Origin: Candidatus Hydrogenedentota bacterium
Lineage (GTDB): Bacteria > Hydrogenedentota > Hydrogenedentia > Hydrogenedentales > JAEUWI01
DNA length: 64,000 bases
NCBI GenBank assembly: GCA_019637335.1
Contig: JAHBVV010000002.1
Location: 186,001 to 250,000, forward strand
Direction: 5' to 3'
The notes under the pieces were generated by a model that saw only the letters and a list, made by a program, of their open reading frames with translations, was not told the origin of the DNA and searched no databases. Below, piece after piece: positions 1 to 64,000 of this stretch. The position numbers and the translations under genes were made by a program. Positions within the stretch are counted from its first letter, which is position 1, and each line of letters opens with the position of its first letter.

Positions 1-1030
1 TCGCCGTCAGCCCCTGGATGAGCCCCTTCGAGATCTCCACCGCAATATTCCCCAGGCTCGCCCGCTGCGTCGCGTGCAGCGAAAGCCGCGCGTCCTGCCA
101 TTCAAAGCCCAGAAAGTGCGCGCACATCCCCAGAAACTGGTCGCAATCCAGATCAACCGTATAGCTCCGCGGGATAAAAAACGCCACCGAGCACACCTCC
201 TTCCCCCAGAAGCTCTGCGGGTACACATACACCGCCGACGCCGGAAGATTCACGCTCGCGTATCGCTCCGTGAGCGCGCGCACCCGCTCTTCCGCTTCCT
301 GCGGCAGCGCCGCCTCGCCTGCGTCCGTCTCCGGCGTCTCCACCGAAACCACATGCACCTCGTTGTCCGCGCCGCGCCACGCGCAAACGTACTCCCGGCC
401 CGTCGCCGAAACAAGCGCCACGCTCTCAAGCGGCAGGTACTGCTCCAACTCCTCGATGATGCTCCGGAACACGAGCTCCTCGCTGTAAGAATCCGCCGCC
501 ACCTGCGTCAGGCGCACCAGCGAGTGAAGGCGCGCGCTCACCAGCTCGCAATGGTTCGCATACTGCCGCAGATCGCGGGTCGCATCCTCCACCCGAACCT
601 TCAACTGCTCGCGTTCCTCCGACAACAGCCGCACCAGCTCATCCCGCTCCAGCAGCACCGCGTGGTACTCCAGCGCCCGCTTCACCGCCGCCTGAAGCGT
701 CGCGGAGACAAACGGCTTGATCACAAAATCAAAAGCCCCCGCCCGCATCGTGTCGATGATCGTCTCCGCGCGCCCGTCCCCCGTCAGGATAACCGGCGCC
801 AGCAGCGGATGGTGCTCCCGCATAAACGGCAGAAGATCCAGCCCGTTGCCGTCCGGAAGCCCAAGATCCACCAGCGCGCACGCAAAAGTGCGCTCGCCCA
901 GCCGTTCCCGCGCCTCCGCAAGGCTCGATGCCGACACCGTCGAAAGCCCCGATACCTGCATCAGCTCCCGAAGCAGTCCCTGGATCTGTTGATTGTCGTC
1001 GACAATCAGTATGTGAATGTCATCGTTCAT
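1..1030 (-). CDS. Response regulator/sensor protein: receiver, GAF-like region, H-box-like tail; cut by left edge
   Basis: Reading from ATG at 1030 towards position 1, the frame stays open for 343 codons to the window edge, so the C-terminus is missing. Residues 1-120 form a CheY-type receiver domain with acidic pair D11/D12, phospho-acceptor D55, T83 and K105. A charged, probably coiled-coil linker (about 122-180) leads to a GAF-like region (about 180-315). The last visible residues (about 322-343, starting TQRASLGNIA) resemble the start of a HisKA dimerisation helix. In an ungapped alignment on SLG, the usual phosphorylatable histidine falls on K335. The protein is probably a cytoplasmic signalling hybrid. 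Whether a kinase ATPase domain follows cannot be seen. It is divergent from the PSD1 gene, with 238 bp between the two starts. The receiver is certain; the rest is inference. Confidence 0.8.
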   Translation of the reverse strand, partial: MNDDIHILIVDDNQQIQGLLRELMQVSGLSTVSASSLAEARERLGERTFACALVDLGLPDGNGLDLLPFMREHHPLLAPVILTGDGRAETIIDTMRAGAFDFVIKPFVSATLQAAVKRALEYHAVLLERDELVRLLSEEREQLKVRVEDATRDLRQYANHCELVSARLHSLVRLTQVAADSYSEELVFRSIIEELEQYLPLESVALVSATGREYVCAWRGADNEVHVVSVETPETDAGEAALPQEAEERVRALTERYASVNLPASAVYVYPQSFWGKEVCSVAFFIPRSYTVDLDCDQFLGMCAHFLGFEWQDARLSLHATQRASLGNIAVEISKGLIQGLTA

Positions 1031-1268
1031 CCCAACCCGTTCGTGCCTGCCCCGGGGCCCGCGTGCCTGTCCCCCGGCGCGCTGGCGGGGCCACAGCCGC
1101 CAGTGACCCGCAAGGATACCGTATGTGCATGTGATATTCCAACTTATCTGTGCCGAATTCCGTACTATTCTCCCCATTACCCGCCCGCCACGGCGCTGGA
1201 TTCCCGACCAATTCTGTGTTAAGGTAACTTGACGTGCCGCAGTGAGTTTTGAACGGAATTCCACCATC

Positions 1269-4200
1269 ATGATTGCTCGTATCTGCACCGCAACCGCCGC
1301 CTTGGCCCTGCTCGCGGCAACCGCACCACCAAACCCGGCAAGCGCCAGCGAAACCTACGCCCGCGAAATCGCACCCATCTTCGCCCGCGCCTGTGTCTCC
1401 TGCCACGGGCCCGAGCAACAAAAAGCCGGCCTCCGGCTCGACAGCCCAGCCGCCCTCGCCATCGGTGGCGACAGCGGGCCACCCCTCAGAGCGGGCGACC
1501 CCGCCGGCAGCCTCCTCTACCAGGCCGTCGCAGGGCTCCACGAAAGCCTCGCCATGCCCCCCAAGGGCGACCCCCTCACCACGGAAGACCTCGCCGCCAT
1601 CCAGCGATGGATCGAGGCCGGCGCCCAGCTGCCGGAAGAGGAGGGGGGGAGGCCCGCCGTACAGTCCGACCACTGGTCGTTCCAGCCCGTAACCCGCCCC
1701 GAAATACCCGAAACCACCGTCGGCTGGGGGGATAGCCCCATCGACGCCTTCATCCTCAAGCGCCTCGAAGCCGCCGGCGTCGCCCCAAGCCCCCAGGCTG
1801 ATCCGAAAACCCTCGTCCGCCGCCTCTACCTCGATCTCGTCGGGCTCCCCCCCGATCCCCAGGTGGCCGACGCCTTCGCCGAAAACCCGGCCCCCGCAGC
1901 CTACGAAAAACTCGTCGACTCCCTCCTCGCCTCGCCCCATTTCGGCGAGCGATGGGGCCGCCACTGGCTCGATCTCGCACGCTACGCCGACAGCGACGGC
2001 TACGAAAAGGACAGCCCCCGCCCCTACGCCTGGCGCTACCGCGACTGGGTCATCAATGCCATCAACGAAGACCTCCCCTACGACCAGTTCGTCATTCACC
2101 AGCTCGCCGGCGATCTCCTCCCCGGAGCCACCCTAGCGCAACGCGCCGCCACCGGCTTCCACCGCAACACCCTCACCAACCGCGAAGGCGGCATCGACCC
2201 CGAAGAGGATCGCGTCAAGCAGGCCGTCGACCGAACCAACACCACCGGCGCGGTCTTCATGGGCCTCACCATGGCCTGCGCCCAATGCCACACCCACAAG
2301 TACGACCCCATCACCCAGCGCGAATACTTCGGCATGTACGCCTTCTTCGACGCCGCCATGGAGGAGAACATCCCCGCGCCGCTGCCGGGCGAGGAAGAGG
2401 CCCACGCCGCCGCCGTCGCGGATCATGAAGCCAAAGTCGCCGCAAAACAGGCCGAACTCGACGCCTACCGCCCCAGCCTCCTCGGCGGCCTCGCCGAATG
2501 GGAAGCCGCCATTGCCGTGCCAGAGGATGGCTGGAACATCCAGGACCCCGTCACCTTCAGCTCGATCGGCGGAGCCGCCCTCGAAGAACTAGACGACCGC
2601 TCCATTCTCGCTAGCGGAGAAAACGGCGTCACCGATACCTACACGGTCGTCCTTCGCTCCGGGGATATCGGCGTCCGCGGCCTCCGCCTCGAAGTCCTCA
2701 CGCACAATTCCCTCACCTTCAATGGCCCGGGAAGAGCGCACAACGGCAACTTCGTGCTTTCGGAAATTACCGTCAACGCCGCGCCCGCCGGACGCCCCCA
2801 CAGCACCGAAAACATCAAAATCGCGCGGGCAAAAGCCACCTTCGAACAGGAGGGTTACCCCATCGAAGCCGCCTTCGACGGCGATCCCGTCACCGGCTGG
2901 GCCATCCTCGACGGGCGCAACACCAACCAGAACCGCTCCGCCGAATTCACCTTCGAATCGCCCGCCGGATTCGACCGCGGAACCATCTTTACCATCACCC
3001 TCGACCAGCGCTACGGCGAGATGTACAACCTCGGCCGCTTCCGGATCGCCCTCACCACCAACGACCCCGAAAACATCCTCTACCCGGACGATGTCGTCGC
3101 CGCGCTCCAGACCCCCGCCGCCGACCGAAGCGCCGAACAGATCAAAACCCTCCTCGACTACCACGGCCAGAACGACGAAACCTACGTCAAACCCGCAGGC
3201 GAATTGCGCGACCTCCAGAACAATCCGCCCAAGCCGATCCCCTCCATCGTCATGGCCATCGCCCGGAATCCCAATCCGCCCGTCACCCGCGTCCACAACC
3301 GCGGCGACTTCCTCCAGCCCGGCGCCGTCGTCGGGCCGCACACCCCCGCCGTGCTCCACCCGCTTCAGCCCCGCGGGGAATCGCCAGACCGCCTCGACCT
3401 CGCACGCTGGATCGTGGACCCCGCCAACCCGCTCACCGCGCGCGTCGCCGTAAACCGCGTCTGGGAGCACCTCTTCGGCGACGGGCTCGCCCGCACCAGC
3501 GAAGACTTCGGCACACGCACCGAAGACCCCACCCACCCCGAACTGCTCGACTGGCTCGCCGCAAGCTTCATTGAGGATCACCACTGGAGCCGGAAATCCC
3601 TCATCAAGGCCATCGTCATGTCCGCAGCCTACCGGCAGTCCTCCCACATCCGCGAAGACCTCTTCGACCGCGATCCGGCCAACCGCCTCATCGCGCGCCA
3701 GAACCGGTTCCGCGTCGAAGCCGAAATCACCCGCGATCTCTTCCTCGCCGCCAGCGGCCTCCTGGTCGACGATATCGGCGGCCCCAGCGTCCGCCCGCCC
3801 CTTCCCGAGGGCGTCGCCAATCTCGGCTACGCCAACTCCGTCAAGTGGCCCGAAAGCGAAGGCCCCGACAAATACCGCCGCGGCCTCTACATATTCTTCC
3901 AGCGCACCGTTGCCTATCCCATGCTCGTGGCCTTCGACTGCCCCGACTCCAATGAAGCCAAGTTGAGCCGCAACCGCTCCAACACGCCCCTCCAGGCCCT
4001 CACGCTCCTCAACGACCCCGTCTTCGTCGAGGCGGCCCAGGCCCTCGGAACGCGCCTGCTCGAACTGCCCGCCGGAACCGGCCCCGAACGCGCCCGCGAG
4101 GCCTTCCGCCTCTGCATGGGCCGCGATCCCATCGACCGCGAGCTCGATCTGCTCGTCAAGCTCATCGCCGAACAGGAAGCCCTCTTCAAGCAGTACCCCG

Positions 4201-4322
4201 AAGAAGCCAAAACGCTGCTCGGCGACTATCTCCCCGAAAACATGCCGCCCGAAAAAGCCGCCGCACACATGATCCTCGCGCGCTCCATCATGAACCTCGA
4301 CGAATTCCTCACAAGAGAATAA
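1269..4322 (+). CDS. PSD1-type secreted cytochrome c protein (PSCyt1-DUF1549-DUF1553)
   Basis: The frame opens at a GTG at 1242, but the ATG at 1269 puts a normal signal peptide (hydrophobic residues about 5-25) at the N-terminus, so 1269 is preferred (1017 aa). A class I heme motif CVSCH lies at residues 42-46, followed by the PSCyt1 region. A DUF1549 (PSCyt2) block includes a second cysteine-histidine cluster CAQCHTHK near residue 345. A central beta-rich, discoidin-like stretch and a C-terminal DUF1553 block (about 690-1000, with NRVWEHLFG) complete the layout. The family is abundant in Planctomycetes and relatives and usually sits directly upstream of a DUF1501 gene, as here. The biochemical role is unproven; periplasmic redox or polysaccharide-related work is usually suggested. 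The family call is secure, the function is not. Confidence 0.93.
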
Positions 4323-4447
4323 GTCCCATGCAAGCCAGTCTACCGCCCGCAACCCCGAAGTTTCCCGGAGCCCCCGAGTTCCCAGGCTTCCTGAAGTCCC
4401 TCAGGTCCCTGCCGTCCCCCCGTCCACCAAGGCCGAGGTAATCCGCC
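4323..4447. repeat. Degenerate CCC-rich short repeat between the PSD1 and DUF1501 genes
   Basis: The spacer from about 4360 to 4435 is built of loosely repeated 9-10 bp words such as GAGTTCCCAGG and GAAGTCCCTCAGG. Similar words recur just after the DUF1501 gene (5928-5965, GGGACTCGGGCATTCC). No gene is visible. It may be a degenerate intergenic repeat within the operon. Confidence 0.4.
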
Positions 4448-5923
4448 ATGCACCCCATCCAAGAACAGCTCCTGCGCACCCGCCGCCAGTTCCTCACCAC
4501 CGCCGCCGGCGGCATCGGAGGCCTCGCCCTCACCGCACTCCTCGGGCGCGAGGCCGGCGCGAAAATTCCCGGCGTCAACCCCCTCGCGCCACGCCCCAAC
4601 CACATCACGCCCAAAGCAAAAGCCTGCATTTTCATCTTCATGGAAGGCGGCCCCAGCCAGATGGATCTCTTCGATCCAAAACCCATGCTCAACAAGCTCA
4701 ACGGCCAGCCACTGCCCGAATCCCTCACAAAAGACATGCGCTTCGCCTTCATCCAGAAGGAAACCGCCACCGTCCTCGGCAGCAACCAGCAATTCAAAAA
4801 ATTCGGCCAATCCGGCATGGATTTCTCCACCTGGCTCCCCAATATCGGCAGCTGCGCCGACGATATCTGCATGATCCGCTCCATGCACACCGAAGCCTTT
4901 AACCACCACCCCGGCCAGCTCATGATGAACTCCGGCGTCCCCACCTTCGGACGCCCCTCCATGGGCGCCTGGATTAACTACGGCCTCGGTACCGATGCCG
5001 ACAACCTCCCCGGCTACGTCGTGCTCACCGCCGGACGCGGCACCTCCGGCGGCGTCTCCAACTGGACCAGCGGATTCCTCCCCTCCAACTACCAGGGCGT
5101 CCTCTTCCGCAACGAGGGCGAGCCCGTACTGCACCTCGCCAACCCCGCCGGCATGCCCCACGAATGCCAGCGCCTCGGCCTCGACACCGTCCGCGACCTC
5201 AACCAGATCCACTACGAGGAAACCCGCGACCCCGAGATCCTCGCCCGCATCTCCTCCTACGAACTCGCCTACCGCATGCAGGCCGCCGCGCCCGAACTCA
5301 TCGACCTCTCCGGCGAGTCCCAGGCCACCCTCGATATGTACGGCGTCGACCGCTCCGAATCCGGCTACAAAGCCTCCCGCGCCGGCGGTCCCGGCACCTT
5401 CACCGCCTTCTCCCGAAACTGCCTCCTCGCCCGCAGGCTCGTCGAGCGCGGCGTGCGCTTCATCAATATCTACCACGCCAGCTGGGACCACCACAGCGAC
5501 CTCGACAACGAGATGGAATACACCACCGCAATGTGCGACCAGCCCATCGCCGCCCTTATCAAAGACCTCAAACAGCGCGGCCTGCTCGACGAAACCCTCG
5601 TTATCTTCGGCTCCGAATTCGGCCGCACCCCCCTCGGAGAGAACCGCGCCGGTTTCCGCGAAGCCAACACCGGCCGCGACCATCACCCCATGGCCTTCAC
5701 CATCTGGATGGCCGGCGGCGGGACCAAAGGCGGAACCATCATCGGCGAAACCGACGACATCGGCTGGAACATCGTCAAGGACCCCGTCCACATCAACGAC
5801 CTCCACGCCACCATACTCCACCTCTTCGGCCTCAACCACCTCGACCTCACCTACCGCTACAGCGGACGCGACTTCCGCCTCACCGATGTCGCCGGAAAAC
5901 TCGTCCCCCAAATCTACACCTGA
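4448..5923 (+). CDS. DUF1501 family protein, Tat-exported
   Basis: This 491-residue protein starts at ATG 4448. The N-terminus carries a twin-arginine motif (RRQFLTT, residues about 12-18) followed by a Gly/Ala-rich hydrophobic stretch, so export of a folded protein through Tat is likely. The body has the sulfatase/alkaline-phosphatase-like fold expected of DUF1501. Typical family segments are visible, including FMEGGPSQMD near residue 65, HHPGQLMMNSG near 155 and FGSEFGRTP near 390. It follows the PSD1 cytochrome gene by 125 bp on the same strand. That pairing is the standard arrangement in Planctomycetes-like genomes and suggests a shared extracytoplasmic function. The enzymatic activity is unknown. 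The family assignment is confident. Confidence 0.92.
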   Translation: MHPIQEQLLRTRRQFLTTAAGGIGGLALTALLGREAGAKIPGVNPLAPRPNHITPKAKACIFIFMEGGPSQMDLFDPKPMLNKLNGQPLPESLTKDMRFAFIQKETATVLGSNQQFKKFGQSGMDFSTWLPNIGSCADDICMIRSMHTEAFNHHPGQLMMNSGVPTFGRPSMGAWINYGLGTDADNLPGYVVLTAGRGTSGGVSNWTSGFLPSNYQGVLFRNEGEPVLHLANPAGMPHECQRLGLDTVRDLNQIHYEETRDPEILARISSYELAYRMQAAAPELIDLSGESQATLDMYGVDRSESGYKASRAGGPGTFTAFSRNCLLARRLVERGVRFINIYHASWDHHSDLDNEMEYTTAMCDQPIAALIKDLKQRGLLDETLVIFGSEFGRTPLGENRAGFREANTGRDHHPMAFTIWMAGGGTKGGTIIGETDDIGWNIVKDPVHINDLHATILHLFGLNHLDLTYRYSGRDFRLTDVAGKLVPQIYT

Positions 5924-5964
5924 CCCCAGGGACTCGGGCATTCCTGGGAAACCCGGGGGAAGGG

Positions 5965-7428
5965 CTAGGCGAGTTCGGGGTTGCTGAGCATGCGATCTTT
6001 CATGGCGCCGAGGGTTTCGGAGAGGAGCGCCTGGTAGATGTGGGGGTTGCGCATGCGCTTGAGCTCTTCGGGGAGCGCGGCGATCTGGTTCAGGGCGTGA
6101 TCGCGGATGGCGTGGATCGGCGGCGCGTCACCGGTGCGTTCCCCATCGCGGAAGACGGTTTTCAGGAGGTCTTCGGCGCGGGTTGCGGGGCCGAACCTGA
6201 CCTTGCGGTTCGGCCACATGCGGTTTCGTCCGCGCACCAGGCCGGTTTCCGGCAATTCCTCGTCGTCGAGACACACGACGTCGCAAACGGGATGGCCGTC
6301 GGCGTCGAAGTAGCGCACGAGGCGCTTGCGGCCGGGGTCGGTGGCCTTTTCGATGTTGGAGGAGATTTTCATGCGGCTCTGCCAGGCGCCGTTCTCTTCG
6401 ATGGCGACGAGCTTGTAGACGCCGCTGAGCGCGGGGGAATCGTAGGCGGTGACCATGTGGGTGCCGACGCCCCAGGCGTTGATCTTGGCGCCCTGGCGCT
6501 TGAGGTCGACGATGAGTTCCTCATCGAGATCGTTTGAGGCCACGATGAGCGGGTTCTCCAGACCCGCCTGGAGCATTTGCTGGTGGGCGATTTTGCTGAG
6601 GCGGGACAGGTCGCCGGAATCGAGGCGGATCGCGGGGCGCACGGGGATGCCGGCTTCGCGCATCTCCTGGAAGACGGTGATGGCGTTGGGCACGCCGCTT
6701 GTTTCGGTATCGTAGGTATCGACGAGCAGCACGCAGCGATCGGGATAATGCCGGGCGAAGGTGCGGAAGGCCTCCAACTCGGAGGGAAAGCTCATGACCC
6801 AGCTGTGCGCGTGGGTGCCGGCGACGGGGATGCCGTAGACCTTGCCTGCGAGGACGTTGGAGGTGCTGTTGCATCCGCCGATGTAGCAGGCGCGGGAGGC
6901 GCTTACGGCGCCATCGGGGCCGTGCGCGCGGCGAAGGCCGAATTCCATGACGGGATCGCCGCTGGCCGCGAGGCAGACGCGGGCGGCTTTGGTGGCGATG
7001 AGCGTCTGGTAATTGAGGATGTTGAGGAGGGCGGATTCGATGAGCAGGGATTCGAAGATCGTGCCCTCGATCTGGAGGATCGGCTCGTAGGGGTAGACGA
7101 GGGAGCCTTCCGGCAGGGCCTGCACCGTGCAGCGGGGCCGGAAGCCTTCGAGGTGTTCGAGAAAGCCATCGCCGAAGACCTTCAGGGAGCGGAGGTACTC
7201 GATGTCGTCGCGGGTGAAGCGGAGGTTCTGGAGGTAGTCCAGAAAGGGTCCGAGACCGGCGAACACGGCGAAGCCAGTGTGCGGCGGCAGATTGCGGAAG
7301 AAATAATTGAACGCGACGCGCTGGCCGGCGCGATCTTCCTTCCACTGGCCGGCCATCATCGTGATTTCATAGAAATCGGTGAGAAGCGCCAGGCCTTCGC
7401 GGCGGAACCAGGGGCTATCGGGACTCAC
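5965..7428 (-). CDS. pncB: Nicotinate phosphoribosyltransferase
   Basis: This 487-residue protein converts nicotinate and PRPP to nicotinate mononucleotide in the Preiss-Handler branch of NAD synthesis (cytosolic). The N-terminal LTDFYEITMM segment (about 16-25), the family block GTHAHSWVMSF (about 208) and the later IRLDSGDL and ASNDLDEE segments (around 265-305) match the NAPRTase family. It is the last gene of a four-gene minus-strand operon. Its ATG overlaps the nicotinamidase stop by 4 nt, so nicotinate made by PncA would be handed to the next enzyme of the same transcription unit. No terminator is evident between this gene and the convergent DUF1501 gene. Length and motifs are normal. 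Confidence 0.96.
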   Translation of the reverse strand: MSPDSPWFRREGLALLTDFYEITMMAGQWKEDRAGQRVAFNYFFRNLPPHTGFAVFAGLGPFLDYLQNLRFTRDDIEYLRSLKVFGDGFLEHLEGFRPRCTVQALPEGSLVYPYEPILQIEGTIFESLLIESALLNILNYQTLIATKAARVCLAASGDPVMEFGLRRAHGPDGAVSASRACYIGGCNSTSNVLAGKVYGIPVAGTHAHSWVMSFPSELEAFRTFARHYPDRCVLLVDTYDTETSGVPNAITVFQEMREAGIPVRPAIRLDSGDLSRLSKIAHQQMLQAGLENPLIVASNDLDEELIVDLKRQGAKINAWGVGTHMVTAYDSPALSGVYKLVAIEENGAWQSRMKISSNIEKATDPGRKRLVRYFDADGHPVCDVVCLDDEELPETGLVRGRNRMWPNRKVRFGPATRAEDLLKTVFRDGERTGDAPPIHAIRDHALNQIAALPEELKRMRNPHIYQALLSETLGAMKDRMLSNPELA

Positions 7429-7997
7429 GGGACGATATCCGCGCCGCGCGCGAACTGGACGCCGGCGGCGCGCATTTCCGCCAGGGCCGTTGCGGCGGTT
7501 TCATCGGCGACGCCGCGGCAGCCATCCTCCACGAGCACGGTCTCGAAACCGGCCTGCAGCGCATCGAGCGCGGTGGCCTTGACGCAGTAGTCCGTGGCGA
7601 GGCCGGCGACGAAGACGCGGCGCACGCCATCGGCCTGGAGGCGCTGGGCGAGATCCGTGCCTTCGAAGCCGCTGTAGGCCTCGCGCGTGGGATCGGCGCC
7701 CTTGCTGATGATTGTGGCGTCGGAGGGGACGTGCAGGTCGCCGTGGAACTCGGCCCCGGGGGAGTTCTGGACGCAATGAGGTGGCCAGCTCATATCGGTG
7801 AATTCAGGCGCCTCGCTGAAGCTGCAGTGGTCGTTGGGGTGCCAGTCGCGGGTGAAGTAGATTTTCCCGAACTTCATCTGGAGCGGGTTGATGACGCGGA
7901 CGACCCCTTCCCCGCCGAGCACGGGCAGCGCGCCGCCGGGGCAGAAGTCGTTCTGCACGTCCACGACAATCAGGGCGTCGGAATCACTCACTTTCAT
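7425..7997 (-). CDS. pncA: Nicotinamidase (isochorismatase fold)
   Basis: Two in-frame ATGs exist (8006 and 7997). The sequence AGGAGG touches the first and lies 9 nt before the second, so 7997 is chosen (190 aa). The enzyme hydrolyses nicotinamide to nicotinate. The catalytic triad is visible as D13 (VVDVQNDF), K99 (ISKGAD) and C138 (GLATDYCVK). Metal ligands fit D51, H53 and H57 in the RDWHPNDH segment. The 5' end overlaps the Nudix stop by 14 nt and the 3' end overlaps pncB by 4 nt, which implies translational coupling. The neighbourhood (Nudix, PncA, PncB) is a coherent NAD salvage module. Confidence 0.96.
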   Translation of the reverse strand: MKVSDSDALIVVDVQNDFCPGGALPVLGGEGVVRVINPLQMKFGKIYFTRDWHPNDHCSFSEAPEFTDMSWPPHCVQNSPGAEFHGDLHVPSDATIISKGADPTREAYSGFEGTDLAQRLQADGVRRVFVAGLATDYCVKATALDALQAGFETVLVEDGCRGVADETAATALAEMRAAGVQFARGADIVP

Positions 7998-8436
7998 CGA
8001 AGGCATCCTCCTCCGTGCGTATGTTCACGTGTTCGAGTATGTCCGCGTGGTCAAAGGCCATCTCCGGAAGCCGGTCCACGGCGAACCAGCGCGCGGCGGC
8101 CGCATCGTCGCCGGCGGTGACTTCCGCGTTGCCGGGGCAAGCCGCGACGTACACGATCGATATGGTGTGTCCGCGGGGATCGCGCCCGGGTGTGCCGACG
8201 GTGTACAGCTGGCTCAGGGGTAGTCCGGTCAGGCCGGTTTCCTCCTGGAGTTCACGGCGGGCGGCGTCCTCAAGATCTTCCTGCTCGTTGACGAAGCCGC
8301 CGGGCATGGCCCAGGCGCCCTGGAAGGGCTCGTTCTTTCGCTGGATCAGCAGGATCTCGGGCCCGTTCGGCCCCTGGCGAAGGACGGCGATGTCCACGGT
8401 CACCATGGGCCGGGGATGGTCGTAGGAATAGCTCAT
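7984..8436 (-). CDS. Nudix hydrolase, probably acting on a nicotinamide or ADP-ribose nucleotide
   Basis: This 150-residue protein contains a perfect Nudix box. G47 is followed five residues later by E53, then seven residues, then R61-E62-L63-x-E65-E66-x-G68. Nudix enzymes cleave nucleoside diphosphates linked to another moiety. The substrate cannot be read from the box. Its position between pncA and the esterase gene suggests NAD(H), ADP-ribose or a related compound. It is too short to be the NrtR type, which carries an added winged helix. The start overlaps the esterase stop by 4 nt (ATGA) and the 3' end overlaps pncA. Family certain, substrate inferred. Confidence 0.93.
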   Translation of the reverse strand: MSYSYDHPRPMVTVDIAVLRQGPNGPEILLIQRKNEPFQGAWAMPGGFVNEQEDLEDAARRELQEETGLTGLPLSQLYTVGTPGRDPRGHTISIVYVAACPGNAEVTAGDDAAAARWFAVDRLPEMAFDHADILEHVNIRTEEDAFDESE

Positions 8437-9251
8437 GACTTGCCTTGCGCAAGCAACCAGGAGATCACGTCGTGATCCCGGTAGGTCGCGTCCCAGGAAT
8501 TGTGGCCAACCCCCTCATACTCGGTGTATCGGATGTTTCCGCCGGCGCCTTGAACAGCTTCCACCATGGCGCGGGAGCGGTCGGGCGGCACGACGGTGTC
8601 GGCGCCGCCGTGGAAGGCCCAGATCGGGACAGCTGCCAGGGCGCGTACGCGGGAGGCGTGGCTGCCGTAGGGATTCCCGCCGGTCGTGCCGAGCAGGCGC
8701 TGGATATCGGCGGGGTCGCCTCCGCCGCAGATGGGTACAAGGGCGGCGAAGGTATCGGTGTGGATGGCGCCCCAGAGCCAGGTTCCGTAGCCGCCCATGG
8801 AGAGCCCGGTGAGGTAAACGCGTTTGTCGTCGACCGCATACGCGGCGCGCACGGCGGCCATCTGGGCTTCGAGGACGTCGTGTTGCGTGTCCCAGTTGGC
8901 GTCCTTCGGGCATTGCGGCATGAGGACGAGCGCCGGAAAGCGATCGGGGTGTTTTTCGATGGCGGGGCCGAGGCCGACCTTCGAATGCACGAGGCCATCG
9001 TCGCCACGTTCGCCGGCCCCGTGCAGAAAGACGATGAGCGGCCACTCGGATTCGGGCGTGTAGGCCTCGGGCACAAAGAGCACGTAGCGGTGGGCTTTTC
9101 CGTGCACTTCGATGGTCTGCTGGAGGAATCCTGTTTGCATCGGGTCCTTACCCCCCGCTTCGGTGTCCGCGGCGGCGGGCGTGGTCCAGGCCAGCAGGGC
9201 CGCCAGGAGAGCGAAACGTGTGTAGCGGGCTGCGCGAACGACAACGGGCAT
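8433..9251 (-). CDS. Secreted alpha/beta hydrolase (prolyl-oligopeptidase/PHB-depolymerase-like esterase)
   Basis: This 272-residue protein begins with a basic n-region and a hydrophobic core (about residues 12-26) ending in TPAAADT, a likely signal peptide, so it should act outside the cytoplasm. The core carries the nucleophile elbow GLSMGGYG (serine near residue 152), the acid in FHGGADTVVP (near 215) and the histidine in GVGHNSW (near 250). The oxyanion-region segment FLHGAGERGDD is near residue 75. It is the first gene of the operon with the Nudix, pncA and pncB genes, coupled to the Nudix gene by a 4-nt overlap. A secreted esterase heading an NAD salvage operon is unusual. Its substrate is unknown. 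Confidence 0.9.
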   Translation of the reverse strand: MPVVVRAARYTRFALLAALLAWTTPAAADTEAGGKDPMQTGFLQQTIEVHGKAHRYVLFVPEAYTPESEWPLIVFLHGAGERGDDGLVHSKVGLGPAIEKHPDRFPALVLMPQCPKDANWDTQHDVLEAQMAAVRAAYAVDDKRVYLTGLSMGGYGTWLWGAIHTDTFAALVPICGGGDPADIQRLLGTTGGNPYGSHASRVRALAAVPIWAFHGGADTVVPPDRSRAMVEAVQGAGGNIRYTEYEGVGHNSWDATYRDHDVISWLLAQGKS

Positions 9252-9498
9252 ATGCGAAAGCTCCCTTTTGCGTGGTGTTCATCGATTATGGACGATGCCG
9301 GTTGGCAATGCAATCCGTGCTTACTATCCGTCAACTTTTTTTTGGCAAGATATCCCGAATTGGCCTCGCAGAGCCGTCGTCACCCCACACGTTCAACGTC
9401 CGCCAACGTGGCTTAGCCTTCCAGGCTGAGACAGCGTGAGCGCCGACTTCGAACGGCCCATGGAAGTCAGGAATACAGCCTCGGAATCCCACGACGAA

Positions 9499-10164
9499 TC
9501 AATCATTTCTTAATTCGTGTCCATTCGCGTTAATTCGCGGTTCAATCAGAACTTCTGTGTTCTCTTTGTCGTGATAGCGGTGCGCCAGGCCCAATTCCGG
9601 GCACGCCTTCTGCAGGCGGCGCAGGGTCCGGCACAGAACCCGGAAGCTGTCCCACAAGAGCGAGGAGTCCGTGGGGTAGTGAATGTTGGCCTCATACGCC
9701 GTCGTGTCCGTGCGCAATTTCTCGCCGCTGATCCACGCGCCGTCCCTCGCGTGCTGCGCGAGCGACTGGTTCACCGCGTGCCAGGTCTCCGCCGACAGCG
9801 CGGCGAAGGCCTTGCCCACGATGGAAAAATCCATCATCGGCTTGGCGAAGCCGAGCCCCACGAAACCGCGCAGGAAATCGCTGTTCTCGATGCGCACCAC
9901 CAGGTTGCGGTAACTGTCCCCCTCCACGAACATCACCACCAGGCACCGCAGAATCTCCTCCGAGGTATACTCGCTGCGCCGGCCCTTTTCCGAAGTCGAG
10001 AGCCACCGGCAGAAATCCGCGTGAACAAGGTCGAGCACGGACGGATTCGCCAGCAGAAGCTCGTTGATGGCCCCGTATTTCTTCCGGTACGCCGCCACCA
10101 CTTTCGTCGGACTTGACGGCAGCACAAAATCCAGGTACATTTGACTCACAGTTTTCGTTCTCAT
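9499..10164 (-). pseudogene. Truncated ISNCY/IS5-like transposase remnant
   Basis: ATG at 10164 follows AAGGAG by 6 nt, giving 221 residues. The N-terminal part resembles the DUF772-like region of IS5/ISNCY-type transposases. The segment RTDTTAYEANIHYPTDSSLL (around residue 155) carries what should be the first aspartate of the DDE triad. The usual remainder with the second Asp and the Glu is missing. After HRYHDKENTEV the frame runs into a generic intergenic repeat (spelling INANGHE) and stops. Family members are roughly twice this length, so this is most likely a 3'-deleted, inactive copy. No inverted terminal repeats were found by eye. A GTG start at 10257 is possible but less likely. Confidence 0.75.
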
Positions 10165-10257
10165 GGCCTGCTCCTTTCCGTGGTTGCCACCACGGTTCTT
10201 TTGTCCAAAGGGAGTAGGCCATTTGTTTTTCATTTTGTCACTACGGCTTTCCGACAC

Positions 10258-10500
10258 CGAAACTAGATATTTTCATTCGCTGAAATTAACCAGTTCATGG
10301 AGCTACTCGCCATTGCCCTGACAATTGATGGGTCTGCCGTGGGTGACTTCTCGAATGTCGCGCTACACAGCTACCGTAGCATGGCTTGCGCTTCACTTGT
10401 CTAGGGTTAATTCTGACGCAATTTGACTTGTGGAAACTGGTGGCGCAGCGCGCCGCGGCGGTCGAGGTTGACGTTGGCGTGGCGCTATGGAATTGGTAGG
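10258..10500. other. Intergenic stretch without a recognisable gene
   Basis: This stretch lies between the transposase remnant and the repeat cluster and is noticeably AT-richer than its surroundings near 10260-10430. It could be part of a decayed insertion sequence. I see no supported reading frame, tRNA or terminator in it. Confidence 0.4.
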
Positions 10501-11410
10501 ACGCGGCGTAACCCGCTTTCGCGAGGCCCCCTCCCCCACTCGTTCCCACGGTCTCCGTGGGAATGCAGTCCCCGCCGCTCCGCGGCTCGAGCCGGCAGGG
10601 ATGCCGGCGCTCCATCGGGGTGCGTCCTGATTGAACCGGGGCTTCGCCAAGGCGTGGGGTAGCGCCCATTGGTTTTGTTGGGGCTGGCGTGGGGTTGTGC
10701 GGGCGGCGTGGGGGTGGTCTGGCGCGGTGTGGGCCGGCAGGGATGCCGGCGCTCCATCGGGGTGCGTCCTGATTGAACCGGGGCTTCGCCAAGGCGTGGG
10801 GTAGCGCCCATTGGGTTTGTTGCGGCTGGCAGTTGTGCGGGCGGCGTGTGGGTGGTCTGGCGCGACGTGGCAGGCAGGGATGGCTCCATCGGGTGCGCTC
10901 CTGATTGAACCGGGGCTTCGCCAGGGCGTGGGGTAGCGCCCATTGGGTTTGTTGCGGCTGGCTTGGGGTTGTGCGGGCGGCGTGTAGGTGGTCTGGGCGG
11001 TGTGGGCCGGCAGGGATGCCGGCGCTCCATCGGGGTGCGTCCTGATTGAACCGGGGCTTCGCCAAGGCGTGGGGTAGCGCCCATTGGGTTTGTTGCGGCT
11101 GGCTTGGGGTAGTTCGGGCGGGGTGTGCGCCTTGCGGCGCGATGCGGGCGGGCCGTCCACCACGGCGCATCTTCGACCCGCGCTCCCAATGGTCCGCGCT
11201 TCTGTTGCTGGGTTCGGGGTTTCTGGGCTGGGTTGCGCGGGCGGCGTGTGGGTGGTCTGGCGCGACGTGGGCCGGCAGGGATGCCGGCGCTCCATCGGGG
11301 TGGGTGTGGGTTGAACCGGGGCTTCGCCCGGGGTCAGGGTGGCGTCCATTGGTCTTGTTGGGGCTGGCGCAGGGTTGTGCGGTCGGGGTGTGGGGGGGGG
11401 CGCGGGTCGC
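10500..11410. repeat. Hairpin repeat cluster A (GCCGGCA-core units)
   Basis: The cluster opens with a module containing a perfect hairpin TCCCACGG-TCT-CCGTGGGA near 10540-10560. It continues with repeated units whose core is GCCGGCAGGGATGCCGGC, itself a hairpin. Cores start at 10591, 10733, about 10869 (degenerate), 11006 and 11271. Spacings are about 142, 136, 137 and 265 bp. The longer unit carries an extra module (about 11125-11200) that also appears at 12480-12545 and 17065-17128. No coding sense is visible; long frames across it are translation artefacts. The sequence closely matches cluster B at 12.27-13.08 kb. Confidence 0.85.
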
Positions 11411-11428
11411 GTGGGGCGGCGCAGGCCG

Positions 11429-12046
11429 CTACTTGCTCATGTCCTTGATCCGGAAATTCCGGTACTCGTGAGCACCATCTTCGCCCTGGAGGCCGATATA
11501 GCCACGGGTCAGCGCGTCGGCGGCCTTGGAGCTGGCGACGAGTTCGCCGTTCAGGCGAACTTCAATGCTCGGCCCGACGATCTTGATGTCGTATTCATTC
11601 CACTCGCCGTCGGGCTTGAGCACCTTCTTCACCCGTTCGACGTCGAGTTCATGCTCCGCGCCGAAGATGGTCGCCATGCGGGCGCTGTTTTCCACCTGCA
11701 CCTCGTACTTCTTGTCCGGCCGGCTTTCGCCTTCCATCGTGGCGCGGAGAAAGACGCCGCCGTCCTGCATGGGCTCGAGGAAGCGGAACTCCACCCGGAA
11801 GATGAAGTCCGAATATTGCTTGTCGCTCCGCAGCCAGCCGCGGCCCACATCGTGCTTGATGACGCCATCCTCCACAAAGAACTGCGCGCCGTTCATGAGG
11901 TGCCAGCCATCCAGGGACTTGCCGTCGAAGAGGCTCACGAATCCTTCTTCGGGATCCTCGGCGGCCAATGGGAAAGACAGCGCGCCCAGGAGGCACAACA
12001 CGGCAGCGGCTACAGCAGCCTGGACAACTTTGCGCTTGCGGGCCAT
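11429..12046 (-). CDS. Secreted DUF1080 (3-keto-disaccharide hydrolase-like) protein
   Basis: ATG at 12046 follows AAGGAG by 6 nt, giving 205 residues. Residues 1-29 are a signal peptide ending near PLAAED. The rest is one DUF1080 jelly-roll domain. Family landmarks are FVSLFDGKSLDGWH near residue 36, IKHDVGRGWLRSDKQYSDF near 63, GGVFLRA near 95, YEVQVENS near 113 and GYIGLQG-EYRNFRIK at the C-terminus. DUF1080 proteins are secreted, lectin-like or keto-sugar hydrolases, often expanded in Planctomycetes-like bacteria. This copy stands alone between repeat clusters A and B, both of which carry the same modules, so it could have moved or been duplicated with them. Substrate unknown. Confidence 0.9.
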   Translation of the reverse strand: MARKRKVVQAAVAAAVLCLLGALSFPLAAEDPEEGFVSLFDGKSLDGWHLMNGAQFFVEDGVIKHDVGRGWLRSDKQYSDFIFRVEFRFLEPMQDGGVFLRATMEGESRPDKKYEVQVENSARMATIFGAEHELDVERVKKVLKPDGEWNEYDIKIVGPSIEVRLNGELVASSKAADALTRGYIGLQGEDGAHEYRNFRIKDMSK

Positions 12047-12272
12047 CGTATTCTCCTTAATCTCGGCTCGGTCTCGCGGTGAAGCACTTTGTTCAACGTT
12101 GTGGACCGACGAACCCAATTGAATAGCGTTTGATGGGGTCATGTCAAACGGAGAATTTGGTGTGGAGTCGTTCGAATGGCCGCCGGGCGCCACCGGCATC
12201 GACTACATCCAGCTTGTCGCCGGGATGGTGGAAGACGCCCTCCGCGGCGCGAACGTTCGGAAAGCGACGGCG

Positions 12273-13076
12273 TAACCCGCTGTCGGCAGCCCCTCTCCCC
12301 CACTCGTTCCCACGGTCTCCGTGGGAATGCAGTCCCCGCCGCTCCGCGGCGTGGGCCGGCAGGGATGCCGGCGCTCCATCGGGGTGGGTGTGGGTTGAAC
12401 CGGGGCGTCGCCCGGATTCGGGGTGGCGTCCATTGGTTTTGTTGTGGCTGGCTTGGGGTTGTGCGGGCGGGGTGTGCGCCTTGCGGCGCGATGCGGGCGG
12501 GCCGTCCACCACGGCGCATCTTCGACCCGCGCTCCCAATGGTCCGCGTTTATGTTGCTGGGTTCGGGGTTTCTGGGCTGGGTTGTGCGGGCGGCGTGTGG
12601 GTGGTCTGGCGCGGTGTGGGCCGGCAGGGATGCCGGCGCTCCATCGGGGTGCGTCCTGATTGAACCGGGGCTTCGCCAGGGCGTGGGGTAGCGCCCATTG
12701 GGTTTGTTGCGGCTGGCTTGGGGTTGTGCGGGCGGCGTGTGCGCCTTGCGGCGCGATGCGGGCGGGCCGTCCGCGCTCCCAATGGTCCGCGCTTCTGTTG
12801 CTGGGTTCGGGGTTTCTGGGCTGGGTTGTGCGGGCGGCGTGGGGGTGGTCTGGCGCGGTGTGGGCCGGCAGGGATGCCGGCGCTCCGTCGGGGTGGATGT
12901 GGGTTGAACCGGGGCTTCGCCCGGATTCGGGGTGGCGTCCATTGGTCTTTTCGCGGGAGGGTGCGGGGTGGTGTCCTTTGGTTTTGTTGTGGCTGGCGTG
13001 GGGTTGTACGGGCGGGGTGTGCGCCTGGGCGCCTGGCGGCGCTGGGGACAGGCGGGACGCCTATCCTACTTTTTTT
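12273..13076. repeat. Hairpin repeat cluster B (same modules as cluster A)
   Basis: It begins with the same GTAACCCGCT and TCCCACGG-TCT-CCGTGGGA module as cluster A. GCCGGCAGGGATGCCGGC cores follow at 12355, 12620 and 12864 (spacings 265 and 244 bp). The cluster ends with a different hairpin element, GACAGGCGGGACGCCTATCC (about 13049-13070), which recurs at 32.6 and 32.8 kb. No gene can be supported inside. Confidence 0.85.
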
Positions 13077-13153
13077 TGAGGTTGTTTTGGTGGAGGCGCG
13101 GGGGTTTGGGCGGGCTTGATCCGCATACACGCGAAAAAAGTCGGGATTTTCAC

Positions 13154-13182
13154 TTGACAGAAGGGGGCGCGAGGTCTACACT
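13154..13182 (+). promoter_or_regulatory. Sigma70-like promoter of the MoxR/BatA cluster
   Basis: A -35 box TTGACA (13154-13159) and a -10 box TACACT (13177-13182) are separated by 17 bp. The first gene of the cluster starts at 13221, leaving a leader of about 30 nt. This follows from consensus match only. Confidence 0.6.
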
Positions 13183-13220
13183 GGGGTGCAAGTTGAGGTG
13201 CAGCGCAGGGGTATTTGATT

Positions 13221-14741
13221 ATGAAGAGCGATTGGCAACGAACACTTGCCACTTTCCTTCGGCAGCTTCAATTCTGGCTGATTCTTGAGGCGTGGGGAGG
13301 CATGTTGTGCCGCATGGCGCTGGTGCTGCTTCCGTTCGGGGCGCTGGCAATCATGGCCGATCAACGGTGGTTGGGGGGCTACTACTCGCCTTCCATCGCG
13401 CTTATTACGCTCGTGCCGCTCGCCCTCGTGCCGGTTGGCTATGCGTTCCTGCATCAGGGGACCCGCCTGCACCAGGCCTTCGAGATGGACGAGCGCGGCG
13501 CGCTCAAGGACCGGATTTCGAGCGCCTGGGAGTTCCTCAGCCAGGAGTCGCTCACGCGCGAGCAGGAATTGCAGGTGCGCGACGCCATCCGGACGGCCTA
13601 CGACACCGATCTGGCCTCGCTGGTCCGGCTGCAGAATCCGCGAATGCCCTATCTCGCGCTCGTAGTGCTGGGCGTGTTTATCGCGAGCTTTTTTGTCCCC
13701 GCAACGTATTCCGAGATCGCCCCCGCCCCCACACCGGACGCGGTTCGCGACGCGCAGCTCGCGGAAGTCGCGGAGGTGCGGGAGGAAATCGAGGCGCTGG
13801 CGCAAGAGGAAAGGGCCCTGGCGGATATCGCGGAGAAACTGCGGGAGATCGAACAGAATTTCGCCCGCAACGAATTGGACCCGCGCGATGTGATGATCGA
13901 GCTTGCCCGGCTCGACCTGGCGCTCCACGCGCGGATGGAAGCCGCGGGGCTGGACGAGGTCAGCAGCCAGCTCGACCAGGCCGTTCCCCATTTGATGGCC
14001 AGCGAATCCGCGCGGCCGGTGGCCGAGGCAATTCGCGAGAAGCGGCATGGGGAGGCCGCGCGCGCGATGGAAGCGCTTGCGCGGGAGTTGAACGAGGGCG
14101 GCGTTTCCAACGAGAACCGGGAACAGCTCGCCCAGCGGATGGCGAATGCGGCGGCGGCCATGCGGCAGGCGTCGGGCGACAAGGAATCGGGCGGGCTTAT
14201 CGCCGATTTTGACGCGGCGTCCGAGTCCGTGGGCGCCGGCGATAAAGACGGCGTCTCCCGCTCTTTTCAGTCGATTCAGGGCAAGATGCAACAGTGCAAC
14301 GGCTATCAGGCGATGAAGGACGCCGCGAACAGCCTGGCCCTGGGGAAGATGGGGCTGGGCGCGGCAGGCTCAATGATGGCCAAGCGCGGCGACGGCCAGA
14401 AGCCGGGCCAGGGCTTGGGGCAGGGCGAGGACAACCGCTTGAGCGATGACCCGTCCACGAGCGCGGGGCGGGGCGAGGCCGATCCCCTGGGGGATGCCCG
14501 ACGCCTGAACGACAGCTACCGCGAAATGCTCCAGGTGCGGGGGACGGCGGGGGACGGCCCGGTGACGAGTGAGGTTGAAATGACCGGGGGCCAGATGGCG
14601 CCGAGCCAGCGAAGCGCGCGGGAGGTCTACAACGAGTATGCCGGCGTGGCGGAGCAGGCGCTGGACCGCGAGGACGTGCCCCTGAGCCACCGATTCCACG
14701 TCAAGCGCTACTTCCAGGCCATCCGGCCCGAGGAGGAGTAG
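13221..14741 (+). CDS. Membrane-anchored coiled-coil protein of a MoxR/BatA cluster (unnamed family)
   Basis: ATG at 13221 gives 506 residues. Three hydrophobic segments lie near residues 28-48, 55-75 and 140-160. A long charged, alpha-helical and probably coiled-coil region follows (about 175-300, rich in A, E and R). Later comes a low-complexity Gly/Gln patch (GQKPGQGLGQGEDN, near 395) and a C-terminal segment ending RFHVKRYFQAIRPEEE. The arrangement resembles DUF4175-like proteins that accompany MoxR-DUF58-vWA clusters, but I cannot confirm the family. It is the first gene behind a good promoter and is followed after about 150 bp by the MoxR ATPase. A role in cell-envelope assembly with the downstream vWA proteins is inferred from context only. 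Confidence 0.8.
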   Translation: MKSDWQRTLATFLRQLQFWLILEAWGGMLCRMALVLLPFGALAIMADQRWLGGYYSPSIALITLVPLALVPVGYAFLHQGTRLHQAFEMDERGALKDRISSAWEFLSQESLTREQELQVRDAIRTAYDTDLASLVRLQNPRMPYLALVVLGVFIASFFVPATYSEIAPAPTPDAVRDAQLAEVAEVREEIEALAQEERALADIAEKLREIEQNFARNELDPRDVMIELARLDLALHARMEAAGLDEVSSQLDQAVPHLMASESARPVAEAIREKRHGEAARAMEALARELNEGGVSNENREQLAQRMANAAAAMRQASGDKESGGLIADFDAASESVGAGDKDGVSRSFQSIQGKMQQCNGYQAMKDAANSLALGKMGLGAAGSMMAKRGDGQKPGQGLGQGEDNRLSDDPSTSAGRGEADPLGDARRLNDSYREMLQVRGTAGDGPVTSEVEMTGGQMAPSQRSAREVYNEYAGVAEQALDREDVPLSHRFHVKRYFQAIRPEEE

Positions 14742-14888
14742 CCGGCCGGGCGCGCGCGGCCGACCTATCGCGCCTTGACACCCGCCGCGCCCGGGGGTAG
14801 CATGGGGGCTCTTTCCGCTGTCGGGCGCCCTGTCGAGACATGGGTGAACCGCGGCCGAGGCGCGCAACATCAGGCAGGGAGCGATTCC

Positions 14889-15890
14889 ATGGCGGTGAAC
14901 AGCCAGTTCGAGCAGGAGGCGCGGCAGTTTGTGGACGCCTTCAACCGGGTTCGGGACGAGATCGCCCGGGTCGTGGTGGGCCAACGCGACATTGTCGAGG
15001 ACATCCTCACGGGCCTTTTCGCGGGCGGCCACGTGCTCCTCGAAGGCGTCCCGGGCATCGGCAAGACCCTCATGGTCCATACGCTCGCGGACACCCTCTC
15101 CTGCGGCTTCTCCCGGATTCAGTTCACCCCGGACCTCATGCCCACCGATATCATCGGCACGCGGATCGTGATCGAGGACGAGTCCGGCCAGAAGCATTTC
15201 ACCTTCCAGCCCGGCCCCGTTTTCACGCAGATCCTGCTGGCGGACGAAATCAACCGGGCCACGCCGAAGACGCAGTCCGCGCTGCTGGAAGCCATGCAGG
15301 AGCGATCGGTCACCACGGCGGGGGAAACCCGCCACCTGGAGCGCCCGTTCTTCGTGATCGCCACGCAGAACCCCCTGGAAATGGAAGGCACCTACCCCCT
15401 TCCCGAGGCGCAGCTGGACCGCTTCCTCTTCAAGCTCTACGTGCGCTTTCCCTCGGTCGATGACCTGGTCGAGGTGTCCCGGCGCACCACTGTGCGCGAA
15501 ATGCCGCGCGCGGGCGTCGCGCTCAGCGATTCGGAAGTGGTCCAGCTCATGGGCACCGTGCGCGATATGCCCATCGCGGAACATGTCGAACGCTACGCCG
15601 CGCACATCCTCGTCGCGACGCATCCGTCCTCCGATCGGGCCACCCCGATGGTGAAGCAATACGGGAAGTACGGCGCGAGCCCGCGCGGGTTGCAGGCCAT
15701 GATTCTCGGCGGCAAGGTGCGCGCGCTGCTGGATGGCCGCTTCAATGTCGCCGAGGACGACATCCGCGCTGTGGCGAAGCCGTCCCTGCGCCACCGGATC
15801 CTGTTGAATTTCGAGGGCGAGGCCGAGGAAATCAGCACGGACGCGATCGTGGAGGAAATCCTGGCGCAGGTGAAGGTGGCGGTGGCATGA
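14889..15890 (+). CDS. MoxR-family AAA+ ATPase
   Basis: ATG at 14889 lies 6 nt after GGGAG and gives 333 residues; longer frames upstream have no better start. The Walker A motif GVPGIGKT is at residues 53-60 and the Walker B region LLADEINRATPK near 115-126. The MoxR-typical QNPLEMEGTYPLPEAQLDRF block is near 160-180. MoxR ATPases act as chaperone-like motors that help mature vWA-domain partner proteins. The partners are plausibly encoded downstream: the DUF58 gene starts inside the MoxR stop (ATGA overlap at 15887), followed by BatA-like and vWA proteins. Confidence 0.95.
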   Translation: MAVNSQFEQEARQFVDAFNRVRDEIARVVVGQRDIVEDILTGLFAGGHVLLEGVPGIGKTLMVHTLADTLSCGFSRIQFTPDLMPTDIIGTRIVIEDESGQKHFTFQPGPVFTQILLADEINRATPKTQSALLEAMQERSVTTAGETRHLERPFFVIATQNPLEMEGTYPLPEAQLDRFLFKLYVRFPSVDDLVEVSRRTTVREMPRAGVALSDSEVVQLMGTVRDMPIAEHVERYAAHILVATHPSSDRATPMVKQYGKYGASPRGLQAMILGGKVRALLDGRFNVAEDDIRAVAKPSLRHRILLNFEGEAEEISTDAIVEEILAQVKVAVA

Positions 15891-16828
15891 GCGGCGGGCG
15901 GGGCGTCCGGGCGCCGGTGGAATCCCGGTCCGCGCCGGCAGGGGAGCCCCTCTTCGACGACAATTTTCTCGAAACGCTGGCCTACCTCAACATCATCGCC
16001 CGAAAAATACTCAGCGGGCAGCTGAAGGCCGAGCGCCGCAGCCGGAAGAAGGGCGTGAGCGTGGAGTTCGCCGACCACCGGCCCTACGCCCCGGGCGACG
16101 ACTTTCGCTTCATCGACTGGAGCGTCTACTTCCGCACGGATCATCTCTTCCTCAAACTCTTCGAGGAGGAGGAAGATCTCCACATCTACCTCCTCCTCGA
16201 TTGCTCCGCGAGCATGGGCTTCGGCGATCCCGACAAATTTCTCTACGCCCGGCGCCTCGCCGCGGCCATCGGCTACCTCGGCCTCGCGAGCCTCGATCGC
16301 GTGCACGTGATCCCGTTTGTGGACGATGTGCCCGGGGCGGCGGCGGATACGCTACGGATCCGGGGCAAGGCCAAGGTTTTTCAGCTGCTGCACTTCCTTG
16401 AGGGCCGGCGCAGCGGCGGCGTGACCGACATGGCGGCCGCCCTGCGGCGCTTCGGCGCCAGCCGCCGGAAGCGCGGCATGGTGATTCTGTTCACGGACCT
16501 CTACGATCGCGACGGCGTCATCCCCGGACTCAACGCGCTCCGCTACCAGAAGTTCGACCCCTACGTCATTCACATTGTCTCGCCCCAGGAGGCCGAACCG
16601 GCGCTGCTCGGCGATCTCCGCCTCATCGACGGCGAAACCGGGCGCGCGCGCGATGTCACCGTGACCGAGGGACTCCTGCGGCGCTACCGGCAGGCCTTCG
16701 CGGCGCACGGCGATCGCGTCGAGCGCTACTGCCGTTCGCACGGCATGGGCTACGCGCGCTGTGTCACCAGCACCCCCTTCCAGGAGACCGTCGTGCAGAT
16801 GCTACGGCGCGGGAAGCTCTTGCAATGA
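15887..16828 (+). CDS. DUF58/vWA-like protein
   Basis: This 313-residue protein begins 4 nt inside the MoxR gene, implying translational coupling. The DUF58 signature HRPYAPGDDFRFIDW lies near residues 66-80. A vWA-like fold follows with a MIDAS-type segment DCSASM near 104. DUF58 proteins are standard partners of MoxR ATPases and are thought to bind metal and substrate proteins near the membrane. No signal peptide or membrane segment is visible, so it is probably cytoplasmic or peripheral. The next operon gene starts 361 bp downstream, a gap filled by a dispersed repeat. Confidence 0.94.
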   Translation: MSGGRGVRAPVESRSAPAGEPLFDDNFLETLAYLNIIARKILSGQLKAERRSRKKGVSVEFADHRPYAPGDDFRFIDWSVYFRTDHLFLKLFEEEEDLHIYLLLDCSASMGFGDPDKFLYARRLAAAIGYLGLASLDRVHVIPFVDDVPGAAADTLRIRGKAKVFQLLHFLEGRRSGGVTDMAAALRRFGASRRKRGMVILFTDLYDRDGVIPGLNALRYQKFDPYVIHIVSPQEAEPALLGDLRLIDGETGRARDVTVTEGLLRRYRQAFAAHGDRVERYCRSHGMGYARCVTSTPFQETVVQMLRRGKLLQ

Positions 16829-16984
16829 CGGGACGAAGCTACACGCGCGGCAACGAGGAGCGTAGCCGGCGGCAACCCGGTCGCCCGGTCGCCCGCGCCG
16901 CCTCGTGGAGCCACAAGACCGCGCCAGCCAATCAACCGCCCGCCTGCAAGGGGCAACAATGTTGCACGAATCCCAGCGCGGAAA

Positions 16985-17140
16985 GTGGGCGTCCTCGCAA
17001 TAGCCCGACCCAACGACAGTGCGCGCGATGGAGCGCCGGCATCGCTGCCGGCACGGCGCAACGAAGTTGCGCGATGCAGGCGAGCCGTCCACCGCGGCGC
17101 ATCTTCGACCTGCGCTCCCAATTATCACCGTCAAATAGAT
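16985..17140. repeat. Dispersed GCCGGCA-type repeat inside the MoxR operon
   Basis: The gap between the DUF58 and BatA-like genes holds the core in reverse orientation (GAGCGCCGGCATCGCTGCCGGC, near 17031-17052). It is followed by the module GCGAGCCGTCCACCGCGGCG and CATCTTCGACCTGCGCTCCC (17073-17120). That module also occurs in clusters A and B. A frame opening with ATGA at 16825 crosses it but has no protein-like composition. Confidence 0.75.
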
Positions 17141-17189
17141 CGCGCGCAGGTCATTTCGCCGGGTGCGTAGTTCTCGCGGGGGCGCGTTC

Positions 17190-19052
17190 ATGAGCTTCCT
17201 CTACCCCCTCGCATTTCTCGGGCTCCTGCTTTTCATCCCCGTGATCCTGCTCTATCTCCTCAAGCAGCGCCGGGCGCGGGTCACCGTCTCCACGCTGCTC
17301 TTCTGGGACGACATCCTCCGCGACGAGCACCGCGTCGCCTCCGTGACGCGGCTGCGCAAGCTGCTTTCGCTCCTCCTGCAACTCCTCGTCCTGCTCCTAC
17401 TGATCCTCGCGCTCGCCCGGCCCATTCTCGCGAGCGATGCGCTCGGCGCAAGGCGCGTCGTCATCCTGGTCGACGTTTCCGCAAGCATGCACGCACGCGA
17501 AGGGGAGCGGACGCGTTTCGACATCGCGCGGGACCACGCTCACGACGTCATCGCCGGCCTGGCCTCCGGGGACGCCGCCATGCTCGTGGCCGTTGGCCCG
17601 CAGCCGGATATTGTCGTTCCCCTCACGGAAAGCCGCCGCGCGCTGCGCGAGGCCCTGGACGCCGTCCAACCCGAACACACCCCCGCCAACCTGTCCGCCG
17701 CGCTCCACCTGCTGCATCAGCTCCCGCCGGACCCGCGTGAAACGTGGGTGTATGTGGTCAGCGACGGATCCCTGGATCCCGTTCCCTTCGATCCGCCGCC
17801 GGACATGCGCTTCGCCTTTCTCGCGGCGGGATCCCGCCAGGACAATATCGGCATCGTCGCTTTTCAGGCGCGTCCGCTCCCCGCGTCCCCGCGCGATTTT
17901 GAAATCCTGTTCGAGGTGGTGAACGAATCGGACGAGCCGCGGACGCTGCCCTTTGCGCTCTTCGTCGGCGACAACCTCGTGGACGCCAACGAAGTGACCA
18001 TTCCGGCGCGCGGCGCGGCCCACCGCTCCATACGGCAGTTCAGCCCCGAGGGCGGGCCGGTGCGCCTCGAACTGGAAACGGGCGACGCCTTCCCGCTGGA
18101 CGACACGGCCCACGCCGTGCTCCCGGCGGTCGAGGATACCCGGGTCGTGCTGGTAACCGAGGGCAACCTCTTTCTCGAAAGCGCGCTCGCCACGGCCGAC
18201 GGCATCGACCTCTCGGTGGCGCCGCCCGCCGCCTATGCTCCGGGCGCGGCGGAAGGCGGCCACGCCGTCTATGTCTTCGACGGATGGGCCCCGGAGAACC
18301 CGCCGGACGCGCACGCGATCTATATCGGCCGCTGGCCCGCGACGCTCGGCATCGCCGCCGAGGGCGAAATCGCGGATCCCATGATCACGGACTGGGAGCG
18401 GGACCACCCCATCAACCGGCGGCTCAGCTTGGCGAACATCACGATCGGAGGCGCGCCCCGCCTGGCCGCACCGGATAACTTTGCGACGCTGGTTTCCTCC
18501 TTCGGCCAGCCGCTGGTGCTGCTGGACGATACCGCCGAACACCGCGCGCTCGTGGTCGCCTTCAACACGGCCCAATCGGACCTGCCCCTGCGCGCCGCGT
18601 TTCCCATGCTCATCGCCAACGCGATCCAGTATCTCGCGGAAGTTCGCGCGGAGGATACCTGGCGCGGGCCGCCCCTCGGCGCGGTGCTCGGGCTGGACGA
18701 ACTCGCGCCGTGGACGCAGGGTCTCGATATCGCGCGGGTGCTCGCGCCCGGCGAAAGCGCGCCGCCCGAGGCGCCGCCGGCCCCAATCCGCATAGCGGTC
18801 AACAAAACCGGCATCTATCAGGGCGTCACGGGCGAAGGGGACACCATTCCCCTCTTTGGCGCGAGTCTTTCCCACCGCCGCGAATCGAATCTCGACGTGT
18901 CTGAATCGATGCCCGTCGAGACCGCCGAGCCCCTGCCCGAAATCCCCGATGCCTTCCGCGCTGGCGCCGCGCCCTGGCGGATCCTCGCCTACGCGGCCCT
19001 GGCCCTGCTCGCAATCGAATGGTGGCTGTTCCACCGGCGCTGGGTGGAGTAG
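17190..19052 (+). CDS. BatA-like membrane protein with vWA domain
   Basis: The ATG at 17190 is chosen over an earlier frame opening because the BatA N-terminal segment begins there (620 aa). Residues about 4-24 and 58-80 are membrane helices typical of the BatA N-terminal domain, enclosing the conserved LLKQRRARVTVSTLLFW block. A vWA domain follows with MIDAS motif DVSASM near residue 98. A beta-rich region occupies the middle, and a final helix lies near residues 595-613. Such proteins sit in the membrane with the vWA domain exposed and are assisted by MoxR. The stop is 3 bp before the next start, so the two are co-translated. Confidence 0.92.
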   Translation: MSFLYPLAFLGLLLFIPVILLYLLKQRRARVTVSTLLFWDDILRDEHRVASVTRLRKLLSLLLQLLVLLLLILALARPILASDALGARRVVILVDVSASMHAREGERTRFDIARDHAHDVIAGLASGDAAMLVAVGPQPDIVVPLTESRRALREALDAVQPEHTPANLSAALHLLHQLPPDPRETWVYVVSDGSLDPVPFDPPPDMRFAFLAAGSRQDNIGIVAFQARPLPASPRDFEILFEVVNESDEPRTLPFALFVGDNLVDANEVTIPARGAAHRSIRQFSPEGGPVRLELETGDAFPLDDTAHAVLPAVEDTRVVLVTEGNLFLESALATADGIDLSVAPPAAYAPGAAEGGHAVYVFDGWAPENPPDAHAIYIGRWPATLGIAAEGEIADPMITDWERDHPINRRLSLANITIGGAPRLAAPDNFATLVSSFGQPLVLLDDTAEHRALVVAFNTAQSDLPLRAAFPMLIANAIQYLAEVRAEDTWRGPPLGAVLGLDELAPWTQGLDIARVLAPGESAPPEAPPAPIRIAVNKTGIYQGVTGEGDTIPLFGASLSHRRESNLDVSESMPVETAEPLPEIPDAFRAGAAPWRILAYAALALLAIEWWLFHRRWVE

Positions 19053-19055
19053 CCC

Positions 19056-21644
19056 ATGGCGTTTGCGCTCGAAAGCCCGGGACTCCTCGCGTTGCTTGCC
19101 GCCCTGCCGCTCATCTTTGGCGTGCTGCGGTATTCGCTGGCCGGTAGCCCGCTCGCCCAGCGGATCCTGTCGGGCGTAGTTCGCGCCACGGTCATCGCGC
19201 TGATCGTGCTGGCGCTCGCGGGCACGCACTGGCTTCGCGCGAGCCGCGAACCGGCGGTGCTGGTCATCGCCGATCTCTCGGACTCCGCGCCCGAGGACGC
19301 TCCCGATCAGGCCCGCGCGATCCTGGCGGACATCGAGGCGGCCAGGCCCGCCGCCGCCCGGGCCGGCCTCGTTTTGATCGCGGCCACGCCGGAGATACTT
19401 GCCCCGGTGACGCGCAATCCCGAGTTCCCCGAGGCCATCGCGCCGCCGGAAGACCGCGGCGAGACGCGCCTGGCCGATGCGTTGCGGCTCGCGCGCGAGG
19501 CCATGCCGGCGGACACCGTCAATCGCGTGCTGCTCCTGAGCGACGGCAACGAAACCGCCGGCGATGCGCGGGAGATGGCGCGCCGGCTCGCGGAGCGGGG
19601 CGTACAGGTGTATACGCGCGCCTGGGAGCAAACGGATCGCCCGGAGGTCCTCCTGGAGGATCTCGCCGTGCCGTCCGAGGTAAAACGCGGGCAGTCCTTC
19701 CGGATCCAGGCGGTCGCCCACGCCTCCGCGCCTTCCACCGCCGCTTTCACGCTCTACCGGGACGGCTTCAAGGCCGGCGAACAGGAGATCGCGCTTGAAG
19801 CGGGCGCGAACACCATCACCTTTGACGAAACGAGCGCCCCGGACGGCCTCGTCAAGTACGAGCTGCACGTAGCCGCGCCGGAGGACCATTTCGCCGACAA
19901 TAATGTGTCTTCCGGCGTGGTGTTTGTGGCCGGCGAGCCCAGAATACTCCTGCTCGAAGGGAAGGAGCGGGAAGGGCGCCACCTCGCCCGCGCGCTGGAG
20001 GCCGAAAACATCCGCGTGGACTACCGCGAGGGGCGCGGCATGCCCGCCGCGCTGGAGGAACTCGCCGCATTCGACGCCATCATCTTCTCGGACGTCCCCG
20101 CGACGGACGTCAGCGCCCGCCAGATGGAGTTGCTACGCTCCTACATCGAGGATCTCGGCGGCGGCTTCATCATGATCGGCGGCGAAGAGAGCTTCGGCCT
20201 CGGCGGCTACTACCGCACGAGCATCGAGCAGGCCCTGCCCGTCCGCATGCGCTCGGAACGGCAGAAGGACACGCCCAGCATCGCCATTATGCTTGTCATC
20301 GACAAGTCCGGCAGCATGGGCGGCGACAAAATCGAACTCGCCAAGGAGGCGGCGATAGCGGCCGTCGAATTGCTCGGCAGCCGGGACTACGCCGGCGTGG
20401 TCGCCTTCGACGGGGCCCCGCAGTGGATTGTCGAGTTGCAGGGCGCGGGCAACCAGACCGGCATCATCCAGCAGATCATGCAGCTCCAGGCCGGCGGCGG
20501 CACGCACATCGCCCCCGCGCTCGAAGAGGCGGCCAATGCGCTCGCCTCCGTCCCCGCCACGCTCAAGCACGCCATCCTGCTTACGGACGGCCAGTCGCAG
20601 CCCGGGGACTACGCCGGAATCGTCAACCGGATGGTCAACGGCCAGGTGACCGTGTCCACCGTCGCCGTCGGGGATGGCGCGGACACCGCGCTGCTCCAGG
20701 AGATCGCGCGGTGGGGCCGCGGCCGCTACTACTTCACCGCCGATCCCTTCGACATCCCGCAGATCTTCACGAAGGAGACCATGTCCGCGTCGAAATCCTC
20801 GCTGGTGGAGGAGCCGTTCCTTCCGATCGTCACGCGCAGCGCGCCGGTCATTCAATCCATCGACTGGGACAGCACGCCCTTCCTCCTGGGCTATGTCGTG
20901 TGCACCGCCAAGCCCACGGCGGAAGTGCCCCTCATTACCGAGCGCGGCGATCCCCTGCTCGCCTCGTGGCGCTTCGGCCTGGGCAAGAGCGTCGCCTTCA
21001 TGTCGGACGCGAAAAGCCGCTGGGCCGCCGACTGGCTCGGCTGGCCGGGCTACAGCCGCTTCTGGGCCCAGGTCGTGCGCGATACCCTGCGCGACACGCG
21101 GCAGCGGGGGATCGAGACGCGCATCGAGCACCGCGGTGAATCGGGGCGCATTATCGTCGACGCGGCGACGGATGCCGGGGACTTCGTAAACGGCCTGCAC
21201 GGCGCCGTGCAGATGGTGCGGCCATCCCGCGAGATCGAGACGGTTGCGCTCCGCCAGACCGCGCCGGGCCGCTATGAGGCGGACATGGACACCAGCGAAA
21301 CCGGCAGCTACCTATTCAAAATTCGGCAGACCCAGGACGCGGCCGGCGAAGACGTGTACGCCGACTTCACCCGCGGGCTGACAATCTCCTACAAGCCCGA
21401 GTACCGCCATCTGGGAACCAACACGGAATTCCTGGAGGCGCTCGCGCGCGATACCGGCGGGTCGGTAAATCCCGCGATCGAGGATCTCTTCATCGTAAAC
21501 GCCGATGAATCGGTGCGCATACGGCGCGACATCGGCCCCTGGCTGCTCGTGGCCGCGCTCCTGCTCTTCGTGGTTGACGTCGCGATGCGCCGCCTCGATC
21601 TGGCCGGTTACCGGCCCTTCTCGGAAGCCGGCGGGCGCCGGTGA
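19056..21644 (+). CDS. Large membrane vWA protein with glutamine-amidotransferase-like domain
   Basis: The protein has 862 residues. Two N-terminal membrane helices (about 8-26 and 40-60) precede a first, degenerate vWA-like region (VIADLSDSAPED near 70). A class I glutamine-amidotransferase-like Rossmann region follows (about 285-390, with MIGGEESFGLGGYY), then a canonical vWA domain with MIDAS DKSGSMGG near 417-424. A last helix lies near residues 832-850. Proteins of this layout close many MoxR-BatA clusters in Planctomycetes-like bacteria. The catalytic cysteine of true amidotransferases is not evident, so the domain is probably a binding fold. It completes a five-gene membrane cluster of unknown physiological role. 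Confidence 0.9.
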   Translation: MAFALESPGLLALLAALPLIFGVLRYSLAGSPLAQRILSGVVRATVIALIVLALAGTHWLRASREPAVLVIADLSDSAPEDAPDQARAILADIEAARPAAARAGLVLIAATPEILAPVTRNPEFPEAIAPPEDRGETRLADALRLAREAMPADTVNRVLLLSDGNETAGDAREMARRLAERGVQVYTRAWEQTDRPEVLLEDLAVPSEVKRGQSFRIQAVAHASAPSTAAFTLYRDGFKAGEQEIALEAGANTITFDETSAPDGLVKYELHVAAPEDHFADNNVSSGVVFVAGEPRILLLEGKEREGRHLARALEAENIRVDYREGRGMPAALEELAAFDAIIFSDVPATDVSARQMELLRSYIEDLGGGFIMIGGEESFGLGGYYRTSIEQALPVRMRSERQKDTPSIAIMLVIDKSGSMGGDKIELAKEAAIAAVELLGSRDYAGVVAFDGAPQWIVELQGAGNQTGIIQQIMQLQAGGGTHIAPALEEAANALASVPATLKHAILLTDGQSQPGDYAGIVNRMVNGQVTVSTVAVGDGADTALLQEIARWGRGRYYFTADPFDIPQIFTKETMSASKSSLVEEPFLPIVTRSAPVIQSIDWDSTPFLLGYVVCTAKPTAEVPLITERGDPLLASWRFGLGKSVAFMSDAKSRWAADWLGWPGYSRFWAQVVRDTLRDTRQRGIETRIEHRGESGRIIVDAATDAGDFVNGLHGAVQMVRPSREIETVALRQTAPGRYEADMDTSETGSYLFKIRQTQDAAGEDVYADFTRGLTISYKPEYRHLGTNTEFLEALARDTGGSVNPAIEDLFIVNADESVRIRRDIGPWLLVAALLLFVVDVAMRRLDLAGYRPFSEAGGRR

Positions 21645-21658
21645 TCGGTAGAAGGCGT

Positions 21659-21715
21659 CATACTTCAGCCTTAAGTATAACTTAAGTCGTCTGAAGTAAG
21701 GCGTTCGCCGATACG
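21659..21715. repeat. TACTTCAG palindromic element with trailing GGCGTTCGCC module
   Basis: The arms TACTTCAG (21661-21668) and CTGAAGTA enclose an inner palindrome TTAAGTATAACTTAA. They are followed by AGGCGTTCGCCGATACGA. A shorter copy of the same element (TACTTCAGGCGTCTGAAGTA plus the identical trailer) lies at about 45867-45905. The strong symmetry and lack of coding sense suggest a small mobile or hairpin repeat. It could act as a terminator-like structure after the vWA gene. Confidence 0.65.
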
Positions 21716-21884
21716 AGGAACACAGCTCAATCTCAAATCACAACAGCGGAATCCAACCACGTGTGAGTGGGATCCGCGGGACGCCAGATCAACGCTCCCG
21801 GCACATCGCCGTATGGGCCATTCCGAACTGAGGATGCGCAAGCCTCCCCGTACGGAGCGCCGGGAGGCGACCCCACACGGAGAT

Positions 21885-22658
21885 TCAGGCCCCCTCCAGC
21901 GCAGCCAGTTTCGTCAATACCCGCGCGAAGGCGCGCAGGTCCTTCATGCCGAACGGATTCAGCAAGGGGTTTTCGGCGAGGCGTAACATGCGATAGCGCC
22001 GCGCTATTCCCAGGAGGCATGGCCGGATGGCGTTTCGCGATATCGCTTCGTATTGACCGATCAGCGCGGCGTAGGAGACCTCGAATCGCATGCTTTCGGC
22101 GTGAATCAGGAACAGAATGAGATCGCGGAGCCGCATGTCCTCAAAATGTGCGCGATCAACATTCTCCTCGAAGTCGATCAAGTAAACGGACTCATCCTTA
22201 TATGTGAAGTTCTTCAGTTGGGCGCCTCCGTGCGCAATCTCGTCACGGTGGAGGCGGGCCAAAACTCTCATGGCCTTCAGTGCGTAGTAGTCCGCATTCT
22301 CCTGATCTTTACCGATGACCTTGTGGAGGGGCTCACCCACATCACGGGTGACGAAATAGCGAGAGGCTCGAAATACGACCTCGGGCACGGGGAACTTCTT
22401 ATTGCGCAGCCGCGCCAGCTTACTGACTTCGTAGGCCATGGAGGAGGCGATATCGGGGAATATGGTGGGCGCGATCAGCGGGTTGCGCGATGCGCGATAG
22501 AGCAGGGATTGCACCCGGTGGCCCATGTGGCATTTTCGCACCCTATCGGTCTTCACGAAGAAGCGCGCGCCATCTACCTTGATGCTGAAGACGCGTCGCC
22601 GCTGCGCATTCAATACGGCGTCGCTCAGGACAAAGGGGCTATCGGCTGAAGCTTGCAT
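21885..22658 (-). CDS. InaA/Kdo-kinase-like protein kinase fold enzyme
   Basis: ATG at 22658 gives 257 residues; the long frame upstream is not coding. Kinase-fold landmarks are visible: FFVKTD with a candidate ATP-binding lysine near residue 35, the catalytic-loop segment HGGAQLKN near 152-159, and LIDFEEN near 170, where the Asp would bind metal. This pattern fits the lipopolysaccharide kinase/InaA (WaaP-related) group, which phosphorylates lipid A core sugars or related envelope glycolipids. Related RIO-like protein kinases are an alternative. It stands alone, with no surface-polysaccharide genes beside it except the FkbM methyltransferase 0.8 kb away on the other strand. Base composition is slightly more AT-rich than its neighbours. 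Confidence 0.78.
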   Translation of the reverse strand: MQASADSPFVLSDAVLNAQRRRVFSIKVDGARFFVKTDRVRKCHMGHRVQSLLYRASRNPLIAPTIFPDIASSMAYEVSKLARLRNKKFPVPEVVFRASRYFVTRDVGEPLHKVIGKDQENADYYALKAMRVLARLHRDEIAHGGAQLKNFTYKDESVYLIDFEENVDRAHFEDMRLRDLILFLIHAESMRFEVSYAALIGQYEAISRNAIRPCLLGIARRYRMLRLAENPLLNPFGMKDLRAFARVLTKLAALEGA

Positions 22659-23268
22659 GATTTCGACCTCGTCCCGCCCCCCCATCCCCTCTTTCGGAAG
22701 ATAGCATAACTCGGGAGTGATCGCAAGACCCGCCCGCCGTGCGCATGGACGCCCCCGGAGAGCACTGGGCAGCCTCTGGCGGCGATCAGAATTTGTGACC
22801 ACGGATTGCAGGGCAGCCTTTGGCCGAAACCAAAGGAAGACTGGACGCCTTTCCCGCAATCGAGGGAAAGCATTGGGTAGTTCAGGCGCCGCATTCGCAT
22901 ATCCGCCTTCGCGGGCCTGAGGCTCCCGTAGAGGTTTCCCGCACAATTGAACTAGATTTCGCCCAAGGCTGAAAGCCGTATCATGGTGGGTTGCCGGTGA
23001 ACTTCAGCAAACGGGATTTCCTGGCTTTCCCATACGCTGTATGCGGCAATATCAGAACTTCGCCCGTTTTTCCCATATGCGTATATGGGTTGCTGGTTCA
23101 AGAAATCTGCCGAAGAAGCAACCACACGACGGATTGTCGAATTGGTTTCCGCCAGCCCATCGTCTCAGGGGTCACCTTGGGTTTTGTTTGCGCAAGCCCG
23201 CTGCGCCGCCCGCGCGCCCATGGAAATCCCGGCCCGATTCGCGTAAAATACCGCAACAGCCTACTCGC
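22659..23268. other. Intergenic region before tRNA-Ser, no gene seen
   Basis: About 600 bp without a credible gene. A hairpin with arms CCCATAT and ATATGGG (23072-23089) stands out. A -10-like TAAAAT (23244-23249) lies 20 bp before the tRNA and could be its promoter element. No clear -35 box is present 17 bp upstream. Confidence 0.45.
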
Positions 23269-23352
23269 GGAGGAGTAGCATAATTGGTAATGCAGCGGTC
23301 TTGAAAACCGCCGCCTTCGGGCTTGCAGGTTCGAGTCCTGTCTCCTCCGCCA
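23269..23352 (+). tRNA. tRNA-Ser (anticodon UGA), CCA encoded
   Basis: The acceptor stem pairs GGAGGAG (23269-23275) with CTCCTCC (23342-23348). The discriminator is G, as expected for serine, followed by an encoded CCA. The anticodon stem GCGGT/ACCGC encloses loop CTTGAAA with anticodon TGA. The variable arm is a short hairpin (GCC-TTCG-GGC) marking a class II tRNA. T-loop TTCGAGT is normal. Codons read: UCA and, by wobble, UCG. Confidence 0.95.
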
Positions 23353-23478
23353 TATGTATTGTTCATCCCGCCGCGCGCCCCCGAAAGCGCCCGGCGGGAT
23401 TTTTGATGTCCGGCGTCCCGCGCCGGGCGCGTGGTAAGATGGGGGCGCGCCGAGGGCGGCGCGAGGCCGAGGGAGAGC

Positions 23479-24969
23479 ATGAACGAGCACGAACAAAGAA
23501 GCGGGCTGTCCGACGCCATCGTGTCGGCGCTCCATGCGCGGCCCGGTCTCCGCGCGGCGCTCTGGCGGCTGCTGCGCCGCGATGGGGGCCGCGCATTGCG
23601 CGAGGGGCTCCAATCCATTCCGTCCCGCGAATTGGAGGCCTTCCTCGACGAACTGCTTTCGGAAGACGGCGATCGCGCGTTTCAACGCTACGCCCTTTCT
23701 CGCGACGCCGCCCCCCTCCGTGCGCTGTTGCGGGCGGACGCCTACCGCGCCTTGCGGGAGGCCCTGACGCGCAACGGCGGCGAGGCCCTGAAGGCGGTCG
23801 TGCTGGATTTGGACCCCGCCTGGCTGGGGCGCCTCGCCCGCGCGCGCGGCGGCCGCGCGATCGCGCCGGTGCTCTTCGAAAACGGCGCCGAGCTGCTTCG
23901 GGCCACCTGCCGCCACCAGGGCGACGGCGCGCTCGCGCCGGTGCTGGCGGAGGACAGGCGCTACCTGAAAGGCCTCTCCGAGGCGGCGCGCAACGAAATC
24001 GCCGGCCAGCTCATTCGAGACGGGGCGCGCGTCCCCGCCGCCGATTTTGACGCGCAGCCCGCCGCACTGGAGCAGGCCCTCGCCGCGCCGCGCGCCGCCG
24101 CCATGGCCGCGCTGGCCGCGAAATGGGAAGCTTTGGCAGACATCGTGGCGCGCGATCGCCCGGATATCGGCGCGCGCTACCGGGCCGCGCTGCACGCCAT
24201 CGAATCGCCGGAACACGTACGCGGGCGCGTGCTCGACGCCATTACCGACGGCGATGTGGTTCATCTGGCGCACGGCGCGCTGCGTTTCTCGGATCGCCAC
24301 GCGCTCTGGACCCAGATCCACGAGATCCTCCTGAACGAGGACTACTACTTTACGTGCGATTCGGATGCCCCGGTGATTATCGACGCCGGCGCCCACATGG
24401 GCCTGGCGATTTACTACTTCAAGGCGCTTTACCCCCACGCGCGGATTACCGCGTTCGAGCCCGTGCCGGAATTGTGCGACCTGGCGCGCGAGAACGTCGC
24501 GCGCAATGGCTGGGAGGACGTGGAAATCCTGCCCTTCGCCCTGGCGTCGGCGGCGGGGAGGGCCACGTTCCACCGCTCCCGGAGTTGGAGCATGGCGGGG
24601 TCGCTATCAGCCCACCGGGCGGAAATGGGCGATGCCCTGGAACCCATCGAGGTTGAGTGCACTCGCCTGAGCGGCTACCTCCGGGGTCCCGTGGATTTCC
24701 TCAAGCTCGACATCGAGGGCGCCGAGGACGCGGTGCTCGAAGAGGCCGCGCCCATGTTGGGAAACGTGCAAAACCTCTTCTGCGAGTTTCACGAGGGCCC
24801 CGGATTCGCGCGCGGGCGGCTCGCGAAGATCCTGGGCATCCTCGACACGGCCGGATTCGACGTGCAGCTCGGAAAATCGCACAACTACCAGGAGACGTCG
24901 CGGGTGCGACCGCTGGCCCACGTTGGCGGCGCCGCGTCCATGGTGATCTGGGCGCGCCGGCGGGGCTGA
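23479..24969 (+). CDS. FkbM-family methyltransferase with a long helical N-terminal extension
   Basis: ATG at 23479 follows GGGAGAG and gives 496 residues. The C-terminal part (about 295-490) is an FkbM-type S-adenosylmethionine methyltransferase. It shows motif I VIIDAGAHMG at 299-308, then FEPVPELCDLARENV near 330, and LKLDIEGAEDAVLEE near 411. FkbM enzymes O-methylate sugars or small metabolites. The first 280 residues match nothing I recognise. They are Ala/Arg/Leu-rich, probably all-helical, and contain loosely repeated units such as LRRDGGRALREGL and LRADAYRALREAL. It directly follows the tRNA-Ser gene on the same strand. A role in envelope glycan methylation is possible but not shown. 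Confidence 0.85.
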   Translation: MNEHEQRSGLSDAIVSALHARPGLRAALWRLLRRDGGRALREGLQSIPSRELEAFLDELLSEDGDRAFQRYALSRDAAPLRALLRADAYRALREALTRNGGEALKAVVLDLDPAWLGRLARARGGRAIAPVLFENGAELLRATCRHQGDGALAPVLAEDRRYLKGLSEAARNEIAGQLIRDGARVPAADFDAQPAALEQALAAPRAAAMAALAAKWEALADIVARDRPDIGARYRAALHAIESPEHVRGRVLDAITDGDVVHLAHGALRFSDRHALWTQIHEILLNEDYYFTCDSDAPVIIDAGAHMGLAIYYFKALYPHARITAFEPVPELCDLARENVARNGWEDVEILPFALASAAGRATFHRSRSWSMAGSLSAHRAEMGDALEPIEVECTRLSGYLRGPVDFLKLDIEGAEDAVLEEAAPMLGNVQNLFCEFHEGPGFARGRLAKILGILDTAGFDVQLGKSHNYQETSRVRPLAHVGGAASMVIWARRRG

Positions 24970-24997
24970 ACGCGTTGGACAGAAAGAGGGAGCGTGG

Positions 24998-25786
24998 TCA
25001 GTACGCCGCACAGGTGGCGTACAGGCGCTCCACGGCGCTTGCGTCCTCGATGAACCGGCACGCGCGCGGGCGCCCATGCTCATAATAGCGCCCGGTGGAT
25101 TCCAGCCCCGCCGGATCCGTGGCCAGCCACACCGGGGTCGCCGCGCCCTCGTCCGGGGATTCGTGGCCGCCGAACCCGAGGTTGTTGCTCAGCGCCGAAT
25201 TGACATCGCCCGGGTGGCAGGCGTTCACCACGATGTTGTGGGGCCGCAGCCGCGCCGCGTGCGCCGCCGTCAGCATCCGGTTCGCCTGCTTGGACTGCCG
25301 GTAGGCCGCGTCGTTGTCGTAGGGCCGCCGCCGGAATTCCAGGTCGTCCAGGTCCAGGCCGCCCGCCCAATAGCTCGCCACGTTCACCACCCGCGACGGC
25401 GCGCCCGCCGCCAGCGCCGCCGTGAACGCCTCGATCATCCAGAAATAACCGAGCACATTCGTCGCGAATTGAAGCTCAATGCCCTCCGGCGTTTCCTCCC
25501 GGCGCCGCGGGGTGGCGGCGGCGTTGTTCACCAGCACATGCAGCGGCCCCGTCCAGCGCGCCGCGAACGCCTCCACCGACGCCTTCCGCGAAACGTCCAC
25601 CAACTCAAATCGCACCGCCTCGTTGCCGGTCGCCTCCTGAATCTCCGCCACCGCCCGCTCCGCCTTCCGCGAATCGCGCGCGGCCAGCACCACCTCGAAA
25701 CCCGGCGTCGCCGCCAACTGGCGGGCGATCGCCTGGCCGATGGCGCCGGTAGCGCCCGTAACGATGGCGATTTGCTTATCCGTCAT
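24998..25786 (-). CDS. SDR-family oxidoreductase (retinol-dehydrogenase-like)
   Basis: ATG at 25786 gives 262 residues; the frame upstream of it is not needed. The Rossmann motif TGATGAIG is at 10-17, NNAA at 87-90, the catalytic serine fits S138 in NVASYW, and Y162/K166 form the YxxxK pair (AAYRQSKQ). These are the hallmarks of a classical or extended short-chain dehydrogenase using NAD(P). The substrate cannot be predicted. The closest general pattern is the WW-domain/retinol dehydrogenase subgroup. It is convergent with the FkbM gene (28 bp between stops) and is the last GC-rich gene before the AT-richer island at 25.8-28.2 kb. Confidence 0.93.
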   Translation of the reverse strand: MTDKQIAIVTGATGAIGQAIARQLAATPGFEVVLAARDSRKAERAVAEIQEATGNEAVRFELVDVSRKASVEAFAARWTGPLHVLVNNAAATPRRREETPEGIELQFATNVLGYFWMIEAFTAALAAGAPSRVVNVASYWAGGLDLDDLEFRRRPYDNDAAYRQSKQANRMLTAAHAARLRPHNIVVNACHPGDVNSALSNNLGFGGHESPDEGAATPVWLATDPAGLESTGRYYEHGRPRACRFIEDASAVERLYATCAAY

Positions 25787-26062
25787 GGTTGCGCCCTTTC
25801 CCTTCGAGCGAACGGGACCGCTCATCCTTGATTCCTTCGGCACGCAGCCACCGTGGCTCCGTCCACCATCGAATCACGGCTTGGGGATATCTACCCTTTC
25901 GGCAAAAACCGACAATAACAATCGAGCGAACAAGGGGTGACCAATTGCATGGCATATAAGACTGAAGTCGGTAAAGTGTTTTATTATAACAACTTACAGT
26001 ATTCTTAGAGCGTCAGCAGGAGCATTCGTCTCATCAAGTGACACAAAAGGGTGTCCACTGAG

Positions 26063-26308
26063 CTAAGCCCAATAGGGCACGTATCTCATGTGTTTCTTGC
26101 CAGCACTCTCGTCGTAGAGTTTCACCAGACCTTCCTCGATTGTCTGGCGTATGATTCGGGAAGCGGCCCCGCGATTCTTGGGTCCAATGCCCAGGCGCTT
26201 TCGCAGGCTGGGCCGCACGCCAGAGTGCTGGAGAGGAGAGTCAACCGATCCAATCTTAGAATGCAACTTGGCGCCGTTCATTGGGGCACCGGTGAGGTTC
26301 GGTTTCAT
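26063..26308 (-). pseudogene. Possible C-terminal remnant of an AlbA_2/RecG-like ATP-binding regulator
   Basis: Reading from about 26308 to the stop at 26063, the frame encodes roughly 80 residues. It ends with a helix-rich segment SRIIRQTIEEGLVKLYDE and the tail MRYVPYWA. Similar tails (a small winged helix followed by YVPxWA) are, from memory, typical of AlbA_2/Schlafen-like putative transcriptional regulators. No N-terminal domain is present upstream, where the cassette gene ends at 26361. I read this as a leftover 3' end of a deleted gene. It could instead be a small independent ORF starting at ATG 26308 or 26281. Confidence 0.35.
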
Positions 26309-26360
26309 GCGGAATTCCGCAGGTCGCGAAACAGCGGCATAGCGAGAATAAGTCGAATTA

Positions 26361-27236
26361 TTACTGCTTCGTCGACTTCTTGAAAGCCGCGTCCGCCGCC
26401 AGCTTCCGGCACACCTCCTCCGCAACCTCTTCACCGCTCTTCCCTGACAACACCACGCGTCTCATGACTTCTCTGACACTACTCAGGATTTGTTCCTGCC
26501 TGGTAGGGATGTGAATATTGCGAATGTATTCGGCCAGCGCGGTTTTCTCGGTTGGGATTGTTTCACCAGTTTTTCGCGCCTGTTCGGCTGCCTTTAGCCG
26601 ATCATGTTTTTCCCAGCCACAGGCACCCGTCAGTATGGTTTCGATTACTTCATCTGCGTCCTCCTCCGGCCAGTCTTGAGTTGCAACTCGACCATAAATA
26701 CTTCCGACCAGCCACCCGAGTTTGGCTCGAAACTCTTCATTAAGCGCGAGGACGCGGGCCGCAACAATTCTATCATAGTACGGCTCGGTAGGAACCACCA
26801 CCTGCCTGCGCAATAGGGCACAAAGCGGCTTCTCAAGGCTAAACTGATGTTCTTCGTGGAAATAGAAGTACTGGGGCTCATTGTTGTTTAGCAGCTTCTT
26901 GAGAAAACCGGCGTGCTTATCTTTGTGGTTTATTCCGCATATGCCAGCACGTTTGGAAACCTCAAGGGTCTGAGTTTTGGAGATTCTCTCTCCAATTATT
27001 TCACTCAACGAAATCGCTGGAACTAATGCTATATGATCTGCCTTTATACGCTGCTTGACCATGTCGCAACTCTGGGTCACAACAATAATATACTCTACAT
27101 TGGGAGGGAGGGTGGAAAGTTCTGCAATGACGCCGGACTGCTCCAATTCTTTTCGCTCAATTAAATCTCCCTGCTGGAGATCTCCGTTAGGCGCAGCATA
27201 CGTGAAGTGGATAGGATTTGGTCGATTAGCATCCAT
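26361..27236 (-). CDS. Uncharacterised protein with a TQSCDM motif (third gene of an accessory cassette)
   Basis: The protein has 291 residues and no signal peptide or membrane segment. I do not recognise a named family. A distinctive segment, YIIVVTQSCDMVKQ, lies near residues 49-62, with a second cysteine segment AGICGINHKDKH near 97-108. Together these could form a metal site, but that is inference. The C-terminal third is helical and charged. The gene lies in DNA that is clearly AT-richer than the flanking SDR and ileS genes and uses more A/T-ending codons, which suggests horizontal acquisition. It follows the 87-residue gene by 27 bp and is probably co-transcribed with it and with the 219-residue gene. 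Confidence 0.75.
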   Translation of the reverse strand: MDANRPNPIHFTYAAPNGDLQQGDLIERKELEQSGVIAELSTLPPNVEYIIVVTQSCDMVKQRIKADHIALVPAISLSEIIGERISKTQTLEVSKRAGICGINHKDKHAGFLKKLLNNNEPQYFYFHEEHQFSLEKPLCALLRRQVVVPTEPYYDRIVAARVLALNEEFRAKLGWLVGSIYGRVATQDWPEEDADEVIETILTGACGWEKHDRLKAAEQARKTGETIPTEKTALAEYIRNIHIPTRQEQILSSVREVMRRVVLSGKSGEEVAEEVCRKLAADAAFKKSTKQ

Positions 27237-27263
27237 TGGTGCGCCACCCAGAACGAAAGCCCC

Positions 27264-27527
27264 TTAGAAATCTGTAGTAGTTTCGGTTTCTGGTACGCCC
27301 AAATTGTAGAGCCGATTCAGAATACGTATGCGTTCGTATTGAACATCGTATCGGACCTGCAAATCGATTGCTGCATCAGCCCGGATCACAATTTCTCTAT
27401 CCGGCAAGTTATCTCCATTTCCCTTGCCAGACTTGGCGCGCACATCCGGGTGAACTTCATCGACCTCCTTGTAATCATCAACGTATACCTCGTTAGAGGT
27501 GCCATTTGCTGGGATCGTACTAGTCAT
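27264..27527 (-). CDS. Small uncharacterised protein (second gene of accessory cassette)
   Basis: The start at ATG 27527 gives 87 residues and overlaps the stop of the upstream 219-residue gene by 8 nt, which suggests translational coupling. The protein is acidic, with a probably disordered N-terminal half (TSNEVYVDDYKEVDEV) and a short helical C-terminal region (VRYDVQYERIRILNRLYNLG). A longer start at 27554 is possible. No family is recognised. Size and position would suit an adaptor or antitoxin-like partner of the flanking larger proteins, but nothing in the sequence proves this. Confidence 0.6.
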   Translation of the reverse strand: MTSTIPANGTSNEVYVDDYKEVDEVHPDVRAKSGKGNGDNLPDREIVIRADAAIDLQVRYDVQYERIRILNRLYNLGVPETETTTDF

Positions 27528-28179
27528 CGTTGAAATCCTCCAAGTCCAGTTCAAAGTTGTAGACTTTCTTCAATAATTCGAGTCCTTTCTCGTATCGCGA
27601 GATTATCGATCCGGACAGCTTTTCCTTCAATTCGTCAGGGCGGTCATTTGCTGATATGGACCGGTGAAAGTTCATATCAATATCTACCTTGACGTCCTCG
27701 ATCAAGGCCAGCGTGAGATTGAGAATTGTCTGGTCGTCAATTTTTATTTTTCGAAAAATTTTCCTGTCTAAAGTCTCGCAATCGAACTTACTATACTTCT
27801 CATAGTCGTCGGCATTGAAGAGGCTGTGATCAAAACCTCCACTCGAATCATCAAGGAAATGGAAATTGACCCCATAGCCTGTTACCGGTGTGTGGGGAAG
27901 TGTTTCGAGTGTCTTTAGAGCGACATCTTCGAGAATCTTTAAGTCCTCCTCGTTGCCGGCCGCGGGATGAAACACGATGCGATCTTGAGCGGGGACGAGA
28001 GTGAAGCGCTCCGTTATCATCCGAAGTCGAACAGGGAATCCCCTGCTGAATCCGACTTGGATCTTGATATCGCTTTCATCTTTTTCGATTAAATTCTTTG
28101 CAACCCACTCCGCACTGAAAATGTGAGGATTCCACTGGCCCGTTATGACTATCGACCACTGCTCGGTCATTGCCTTCAT
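27520..28179 (-). CDS. Uncharacterised protein (first gene of accessory cassette)
   Basis: The protein has 219 residues (an alternative start lies at ATG 28170) and appears soluble. The central segment HTPVTGYGVNFHF (near residues 94-106), preceded by a beta-rich part with VRLRMITERFTLVPAQDR, recalls an unnamed family of about 220 residues with a TPVxxxGxN pattern. This is from memory and unverified. The C-terminal part is helical and acidic, ending YNFELDLEDFNDD. It is the first gene of the presumed three-gene operon and begins about 90 bp after the ileS stop on the same strand, with no terminator seen between. Its codon use is AT-rich compared with ileS. Function unknown. Confidence 0.72.
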   Translation of the reverse strand: MKAMTEQWSIVITGQWNPHIFSAEWVAKNLIEKDESDIKIQVGFSRGFPVRLRMITERFTLVPAQDRIVFHPAAGNEEDLKILEDVALKTLETLPHTPVTGYGVNFHFLDDSSGGFDHSLFNADDYEKYSKFDCETLDRKIFRKIKIDDQTILNLTLALIEDVKVDIDMNFHRSISANDRPDELKEKLSGSIISRYEKGLELLKKVYNFELDLEDFNDD

Positions 28180-28272
28180 GGTAAGTACCCCAATCTAGCC
28201 GTTGCATTCCAACCTAACAATACGCTGGCGTCAGCTTTCATTTCAAAGTTCAGGGGGCTGTCGATTCACGTC

Positions 28273-31656
<3,384 letters not shown>

Positions 31657-32045
31657 GAGAAATGCTTTCCTGGCTGAAATCTTGTGGTATCGCCGCGCGG
31701 CGGCAACCGAAAGGCCACCGGTGGAAATCCACTGGCGCCTGGCGTTCGCGCGGATGGTGGCGGGGCCGCAACACGCTCCCCGCCATCACTCCGCCCGAAG
31801 TCCCGCGGGCGGCGGCCATTATTGCTAAATCAAATCGGCATGCACACTTCCAGACGATTTAAGAAGGATTTCGCGGCACGCGAAAGGAAATAGCATGGAA
31901 AAACACGCCGGGCTGAATATGATCGCCTTTTGGTGCGGGGGGGTGCAAGTTTTGGGCGGCGGACGGTCAGCGCAAGCGCCACGAATTCAAGGCGCAACCG
32001 ATAGGGGACGGGAGGATGTGAAGCAGGAATTGGCACAGGGCGGCC
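31657..32045. other. Intergenic region upstream of ileS, no gene seen
   Basis: This is the ileS 5' region and the first part of a 1.65-kb gene-free stretch. No riboswitch, tRNA or protein-coding frame can be supported. Open frames here are short and compositionally random. Confidence 0.4.
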
Positions 32046-32049
32046 CTCG

Positions 32050-32297
32050 CCGCAACCAAAGAAATGATCACCACGAAGGGCACGAAGACCACGAAGGAAG
32101 GAAGTCTCTTGAGGGGGAATTCTCCGTGCCAAAGTGTAAGGCGGCGATCCGGGTCGGGGTGCGAGATCGATGCGCGTGGCGGATCGGATTGGGAGCCACA
32201 AAGAGCACAAAGAACACAAAGAACCCAGCGCAACCTTGGGCCGCAACCGAAGAAATGATCACCACGAAGGGCACGAAGATCACGAAGGAAAGAAGTT
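32050..32297. repeat. Direct repeats with CACGAAG/CACAAAGA words
   Basis: Two near-identical copies of about 55 bp begin CCGCAACC at 32050 and 32241. Each contains GATCACCACGAAGGGCACGA followed by more CACGAAG words. Between them lies a run of CACAAAGA-type words (about 32198-32222). No coding sense; probably intergenic tandem slippage products. Confidence 0.75.
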
Positions 32298-32530
32298 GGA
32301 GAAGGAGTAACACTTTAGCGGAATGAAGCACCCACCGCCTTGGAGACGAATCTGGGTCATGACGGGCGTGAGTAGCAGGATCGTGGACATTCTTGTCCGC
32401 GGCAGGATGGGCGCACGACATCTCGTGATCGATGTATACGTAAAGAGGCGCGGGTCCCCAATGCTCTCGGTCCTGGGGACGCCGGGATTCTATTCCAGAC
32501 CACTCACGTCGCTTTATTTCCCGATCTCCC

Positions 32531-32962
32531 GTTGCCGCGGACAAGAATGTCCACGATCCTTGCCTGCGGCGCTTGGACAGGCGGGACGCCTATCCTACAT
32601 TTGCGCCTTTGGGCGCTGAACACAGCCGGGACGCCCGCCTCCGGCGCGTCATGGAGCTGTGCCACTTTCCCTTCGGGGTGGTTTTGGCGGGGGTGAGGGG
32701 AACTTTTTGGGGATGGCTCCCGTTGCCGCGGACAGGAATGTCCGCGATCCTTTGCGCCTCTCGGCGCATTGGACAGGCGGGACGCCTATCCTACAATTTG
32801 CGCCTGGCGGCGCTGAACACAGCCAGGACGCCCGCCTCCGGCGCGTCATGGAGCTGTGCCACTTTCCCTTCGGGGTGGTTTTGGCGGGGGTGAGGGGAAC
32901 TTTTTGGGGGTGGCTCCCGTTGCCGCGGACAGGAATGTCCGCGATCCTTTGCCGCGCTTCCT
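32531..32962. repeat. Tandem repeat, period about 197 bp, just over two copies
   Basis: The segment CGCTGAACACAGCC occurs at 32614 and 32811. GTTGCCGCGGACA starts at about 32531, 32722 and 32919. GGACAGGCGGGACGCCTATC lies at 32575 and 32771. Each unit contains the hairpins AGGCG-GGA-CGCCT and GCGGACAGGAATGTCCGC. Open frames on both strands are periodic artefacts. The GACAGGCGGGACGCC element also ends repeat cluster B at 13.05 kb. Confidence 0.85.
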
Positions 32963-32964
32963 CG

Positions 32965-33300
32965 TATGTTAACGCGAATGGACACGAATGAAGAAGGGAG
33001 CGTTTTGCTTTGGAAACCCGAGGCTGTGTTCACGGCATCAATGGGCTGTTCGAACCCGCCGCTCACCCTGCCTCGGCCCGGCAGGCCAGGCCACGTTGGC
33101 GGGTGATGAACGTGTGGGGCATTTGTGTATTCACGACGGGCGTCGAGATGGGACGGGAAGCCCACCCTCACCGCACAAGCGGATGACGGAGTTCGAGAGG
33201 GCGGATTACAGGGCGGTGGCCCATTGCGGGTGGAACAGCGCGCGTGTGATGCGGATGCCCAATCCGGTCGAAAGCGATTGCCTCGGGCTGGGGGGCGTGG
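32965..33300. other. Intergenic stretch with one dispersed short repeat
   Basis: The words TTAACGCGAATGGACACGAA (32969-32988) match, in reverse orientation, the sequence at 9515-9535 that terminates the transposase remnant. No gene or terminator is recognised in the rest. Confidence 0.5.
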
Positions 33301-33307
33301 CGGCGGA

Positions 33308-33883
33308 CTACTCGGCGGGCTCAGCCTTCTTGAAGCGCACCAGGTCAATGTCTCCGATGCCGCCGGACTCGCCGTCCTTGTCCATCATGAGTTTCATGCG
33401 CTGGACGCCGGCCTTCAGGGTGACGCCCTCCACTTTCAAGGTTTCCAGCTTGTCCCAGCCGCCGGTATCCGGAATGGTGATGGGCCCGGTGACGTCGACG
33501 CCGTCGAACTGGATATGGAAGGTTCCGCCGGGCTTGTTGGAGGCGACGGGAATCTCCAGCACGTACTCGCCGGCCTCTTTCACCTCGACGGTGTAGATCA
33601 GCCATTCGGTTTCGCGAATCCAGCCGATGCCGTGTTTGTTGGAGGCGTCGGGCCGGGCCTCGATGTCCACGCCGGTGGGTTCGCGGTAATCCGCGCCATG
33701 GTTCACGTCGTCCACATCGAAGTAGGCGACGCCCGCCGGGCCCTCGTCGAAGTGCTCCGCCTCCACCACCCCGGGGATGACCTGCATCTTGCCCTTGTAC
33801 GGCTTCGGCTCGGGCTTTTCCGCCCATGCCGGGGCAATCAGCGGGGAAACGGCGGCCAGGGTGAGGATGGCGAATCGATGCAT
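33308..33883 (-). CDS. Secreted CBM6-like carbohydrate-binding protein
   Basis: ATG at 33883 gives 191 residues. Residues 1-22 form a signal peptide (cleavage near PAWAEK). The remainder looks like a single CBM6/DUF5010-type beta-sandwich. The starting strand IPGVVEAEHFD (near 38) is followed by DVNHGADYREPTGVDIE (near 60), WLIYTVEVKEAGEYVLEI (near 92) and a closing GGIGDIDLVRF. Such domains usually ride on glycosidases; here the domain stands alone. The next gene upstream on the same strand is the TPR membrane protein (stop at 33973, 90 bp away), so they may be co-transcribed. Ligand unknown, probably a polysaccharide. Confidence 0.8.
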   Translation of the reverse strand: MHRFAILTLAAVSPLIAPAWAEKPEPKPYKGKMQVIPGVVEAEHFDEGPAGVAYFDVDDVNHGADYREPTGVDIEARPDASNKHGIGWIRETEWLIYTVEVKEAGEYVLEIPVASNKPGGTFHIQFDGVDVTGPITIPDTGGWDKLETLKVEGVTLKAGVQRMKLMMDKDGESGGIGDIDLVRFKKAEPAE

Positions 33884-33972
33884 GAGGGTGAGGTCCTTTA
33901 TCTGTGGGCTGCGGTGCGGGGGCGCGCGCGACGGCCCGCCAGCGCGCGGGAGCCATTGGACTTTTTCGGCGA

Positions 33973-35316
33973 TCAGCCCTGCGGGGCGCCGCCGCCGGAA
34001 AGGTTGATGAGCACAAAGACAAGCACGGCGGCCAACGCGGCGATGACTACGTAGAGCAGCACGGAGCGGTTTCCGGCGGCTTCCGCCTTGAACAGCGCCC
34101 CGATATCCGGGTACTCCAGCGCGAGGGTCTCTTCCACTTTCCGCCATTCGCCGACCCGATCCCGCTTGCACAGGGCGGTTTTGGGAACGGTTCCGGTCTT
34201 GATGGCGCGGACGATTTCGTGAATCTCGCTCGCCTCGAAGATGACGTCGCCGTAGCTGTCCGCGAATTCCCACATGTGGCCGAGCTTGTGCCGGGTGCGG
34301 AATTCAATGATCCGCTGCGCGAGGGCGTTCTTGGCCTCAAATTCGCGGGTGCTGCTATACAGGCGCTCCAGGAAGCGCAGACCGTGCTGGGCCTCGCCAT
34401 TGGCCGCCATCGCCTGCGCCAGGGTATCGACCACCACGGGGTCGTCGGCGCCGCCCAGTTCGTAGGCGCGGCGGATATGATCCAGCGCGCGCTTCGGATC
34501 CTGGATGCCCTCGCCCCCCTCCAGATAGATTCGCGCCATGAGCCGGTGGGCCGGGCAGCTGTCCGGCTGTTCGGCGAGCACCTGCGCCAGCTTGTCCTTG
34601 ACGCCGGCGTAGTCGCCCTGGCGGAGCTTGCGCTCGAGCTCCAGCAGCTTGCCCTCGGATTGGGAGGCGGTGGATGGCGCGTCGGCGTTCATACCGACGA
34701 CCATCGTCTCCGCGTAGGACTCTTCCTGAGTGATACAGGTCGCCATGCTTCCGGGGACCACGTGGTGCGGCTCGACCTGGATCAGCATGATGGCCTTCTG
34801 GCCGGCGCGGACCATCTTCAAGGGGGTCTCGGCCGTGCCAATGCGAACGATCGGCGCGACGAGCGGCATGCCGCTCTCGGTGACCAGGGTAAGGGAATCG
34901 CCCGTTCGGAAGGCGCCGGACTTGACATGGCCGGTGATAGTGGTTTCATCCGTGGACTTGGGAAAGGCCGATTCGATGACCAGCACATTTCCCGTCAGGT
35001 CGGCGGAACTGTCGGCCGGCGGGGCCTCCGGGAAATCGTAGCCGGAATCGGAATGCGGGGGCTGTTCCTTCAGAAGGCGCTTCAGTTCGAGGTCCTTGTC
35101 GCGTTCCAACTTGCCGTCAATCCGGGCGAAGTGCTCGCGGGCCTCGTCCTTCCGGTCCAAATGCGCCAGGCAAACGCAACGGTGGTAGGTCACGTGGCGG
35201 CTGTTCGGGCGTTCGGCGTCCAGGTGTTCAAACTTGTCCAGGGCATCCGCGTACGCCTGGGCCTCAAAGAGTTTCACGGCGTCGATATACAGCGCTTTGG
35301 CTTCTTCGTTCGTCAT
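33973..35316 (-). CDS. TPR protein with EF-Tu domain 2-like barrel and C-terminal membrane anchor
   Basis: ATG at 35316 is preferred over a TTG at 35337 (447 aa). Residues 1-75 look like TPR helices. Residues about 110-182 form a beta-barrel pattern resembling domain 2 of translational GTPases (TITGHVKSGAFRTGDSLTLV and a later VRAGQKAIMLIQ), but no GTPase domain is present. A second TPR block spans about 205-330. A GYF_2/DUF4339-like segment lies near 360-395 (IVRAIKTGTVPKTAL and a GEWRKVEE end). A final hydrophobic helix at about 420-440 with a short Gly-rich tail implies a tail-anchored membrane protein. The barrel and GYF calls are pattern-based and tentative. Confidence 0.72.
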   Translation of the reverse strand: MTNEEAKALYIDAVKLFEAQAYADALDKFEHLDAERPNSRHVTYHRCVCLAHLDRKDEAREHFARIDGKLERDKDLELKRLLKEQPPHSDSGYDFPEAPPADSSADLTGNVLVIESAFPKSTDETTITGHVKSGAFRTGDSLTLVTESGMPLVAPIVRIGTAETPLKMVRAGQKAIMLIQVEPHHVVPGSMATCITQEESYAETMVVGMNADAPSTASQSEGKLLELERKLRQGDYAGVKDKLAQVLAEQPDSCPAHRLMARIYLEGGEGIQDPKRALDHIRRAYELGGADDPVVVDTLAQAMAANGEAQHGLRFLERLYSSTREFEAKNALAQRIIEFRTRHKLGHMWEFADSYGDVIFEASEIHEIVRAIKTGTVPKTALCKRDRVGEWRKVEETLALEYPDIGALFKAEAAGNRSVLLYVVIAALAAVLVFVLINLSGGGAPQG

Positions 35317-35610
35317 GCCCGACTCCCAACGCGTCAAGGTAATCTCTTTACAAAAGAAATTCTATCACACAATGTAATCCAACCTGTACAGCCCATGCAA
35401 ATCGTCTCACGAAGCGCACATGGGCGGCCTCGGCCTCTCCTCCCGGGCATCTTGATCCTATCGGTCCGGCAACAGATCACGTGGTACAATGTAGCGGGTG
35501 GCGCCTTACATGGATGCCGCATATCCGATACTGAATTGTTATAATCGCCTGTCATTCGCCTGGGACCGCCCGGTCGAGCGCGGGCCCCATCCCCTCACGG
35601 AGTGTATTAC

Positions 35611-39780
<4,170 letters not shown>

Positions 39781-39811
39781 CGGCGGCGGCTGACTAACCG
39801 CAAACGTTGAT

Positions 39812-39860
39812 GCGGCCCGGAAACGCGATGGTATCGCGTATCCGGGCCGCTTGTGTTTTC
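39812..39860 (+). terminator. Rho-independent terminator after the giant secreted protein
   Basis: Stem GCGGCCCGGA/TCCGGGCCGC (39812-39850) contains an inner stem ACGCGAT/ATCGCGT and is followed by TTGTGTTTTC. It lies 31 bp after the stop on the + strand. Confidence 0.7.
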
Positions 39861-39880
39861 AGGGAAACGCGGCGGCGCAC

Positions 39881-39920
39881 AAAAGAAACGCGCGGCCCGC
39901 CGTGGAGACGGACCGCGCGT
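39881..39920 (-). terminator. Rho-independent terminator of rplJ-rplL
   Basis: On the minus strand, stem ACGCGCGGTCCG/CGGGCCGCGCGT (39920-39888, one G-T pair) is followed by TTTCTTTT. It lies 27 bp after the rplL stop. Confidence 0.75.
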
Positions 39921-39946
39921 GAAAACGCAATCGCGGATGGCGCGAA

Positions 39947-40342
39947 TTAGACGCCTTTGAGTTCGACCACCGCGCCGGAGCCTTCGAGCTGCTCCTTGAT
40001 CTTGTTCGCCTCGTCCGCGGAGACCTTCTCCTTGATGGTCTTCGGGCAGCCGTCGACGATTTCCTTGGCTTCCTTGAGTCCCAGGCCGCCGATTTCCTTC
40101 ACCAGCTTGATCACCGCGATCTTCTGGGAGCCGTGCTCCTTCAGGATCACGTCGAAGGCCGTCGGGCCCGCCGCAGCGGCGCCGTCGTCGCCAGCGGCAG
40201 CCGCCATGGGCATGGCGCCCATCATCATCGGGGCGGCCGCTTCGACGCCGAACTTCTCTTCCAGCGCCTTGACCAGCTCGCTCAGTTCAAGCACGGAAAG
40301 CTCCGCAATGCTGTCAATAATCGAATCCAACTTCTCAGACAT
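39947..40342 (-). CDS. rplL: Ribosomal protein L7/L12
   Basis: This 131-residue stalk protein recruits translational GTPases to the ribosome. The N-terminal dimerisation helices (about 1-35), an Ala/Gly-rich hinge (about 38-60) and the C-terminal domain with [14 protein letters not shown] (near 90-103) are all present. The usual P-K-T-I-K-E segment and the C-terminal VELKGV follow. It lies 65 bp downstream of rplJ and is followed by a clear terminator. Neither rpoB nor rpoC follows, unlike in most bacteria, where rplJL is joined to rpoBC. The sequence is otherwise ordinary. Confidence 0.98.
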
Positions 40343-40407
40343 GGTCTGTAATCTCCATACGGGTTAGAAATGGTGTTTGTAACATGGGTACGAGGGCAGG
40401 CGCACGA

Positions 40408-40938
40408 TTACGCCGCCTCTTCCTCGGCTGCCTTCTTCTTCTGGATCTGGTCGATAACGCTGACCAGGTTACGCGGCACGGCGTTGAGCGTTCCGACCAG
40501 GTTGCGCAGGGGCGCGGCGATGGTGCCGACGACCTGGGCCAGGAGCTGATCGCGCGACGGCAGGCTTGCCAGCGCGTTGAGCTGGTCCGCCGTGACGGGC
40601 TTTCCGCCCAGCACACCGCCCATCATGCCAACCTGCTTGGACTTCTTCGAGAACTCCTTGAGGATTTTCGCCGGGGCCACGGGGTCCGCGGAGAAGGCCC
40701 ACGCGGTGGGGCCTTCCATGCAATCGGCGGCCGATTCCAGATCGAGTTCCTTCAGTGCGCGCCGGGTCAGGGTATTCTTGTAGACCTTGTATTCCACGCC
40801 CGCTTCGCGAAGCCGCCGCCGGAGCTCGGTCACCTGCTCGACGTTGATGCCCACGTACTTGGTGGCGATGGCGATCTCGTACTTCTCAAGGCGTTCCTTG
40901 ATTTCCGATACCGACGCTATCTTTTCCGGTTTTGCCAA
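40408..40938 (-). CDS. rplJ: Ribosomal protein L10
   Basis: The start is taken as TTG at 40938, because AGGAGGTGA lies 5 nt upstream and the GTG at 40947 would fall inside that ribosome-binding site. This gives 176 residues. L10 anchors the L7/L12 dimers to the ribosome and binds its own leader RNA. The N-terminal RNA-binding fold (KIASVSEIKERLEKYEIAI and YKVYKNTLTRRALKE) and the C-terminal helix for L12 binding (ending QKKKAAEEEAA) are clear. Upstream lies a typical L10 leader with promoter and intrinsic terminator. rplK and rplA are absent upstream; the preceding gene is a glycoside hydrolase. Confidence 0.96.
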   Translation of the reverse strand: MAKPEKIASVSEIKERLEKYEIAIATKYVGINVEQVTELRRRLREAGVEYKVYKNTLTRRALKELDLESAADCMEGPTAWAFSADPVAPAKILKEFSKKSKQVGMMGGVLGGKPVTADQLNALASLPSRDQLLAQVVGTIAAPLRNLVGTLNAVPRNLVSVIDQIQKKKAAEEEAA

Positions 40939-40947
40939 AAAAATCAC

Positions 40948-41123
40948 CTCCTCTCAAGAGATTTTCAATCGCGTTCGCAATAAAAAACCCGTGTTGTCAT
41001 GAAGACAGACAACACGGGTGGAAAATCCAGAATGAATTCATCCGTCCCACGGTCTCGGCAGGATATTTAAGGCCCGGAGGCCACCGGCTGTCTGCAACAC
41101 GTAGTCGATGCGAATTTGAACGA
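40948..41123 (-). promoter_or_regulatory. Ribosomal protein L10 leader RNA
   Basis: The minus-strand sequence between the promoter and rplJ contains the L10-leader landmarks GCAGACAGCCGGTGGCC and TTAAATATCCTGCCGAGA (about 41095-41045). An intrinsic terminator follows (40981-41019). By family knowledge, free L10(L12)4 binds this leader to repress its own operon. The exact boundaries are estimates. Confidence 0.75.
40981..41019 (-). terminator. Intrinsic terminator/attenuator in the rplJ leader
   Basis: On the minus strand, an 11-bp perfect stem CCCGTGTTGTC/GACAACACGGG with a 9-nt loop is followed by TTTTTTA. It sits between the L10-binding part of the leader and the rplJ ribosome-binding site, so it would cut off transcription before the gene. 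Confidence 0.85.
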
Positions 41124-41129
41124 GGGCAG

Positions 41130-41158
41130 AGTATACCAAACGCCGGGGCCGCGATCAA
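41130..41158 (-). promoter_or_regulatory. Promoter of rplJ-rplL, overlapping the end of the upstream gene
   Basis: On the minus strand, TTGATC (41158-41153), a 17-bp spacer and TATACT (41135-41130) match the sigma70 consensus well. The -35 box overlaps the stop codon region of the glycoside hydrolase gene (stop at 41155-41157). Confidence 0.7.
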
Positions 41159-43212
41159 TCTTCAGGCGCGGGCGATTGCGCCGCCTGGCGGACGGTGTAC
41201 ATGCGCCGGTGCAGATCCGCCGCCGATTCCACAAGCTTCGCGTAGGGCCGATCAGTCACGTCGACGAGGCCGATGTTGTAATTCTCGCCATCGTAGCTGC
41301 GGCCCGTCACGGGCTCGTCCACATATTGGAACCAGTGCGCGCCCACGACCGCGGGGTGGCGCAGCAGCGACTCGACATAACGAACGTAGGCGGCGCCGCG
41401 ATCTTCCTGGCTGGCGACCGGCACGAGCCCGGGGTGAAACATGCCGCGGTCGGTGGCGCCGAAGTGGAATTCGCCGATGATTACCGGTTTTCCGAGCGAC
41501 GCGTAGTGGGCGGCGCGATCGCCACTCAGTTCGGGGGCGTACAGGTTGAAGCTGACAGCGTCGGCGTGATCCGCGCAGGCGCGCACGGCGGGCGCGGGCG
41601 CGCTGGCGAACCGCGCGCCCAGGTAAAGCTGGTTGGGCGCGTGCCGGGCGATGGCCTCCTTGACTGTCTGGAAATAGCGCGCGGCAAAGGCGTGCAAGAA
41701 GGCGTCCAGGTCCTCCCGGGCCGCCTGGCTTGCCCCGGCCTCCCGAATTTCCGCCCACTCCGTGTGGCTGGTCCCCCACGCCGCGTTGAGCGCGCCGATA
41801 TCGCCGTGGCGCGCCGCGAGGAAGTCCTCAAAGGCCTGGCGCGCGGGCTGATCCGGTCCGCTCGCGAGCACGCCGCCGAGGATCCCCTCCCAGGCCAGCT
41901 CGTTGTCCACGAAGTAACCGATGCAGCGGTTGTTGTCGCGCCAGGCTTCGACGCCGCGCTGAACCGCCGCGTCCACGGCCGGCGCGAAGCCGGGATCGTA
42001 GACATCCATCATCCGCGCCCAGTAGCCGCTGGCCGCTTCAATCGGGCGCACGCCGGCTATCGACAGACTTGCGACGAAGGGTAGATCGCCGTCCCGCATA
42101 ACGTCATGCTGGCTCCAGTTGCCGAGGGTATTGAAGCCCCATCCGCGCAGCCGCGCGATTGCGGTCTCGCGCCATTTCGGAGCCCAGTCCGGCCCGAAGG
42201 CGCGGATCAGGTTGGCCGTGTAGAAGCCGAAGGTCCGCCCCTCCCCGCCGATGGTCTCGGCCATGCTGTGGGCGCCCCGCGCGTAGCCGAACGCGGCCTT
42301 GAAGCGACCGTCGTCCGCTTCCGGCAGCCACTCGAACCACGCGTCCCGCTGCTCGATGAAGGTGCGCTCCCAGGTCCCCACGCAGTTTACGCCGGCGGAA
42401 AAGAACCGGTGGCCCTCGGGGGTGATCAGCCACCAGCGCCCGTCAATCTGTTCGGTGCGAAACCAGCCCGTGGCCTCGCGGGCGGGCGCGCCGGTCCAGC
42501 CGCCATAGGCGTCTCTATCCGGGATGAGATCCTCGCGCCGATCGGCATCGTAGACGCGCCGCAGATCCCCGTCGGTGCGCACCTTGCCGGGCCAGTCCAT
42601 GTACCGGTACTGGCCGTAGCGATCAATGAAGGGAAAGGGGACTTTCTCGGCCAGGTCCCCGCCTTGGCCGAAGAGTTCCGCCGAAGTAATCAGGATGGAC
42701 GACGGGCTTTCCGGCTGGCTGAGAAAGAGCTGCCAGCCGGTGATGGCGGCGAGATTCAGCGGGGCGCCGGTACCCATGGGACCGCGCACGGGGATGCCGC
42801 GCATGCCCCAGAAGCGCTTCCGGTCCGCCGTGTTGAAATAGAGGACGATTTCCGCCGCCGATCCCGCCTCAATGCGCTGCTGCACCGTGTTGCAGTGGTC
42901 GATCCCGTTGGCGCCGGCGTTGTCCACGCGGAGATTGAGGGCCACGGACTCGTTTCCCGGATTGAACAGCCCCACGCGGATTCCGGCGTGCGCGGACCAG
43001 TCCCAGGGCGCGTCGCCGGCGTCGAATGCGATATTCGGCCAGGAGGCATCGTGGCCGAAGTCGACGCGAATGGCGCGCGCGTTCCGATGGTCGACCAGAA
43101 CGGTCGCGGCGTCATTCAGGCGGGCGAAATCGGGCAGTACGCCGCTCGCCACGTCGGGCAGGCCGGGCGTCGCGGACGCCGCGATGGCGATCAGGAAAAT
43201 CAGGGGGTACAT
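41155..43212 (-). CDS. Secreted GH50-like (beta-agarase-type) glycoside hydrolase
   Basis: The protein has 685 residues with a short signal peptide (residues about 1-15). The N-terminal half contains a carbohydrate-binding-like beta domain (about 20-180). The C-terminal half is a clan GH-A TIM barrel. The acid/base candidate is in GYFVDNELAW (near 430) and the nucleophile candidate in VIIGEFHFG (near 600). Around the barrel, RTEQIDGRWWLITPEGHRFFSAGVNC-like segments (near 258) recall beta-agarase GH50 and related hydrolases. True substrate specificity (agarose or another galactan) cannot be decided by eye. It is followed upstream by the phosphatase gene (13 bp between), so the two are likely co-transcribed. 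Confidence 0.75.
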   Translation of the reverse strand: MYPLIFLIAIAASATPGLPDVASGVLPDFARLNDAATVLVDHRNARAIRVDFGHDASWPNIAFDAGDAPWDWSAHAGIRVGLFNPGNESVALNLRVDNAGANGIDHCNTVQQRIEAGSAAEIVLYFNTADRKRFWGMRGIPVRGPMGTGAPLNLAAITGWQLFLSQPESPSSILITSAELFGQGGDLAEKVPFPFIDRYGQYRYMDWPGKVRTDGDLRRVYDADRREDLIPDRDAYGGWTGAPAREATGWFRTEQIDGRWWLITPEGHRFFSAGVNCVGTWERTFIEQRDAWFEWLPEADDGRFKAAFGYARGAHSMAETIGGEGRTFGFYTANLIRAFGPDWAPKWRETAIARLRGWGFNTLGNWSQHDVMRDGDLPFVASLSIAGVRPIEAASGYWARMMDVYDPGFAPAVDAAVQRGVEAWRDNNRCIGYFVDNELAWEGILGGVLASGPDQPARQAFEDFLAARHGDIGALNAAWGTSHTEWAEIREAGASQAAREDLDAFLHAFAARYFQTVKEAIARHAPNQLYLGARFASAPAPAVRACADHADAVSFNLYAPELSGDRAAHYASLGKPVIIGEFHFGATDRGMFHPGLVPVASQEDRGAAYVRYVESLLRHPAVVGAHWFQYVDEPVTGRSYDGENYNIGLVDVTDRPYAKLVESAADLHRRMYTVRQAAQSPAPED

Positions 43213-43225
43213 GGCAAGCCCGGAC

Positions 43226-44437
43226 TCAGGGCAGGGTGAATTCGTCCAGCACGGCGCCTTCCGGATCGATGGCCTTGAACGAGAGCTTGTCGTCGGCCAC
43301 GTCGATCACCCAGAAGTGCTGGGCGGCGGCCTCCACCTGGTTGTACCAGCGGGGTTCCGGATCCACTGTGCGGGCGCCGCGGCCGAAGGTGCCGTCGCCA
43401 ATGTAGATGGTCCCCTGCTCGACCACCTGGCCACCCTTGAGCGGCTTGGTGCGTTTAAGGACGTGGTCGTGGTGCTCGAGGCCCACCGTCAGGCCGAACT
43501 GATCGAAGAGGGGGCCCCAATGCACGCGGCCCTGCGCCGAACCCTCGCCCTCGTAGGGACGATGCGCGGGGTAGAGCGGGACGTGGTATGCCGCAAACTT
43601 GTACTTCACATCCTTGTATTTCTCCATCTCCGCGGCGAGCCAATCGGTCTGCGCGCCGGCGTGCGGGCGGAGATGGCCGCTGTCAAGCACGAACAGGATC
43701 AGGTTGTCGCCGAACTTGCGGGAATAGTAGAGATCGCCCGCCTGGCGTCCGAACAAGCTCATGTACCACGGGGCCCGCAGCGCGATGTCCTCGGTGTTGT
43801 AGCGGTTCGTCTCGTGGTTGCCGATGGCGCAGACAAGCGGGATCATCCGGCCGTCGGACGTCACCATCAGCTCGCTCCAGTTCTTGAGCCACAGGTCCCA
43901 GGTGGCGAAACCGCCCAGCAGCCCGTTCACGTAGGCGATATCCCCGCCGATCACCGCGAAATCCGGGTCCTGCTTGCCGGCCAGCGTCAAAAGCGGGATC
44001 GCGTTGCCATCCACCGCCATGTCGCCGCCATTCACGATGCGAAGCGGCGCGTTCCCGCCCGGGAGCGTCCGGAAGGAACGGGGCGCGGACGGGCCCGTGT
44101 CCTCGTCGGTGGTCATGAAGTGGTAGACGGTCCCCGGGGCCAGGTCCTTGAGCGCGGCGACGTACATGGTGCGGCGATCGCTCAGCTCCATCGGGGTCTG
44201 CACGTACTGGGGGCGCACGCGGTTGGCGTACTCGCCGGGCTCCGCATGCGGCGCGGTGTCGAAATGAAGCTCCAGGGTGTCGCTCGCCCGCGGCATGACG
44301 ATGTTCACGTCGATCGACGTTTCCGGGGCGTCCGAATAGGTCAGGTAAATGTGGAGCGGTTCCGCCGCCACGGCAAGGCCGAATACGAGAAACAGCGCAA
44401 CGAGTAATACGCGGGAGCAGCGAAACAGTTGATTCAT
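43226..44437 (-). CDS. Secreted purple-acid-phosphatase-like metallophosphoesterase
   Basis: ATG at 44437 gives 403 residues with a signal peptide (about 1-25). An N-terminal fibronectin-like domain of the purple acid phosphatase type (about 25-130) precedes the calcineurin-like metallophosphatase domain. Metal-ligand motifs are visible in order: NGGDMAVDG near 137, IGGDIAY near 165, IGNHET near 206, AAYHVPLYP near 282 and LEHHDHVLKR near 320. The enzyme should hydrolyse phosphomonoesters outside the cytoplasm. The stop lies 13 bp before the glycoside hydrolase start, consistent with a two-gene operon for breaking down organic matter. Confidence 0.88.
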   Translation of the reverse strand: MNQLFRCSRVLLVALFLVFGLAVAAEPLHIYLTYSDAPETSIDVNIVMPRASDTLELHFDTAPHAEPGEYANRVRPQYVQTPMELSDRRTMYVAALKDLAPGTVYHFMTTDEDTGPSAPRSFRTLPGGNAPLRIVNGGDMAVDGNAIPLLTLAGKQDPDFAVIGGDIAYVNGLLGGFATWDLWLKNWSELMVTSDGRMIPLVCAIGNHETNRYNTEDIALRAPWYMSLFGRQAGDLYYSRKFGDNLILFVLDSGHLRPHAGAQTDWLAAEMEKYKDVKYKFAAYHVPLYPAHRPYEGEGSAQGRVHWGPLFDQFGLTVGLEHHDHVLKRTKPLKGGQVVEQGTIYIGDGTFGRGARTVDPEPRWYNQVEAAAQHFWVIDVADDKLSFKAIDPEGAVLDEFTLP

Positions 44438-44562
44438 GGTACGGCAGCCTTCATTGCACGGTAAAGAATACTCGCCCCGGATGGGACGCCCAAGATTGTA
44501 CAGTGTCCGGTCATCGTAGCAATAAACGCGGCGGCATTCAACCGCGCGTAAACCCGCGGCGA

Positions 44563-45537
44563 TCAGGGCACGGGTTTGCCGCGCGCGGCGGTGAACAGGG
44601 TGTACCACGCTTCGCGGCTCAGGGCGACGCGATCCGCCTCGCAGGCGGCCGCGATCCGCTCCAGCTTCGTCGTGCCGATAACCGGGAGAATGCCCGCCGG
44701 ATGGCGCATGAGCCAGGCCAGCGCGATGGCCTCGCGCGAGACGCCAGATTCGCGCGCCCGATCGGCGATGGCGTCCGCCAGCGCGATGGCCGCCTCCGGG
44801 GCGTCCTCGGGCGGATCGAGTATGCGCCCGCGCGCCAGGGGCGTCCAGGCCTGCACCTGGATGCCGTGCATGCGGCAGTAGTCGAGCGTGCCCCGCCCGC
44901 CGGTGTAGGTGTAGCCGGTCTGGTTCACGCCGACGCACTCGTCGATGAGGTGCGGGTGGCCCAGGCTGATCTCGAGCTGGTTCGCCACGATGGGATGGTC
45001 GAGGCTCGCCTGCAGGAGCGCGATCTGGCCGGCGCTGAAATTGCTCACGCCGAAAAAGCGCACTTTTCCGGCACGGTGCACCGCGTCGAAGGCGCGCGCG
45101 ACCTCGTCCGGCTCCATGAGCGGGTCGGGGCGGTGCAGGAGCAGCACATCGATCTGTTCGATGCCGAGGCGCTGGAGCGATCCGTCCACGGACGCCACAA
45201 TATGGTCGAAGCTGAAGTCGTAGCGGCCCGGCAGGCCCGGTTCGGGTATATCCGGGAAGCGAATGCCGCATTTCGTCTGGATTATGATGCGATCGCGCAG
45301 GCCCGGAAGCGCGCGGAGCACCTCGCCGAATACCTGCTCCGACTTCCCGCGGGCGTAGATATCGGCGTGATCGAAGAAGTTGATGCCGTGTTCAAGCGCG
45401 GTCGCGACCAGGGCGGTGGCGTGCTTCACTTCGGCGGGCGTGTAGGGGGATGCGTCCCAGCGATCGCTGAGCCCCATGCAGCCGTATAGAATTCGCGATA
45501 CCTGGATGCCGGTATCGGCGAGCGGGCAGGTTTTCAT
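44563..45537 (-). CDS. Aldo/keto reductase
   Basis: ATG at 45537 gives 324 residues. The TIM-barrel AKR tetrad is readable: Asp and Tyr in FFDHADIYARG (near 51-60), Lys in IIIQTKCGIR (near 87) and His in LLLHRPDPLM (near 125). Later blocks FFGVSNFSAGQ (near 150) and a C-terminal NADPH-binding-like IGTTKLERIAAA (near 290) support the family. The subgroup looks like the YdhF/oxidoreductase type. The substrate is unknown. It lies 125 bp upstream of the phosphatase gene on the same strand. No signal peptide, so cytoplasmic. Confidence 0.93.
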   Translation of the reverse strand: MKTCPLADTGIQVSRILYGCMGLSDRWDASPYTPAEVKHATALVATALEHGINFFDHADIYARGKSEQVFGEVLRALPGLRDRIIIQTKCGIRFPDIPEPGLPGRYDFSFDHIVASVDGSLQRLGIEQIDVLLLHRPDPLMEPDEVARAFDAVHRAGKVRFFGVSNFSAGQIALLQASLDHPIVANQLEISLGHPHLIDECVGVNQTGYTYTGGRGTLDYCRMHGIQVQAWTPLARGRILDPPEDAPEAAIALADAIADRARESGVSREAIALAWLMRHPAGILPVIGTTKLERIAAACEADRVALSREAWYTLFTAARGKPVP

Positions 45538-45720
45538 GGGCGGAACCCTCCGGATGGTGTGTCGATTCAGGCGCACAGTATCCCGCGCGGCGCGAGAATT
45601 GCAATCGCGCGGCGTCAGGGCAATCGCATTGGGATTGGATCGAAGCAGATGGGTGTTCGCTCTTGGCGAATTGGGACCTCGAATCAAAGCGCGTGGGTGT
45701 ATCTGGGTGACGGCATCTCG

Positions 45721-45765
45721 GCCGGCAGGGATGCCGGCGCTTCAACACGCGCCAATTACCCGATT
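45721..45765. repeat. Single GCCGGCA-core element
   Basis: GCCGGCAGGGATGCCGGCGC at 45721-45740 is followed by TTCAACACGCGCCAATTACC. The first part is identical to the cores in clusters A and B. The second part matches the variant at 60248 (TCCAACACGCGCAC). Confidence 0.8.
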
Positions 45766-45865
45766 CCCGGTAGTTCAAATGGCGAGTGGCTCGTTCACGA
45801 AGTTTATACACGACTGCCGCTCGCGGCGCGTGGAACTTCGGGCGCGCCCCCGTTACAATGGGCGT

Positions 45866-45905
45866 AGTACTTCAGGCGTCTGAAGTAAGGCGTTCGCCGA
45901 TACGA
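45866..45905. repeat. Second TACTTCAG palindromic element
   Basis: TACTTCAGGCGTCTGAAGTA (about 45868-45887) is a near-perfect palindrome followed by AGGCGTTCGCCGATACGA. The trailer is identical to that at 21.7 kb. Confidence 0.65.
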
Positions 45906-45930
45906 TAAGCCTCACTTACACGGGATGTAT

Positions 45931-46235
45931 TCGTCATTCCCGCGAAGGGGGCTGTCGATTTAACGTGTGCGGTGAGCGCATTTCCTACAATTTTGTGCTA
46001 ACGCCCTATGGCGTCATTCCCGCGAAAGCGGGAATCCAGTGGAATTCGGAGGTTTGTGCGATCGCGTCGCTGGATCCCCGCGTTCGCGGGGATGACGGAT
46101 CTGCTCATTCGTTCTATAGTGTAGGGTGAGTTAAGTAAACCAACAGCCCCGAAGGCGGGAATCCAGAGGGGTTGCGAGGTTAACGTTGCATGGTCTCTGG
46201 ATCCCCACATTCGTGGGGATGACGGTGTTCGATCA
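45931..46235. repeat. CGTCATTCCCGCG-type inverted-repeat elements
   Basis: Between the aldo/keto reductase and the first sialidase lie a half element at 45931-45950 (TCGTCATTCCCGCGAAG) and two full elements at about 46012-46096 and 46147-46224. Each full element has outer arms of the type ATTCCCGC-GGAATCCAG and CTGGATCCCC-GGGGATGACG. The family is widespread in bacterial genomes as a noncoding mobile or hairpin element. No gene is seen in the rest of this 808-bp gap. Confidence 0.75.
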
Positions 46236-46345
46236 TCGAGAGTAGCCACCGTTCGGTGCGACGGCGGTGACTGCTTCAGACGGCTAAAGAATTACCAATG
46301 GGCCCAGGCCTTAACCGCGCCCGCGCGCGCCGAGGAGAGTGTTCC

Positions 46346-47554
46346 ATGCGTATCCCGCTCCTGCCCCTCTTTCTGATTGCCTTCGTGTCCGCAACGTACG
46401 CCGCGCCGTTCTACGAGGAGACGCACATTTTCGCGTACGACACGCCCAACCATGTGCACGCGTCCAGCCTCGTGGAGACGACTTCGGGTGAATTGATCGC
46501 GGTCTGGTACGAGAATGGCGTGGATATCGATGATCCGCGCTACTACTACGAGCGCCGGGACAAGAGCTCCGACGTGCGCATCGGCGGCGCGCGCAAGCCC
46601 GCTGGCGGATCGTGGAGCAAGCCGTTCGTCATGGCGGACACCTTCGGGGTCTCCGACAACAACCCCACGCTCGCCATCGACCAGCAGCAACGGCTCTGGC
46701 TGGTCTACCCCACGCTGCTCGGGGTGCCGGACTGGACCTGGGGCAGCGCGGTGGTGCGCTACCGCATCGCGACCGATCTCTCCGGGGAGGGCCCGCCCGC
46801 GTGGGCGAAGAGCGATATCCTCGTGCCGCATCCCACCGGCCTGGAGGCGGTGATCGACGCGACGGCGGAAGCCTGGCGCGACCGCGGCGGCGAGGGCAAC
46901 GAGCGGGTGCTCGGCTACATTGAGCGCATGAAAGAGCGGCTCCAGGAACCGCTCGTGCAGCGGCTGGGCTGGATGCCGCGCGCCCATCCGCTGATCCGGC
47001 GCGACGGCGCCGTCGTTCTTCCCTTGAGCAACGAGAACGTCAATATTGCGATGATGGCGATCACGAAGGACGGCGGCGAGACCTGGACCTACTCCAACCC
47101 GGTTCCCGAAGCCGGCCTCACCCAGCCCACGCTGGTCGAATACGAGGATGGCCACATCAGCGCCTTCTTCCGCAACAGCGGCCCGGAGCGGCGCATCAAG
47201 CGGAGCGACTCGGCCGACGGCGGGATGACCTGGGGCCCGGTTACGGTGACGGATCTCGTGCACCCCGGGGCGGGCATCGAGGCGCTCGCGTTGAAGAACG
47301 GGAACCTCCTCATGATCTACAACGACGTGGAGGAAAGCCCGCGCGACAAACTGGCGGTTTCGATCTCGGATGACCGGGGGAAGACGTGGAAATGGACCCG
47401 GCACATCGAGGACACCGACGGCGCCCGCTACGACTACCCGAGCATCATCCAGGCGGCCGACGGGACGCTCCACGCGACCTACAGCTACAACCTGGAAACC
47501 ATCAAGCACGTGCATTTTAACGAGGAATGGGTGCGGGCCGGCGATCCGCGCTGA
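46346..47554 (+). CDS. Secreted sialidase-like BNR-repeat protein
   Basis: ATG at 46346 follows GAGGAGAG and gives 402 residues; the first 19 form a signal peptide. Asp-box (SxDxGxTW-type) motifs are visible in TKDGGETW (near 250), SADGGMTW (near 293) and SDDRGKTW (near 345), indicating a six-bladed beta-propeller. A closing YDYPSIIQAADGTLHATYSY block is typical of the BNR_2 (sialidase/neuraminidase-like) family. Many such proteins in Planctomycetes-like bacteria are not proven sialidases. It is followed 28 bp later by a second propeller gene on the same strand, so they form a pair. Sugar substrate unknown. Confidence 0.88.
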   Translation: MRIPLLPLFLIAFVSATYAAPFYEETHIFAYDTPNHVHASSLVETTSGELIAVWYENGVDIDDPRYYYERRDKSSDVRIGGARKPAGGSWSKPFVMADTFGVSDNNPTLAIDQQQRLWLVYPTLLGVPDWTWGSAVVRYRIATDLSGEGPPAWAKSDILVPHPTGLEAVIDATAEAWRDRGGEGNERVLGYIERMKERLQEPLVQRLGWMPRAHPLIRRDGAVVLPLSNENVNIAMMAITKDGGETWTYSNPVPEAGLTQPTLVEYEDGHISAFFRNSGPERRIKRSDSADGGMTWGPVTVTDLVHPGAGIEALALKNGNLLMIYNDVEESPRDKLAVSISDDRGKTWKWTRHIEDTDGARYDYPSIIQAADGTLHATYSYNLETIKHVHFNEEWVRAGDPR

Positions 47555-47582
47555 TTTGGCCCGCCGCCGCCTGGAGTCGTTC

Positions 47583-48635
47583 ATGAATGGCCTTGCCGTT
47601 TTTTGCGCCGCGCTGATCGGCGCGTTTGCCACCGCCGCCGCGGAGGAGGCCCGCGCGCCCATCGCGGCGACCTTTACCGCCGTGTCCGGGGCCACGGTGT
47701 GGCCCAACCTGACCCGGCTTCCCGACGGGACCCTCCTGCTTGCGGGGTTTAACAAACCGAGCCACGGGCAGGTCGAGGGCGATGTCGCCTGCTGGGCCAG
47801 CACGGACGAGGGCCGCACCTGGACGCACCGGGGCACGCTGACCGAGCACGCGCCGAACACGGTGCGCATGAACCAGGCGGTGGGTCTCGACGCGGACGGC
47901 AACCTGATCGCGCTGGTCGGCGGGTGGACGGACGAACAGCAGCCCGGCGCGCCAAAGCGCAATGTCTTCCGGGACGCCATCCTCCGCCCGTGGGTGTGCC
48001 AGTCGGACGGCGGCGGCAGGACCTGGCGGGTGCACAAAAACTTCCCGGCCGATCCGCTGGGCCGCGAAATGGTCGCCTTCGGCGATATCGTCGTCTCCGA
48101 CGGGGGCCGGCTGAACGCCTCCGCCTACGGGACCACGTACTGGGACAAGCCCGGCCCGTGGATGCCCTACTTTCTGACGAGCGAGGACAACGGCGCCTCG
48201 TGGCAGGTCCGCTCCAAGATTGCGGATGGCCTGAATGAAACCGCCCTGCTCTACCTCGGCGGCGGGGAATGGCTCGCGGCCATCCGCGGTACGGCCACCT
48301 TCCTGTTTCGTTCCACGGATGACGGCCTGACCTGGGTGGACGAGGGCGCGGTCACCGACGACCGCCAGTACCCCGCGCACCTGCTGCGGCTGGAGGACGG
48401 GCGCATCGTCCTCACCGCGGGCGACCGCCGCGCCGGCCAGCTCGGGGTCCGCGCGCGCATCAGCGCGGACAAAGGCAAGACCTGGGGGGAAACCCTCGAT
48501 ATCGCGGCCATGCCGGAATCCGACGGCGGCTACCCCGCCAGCATCGAGCGGAACGACGGCACGATCCTCACCCTGTTCTACGCGAAAGACGGCGACACGT
48601 ATTCGGTCCAGGCCGCGATTTGGGCTGTGCCGTGA
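47583..48635 (+). CDS. Second secreted sialidase-like BNR-repeat protein
   Basis: ATG at 47583 gives 350 residues with a signal peptide (about 1-20). At least five Asp boxes are present: STDEGRTW, SDGGGRTW, SEDNGASW, STDDGLTW and SADKGKTW, spaced 45-70 residues apart, so the protein is essentially one beta-propeller. The final GGYPASIERNDGTILTLFY block matches the same family as the preceding gene, but the two proteins are only loosely alike elsewhere, so this is not a recent duplication. It probably works with the upstream paralogue on extracellular glycans. Longer frames upstream of 47583 overlap the first gene out of frame and are not coding. Confidence 0.88.
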   Translation: MNGLAVFCAALIGAFATAAAEEARAPIAATFTAVSGATVWPNLTRLPDGTLLLAGFNKPSHGQVEGDVACWASTDEGRTWTHRGTLTEHAPNTVRMNQAVGLDADGNLIALVGGWTDEQQPGAPKRNVFRDAILRPWVCQSDGGGRTWRVHKNFPADPLGREMVAFGDIVVSDGGRLNASAYGTTYWDKPGPWMPYFLTSEDNGASWQVRSKIADGLNETALLYLGGGEWLAAIRGTATFLFRSTDDGLTWVDEGAVTDDRQYPAHLLRLEDGRIVLTAGDRRAGQLGVRARISADKGKTWGETLDIAAMPESDGGYPASIERNDGTILTLFYAKDGDTYSVQAAIWAVP

Positions 48636-48825
48636 TCGCTGGCGACCATGGCAACGCGGCCCATGCAGGAGGCGCGCTCAGGCCCCGGCCCGTTGGAGGC
48701 GGGGAAGCCGGCGAGCTGAGCTGGGCGTAAGCCCTCTATTGCAATGCATTCATAATATAGGTGGCTGTCCCTATTTCCCAGGAGGCAGGGCATCCTGCCT
48801 GCATCCACCCTTTCGCCACCCCTGT

Positions 48826-48896
48826 GCCAACTGCCAACTGCCAACTGCCAACTGCCAACTGCCAACTGCCAACTGCCAACTGCCAACTGTCAACTG
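48826..48896. repeat. Heptanucleotide tandem repeat (CCAACTG)10
   Basis: Nine perfect CCAACTG units and a tenth TCAACTG unit run from 48827 to 48896. The complementary word is CAGTTGG. The repeat is noncoding; the frame across it spells a QLAVGSW-like artefact. Confidence 0.97.
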
Positions 48897-48952
48897 CCCC
48901 CGGGTGTGCCACGGTCAAGCCCGCAAGGGCTTGCCCGTGCGAAGCCCCAACC

Positions 48953-49142
48953 ACAGTCATGCCTCCCGCCGCTACCCCGACCGGGACAGGCGCGCGCACC
49001 GGCGGTGTTTGCGTAGGGCGGCGGTCTCATGCGCGGAACGCCGGTCTCCGTGCGCGGGTTCGAGGTTTCCAGCGCGCACCCGTCCCTTGGCGGCGCCAAG
49101 GGACGTACCCGCGCACAGGCGCCAGACGTTGCGGCGCAAGCA
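48953..49142. repeat. Hairpin repeat related to one at 51.83-51.95 kb
   Basis: The words ACCCCGACCGGGACAGGCGC (48974) and CGCACCCGTCCCTTGGCGGC (49075) reappear, slightly diverged, at about 51830 and 51925. A perfect hairpin with 11-bp arms CGTCCCTTGGC/GCCAAGGGACG lies at 49081-49105. No gene is seen in this gap. Confidence 0.6.
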
Positions 49143-49523
49143 TTATCTTGACTTTTTCCAGTCCTTCCACAGGACGGGACCAGCCAAGAGCGCCAGAAGC
49201 GCAAAAGCCACGAGTTTATCCCGCGCATACAGCGCGAGCAGGATGACCATACTGACCAGGGCAGACTTTTTTATCGCCGCGTCCAGATCAAAGTCCGATG
49301 AGGGCTTGCCGACGCGTTCGGCGGCGTCCTTCCACATCTCGTGAATCCGCGATATCCCTTCGAAGAAAAAGTGTCCCGCGGTATAGAACACAAAGAACCA
49401 CATCCCGCGCCAAATCGCATCGCCCAGCGGGCGTTCCCGGTACACGTACTCCAGTGCAAACGCCGCCACCACGGTCCCGATCGCGCTTGGCACAAGAAAG
49501 TTTCTAACATCTTGCCGGTTCAT
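49143..49523 (-). CDS. Small uncharacterised membrane protein
   Basis: This 126-residue protein has hydrophobic segments near residues 10-27, 38-56 and 88-118, the last long enough for two short helices. The middle loop is charged (RIHEMWKDAAERVGKPSSDFDLD). The ATG at 49523 follows GGGGAG at a workable distance. I recognise no family. It reads in the same direction as the following large secreted-protein gene, but that gene lies upstream and ends 30 bp before this start, so co-transcription is likely. Codon use looks normal for the window. Function unknown. Confidence 0.6.
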   Translation of the reverse strand: MNRQDVRNFLVPSAIGTVVAAFALEYVYRERPLGDAIWRGMWFFVFYTAGHFFFEGISRIHEMWKDAAERVGKPSSDFDLDAAIKKSALVSMVILLALYARDKLVAFALLALLAGPVLWKDWKKSR

Positions 49524-49552
49524 CCTGGCGCATCTCCCCTGTTTTTCCCGAT

Positions 49553-51319
49553 TTAGAACTCGCGGCCAGCACGCCTCACGGGATAGGGGCGCTCAACGAC
49601 GGTCTGCTCGTGGTGAACATGAGGAGCGGATGGATTGCGGCGCACGGTGTAGGTTAGATCGTCAAAGTAGATCTCAATAGAGTTCCCCCCCCTGCGGACG
49701 CACGCAAGACCGAAACGGTCGAAACGCGCTCCGGCCTCGCGTTGTTCCGCGCTCAGGTCGAACCCTCCTTCATTTCCTCCGATGGTATACGTTACGCGGC
49801 CCACTCCGCCGTTGGCGTCCGGATCGTAGTCGAAGCTGAAGGGGACCGGTTTCCGGTCGGGGAGGAACCGATGACGCCTATCCTCTGACTCGGTCCGACC
49901 CGACGCGTCGCGCAAGAGAACACCGAAGTAGTAGCCCACAGCGGTCAGATCGTTGAGTTCGATACCCATCATCGAGGGTGTGTTGCTGAAATTCCAATCC
50001 TTGTCAGGCGCGCGCATGTAGCCGTCCTTATTGAAGTAGCCGAAAAACATCGAGGCATCGGTCATTCCGTCCACGAAGCAGATCTGCCCATCAAACTGAA
50101 TTGGGTCGTCCAAGGTCAGCGTGCCCACCTCGTCCGCGTAGTAACCAAAGCCGGGGTCCTCGGGTTGGACGCGCCAGAGCAAGCCGCCGAGCTCACCTGG
50201 AGCCTGACCCGCCCAGTTGGACTGGGTCCAGCCGAAATCGTTCATCGAGTGGAAGTCGGGCTCTATCCAGGAGGCGCGGTTGTTGGCGCCAATCCAGTGA
50301 GGGTTCTGTGTGAGGTCTATGCTCTCACCGTTGATGATCAGATCGGCGAAGTAGACCGTCTGGCCCGTTCCATAGCGGCAGATGTTAAACAGGCCGAATC
50401 GGTCCAGCTCCACAGGTGAGTTCCTGATTTCCTCGTCAAACCAAATGGCGTACGGTGTCTCTCCGTTGAATTCGAGCGTGACCCGACCGTGAAGCCTTTC
50501 CGGGTTGGGCATTTTCCACCACCGATGTTGGCCGCGGCGATGGAAATACACGACGAGCCCGCGGTCCCGCGCGTCAATCAGGCGGCGGAGGAGGTCTTCG
50601 CGGGTAAGGCCCGGCTCGTCTTGGGAGGCGCGCTCGAAAATGAACTCCTCGCCCTGCAACTCGATGGGCCTCATGTTTCCGGTCTCTTCCGTAATGTGTT
50701 TCTCCAACAGGGTATCGGGCCATATAGGGTCTGGGCGCGCGTCGGGCTCGTACACGAAGCTGAACGTGTGAACGCTACCGTCCGGTGGAATAAGGATATC
50801 TGTCTCTGAGAAACGTCCGCGCCAGTCGCTCGACATCCAGTCGAACATGACTTGGGCTACATCCCGCTCTTCCCACAGACGAATTGCCATTGAGGAGTAA
50901 ACCCGCCATGTGTGGCGCCGGCTATTGAAAAAGCCGAAGTAGGAGACCCCACGCGTTCCGACTTCCGTCAGCGCCAGCCGGCCGGAAACCGAAATCCTGT
51001 CATCAAACGTGAGCGGGCGCCCCAAGGGCATCGCGTAACTGGCGGGAACACGCGAGTTGGAAATGTTTCCGCCGATCTCACCGGGCGCGTTTGGCGGGGC
51101 TGCGTGCGAGGTGGAACGCCATCCAAAGTCCTGGATGCTTTCGGGCATGTTCGTGCCCACCACCCGGTTCTGGTAGTTGTCCCACCCGGGGTCTGTACTG
51201 AAATCCTGGTAGGTCAGTGCCAGGGCGGGCTCGCTCCATGCGCTTGGCTGAGGGAGCGTCCCAAGTGCGAGCATACCCAATAAACAGAACGGGCTCAGCG
51301 AGATTCCGAGACTATGCAT
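49553..51319 (-). CDS. Uncharacterised secreted protein with two related halves
   Basis: ATG at 51319 follows AGAGGAAATGG and gives 588 residues with a signal peptide (about 1-29); an earlier start at 51355 would bury it. The protein consists of two related segments of roughly 290 residues. DFGWRSTSHAAPPNAPGEIGG in the first (near 65) corresponds to DFGWTQSNWAGQAPGELGG in the second (near 360). Each is followed by a LTFDD/LTLDD turn and then SYFGFFNS/MFFGYFNK. The pattern of beta strands and a repeated DRFGL-YFADL closing block suggests concanavalin/LamG-like jelly rolls, but I cannot assign a family. Codon use is slightly less GC-skewed than its neighbours. Extracellular glycan binding is a guess. 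Confidence 0.75.
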   Translation of the reverse strand: MHSLGISLSPFCLLGMLALGTLPQPSAWSEPALALTYQDFSTDPGWDNYQNRVVGTNMPESIQDFGWRSTSHAAPPNAPGEIGGNISNSRVPASYAMPLGRPLTFDDRISVSGRLALTEVGTRGVSYFGFFNSRRHTWRVYSSMAIRLWEERDVAQVMFDWMSSDWRGRFSETDILIPPDGSVHTFSFVYEPDARPDPIWPDTLLEKHITEETGNMRPIELQGEEFIFERASQDEPGLTREDLLRRLIDARDRGLVVYFHRRGQHRWWKMPNPERLHGRVTLEFNGETPYAIWFDEEIRNSPVELDRFGLFNICRYGTGQTVYFADLIINGESIDLTQNPHWIGANNRASWIEPDFHSMNDFGWTQSNWAGQAPGELGGLLWRVQPEDPGFGYYADEVGTLTLDDPIQFDGQICFVDGMTDASMFFGYFNKDGYMRAPDKDWNFSNTPSMMGIELNDLTAVGYYFGVLLRDASGRTESEDRRHRFLPDRKPVPFSFDYDPDANGGVGRVTYTIGGNEGGFDLSAEQREAGARFDRFGLACVRRGGNSIEIYFDDLTYTVRRNPSAPHVHHEQTVVERPYPVRRAGREF

Positions 51320-51960
51320 CGTCCATTTCCTCTTACATCGGTCCGCAAAAAGCATACAGTCAGTCCTGAGGCCACGCCGCGGGCAATTCCGTCCCGATTC
51401 AGAACATGGCTGTAAGCCACAGGGGCCCTCAATTCCGTTTGGTCAAGAGCTATCCGCTTTCCCACCTTCGCTTTTCATTGTCAACAGCCCTTGCGCATCC
51501 GGGCGGGGCGTGTGCCGTCGCCGCGCGCACGCCAATGCTCTCTCCGGGCCGATACCGCTGGCGTTGGTCACAAAGATCTTGGTCTGCTGTCCGGCCGCGT
51601 TAATCCGACCCTACACCAGATAGCGCGGGGTGTCAATAAAAGATTCGGGTGGTCCGTGCGAACGGTTTCCGGTCGGCTCCGCGCCGGTTTTTCTGTATTT
51701 TCCTGCGTAATATGGGTGGTTTGTCCCATAATGGCGATGCGAGCGACGGGACAGACCCGCCGGTTGGGCGTTGTGCGCCCGAATTGGGGTCAAAACGGGC
51801 TGCGCCGCATGATCCAGCCTCTGACCGCGACCCCCGTCGGGACAGGCGCGCACGCTGGCGCTAACTGGGAATGCGCCCGCTCCTTTGGCTGGGCGCCCGG
51901 TGGCTTCGCGGGGGGGCTCTGGAGCGGGCACCCGTCCCTTGTCGGCGGCTTTCGAATTCA
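51320..51960. other. Intergenic region before the efflux operon, repeats only
   Basis: The 640 bp upstream of the efflux promoter hold a second, diverged copy of the repeat seen at 48.95-49.14 kb (about 51826-51945). No reading frame with protein-like composition is present. Confidence 0.5.
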
Positions 51961-51961
51961 A

Positions 51962-51998
51962 TCAATCGATTGACATAATCGTCGCCGCGCGGTATAGT
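51962..51998 (+). promoter_or_regulatory. Promoter and candidate TetR operator of the RND efflux operon
   Basis: TTGACA (51970-51975), a 17-bp spacer and TATAGT (51993-51998) form a near-consensus promoter. The perfect 12-bp palindrome TCAATCGATTGA (51962-51973) overlaps the -35 box and is a good candidate operator for the TetR protein encoded 52 bp downstream, which suggests autorepression. Confidence 0.7.
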
Positions 51999-52049
51999 GC
52001 CTGTAGACGTGTCCGGCGCTTCCGCCGGGCCCGGGGGAACTACAACGCC

Positions 52050-52688
52050 ATGACTCAGGACCCGCCCGACACGCGCGCCGCGCTGCTCCAGGCCGCGGGG
52101 GAGCTGTTCGCCGAGTTCGGCTATGACGGGGCCAGCACGCGCGCCATTGCCCGGCGGGCGAACACCAACATGGCGTCGATCGCGTACCACTTCGGCGGCA
52201 AGGAGCCGCTCTACCTGGAAGCACTCCAGCGGGTGCTGGAATCCCAGTGCACGTGGGGCCAGATGCTGGAGGCCGCGCGCGCGCTGACCGAATCGGGGAC
52301 GCCGGTGGCGGATGCGCTCGAAAGCACCCTCCGGCAGCGCCTGGAGGAAATTCTCAGCGGGAGACACCCGGTCTGGGAGACGCAATTGCTCCTGCGCGCC
52401 CTGCTCGAGCCTTCGCCCGCCGCGCGCGCTTTGCTTCGCGATGTTTTTGAGCCGCAGATGGGGCAGATCATCGCGGTGGCGCGCGCGTGGAATCCGGCCC
52501 TGACGGAAGACGAGGCGAAACGCTGGGGCAACGCGCTGTTCGGGCAGGAAGTGGTGTATGCGCTCGCCCGCAACGTAATTCTCGATGTCGAACGCTGGGA
52601 TGCGTACCCCGCGACGTACCTGGACGATGTGGCCCGTTACAGCGCCCGCCTGATGGCCGGCGCCCTGTGGCCGGAGCGCTTCGACTAG
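52050..52688 (+). CDS. TetR-family regulator (CecR-like)
   Basis: ATG at 52050 gives 212 residues. The N-terminal helix-turn-helix (about 28-47, STRAIARRANTNMASIAYHF) is a typical TetR DNA-binding domain. The larger C-terminal helical part fits the DUF1956 ligand-binding domain of CecR/YbiH-type regulators. It lies first in the operon with TolC-, HlyD- and RND-type genes (25 bp before the next start) and downstream of a promoter overlapped by a palindrome. Repression of its own efflux operon with release by a drug or lipid-like ligand is therefore likely. The ligand is unknown. Confidence 0.93.
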   Translation: MTQDPPDTRAALLQAAGELFAEFGYDGASTRAIARRANTNMASIAYHFGGKEPLYLEALQRVLESQCTWGQMLEAARALTESGTPVADALESTLRQRLEEILSGRHPVWETQLLLRALLEPSPAARALLRDVFEPQMGQIIAVARAWNPALTEDEAKRWGNALFGQEVVYALARNVILDVERWDAYPATYLDDVARYSARLMAGALWPERFD

Positions 52689-52713
52689 TTTCATACCCTG
52701 AAGGAGATCGGCC

Positions 52714-54132
52714 ATGGCCCGTGCGACTGCAAACTCGCGAGGCCGGTCCCTTTTCCTTTCAGTCTTCGCGGCCATCGCGCTGATCCCCTGGGCGGGTTGC
52801 GCCACGCTCGCACCGCGCGCGCGGGAAGCGCAGGCCGCGGAACTCCTGACCGATCTCGAGGCGCGCACGGCCGCGGCCCTTCCCGATGAAAGGCCGCTGG
52901 CGCTCCACGACTGCATCGGCATCGCGCTCGAACACAACCTGGCGATCCGGGCGGCCGCCATCGACGCGGCCCTGGCGCGGCTGGACGTCAACGTCGCGTT
53001 CGCCGATTTTCTCCCGCGCGTGGCCGCGAGCGCGAACCTGACGGCGTGGAGCGAGCAGCCGTCGAGCAACATCGGCGGGTTCATCCAGGCGCCGATGCAC
53101 GATCGCACGCTGCGGCAATACAGCGTCGACGCGCAGCTCCCGGTGTTTGTCCCCGCGACGTGGTTCGCCTACGCGATGCGGCGCCAGGGGGCGGCGGCGG
53201 GCCTGCTGGCGGAGGAACTGGCGCGCCAGGCGGTAGTGCTGGACGTGACCTCGCGCTATTTCGAAGCGCTCACCCGCGAAGCCGAGGCCGAGGCGCTCCA
53301 CAGCCAGGTGGCGGCGGCCCGCGCGTTCGCATCGGAGATCGGCGCGATGCATGCGGAAGGCCTGGTGCTGGACTGGGAACGCGACGGCGCGCTGGCGAAT
53401 GTGCGGGCGTTGGAAACGCGGCTGCTGGAACGCCAGGGGCTGGCGGGACTGGCCCGCGCGGCCCTGCTGGAGGCGATGGGGCTGGATCCGGCCGCGCCCG
53501 TCACGCTGGCGTCCGCGCCGGCGCCAGATTCCGTATTGGCGCCCGTGGAGGAACTCATGTACCGGGCGCTTCTGGCCCACCCCGCGCTGCACCTTGCCGA
53601 TCGTCAGGCCGCGATGGCGGAAGCGCGGGTCAAGCAGGCTATTGCGGCCTTCCTGCCCGCGGTGTCGGCGTTCGCGTCGCTTTCCGGCACCTCCAACAGC
53701 ACGAGCCTGCCCGGGCGCACGCTCTACGGCGGCGTCGGGGGTGTGCTGAGCCTGTTCGACGGTTTCGCCAATGTGCAGGAGTACCGGATGGCGCGAATGC
53801 GGTCTGAAAAAGCCTATGTCGAGCGCGAAGCGCAATCGCTGGCGATCCTGCTGCGCGTGCTCGGAAGCCACCTGAATGTGCAACTCGCCCGCGCGTGGCA
53901 CGAGGTTGCCGCGGACGCGCTGGCGGTCGAGGAAGCGCGCCTGGAGGCGGTGCGCGCGCGGGCGGCGGAGGGGCTCGTCCTGCCTTCGGAACAACTCGGC
54001 GCCCTGGCGGATCGCGACGCGGCCCGCCTCGACGTTACCCGTACGCTGTACCGGCGTCTCTTGAGCGAGGCGATGCTCCGCCACGCGACCGGGGCGCCGT
54101 GGACCCCTGAACCAGGAGGCGATGGCGCATGA
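52714..54132 (+). CDS. TolC/OprM-like outer-membrane efflux lipoprotein
   Basis: ATG at 52714 follows AAGGAG and gives 472 residues. The signal sequence ends in a lipobox-like IPWAGC at residues 24-29, so the mature protein is probably lipid-anchored at Cys29, as in OprM/NodT proteins. Two repeated halves with long amphipathic helices (about 70-270 and 285-465) are typical of TolC channels. The LHDCIGIALEHNLAIRAA segment near 64 is the common family start. It forms the outer-membrane duct for the HlyD-like and RND components encoded directly downstream (ATGA overlap at 54129). Confidence 0.92.
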   Translation: MARATANSRGRSLFLSVFAAIALIPWAGCATLAPRAREAQAAELLTDLEARTAAALPDERPLALHDCIGIALEHNLAIRAAAIDAALARLDVNVAFADFLPRVAASANLTAWSEQPSSNIGGFIQAPMHDRTLRQYSVDAQLPVFVPATWFAYAMRRQGAAAGLLAEELARQAVVLDVTSRYFEALTREAEAEALHSQVAAARAFASEIGAMHAEGLVLDWERDGALANVRALETRLLERQGLAGLARAALLEAMGLDPAAPVTLASAPAPDSVLAPVEELMYRALLAHPALHLADRQAAMAEARVKQAIAAFLPAVSAFASLSGTSNSTSLPGRTLYGGVGGVLSLFDGFANVQEYRMARMRSEKAYVEREAQSLAILLRVLGSHLNVQLARAWHEVAADALAVEEARLEAVRARAAEGLVLPSEQLGALADRDAARLDVTRTLYRRLLSEAMLRHATGAPWTPEPGGDGA

Positions 54133-55328
54133 AAAGAAAGTCGCTGGGACTATTCGCGATGCTGCTGGCCGCACTGGCCACCCTGTTGTTCGCGCGCTAC
54201 CTGCCCGGGGCGGGCCCGGGTGAGAACGGGGCATCCTCCGCCGGCGCGGAGGCGCGCGTACACGCCGTGCGGACCATGCCGACGGCGCGGCGCGTTTTTG
54301 AGACGTCGGTCGCCACGCAGGGAAACATCACGGCGAAAACCTTCGCGGATGTGCCCGCGCGGGTTTTCGGCCCGCTGGACGCGGTGTTTGTGGACGAGGG
54401 CGATCCCGTGGAAGCGGGTAAGACGGTGCTGTTCCAGGTGGATCGGGAGAACCTGGCGCGCGCCGCGCGCATCGCCGAGCAGGACCTGGCGGTCGCCCGG
54501 CATGCCGAGACGGAGGCGGCCGCGAACCTGGAGCGAGTTCAGGCGGACCTGGACAAAGCGACGCTCGATTTCGAGCGCTTTCAGCGCCTGGTCGCCAGCC
54601 AGGCGGCGACACGCGAGACCCTGGAGCAGATGGAGTCCCGCTATCGCCAGAGCGAAGCGATGCGGAAGCACGCCGAGGCCGTGGTGGCGCTGTCGCGCGA
54701 GCGAAGCGTGCAGGCGGAAATCGCGCTGGAAATCGCGCGGAAGAACCTGAACGACTCCGCGGTCACGGCCCCCATCGGCGGTGTGGTTACGCAGCGCATG
54801 TCGGAGCCGGGCGAGATCGCGGAACCGGGAAAGCCGGTGGTGCGGATTGAAGATACCGGCGCGCTCGAGGTGTCGGCGTTTCTGCCGGCGGCGCACTATG
54901 CCGCCATCGTCCCCGGGACGTCAACCTTGCGGGTGGCCGTGGGCGTGATCGACGCGGGCGAACATCCGGTTTCGTACAAGAGCCCGACGATCGATCCCGC
55001 CCTGCGCACCTTTGAGGTGCGTTGCGTGCTTTCGCCGCCGCCCGAAGGGGTCGCGCCGGGCGCGATGGCGCAGGTGTCCGCGCCGCTGGCGCGCGAGGAG
55101 GCGATCGGTGTCCCGCGCGATGCGATACAGACGCGCGACGGCCAGCCCGTGGTTTTTGTTGTGGACGGCGATCTTGCGCGCCAGGTGGCGGTCACCCCCG
55201 GAACGACCAGCGATGGCTGGATCGCGGTCTCGGGCGGCGCGCTCGCCGAGGGGGCGCCGGTCGTTGTCGCCGGGCAGGACATGCTCGATGACGGCAATGC
55301 GGTGAGCGTGGCGGAAGGGGGCGGCTGA
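54129..55328 (+). CDS. RND efflux periplasmic adaptor (HlyD/MFP family)
   Basis: This 399-residue protein overlaps the TolC-like gene by 4 nt and the permease gene by 1 nt. An N-terminal membrane anchor (residues about 6-25, no lipobox) precedes a lipoyl-like domain (VFVDEGDPVEAGKTVLFQVD near 80-100). A long alpha-helical hairpin spans about 105-205, and the second lipoyl half follows (VTAPIGGVVTQRMSEPGE near 215). The beta-barrel and membrane-proximal domains follow to the C-terminus. It should bridge the inner-membrane pump and the outer-membrane duct. The family is certain. Confidence 0.95.
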   Translation: MKRKSLGLFAMLLAALATLLFARYLPGAGPGENGASSAGAEARVHAVRTMPTARRVFETSVATQGNITAKTFADVPARVFGPLDAVFVDEGDPVEAGKTVLFQVDRENLARAARIAEQDLAVARHAETEAAANLERVQADLDKATLDFERFQRLVASQAATRETLEQMESRYRQSEAMRKHAEAVVALSRERSVQAEIALEIARKNLNDSAVTAPIGGVVTQRMSEPGEIAEPGKPVVRIEDTGALEVSAFLPAAHYAAIVPGTSTLRVAVGVIDAGEHPVSYKSPTIDPALRTFEVRCVLSPPPEGVAPGAMAQVSAPLAREEAIGVPRDAIQTRDGQPVVFVVDGDLARQVAVTPGTTSDGWIAVSGGALAEGAPVVVAGQDMLDDGNAVSVAEGGG

Positions 55329-58300
55329 TGTTTCTCTCGAACGCCGCCGTCCGCCGCCCCGTGGCGATGGGATGCCTCTTCATCGGCCTGGCGCTGCTGG
55401 GGATCAACGCCTATCGAAAGATGGGCCTGGAGATGCTGCCCAAGGTCGATATTCCGTATGTGACCATCATCACGGTGTATCCGGGCGCGACGCCGGAGGA
55501 GATCGAGACCGAGATCGCGCGCCGGATTGAAGACGAGGTGGTCTCCATTTCCGGGCTGAAGCATGTGAACTCCACGGCGATGGAGGACATGTGCCAGAAC
55601 CTGCTCGAATTCGACCTGGATGTCGATGTCGACATTGCGGCGATGGACGTCCGCGAGAAGCTGGACCTGATCCGCGCCGATCTTCCCGAGGGGGCGGAAG
55701 ATCCCAAGGTGCTGAAGTTCGATATCAACGCCACGCCGATATTGACGCTCGCGCTGGCGGGATCGGTCCCGCTGGACGAGCTCTACGACTACGCGGACAA
55801 CGAATTGAAGGACCGCCTGACCGTGACGCCGGGCGTGGCGAATGTGGATCTGATCGGGGGGAGCAAGCGCGAGGTGCACATCGCCATCGACCGCGACCGG
55901 CTGGCCGCGCGCGGTCTGACCTCGCTCGATGTGGTGCGCGCAATTCAGAACGGGGTCCGCACGATACCCTCGGGCCGAATCCGCGCGGGCGGGACCGAGT
56001 ACGCCGTAAAGTTTGACGCGGACTTCAGCGAAATCGCGCCGATTGGCGATATCGAAGTCGCGGGGCGGGACGGGCGGCGCTGCTACGTCCGGGATGTGGC
56101 GGAGGTCCGGATGGCGTCGGCCGAAGTGCGGCAGGCGGCCTTCATTGATGGGAGCCCGGCGGTCGCGATCAAGGTGGTGAAGAAGGCCGAAGCGAATGCG
56201 GTGAAGGTCGTGGACGAACTTTCCAGGACCATCGAATCGATCCGCGCGGACCTGCCGGGCGGCATGGATCTCGTCTGGGTCACGGATGATCGCGCGTTTA
56301 CCGCGGCCATGGTGCGCAGCGCGTGGACCGACGTGGGGCAGGGCATCCTGCTGACCGCGCTGATTCTCTTTCTCTTTCTCCACGATTTCCGGACCACGGT
56401 CGTGGTCTCGATCACGATGCCGCTTACGATTTTGATCGGGCTGTTCTTCATGCACCTGGCCGGCCTGACCCTGAATGCCCCCACCCTGCTCTCGATCGGC
56501 ATGTCGGTGGGGATTCTGGTGACCAACGCCATCGTCGTGCTGGAGGCCATCGCCTCCCACCTGGAGCGGGGCAGCCCCCCCAACGAAGCCGCGCGGCGCG
56601 GGGCCGCCGACGCCTTTACCGCGGTGCTCGCGAGCGCGGGCACCAATGTGGTCGTCCTGCTTCCCATCGCGGCGCTGCCCGGACTTTTCGGGCTGTTCAT
56701 AAGGTCCTTCGCGGTGACCATGATCATCGTCACGCTGGTCTCGCTGTTCATGTGCTTCACGCTCACGCCATTGCTTTGCGCCATCCTGCTGAAGCCGCGC
56801 GCCGCCGATCGCCGGGGCCCGATCGCGGCGTTCGAACGGGGTTGGGATCGCGCGCTCGGCGGCATTACCGGGGCGTATCGCCGCATGCTGAACTTCCTGG
56901 AGCGGCATCGGGCGGCCGCCTTGGGGCTGATCGCCGCGATCGCGTTGCTCTTCGCACACAGCCTCTACACGGCGGGCCAGCTCGGATCGTCGATGATGGC
57001 CACCGTCGACCGGGGGGAAGTTTCGGTCCGCGTCGAGTTTCCGACGCGCTACGACCTGCCGCGCACCGTGGCGGAGCTTCGCGCTCTTGAAACGCGCCTG
57101 GACGGCCTGCCGAACCTGCGGCACATCCTGACGACCGCCGGGAAGGTGGAAGGCGTGGTCGGCCAGACCTCGGAGGGCGTGTACCTCGCCCAGATGCTGC
57201 TCCGGTTCAATGAGCGGACGGAACGCGCCGAGAGCATCCACGATCTGGCCAGCATGGCCCGCGAAAGCCTGAAGGGCGTACCCGGCGCGATTATCACGGT
57301 GAGCGTCCCGGCGAGCGGCGGCCAGGGCGCGGATCTGGAATTCGAGATTGCGGGGCCGGACCTCGAGACGCTCAACCGGCTCGCGCTGGCGGCCCGGGAT
57401 ACGGCGCGCGGCATTCCGGGCATCCTCGATCCGGACACGACGGTCCGCGCGGGGAAGCCCGAGCTGCGCGTGCGCCCGGACCGCGCGGTGCTTGCGGATC
57501 TGGGCTTTGCCCCGGCGAACCTTGGTGCGGCGCTGCGCGCGAATATTGAGGGGCTCACCGCCGGCGTGTTCAAGCAACGCGGGCGCAGTTACGACCTGGT
57601 CGTCAAGATGGATCCCCGGGAAGGGCGCGACCAGGTGCGCGATTTCCTGTTTCCGGGGGCGCCCGGGATGCCGGTTACGCTCGAGGGGCTGGGCCGGATC
57701 GAAGAGCGCGAGACACCGGTGCAGATCCCCCGCACCGACAAGCAGCGCGTGGCCCGCGTTTATGTCAATCTGGCCCGCGAGCTTCCGCTGGGCACGGCGG
57801 CGGCCGAACTGCTGAAGCGGTTCGAGGAACGCGCGCCGCTGCCGCCCGGATACAGCACCCGGTTCCCGGGCAACTACGAGATCATGGCGGAGGCGATGGC
57901 GGCGTTGGCGGAAGCCGGTATTATCGCCCTCGTACTCGTTGCCCTGGCGCTCGCCGCCATCCTGGAATCGTTCCGGCAGCCCGTACTCATCCTGGTTACC
58001 TTGCCGCTCGCCCTGATCGGGGTTGTCTACGGGCTCTACCTGGGCGGGTACAGCATGGGGATTTTCGTGATGATGAGCGCCGTGATGCTGATAGGCATTG
58101 TGGTGAACAACGCGATCCTGATCATGGACCAGCTCAACGTGCTTGTCGCGCGCGGGGAGCGTCGGCACCAGGCCATGGCCGCCGCCGCGAGCGACCGCTT
58201 CCGCGCGATCGCCATGATCACGCTGGCGGCGGTGCTGGGCATGCTGCCCCTGGCGCTCGGGCGCGGGATCGGCGCCGAGATGCGCAACGACGTGGGGCTG

Positions 58301-58402
58301 GCGTCGGCCGGCGGCATTCTGGTGTCCGGCATTTTGACGCTGCTCGTGATTCCCGTGCTCTACAACCTGATGACGCGGCGCGGGCCGGCGGGCGGTTCGT
58401 AG
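55328..58402 (+). CDS. RND-family efflux permease lacking the canonical proton-relay aspartates
   Basis: This 1024-residue permease has the normal RND layout: a first membrane helix (about 10-30), two large periplasmic loops (about 35-330 and 550-860) and helices TM2-TM6 and TM8-TM12. In TM4, the segment where AcrB carries Asp407-Asp408 reads VGILVTNAIVVLE (near 395-407), so the pair is replaced by Thr-Asn. In TM10, the AcrB Lys940 position reads Asn in GIVVNNAILIMD (near 925). The TM11 arginine is retained (RFRAIAM). The substrate is unknown. The set TetR-TolC-HlyD-RND is complete, so it is probably expressed and functional, but energy coupling may differ from AcrB. Confidence 0.94.
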   Translation: MFLSNAAVRRPVAMGCLFIGLALLGINAYRKMGLEMLPKVDIPYVTIITVYPGATPEEIETEIARRIEDEVVSISGLKHVNSTAMEDMCQNLLEFDLDVDVDIAAMDVREKLDLIRADLPEGAEDPKVLKFDINATPILTLALAGSVPLDELYDYADNELKDRLTVTPGVANVDLIGGSKREVHIAIDRDRLAARGLTSLDVVRAIQNGVRTIPSGRIRAGGTEYAVKFDADFSEIAPIGDIEVAGRDGRRCYVRDVAEVRMASAEVRQAAFIDGSPAVAIKVVKKAEANAVKVVDELSRTIESIRADLPGGMDLVWVTDDRAFTAAMVRSAWTDVGQGILLTALILFLFLHDFRTTVVVSITMPLTILIGLFFMHLAGLTLNAPTLLSIGMSVGILVTNAIVVLEAIASHLERGSPPNEAARRGAADAFTAVLASAGTNVVVLLPIAALPGLFGLFIRSFAVTMIIVTLVSLFMCFTLTPLLCAILLKPRAADRRGPIAAFERGWDRALGGITGAYRRMLNFLERHRAAALGLIAAIALLFAHSLYTAGQLGSSMMATVDRGEVSVRVEFPTRYDLPRTVAELRALETRLDGLPNLRHILTTAGKVEGVVGQTSEGVYLAQMLLRFNERTERAESIHDLASMARESLKGVPGAIITVSVPASGGQGADLEFEIAGPDLETLNRLALAARDTARGIPGILDPDTTVRAGKPELRVRPDRAVLADLGFAPANLGAALRANIEGLTAGVFKQRGRSYDLVVKMDPREGRDQVRDFLFPGAPGMPVTLEGLGRIEERETPVQIPRTDKQRVARVYVNLARELPLGTAAAELLKRFEERAPLPPGYSTRFPGNYEIMAEAMAALAEAGIIALVLVALALAAILESFRQPVLILVTLPLALIGVVYGLYLGGYSMGIFVMMSAVMLIGIVVNNAILIMDQLNVLVARGERRHQAMAAAASDRFRAIAMITLAAVLGMLPLALGRGIGAEMRNDVGLASAGGILVSGILTLLVIPVLYNLMTRRGPAGGS

Positions 58403-58430
58403 CGGCGGTTGCGGCGGTGTGTGCGGGCGT

Positions 58431-60035
58431 TCAGGCCTTGCTGAGGGGCAGGAGCCGGGCCACCGCCTCGCCCGCGCCGGCGCCGCTGAGCACGGCGGTG
58501 ATGTGGTCGCCCCGGTGGAGCACGGTGTCGCCGTTGGGCAGGAGATCGTTGCCCTGGCGGGTAATGGTGACGAAGAGGCAGCGCGCGGGGAGCGGGAGCT
58601 CCTTGATCGCGTGGCCGTCCATCGCGGAGCCCTCCTGGACGACGAATTCGAGGAGCACCGGCTCGCGGTGCGCGGGGACGTCCGGCTGGCGCCGGTTGGT
58701 GTCGGCCTCCAGCAGGGCATCGTAGATCGGGGGCACGCGGAGCCGCTCCGCGACCATCATCGCGAAGAGCGACGCGGTGATGAGCGGCAGCAGCTGGTGG
58801 AAATCACCGGTCATTTCGAGGACGAGCACGATGCCGGTGATGGGCGCGCGCACGACGGCGGCGAAAAAGGCCGCCATGCCGATGGCGACGAAGCTCTCGG
58901 GGATGGGCGCGAGATCGGGTAGAAAGCCGGTCACGGCGATGCCGGTGATCATGCCGAGGCTGGCGCCCATCACGAGCATGGGCGCGAAGATGCCCCCCGG
59001 GACGCCGGCCGCGTAGCAGAGCACAGTCAGCAGGAACTTGCCGGCGAAGAGTACCGCGAGAAAGCCCATGAACTCGACGCCGGAAGCGCCGCCGTGCAGC
59101 AGGAGCTTGGTGACTTCGTGGCCGCCGCCGGCGATCTCGGGAAGCCACCACGCGGCGAGGCCCACGAGCAGGCCCACGGCGCCGGCGCGCTTCCAGGCGG
59201 GGATGGATCCGGGGCCGCTGGTGTATCGCTGGAGCAGCAGCAGCGAGCGCGAAAAGCCGCTCCCGAAGAAGCCCGCCAGCACGCCAATGGCCACGCAGAT
59301 GGGCAGCGAGGCCAGCGGCGCGGCGGGGAACCCGGAGGCGTCGAACACGTTGCCGCTGCCCCAGAAGTGCGCGCCCACGATATTCGCCACCACGGCGGCG
59401 ATGAGCGCCATGACGTAGGTCAGTGTGGAGAACTCGCGCTGGAGCTCCTCGATCGTGAAGATGAAGCCGGCCAGGGGCGCGTGGAAGGCCGCCGCAAGCC
59501 CGGCCCCCGCGCCGCACGCCATCAGGCGGGGGGCCGCTTTCGCGGGGACGCGCAACGTATCGGCGAGGAGCTTGCCGACGGCCGCGCCCATCTGCACGGT
59601 GGGGCCCTCGCGCCCCATCGAGAAGCCCGATCCGATCGCGAGCACGCCGCCCAGAAACTTCACCGGCAGGACCCGCCACCATCGCATCTCGCCTGCGTGC
59701 GCCAGGGCGCCCTTGACGTGGGGAATGCCGCTGCCGGCCGCCTCCGGCGCGAAGCGGGAGGTCATCCAGCCGGCGAGGGCGCCCAGCAAGCCGCCGGCGA
59801 GCATGGGTACGACCCAGCCGATGCCGGGATGCGTGGCGTGCAGCGTCTCCACGGTAAGCATGCGCGCGGTCTCAGCGACCACGAGGGCCTGTTGAAACAA
59901 CAGCGCGACCGCGCCGGCGAGCAGGCCGACCAGCGCCGCGCGAAAATACTGGTTGCGCCGGCGGTCGCGCATGACGTGCCAGCTCTGCAAGTTCTTCGAT
60001 TGTTCCAACGCCTGGCTCACCGTGTTTGTATTCAA
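58431..60035 (-). CDS. ClC-type chloride/proton antiporter with C-terminal TrkA-C domain
   Basis: The protein has 534 residues. ClC selectivity-filter motifs are present: GSGIPH near 101-106, GREGPTVQ near 143-150 (with the gating glutamate), and GGIFAPM near 350. The internal proton-glutamate of E. coli ClcA has a match in the FIFTIEELQ segment near 192. Residues about 455-530 form a TrkA-C-like regulatory domain (LPARCLFVTITRQGNDLLPNGDTVL). The gating glutamate suggests a 2 Cl-/H+ exchanger rather than a channel, as in ClcA. It is convergent with the RND operon (28 bp apart) with no terminator seen. Function in acid or ion homeostasis is inferred from family. Confidence 0.94.
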   Translation of the reverse strand: MNTNTVSQALEQSKNLQSWHVMRDRRRNQYFRAALVGLLAGAVALLFQQALVVAETARMLTVETLHATHPGIGWVVPMLAGGLLGALAGWMTSRFAPEAAGSGIPHVKGALAHAGEMRWWRVLPVKFLGGVLAIGSGFSMGREGPTVQMGAAVGKLLADTLRVPAKAAPRLMACGAGAGLAAAFHAPLAGFIFTIEELQREFSTLTYVMALIAAVVANIVGAHFWGSGNVFDASGFPAAPLASLPICVAIGVLAGFFGSGFSRSLLLLQRYTSGPGSIPAWKRAGAVGLLVGLAAWWLPEIAGGGHEVTKLLLHGGASGVEFMGFLAVLFAGKFLLTVLCYAAGVPGGIFAPMLVMGASLGMITGIAVTGFLPDLAPIPESFVAIGMAAFFAAVVRAPITGIVLVLEMTGDFHQLLPLITASLFAMMVAERLRVPPIYDALLEADTNRRQPDVPAHREPVLLEFVVQEGSAMDGHAIKELPLPARCLFVTITRQGNDLLPNGDTVLHRGDHITAVLSGAGAGEAVARLLPLSKA

Positions 60036-60194
60036 TGGGGTTCGGGAGCAAAAGATTTGGCCGGGAAACGTCCGGGAGTTGGGAGTGTACGCTATTTGGG
60101 GCGCTGGATGACAGTTTGGGCGGTTGGGGCCAGTGCAATCTCATTTAAACTTCCAACTCGAGCCGAGCGCCATTTGAATCATCTTCAATGTTAT

Positions 60195-60290
60195 AAAGGG
60201 CGCTTGTTGGAGCGCTGGCATTTCGCCCGCGGCGAATCCCTGACCTTGCCGGCAGAGATGCCGGCGCTCCAACACGCGCACTTTCGTTGA
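60195..60290. repeat. GCCGGCA-core element, variant
   Basis: GCCGGCAGAGATGCCGGCGC (60248-60267) is followed by TCCAACACGCGCAC, and is preceded by GTTGGAGCGCTGGCATTTCG. It belongs to the same family as clusters A and B. Confidence 0.7.
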
Positions 60291-60414
60291 TTCAAGGCTC
60301 TATATCGAGTCAATTTTACGCCCATATACCGAGATCGAGAATAAACGCGATTGCCCTGGCGTTGCGCCGGAGGCGTAGCCGCGCGCGGGAGGTGGTTCCG
60401 GTGACGATGGGTAG

Positions 60415-60722
60415 CGTTGCTCCAGGCACACGAACGCGCTAGGGCGCGATCGCGTGGCACGGGATGTGGGCTGGTCTGGCGGGGAGCACGGTGTCGTGGG
60501 GTCGGGAGACGTTGCCGGATCAGGCAGGATGCCCAACCTCCTGTTGAGCCGCTCGTGCGGGGTGTTGTTGGCGGAATTGGGTGTGCGTTGCTCCAGGCAC
60601 ACGAACGCGCTGGGGCGCGATCGCGGGGCACGGGGTGTGGGCTGTTCTGGCGGGGAGCACGGTGTCGTGGGGTCGGGAGACGTTGCCGGATCAGGCAGGA
60701 TGCCTAACCTCCTGTTGAGCGG
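60415..60722. repeat. Tandem repeat, period 171 bp, two copies
   Basis: Two nearly identical units start CGTTGCTCCAGGCACACGAA at 60415 and 60586. Both contain GGCGGGGAGCACGGTGTCGT and end with ATCAGGCAGGATGC-CCTCCTGTTGAGC. Small substitutions separate them. No gene is present in this 696-bp gap. Confidence 0.9.
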
Positions 60723-60731
60723 CGCTTCGGT

Positions 60732-61499
60732 TCACCGCCCCAGGCCGAATTCGGCCATTCCTCCCTCCTGCGCTTCCGCCGCTTCGTCGCGCAGTATGTC
60801 CATGGGGCGGTCGTGGGGGATATCCGGCAGGGCGATGGGGAAGTTGTTGTCGTGCCAATCCGGGATGAGCAGGAACTCTACCGTGCCGTCCATGAAGAGC
60901 ACGTTGCCTCCGCTGGGCACGTGGTTCGTGGAGGAGACGAGGTAGGTGTTGCCGGTATCCTCGGCGTGCTGAATGGTGATGTCCCAGAGGATCGGAATCC
61001 GCGGGATCGGGCGGCTTGGGTGGGGATAGGCCAGGGGGGCTTTTGTGTAGGCGCCGAGATAGTCGTAGCTCGCGCGGACGCTCGGGCTTTCCGGGCCGGC
61101 GGCGCCGGAACTCCTGGATCCGCCGTCCTTCCGGCCGCCGTCCAGTATCGCGGTCCAGACGATCGGTTCACCGGAATCCGATTCCAGCTGCGGCGGTTGC
61201 GTGTCCGACGGGCAGAAGAAAATCCCGTCCTCGGCCACGTACTCGCCACGGAGATCCAGCAGCGCGTCCGCGTTGCCGCCGCCCCCGCTCCAGGGAAGCT
61301 GGTAGTCGTGCTCTTCGGCGTACATCCGCAACGCGAGCCCGAGCTGGACCAGGTTGTTCATGCAGCTCGCGCGCCGGGCCGCCTCCCGCGCGCGGGCCAG
61401 GGCGGGCAGCAGGATGGCCGCGAGGATGCCGATCACGCCGATGACCACCAGCAACTCGATCAGGGTGAAGCCCCTGGACGTGCGATTGTTGCGGTTCAT
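60732..61499 (-). CDS. DUF1559-like prepilin-type (GspG-like) protein
   Basis: This 255-residue protein has the type III signal [20 protein letters not shown] (about 9-28). Cleavage should occur after the glycine, leaving F at the mature N-terminus with the Glu at position 5. The following helix and the C-terminal block [16 protein letters not shown] (near 200) are typical of the DUF1559 pseudopilin-like family expanded in Planctomycetes. It is the last gene of the minus-strand operon and overlaps the preceding gene by 4 nt (ATGA). It probably forms part of a type II secretion or pilus-like fibre. Confidence 0.88.
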
Positions 61500-61936
61500 G
61501 GCTGCGCTCCCTCGGCGGGTTCCAGGGCATAGGTAACGAGTCGCCCGCCCGTGACTGCAACGCGCGCGCGCAGCGTGACCTGCCCACTCTTCGGATCACC
61601 CGCGTCGAGCTGCGCCCCGGACGTCACCCGGAACGCGCCCGGGGTGTCGCCCGGTGTAATCTGGACTGTATACACGCCCGCGCCGAGCGGAACGCGATCC
61701 AGGACCGTCTCCGCCGCGCCACCGTCCCGCAGGAGCGCCAGGGCGTGGTCGATGCCCGCTTCCGCGATCTGGTGCGCCTGTTCCTGGCGCCAGGCGCGGT
61801 GTTCGCCCGCGAGATTGATGTGAATCTGCCGCCACAGCACGGCCGTGCCGAGGCTGAGCACGAATAGCACAACCAGCGCGAAGATCATGGCGCTGCCGCG
61901 CTGTGATCGCGTATTTCCTTTACCTTGCCGTCTCAT
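61496..61936 (-). CDS. PilX/GspK-like minor pseudopilin
   Basis: This 146-residue protein has a basic N-terminus (residues 1-14) followed by a hydrophobic helix at about 16-36 ([16 protein letters not shown]). The next segment ([21 protein letters not shown], near 52-72) is a typical minor-pilin helix. The N-terminus lacks the strict GFTLIE signal but has the shape of PilX/GspK proteins. It overlaps both neighbours by 4 nt in the operon, so translation is coupled. Function as a fibre-tip or minor subunit is inferred from position and shape. Confidence 0.75.
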
Positions 61937-62490
61937 GGCGTCGTCCCCCGCGGCGTCGCCGCTGTCCGGTGCATCCGGAAGCCGCGATCGCGCTCTCCGG
62001 ACTCCGGTTTTACCTGTATTTCCATATGCACCACCGGGCGCGCGCCGCTCTCGTCCACCTCAAACCGGAGATGGGCCAGCGGCTGCGCGCGGAACTGCAG
62101 GAAATCGCTCTCCAGCCCGGAATCGCCGTTGCGCAGGCGCAACACCCCGAAATGATCGCCGCCGTCCTCGCCCAGCTTGCCCAGCACGGCATAGTCGTAG
62201 CCCCAGCTCGGCGGCATGGCCAGGACGAGGGTGTCCTCGCCGGTCGTGTAGCTTCCGGCCGACACCGCGACGCCCGACGCCCGCCGGGTATAGGTGGTGA
62301 AGGCCTCCTGCACATCGCGCACCCCGGCGAGGCGGTCGAGGCTCAACGCCGCCGTGGCGGAGAGGCGCGCGCCGGTCATCAGCAGGCTGGCGAGGATGTT
62401 GATGGTCAACCCGAAGATGGCGACGTAGACCAGCATTTCCAGCAGGGTGAAGCCGCCGTTGGGCCGGCGCGATCGAAGGGCGGTGTTCAT
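61933..62490 (-). CDS. Prepilin-type GspJ/PulJ-like protein
   Basis: The protein has 185 residues. The type III signal NGGFTLLEMLVYVAIFGLTI (about 11-30) is clear, with cleavage expected after GG. The helix is followed by a beta-rich C-terminal domain with no motif I recognise beyond the general GspJ shape (DTLVLAMPPSWGYDYAVLG near 95). It overlaps the neighbouring prepilin genes by 4 nt on each side. Confidence 0.82.
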   Translation of the reverse strand: MNTALRSRRPNGGFTLLEMLVYVAIFGLTINILASLLMTGARLSATAALSLDRLAGVRDVQEAFTTYTRRASGVAVSAGSYTTGEDTLVLAMPPSWGYDYAVLGKLGEDGGDHFGVLRLRNGDSGLESDFLQFRAQPLAHLRFEVDESGARPVVHMEIQVKPESGERDRGFRMHRTAATPRGTTP

Positions 62491-62891
62491 GGCGCGCCTC
62501 CCGCGCCGCGAGCCGCGATGCGCGTCGTTAGCGACCGCGTAATCCAGCGACCGTGGCGGCTCTGCCAGCGGAGGCTCACGGTGACATCCTTCAGGCCCGC
62601 GACCGGACCCGGCGCCACGGCGACCGAGGCTTCGGGCGCGTGCAGCACTTCTTCCGGGACCGGCGCCGTGAACGCCATGCCGTCCGAGATCGCCTCAAAA
62701 GGCTGCGCGCGCAGGGTTTCCATTTCGCTGCGCAACACGGCCGACGCGGCGTCGTATTCGCGCATCACCATGATCTGTCCGATGCCCACACTGTAGAGCT
62801 GGATCGCGCCAAAGCCCGCCACCGTGATGACGAACAGCGCGCAGGTCAGCTCCAGGAGCGTGAAGCCGCTTTCTCGATTTCGGCGTCGCAT
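62487..62891 (-). CDS. Prepilin-type GspI/PilV-like protein
   Basis: The protein has 134 residues. The type III signal ESGFTLLELTCALFVITVAG (about 7-26) is followed by a helix with EYDAASAVLRSEMETLRAQP (near 40-60), where GspI/PilV proteins carry a similar AxxxAxxxxE pattern. The domain after that is short and beta-rich. It starts 10 bp after the GspF-like stop and overlaps the next gene by 4 nt. Confidence 0.82.
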   Translation of the reverse strand: MRRRNRESGFTLLELTCALFVITVAGFGAIQLYSVGIGQIMVMREYDAASAVLRSEMETLRAQPFEAISDGMAFTAPVPEEVLHAPEASVAVAPGPVAGLKDVTVSLRWQSRHGRWITRSLTTRIAARGAGGAP

Positions 62892-62901
62892 GGGTATCCT
62901 T

Positions 62902-64000
62902 TCACACGATCAGGCTGTCAAAAATGCTCGCCAGGGCTCCGAACGCGATCGTTTGCGCGCAGAGGGTGACGTAGCCCAGCAGGAACACGCCCAGGGGCAG
63001 CACCAGCGCCGCCAGCACCCGGATCTGGCGCTCGACCTGCCCGCGGTACAACAGGCCGACCTGTTCCAGGATTTCGGGCAGCTGGCCGGTGCGCTCGCCC
63101 GCCTCCATCAGTCCCGCGAAGGAATCTGGAATCAGGCGCCGCGAGCGCGTGCGCGCCAGGGCCTCCGCGGCGGAATCCCCCTGCTGGATGCGCGCCCGAA
63201 ACTTCTGGAGCCAGGCGCGGTAGGCCGGCAGCAATTCGCTTTCCATCACCTGGCTTAGCGCGCCATCCAGCGGCACGCCCGCCCGCAGCAGGCCGTGCAG
63301 CATGGACGCGATCAGGCCGAGGTTGTGGCGCACGACCATCGCGCGCACCCAGGGGATATAGAGCACGATGGTCGAAAGGCCACGGCTGGCCCAGCTCCGG
63401 CGCCCGCGAAAGCGTGCGAGTACCCGCCAGCAGACGTAGAGCGCCAGAAACGCGAGCAGCGGGCGCGACCAGGACGCGGCGGCCTCGGTCAGGGACGCCA
63501 GCGTGTCGAAACTCGGCAGAATGATGTTCAGAAAGCCCATTGCCCCGAAACTCGGGCGATAAACGGGGCCTTCCGGATGCAATTCGGTGAGGATTTCGAT
63601 CCAGACGGGCAGGACTTTCACGAGGAGGAAGCCCACAACGAGCGCCTGGGCCAGCAGGACAATCTTGATATAGAGCATGGTGAGCTTGAGTTGGCGGTGC
63701 AGCCCGAGCGAGGCGATCATGGCTTCGCTGAACTGCCCGAAAGCCCGATCCATGTTCCCCGTCGCCTCGCCCGCCTCGACCAGGTCCGCGAGGTGCTTCG
63801 GGAAGAAGCGCGGCAGCGAAGCGACGGCGTCGGAGAGGGACATGCCGCCCGAGAGCCGGTGCTCCAGCGCAAGAAACACCGCCAGGCGGCTGCTCCGGTT
63901 GAGCGCGAAGCGCCAGATCGCCCAGCCGCCCAGCAGCACGAGCATCACCGCCATGGCGATCGCGCGGCCGCTCCCCAGTCCTTCGGGCTCCAGCGCGATG
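62902..64000 (-). CDS. Type II secretion system F protein (GspF/PilC-like), cut by right edge
   Basis: The frame is open from the right edge to the stop at 62902, so the start may lie beyond the window; the first in-window ATG is at 63954. Two T2SSF domains are visible: one beginning LSGGMSLSDAVASLP (about 37 residues after that ATG) and one with GLLRAGVPLDGALSQ (near 220). Membrane helices lie near 110-135, 155-185 and 320-345. GspF is the inner-membrane platform protein of type II secretion or type IV pilus systems. It heads the visible part of an operon with four prepilin-like genes; the ATPase and secretin genes are not in the window. Confidence 0.9.
   Translation of the reverse strand, partial: IALEPEGLGSGRAIAMAVMLVLLGGWAIWRFALNRSSRLAVFLALEHRLSGGMSLSDAVASLPRFFPKHLADLVEAGEATGNMDRAFGQFSEAMIASLGLHRQLKLTMLYIKIVLLAQALVVGFLLVKVLPVWIEILTELHPEGPVYRPSFGAMGFLNIILPSFDTLASLTEAAASWSRPLLAFLALYVCWRVLARFRGRRSWASRGLSTIVLYIPWVRAMVVRHNLGLIASMLHGLLRAGVPLDGALSQVMESELLPAYRAWLQKFRARIQQGDSAAEALARTRSRRLIPDSFAGLMEAGERTGQLPEILEQVGLLYRGQVERQIRVLAALVLPLGVFLLGYVTLCAQTIAFGALASIFDSLIV

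Follow-up and report, generated by a model that had tools for sequence, protein, structure and literature searches.

Among the described antiphage systems, those closest to the locus reported here are Canu (CanABC), which has a three-gene sensor-effector layout, and the pairs of an MBL nuclease and a protease present in Hachiman, Avs, Lamassu and DRT (PMC12799240). The MBL hydrolases used by antiphage systems are similar to nucleases of DNA uptake, and for one of them potent DNase activity upon activation was demonstrated (PMC12799240). A sensor combined with a toxic effector in a mobile defence cassette is in this sense a known kind of arrangement.

We analyzed 64 kb of DNA from a Hydrogenedentota bacterium (this whole stretch is referred to as the window), which carries three genes designated here as A, b' and C'. 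Homologues of A also stand first in a sister cassette, A-B-MBL (type I), and the window holds type II (A, small gene, C'), the rarer of the two types. The MBL hydrolase of type I is related to those of Canu and of the MBL pairs named above, and the three-gene layout is shared with Canu. However, no caspase or trypsin gene was recognised in the A cassettes seen, and type II possesses no MBL. We found no published account or name of an A-containing cassette in the open-access literature, and Pfam, PADLOC, NCBIfam and PHROGs contain no models for A, B, b' or C'. Both the family and the two-type architecture appear to be new.

The cassette and its site beside ileS

The cassette lies between genes that we named ileS and SDR-like by reading of the sequence. 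The features of this region of the window are:

28273-31656, minus strand: ileS (reading frame, homologues found in six related genomes), bordering the variable region on its near side
27520-28179, minus strand: gene A, 219 aa (reading frame, alignments, model, tree)
27264-27527, minus strand: gene b', 87 aa from ATG (reading frame, junction, position shared with five other loci)
26361-27236, minus strand: gene C', 291 aa, with the segment VVTQSCDM (reading frame, homologues in five loci, alignment, fold match)
26063-26330 (approximately), minus strand: gene fragment, read as an AlbA_2-type C-terminus, far edge of the variable region
24998-25843, flanking the cassette: SDR-like gene (reading frame, named by reading)

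In agreement with the preliminary description, three tightly packed genes (219, 87 and 291 aa) are found on the same strand between ileS and the SDR gene. The stop of A and the start of b' overlap by 8 bases (ATGACTAG), and b' and C' are separated by a gap of 27 bases; both junctions look like those of one operon. If an upstream TTG start is used, b' has 96 aa rather than 87. Scans for promoters and terminators at the cassette gave no signal above shuffles. The DNA had also been described as AT-richer than its flanks and foreign, a claim that would have fallen if GC and codon use did not differ from the surroundings. They do differ: the GC content of the cassette is 0.483 as compared with 0.651 for the whole 64 kb window, which served as the base of comparison, and the lowest value of any equal-length stretch elsewhere in the window is 0.583 (z of the cassette, -6.4). 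Furthermore, GC3 of the cassette genes is 0.47-0.56, whereas the other genes have a mean of 0.78. That the three proteins belong to no recognised family was likewise borne out, as A, b' and C' had no match beyond noise in Pfam, PADLOC, NCBIfam or PHROGs.

In G037, another genome from the genus of the window, a different AT-rich cargo (L087 581-3100, on G037:C620) is located 3' of ileS. It consists of two HNH-like genes, a gene for a 142-aa protein and a gene for a small nucleotidyltransferase-like protein, the names all resting on a reading of the sequence. Like the variable region of the window, this cargo ends at a fragment of the AlbA_2-type gene. No AT-rich cargo is present beside ileS in G035, G034 and G038. 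This side of ileS is therefore a site of variable cargo in the genus. The fragment, previously noted as a possible AlbA_2-like remnant, does derive from a real gene: nine other genomes of the phylum contain frames, mostly of 470-540 residues, whose C-termini share 41-52% identity with its end. The AlbA_2 part of the claim is on weaker ground, because the designation of these frames as AlbA_2 regulators is a reading of the sequence without a tested match. No convincing direct repeats marking an insertion were found at the cassette.

Two other features of the window may be recorded here. At 39000-39499, the local GC skew is 0.57 and the AT skew 0.32 (very strong), the strand being purine-rich as compared with its surroundings. 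At 31890-32330, several reading frames show repetition of short motifs (TTKGTKTTK, HEGHEDHEG), as would result from a short DNA repeat between genes.

Distribution and genomic context of the two cassette types

Among 68 Hydrogenedentota genomes, C' is restricted to the window, and the A protein of the window has two distant homologues; an A gene is carried by G067:C17, which is from the same order as the window genome. It was only through the distant A homologues of the phylum that the type I cassette was reached. The A protein of the window matches other A proteins with phmmer E values from 2.6e-22 to about 1e-3, and the alignments reveal the conserved motifs NPxIF..W, HTP and GxN. A scan of 84,980 species genomes with the A alignment yielded 45 A loci, which come from about a dozen phyla. 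An MBL gene (whole or split) follows A in 41 of these 45 loci, and B was detected in 38 of the 41; of the remaining four, three have a C' homologue and one ends at the contig end. A search with the A profile in 399 genomes from the order to which the Ralstonia genome belongs retrieved two A loci. One is the type II locus already known; the other, not seen before, lacks the search motif and still has B and MBL (type I). Each readable A locus thus carries one of the two partner sets. Type I is present on an Adhaeribacter plasmid, a Pantoea plasmid and virus contigs as well. Direct tblastn matches were found neither for A and C' in plasmids nor for C' in phages, and scanning the virus contigs with a single C' sequence gave nothing.

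The third gene of type I is called here a ComEC-like MBL hydrolase. The type I MBL proteins match the PADLOC models RTasMBL and LmuA, in some cases PDC-M48B, and HxHxDH is kept in 45 of 46 of them. By likeness to the systems described in PMC12799240, a DNase function may be inferred for this protein. No system model of PADLOC-DB 2.0.0 matches A and B of type I, and only the MBL is partly covered. The two types share a homologous A in first position, three genes on the same strand, mobility and a location among defence genes. They differ in gene 2, which is B in type I and b' in the window (no sequence similarity between the two), and in gene 3, which encodes an MBL hydrolase in type I rather than a protein with the MazF fold. 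Genes 2 and 3 are, in other words, swapped together behind a common gene 1.

The order A-small gene-C' recurs in five other loci, which belong to Nitrospira (L015), Ralstonia (L016), Sphingopyxis (L018) and two virus contigs (L060 and L069), and is therefore not due to chance. Searches for C' in 399 Burkholderiales-, 296 Nitrospirota- and 298 Sphingomonadales-type genomes retrieved only the known loci and one receiver-fused domain. The small gene adjoins C' at every type II locus; its position is kept in the five other loci, and its sequence is poorly conserved (54-92 aa in the relatives). In the A tree, type II forms a single clade (support 100/99) that spans three phyla and two virus contigs; a single origin is recovered in 98% of the 200 bootstrap trees. 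Note that the branches of the tree are long, so the branching order within type II is uncertain. The GC content of the cassette is below that of its flanks in the window, Nitrospira, Ralstonia and Sphingopyxis. The conserved gene order is combined with a sporadic, mobile distribution.

The preliminary description had proposed a defence or stress island, to be judged by whether homologues of its genes occur together in unrelated genomes near known defence genes. Indeed, homologues of A and C' with a small gene between them are present in the five loci listed above, in unrelated hosts and virus contigs, and defence genes are found close to three of them. In L069, the HsdS-HsdR pair of a type I restriction system precedes the cassette, which begins 302 bases after it. 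In L060, a gene for an OLD-family nuclease is located nearby, together with portal- and terminase-like genes (named by reading). In L015 (Nitrospira sp.), TIR and pYEATS genes adjacent to each other (3556-4576) stand beside the cassette and a PIN-like reading frame on its other side, and this neighbourhood resembles a small defence island. The type II cassettes of the window, Ralstonia and Sphingopyxis are each located alone between housekeeping genes, outside any large defence island. We also tallied the matches (E below 1e-10) of 123 proteins flanking the cassettes. These include type I restriction enzyme and specificity subunits, a type II methylase, BrxHI (BREX), RT_UG29 (DRT reverse transcriptase), HEC-01A, HEC-01B, SngC, SoFic, HmaC, DUF499 and Old/AriA. 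In addition, five of the flanking proteins match phage integrase and two match resolvase. As the tally had no control set, the association with defence genes is a strong impression rather than a measured enrichment.

Predicted structures of A and C'

The predicted structure of A (pLDDT 85, a confident model) has a two-repeat alpha/beta arrangement. In the VIA comparison, TBP ranks first with a Z of 7.3, tied with guanidino kinases and AdoMetDC, and this is the Z range of common arrangements. A TBP-like saddle fold, with which the model shares the two-repeat arrangement, is therefore possible but not demonstrated for A, considering the low Z and the tie. AdoMetDC was the top match in Foldseek (E 1e-4), but with a TM-score of only 0.32, and because it is tied with TBP and guanidino kinases in VIA as well, we rejected this fold for A. 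A pattern in A that we took to be TIGR04255-like did not lead further: none of 49 A proteins matches the family model, and the hhalign probability is 1. Sequence searches of the PDB with the A and C' profiles gave noise. From the constancy of A across the cassettes, one might guess that it is the sensor or recognition part; this function is inferred.

The closest structural match to A is a viral protein of 202 aa without a known name (BFVD A0A515MGR4; TM-score 0.67/0.72, E 1.7e-10), which fits A better than any solved structure does.

The model of C' was built from six sequences and is of medium confidence (pLDDT 72). It contains a barrel at about residues 17-185 and a helical C-terminal part. 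The best Foldseek matches in the PDB are MazF toxins (probability 1.00, E 5e-3), and in VIA all 50 entries listed are MazF/CcdB/Kid toxins (best Z 8.7 over 110/114 residues). C' is thus predicted to have the SH3-like barrel fold of MazF and CcdB. In contrast to this likeness of residues 17-185 to MazF/PemK and CcdB toxins, there is no match at the sequence level: none of the six members matches Pfam, including PF02452 (PemK/MazF), and hhalign against 12 PemK proteins of the phylum found nothing. C' differs from these toxins furthermore in its extra helical C-terminus, in a set of conserved residues of its own, namely GD, T, CD and Cys (the constant positions of the alignment include G23-D24, T54, C57-D58, C139 and Y154) and in belonging to a three-gene set. 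When the alignment is inspected by eye, there is no invariant Arg at the MazF catalytic place, and Thr/Ser vary. The catalytic Arg and Thr of MazF hence appear not to be retained, as far as this can be judged without a residue-level structural alignment. The toxicity of C' and its target are inferred.

A domain related to C' makes up the C-terminal half of a protein with a receiver domain (L066, on G492:C29; hhalign probability 96, E 3.7e-9). A C'-type domain is in this way the output of two unrelated sensing modules, which fits an effector role.

The receiver protein is encoded at L066 2-2396, in the phylum of the Nitrospira locus, in a row consisting of a histidine-kinase-like gene, the gene for the receiver/C'-like protein and a Vsr nuclease gene. 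This row is possibly another undescribed defence-type set with a C'-like output domain.

Proposed function and alternative explanations

We consider it probable that the window carries the second type of a modular three-gene cassette for abortive infection or immunity that moves horizontally and has not been described. Its conservation, mobility and defence context are observed; its defence role and protection against phages are inferred without experiment. The same applies to the individual steps, although the swap of genes 2 and 3 after a common gene 1 is itself evident. A would detect a signal of infection, and this detection would release the effector, with the small middle protein (b' in the window) acting as a putative linker or brake between the two. 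The effector would then halt growth or kill the cell before the phage spreads. In type I this effector, the MBL, would cut DNA, and in type II C' may act as a MazF/CcdB-like toxin. Several points speak against this explanation. C' has no PemK/MazF sequence match, its model reaches a pLDDT of only 72, and the catalytic residues of MazF do not seem to be retained, judging from the alignment. Besides, type II stands alone in the window, Ralstonia and Sphingopyxis, and the neighbour tally is uncontrolled.

The MazF/CcdB-like fold of C' would also be expected if the cassette served to stabilise mobile elements as a toxin-antitoxin or addiction module. C' would then be the toxin and either b' or A its antitoxin, with phage defence being a side effect or missing altogether. 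A small gene that adjoins C' and overlaps A and the carriage of the cassette by virus contigs are compatible with such a module. However, toxin-antitoxin pairs do not need the conserved third gene, A is common to the MBL cassette, which is not of the toxin-antitoxin type, and there are defence genes among the neighbours. No likeness of b' to antitoxins was recognised with Pfam, PADLOC, NCBIfam and PHROGs. We regard an addiction module as rather unlikely. Another possibility is that C' is not a toxin at all and has a MazF-fold domain for binding or regulation, so that the cassette senses and signals without killing. The seeming absence of the MazF catalytic residues (from the alignment, by eye) and the fusion of a C'-like domain to a receiver domain agree with this idea, whereas the position of C' where type I has its nuclease and the strictly conserved GD and CD pairs, which fit an active site, do not; we find it quite unlikely.

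A mobile accessory operon outside defence, e.g., one for stress or nucleic-acid turnover, could account for the fact that type II stands by itself between housekeeping genes in Ralstonia, Sphingopyxis and the window, and there are no experimental data on function that would contradict it. Nevertheless, the type I hydrolase is of a kind used in tested defence systems, the neighbours include many defence and integrase genes, and the distribution is sporadic, with carriage on plasmids and virus contigs. This explanation therefore seems very improbable to us, and an immune cassette with C' as its effector remains our preferred reading.

A wider interpretation can be put forward only tentatively. 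It would see in these loci a widespread and as yet unnamed immune system of two types, in which one new sensor family A, possibly a bacterial TBP fold, swaps the whole effector half, i.e., a DNA-cutting MBL nuclease for a MazF-fold protein with a new Cys-Asp site. If this is true, an undescribed sensor-effector immune family would be distributed over about a dozen phyla of bacteria, an archaeal contig, plasmids and virus contigs, having been overlooked by the current libraries because its common protein A has no model. Among MazF-fold effectors, C' would stand for a new class, marked by conserved residues of its own. With a single sensor family serving two effectors, recognition of the signal would be separate from the way in which the cell responds to it.
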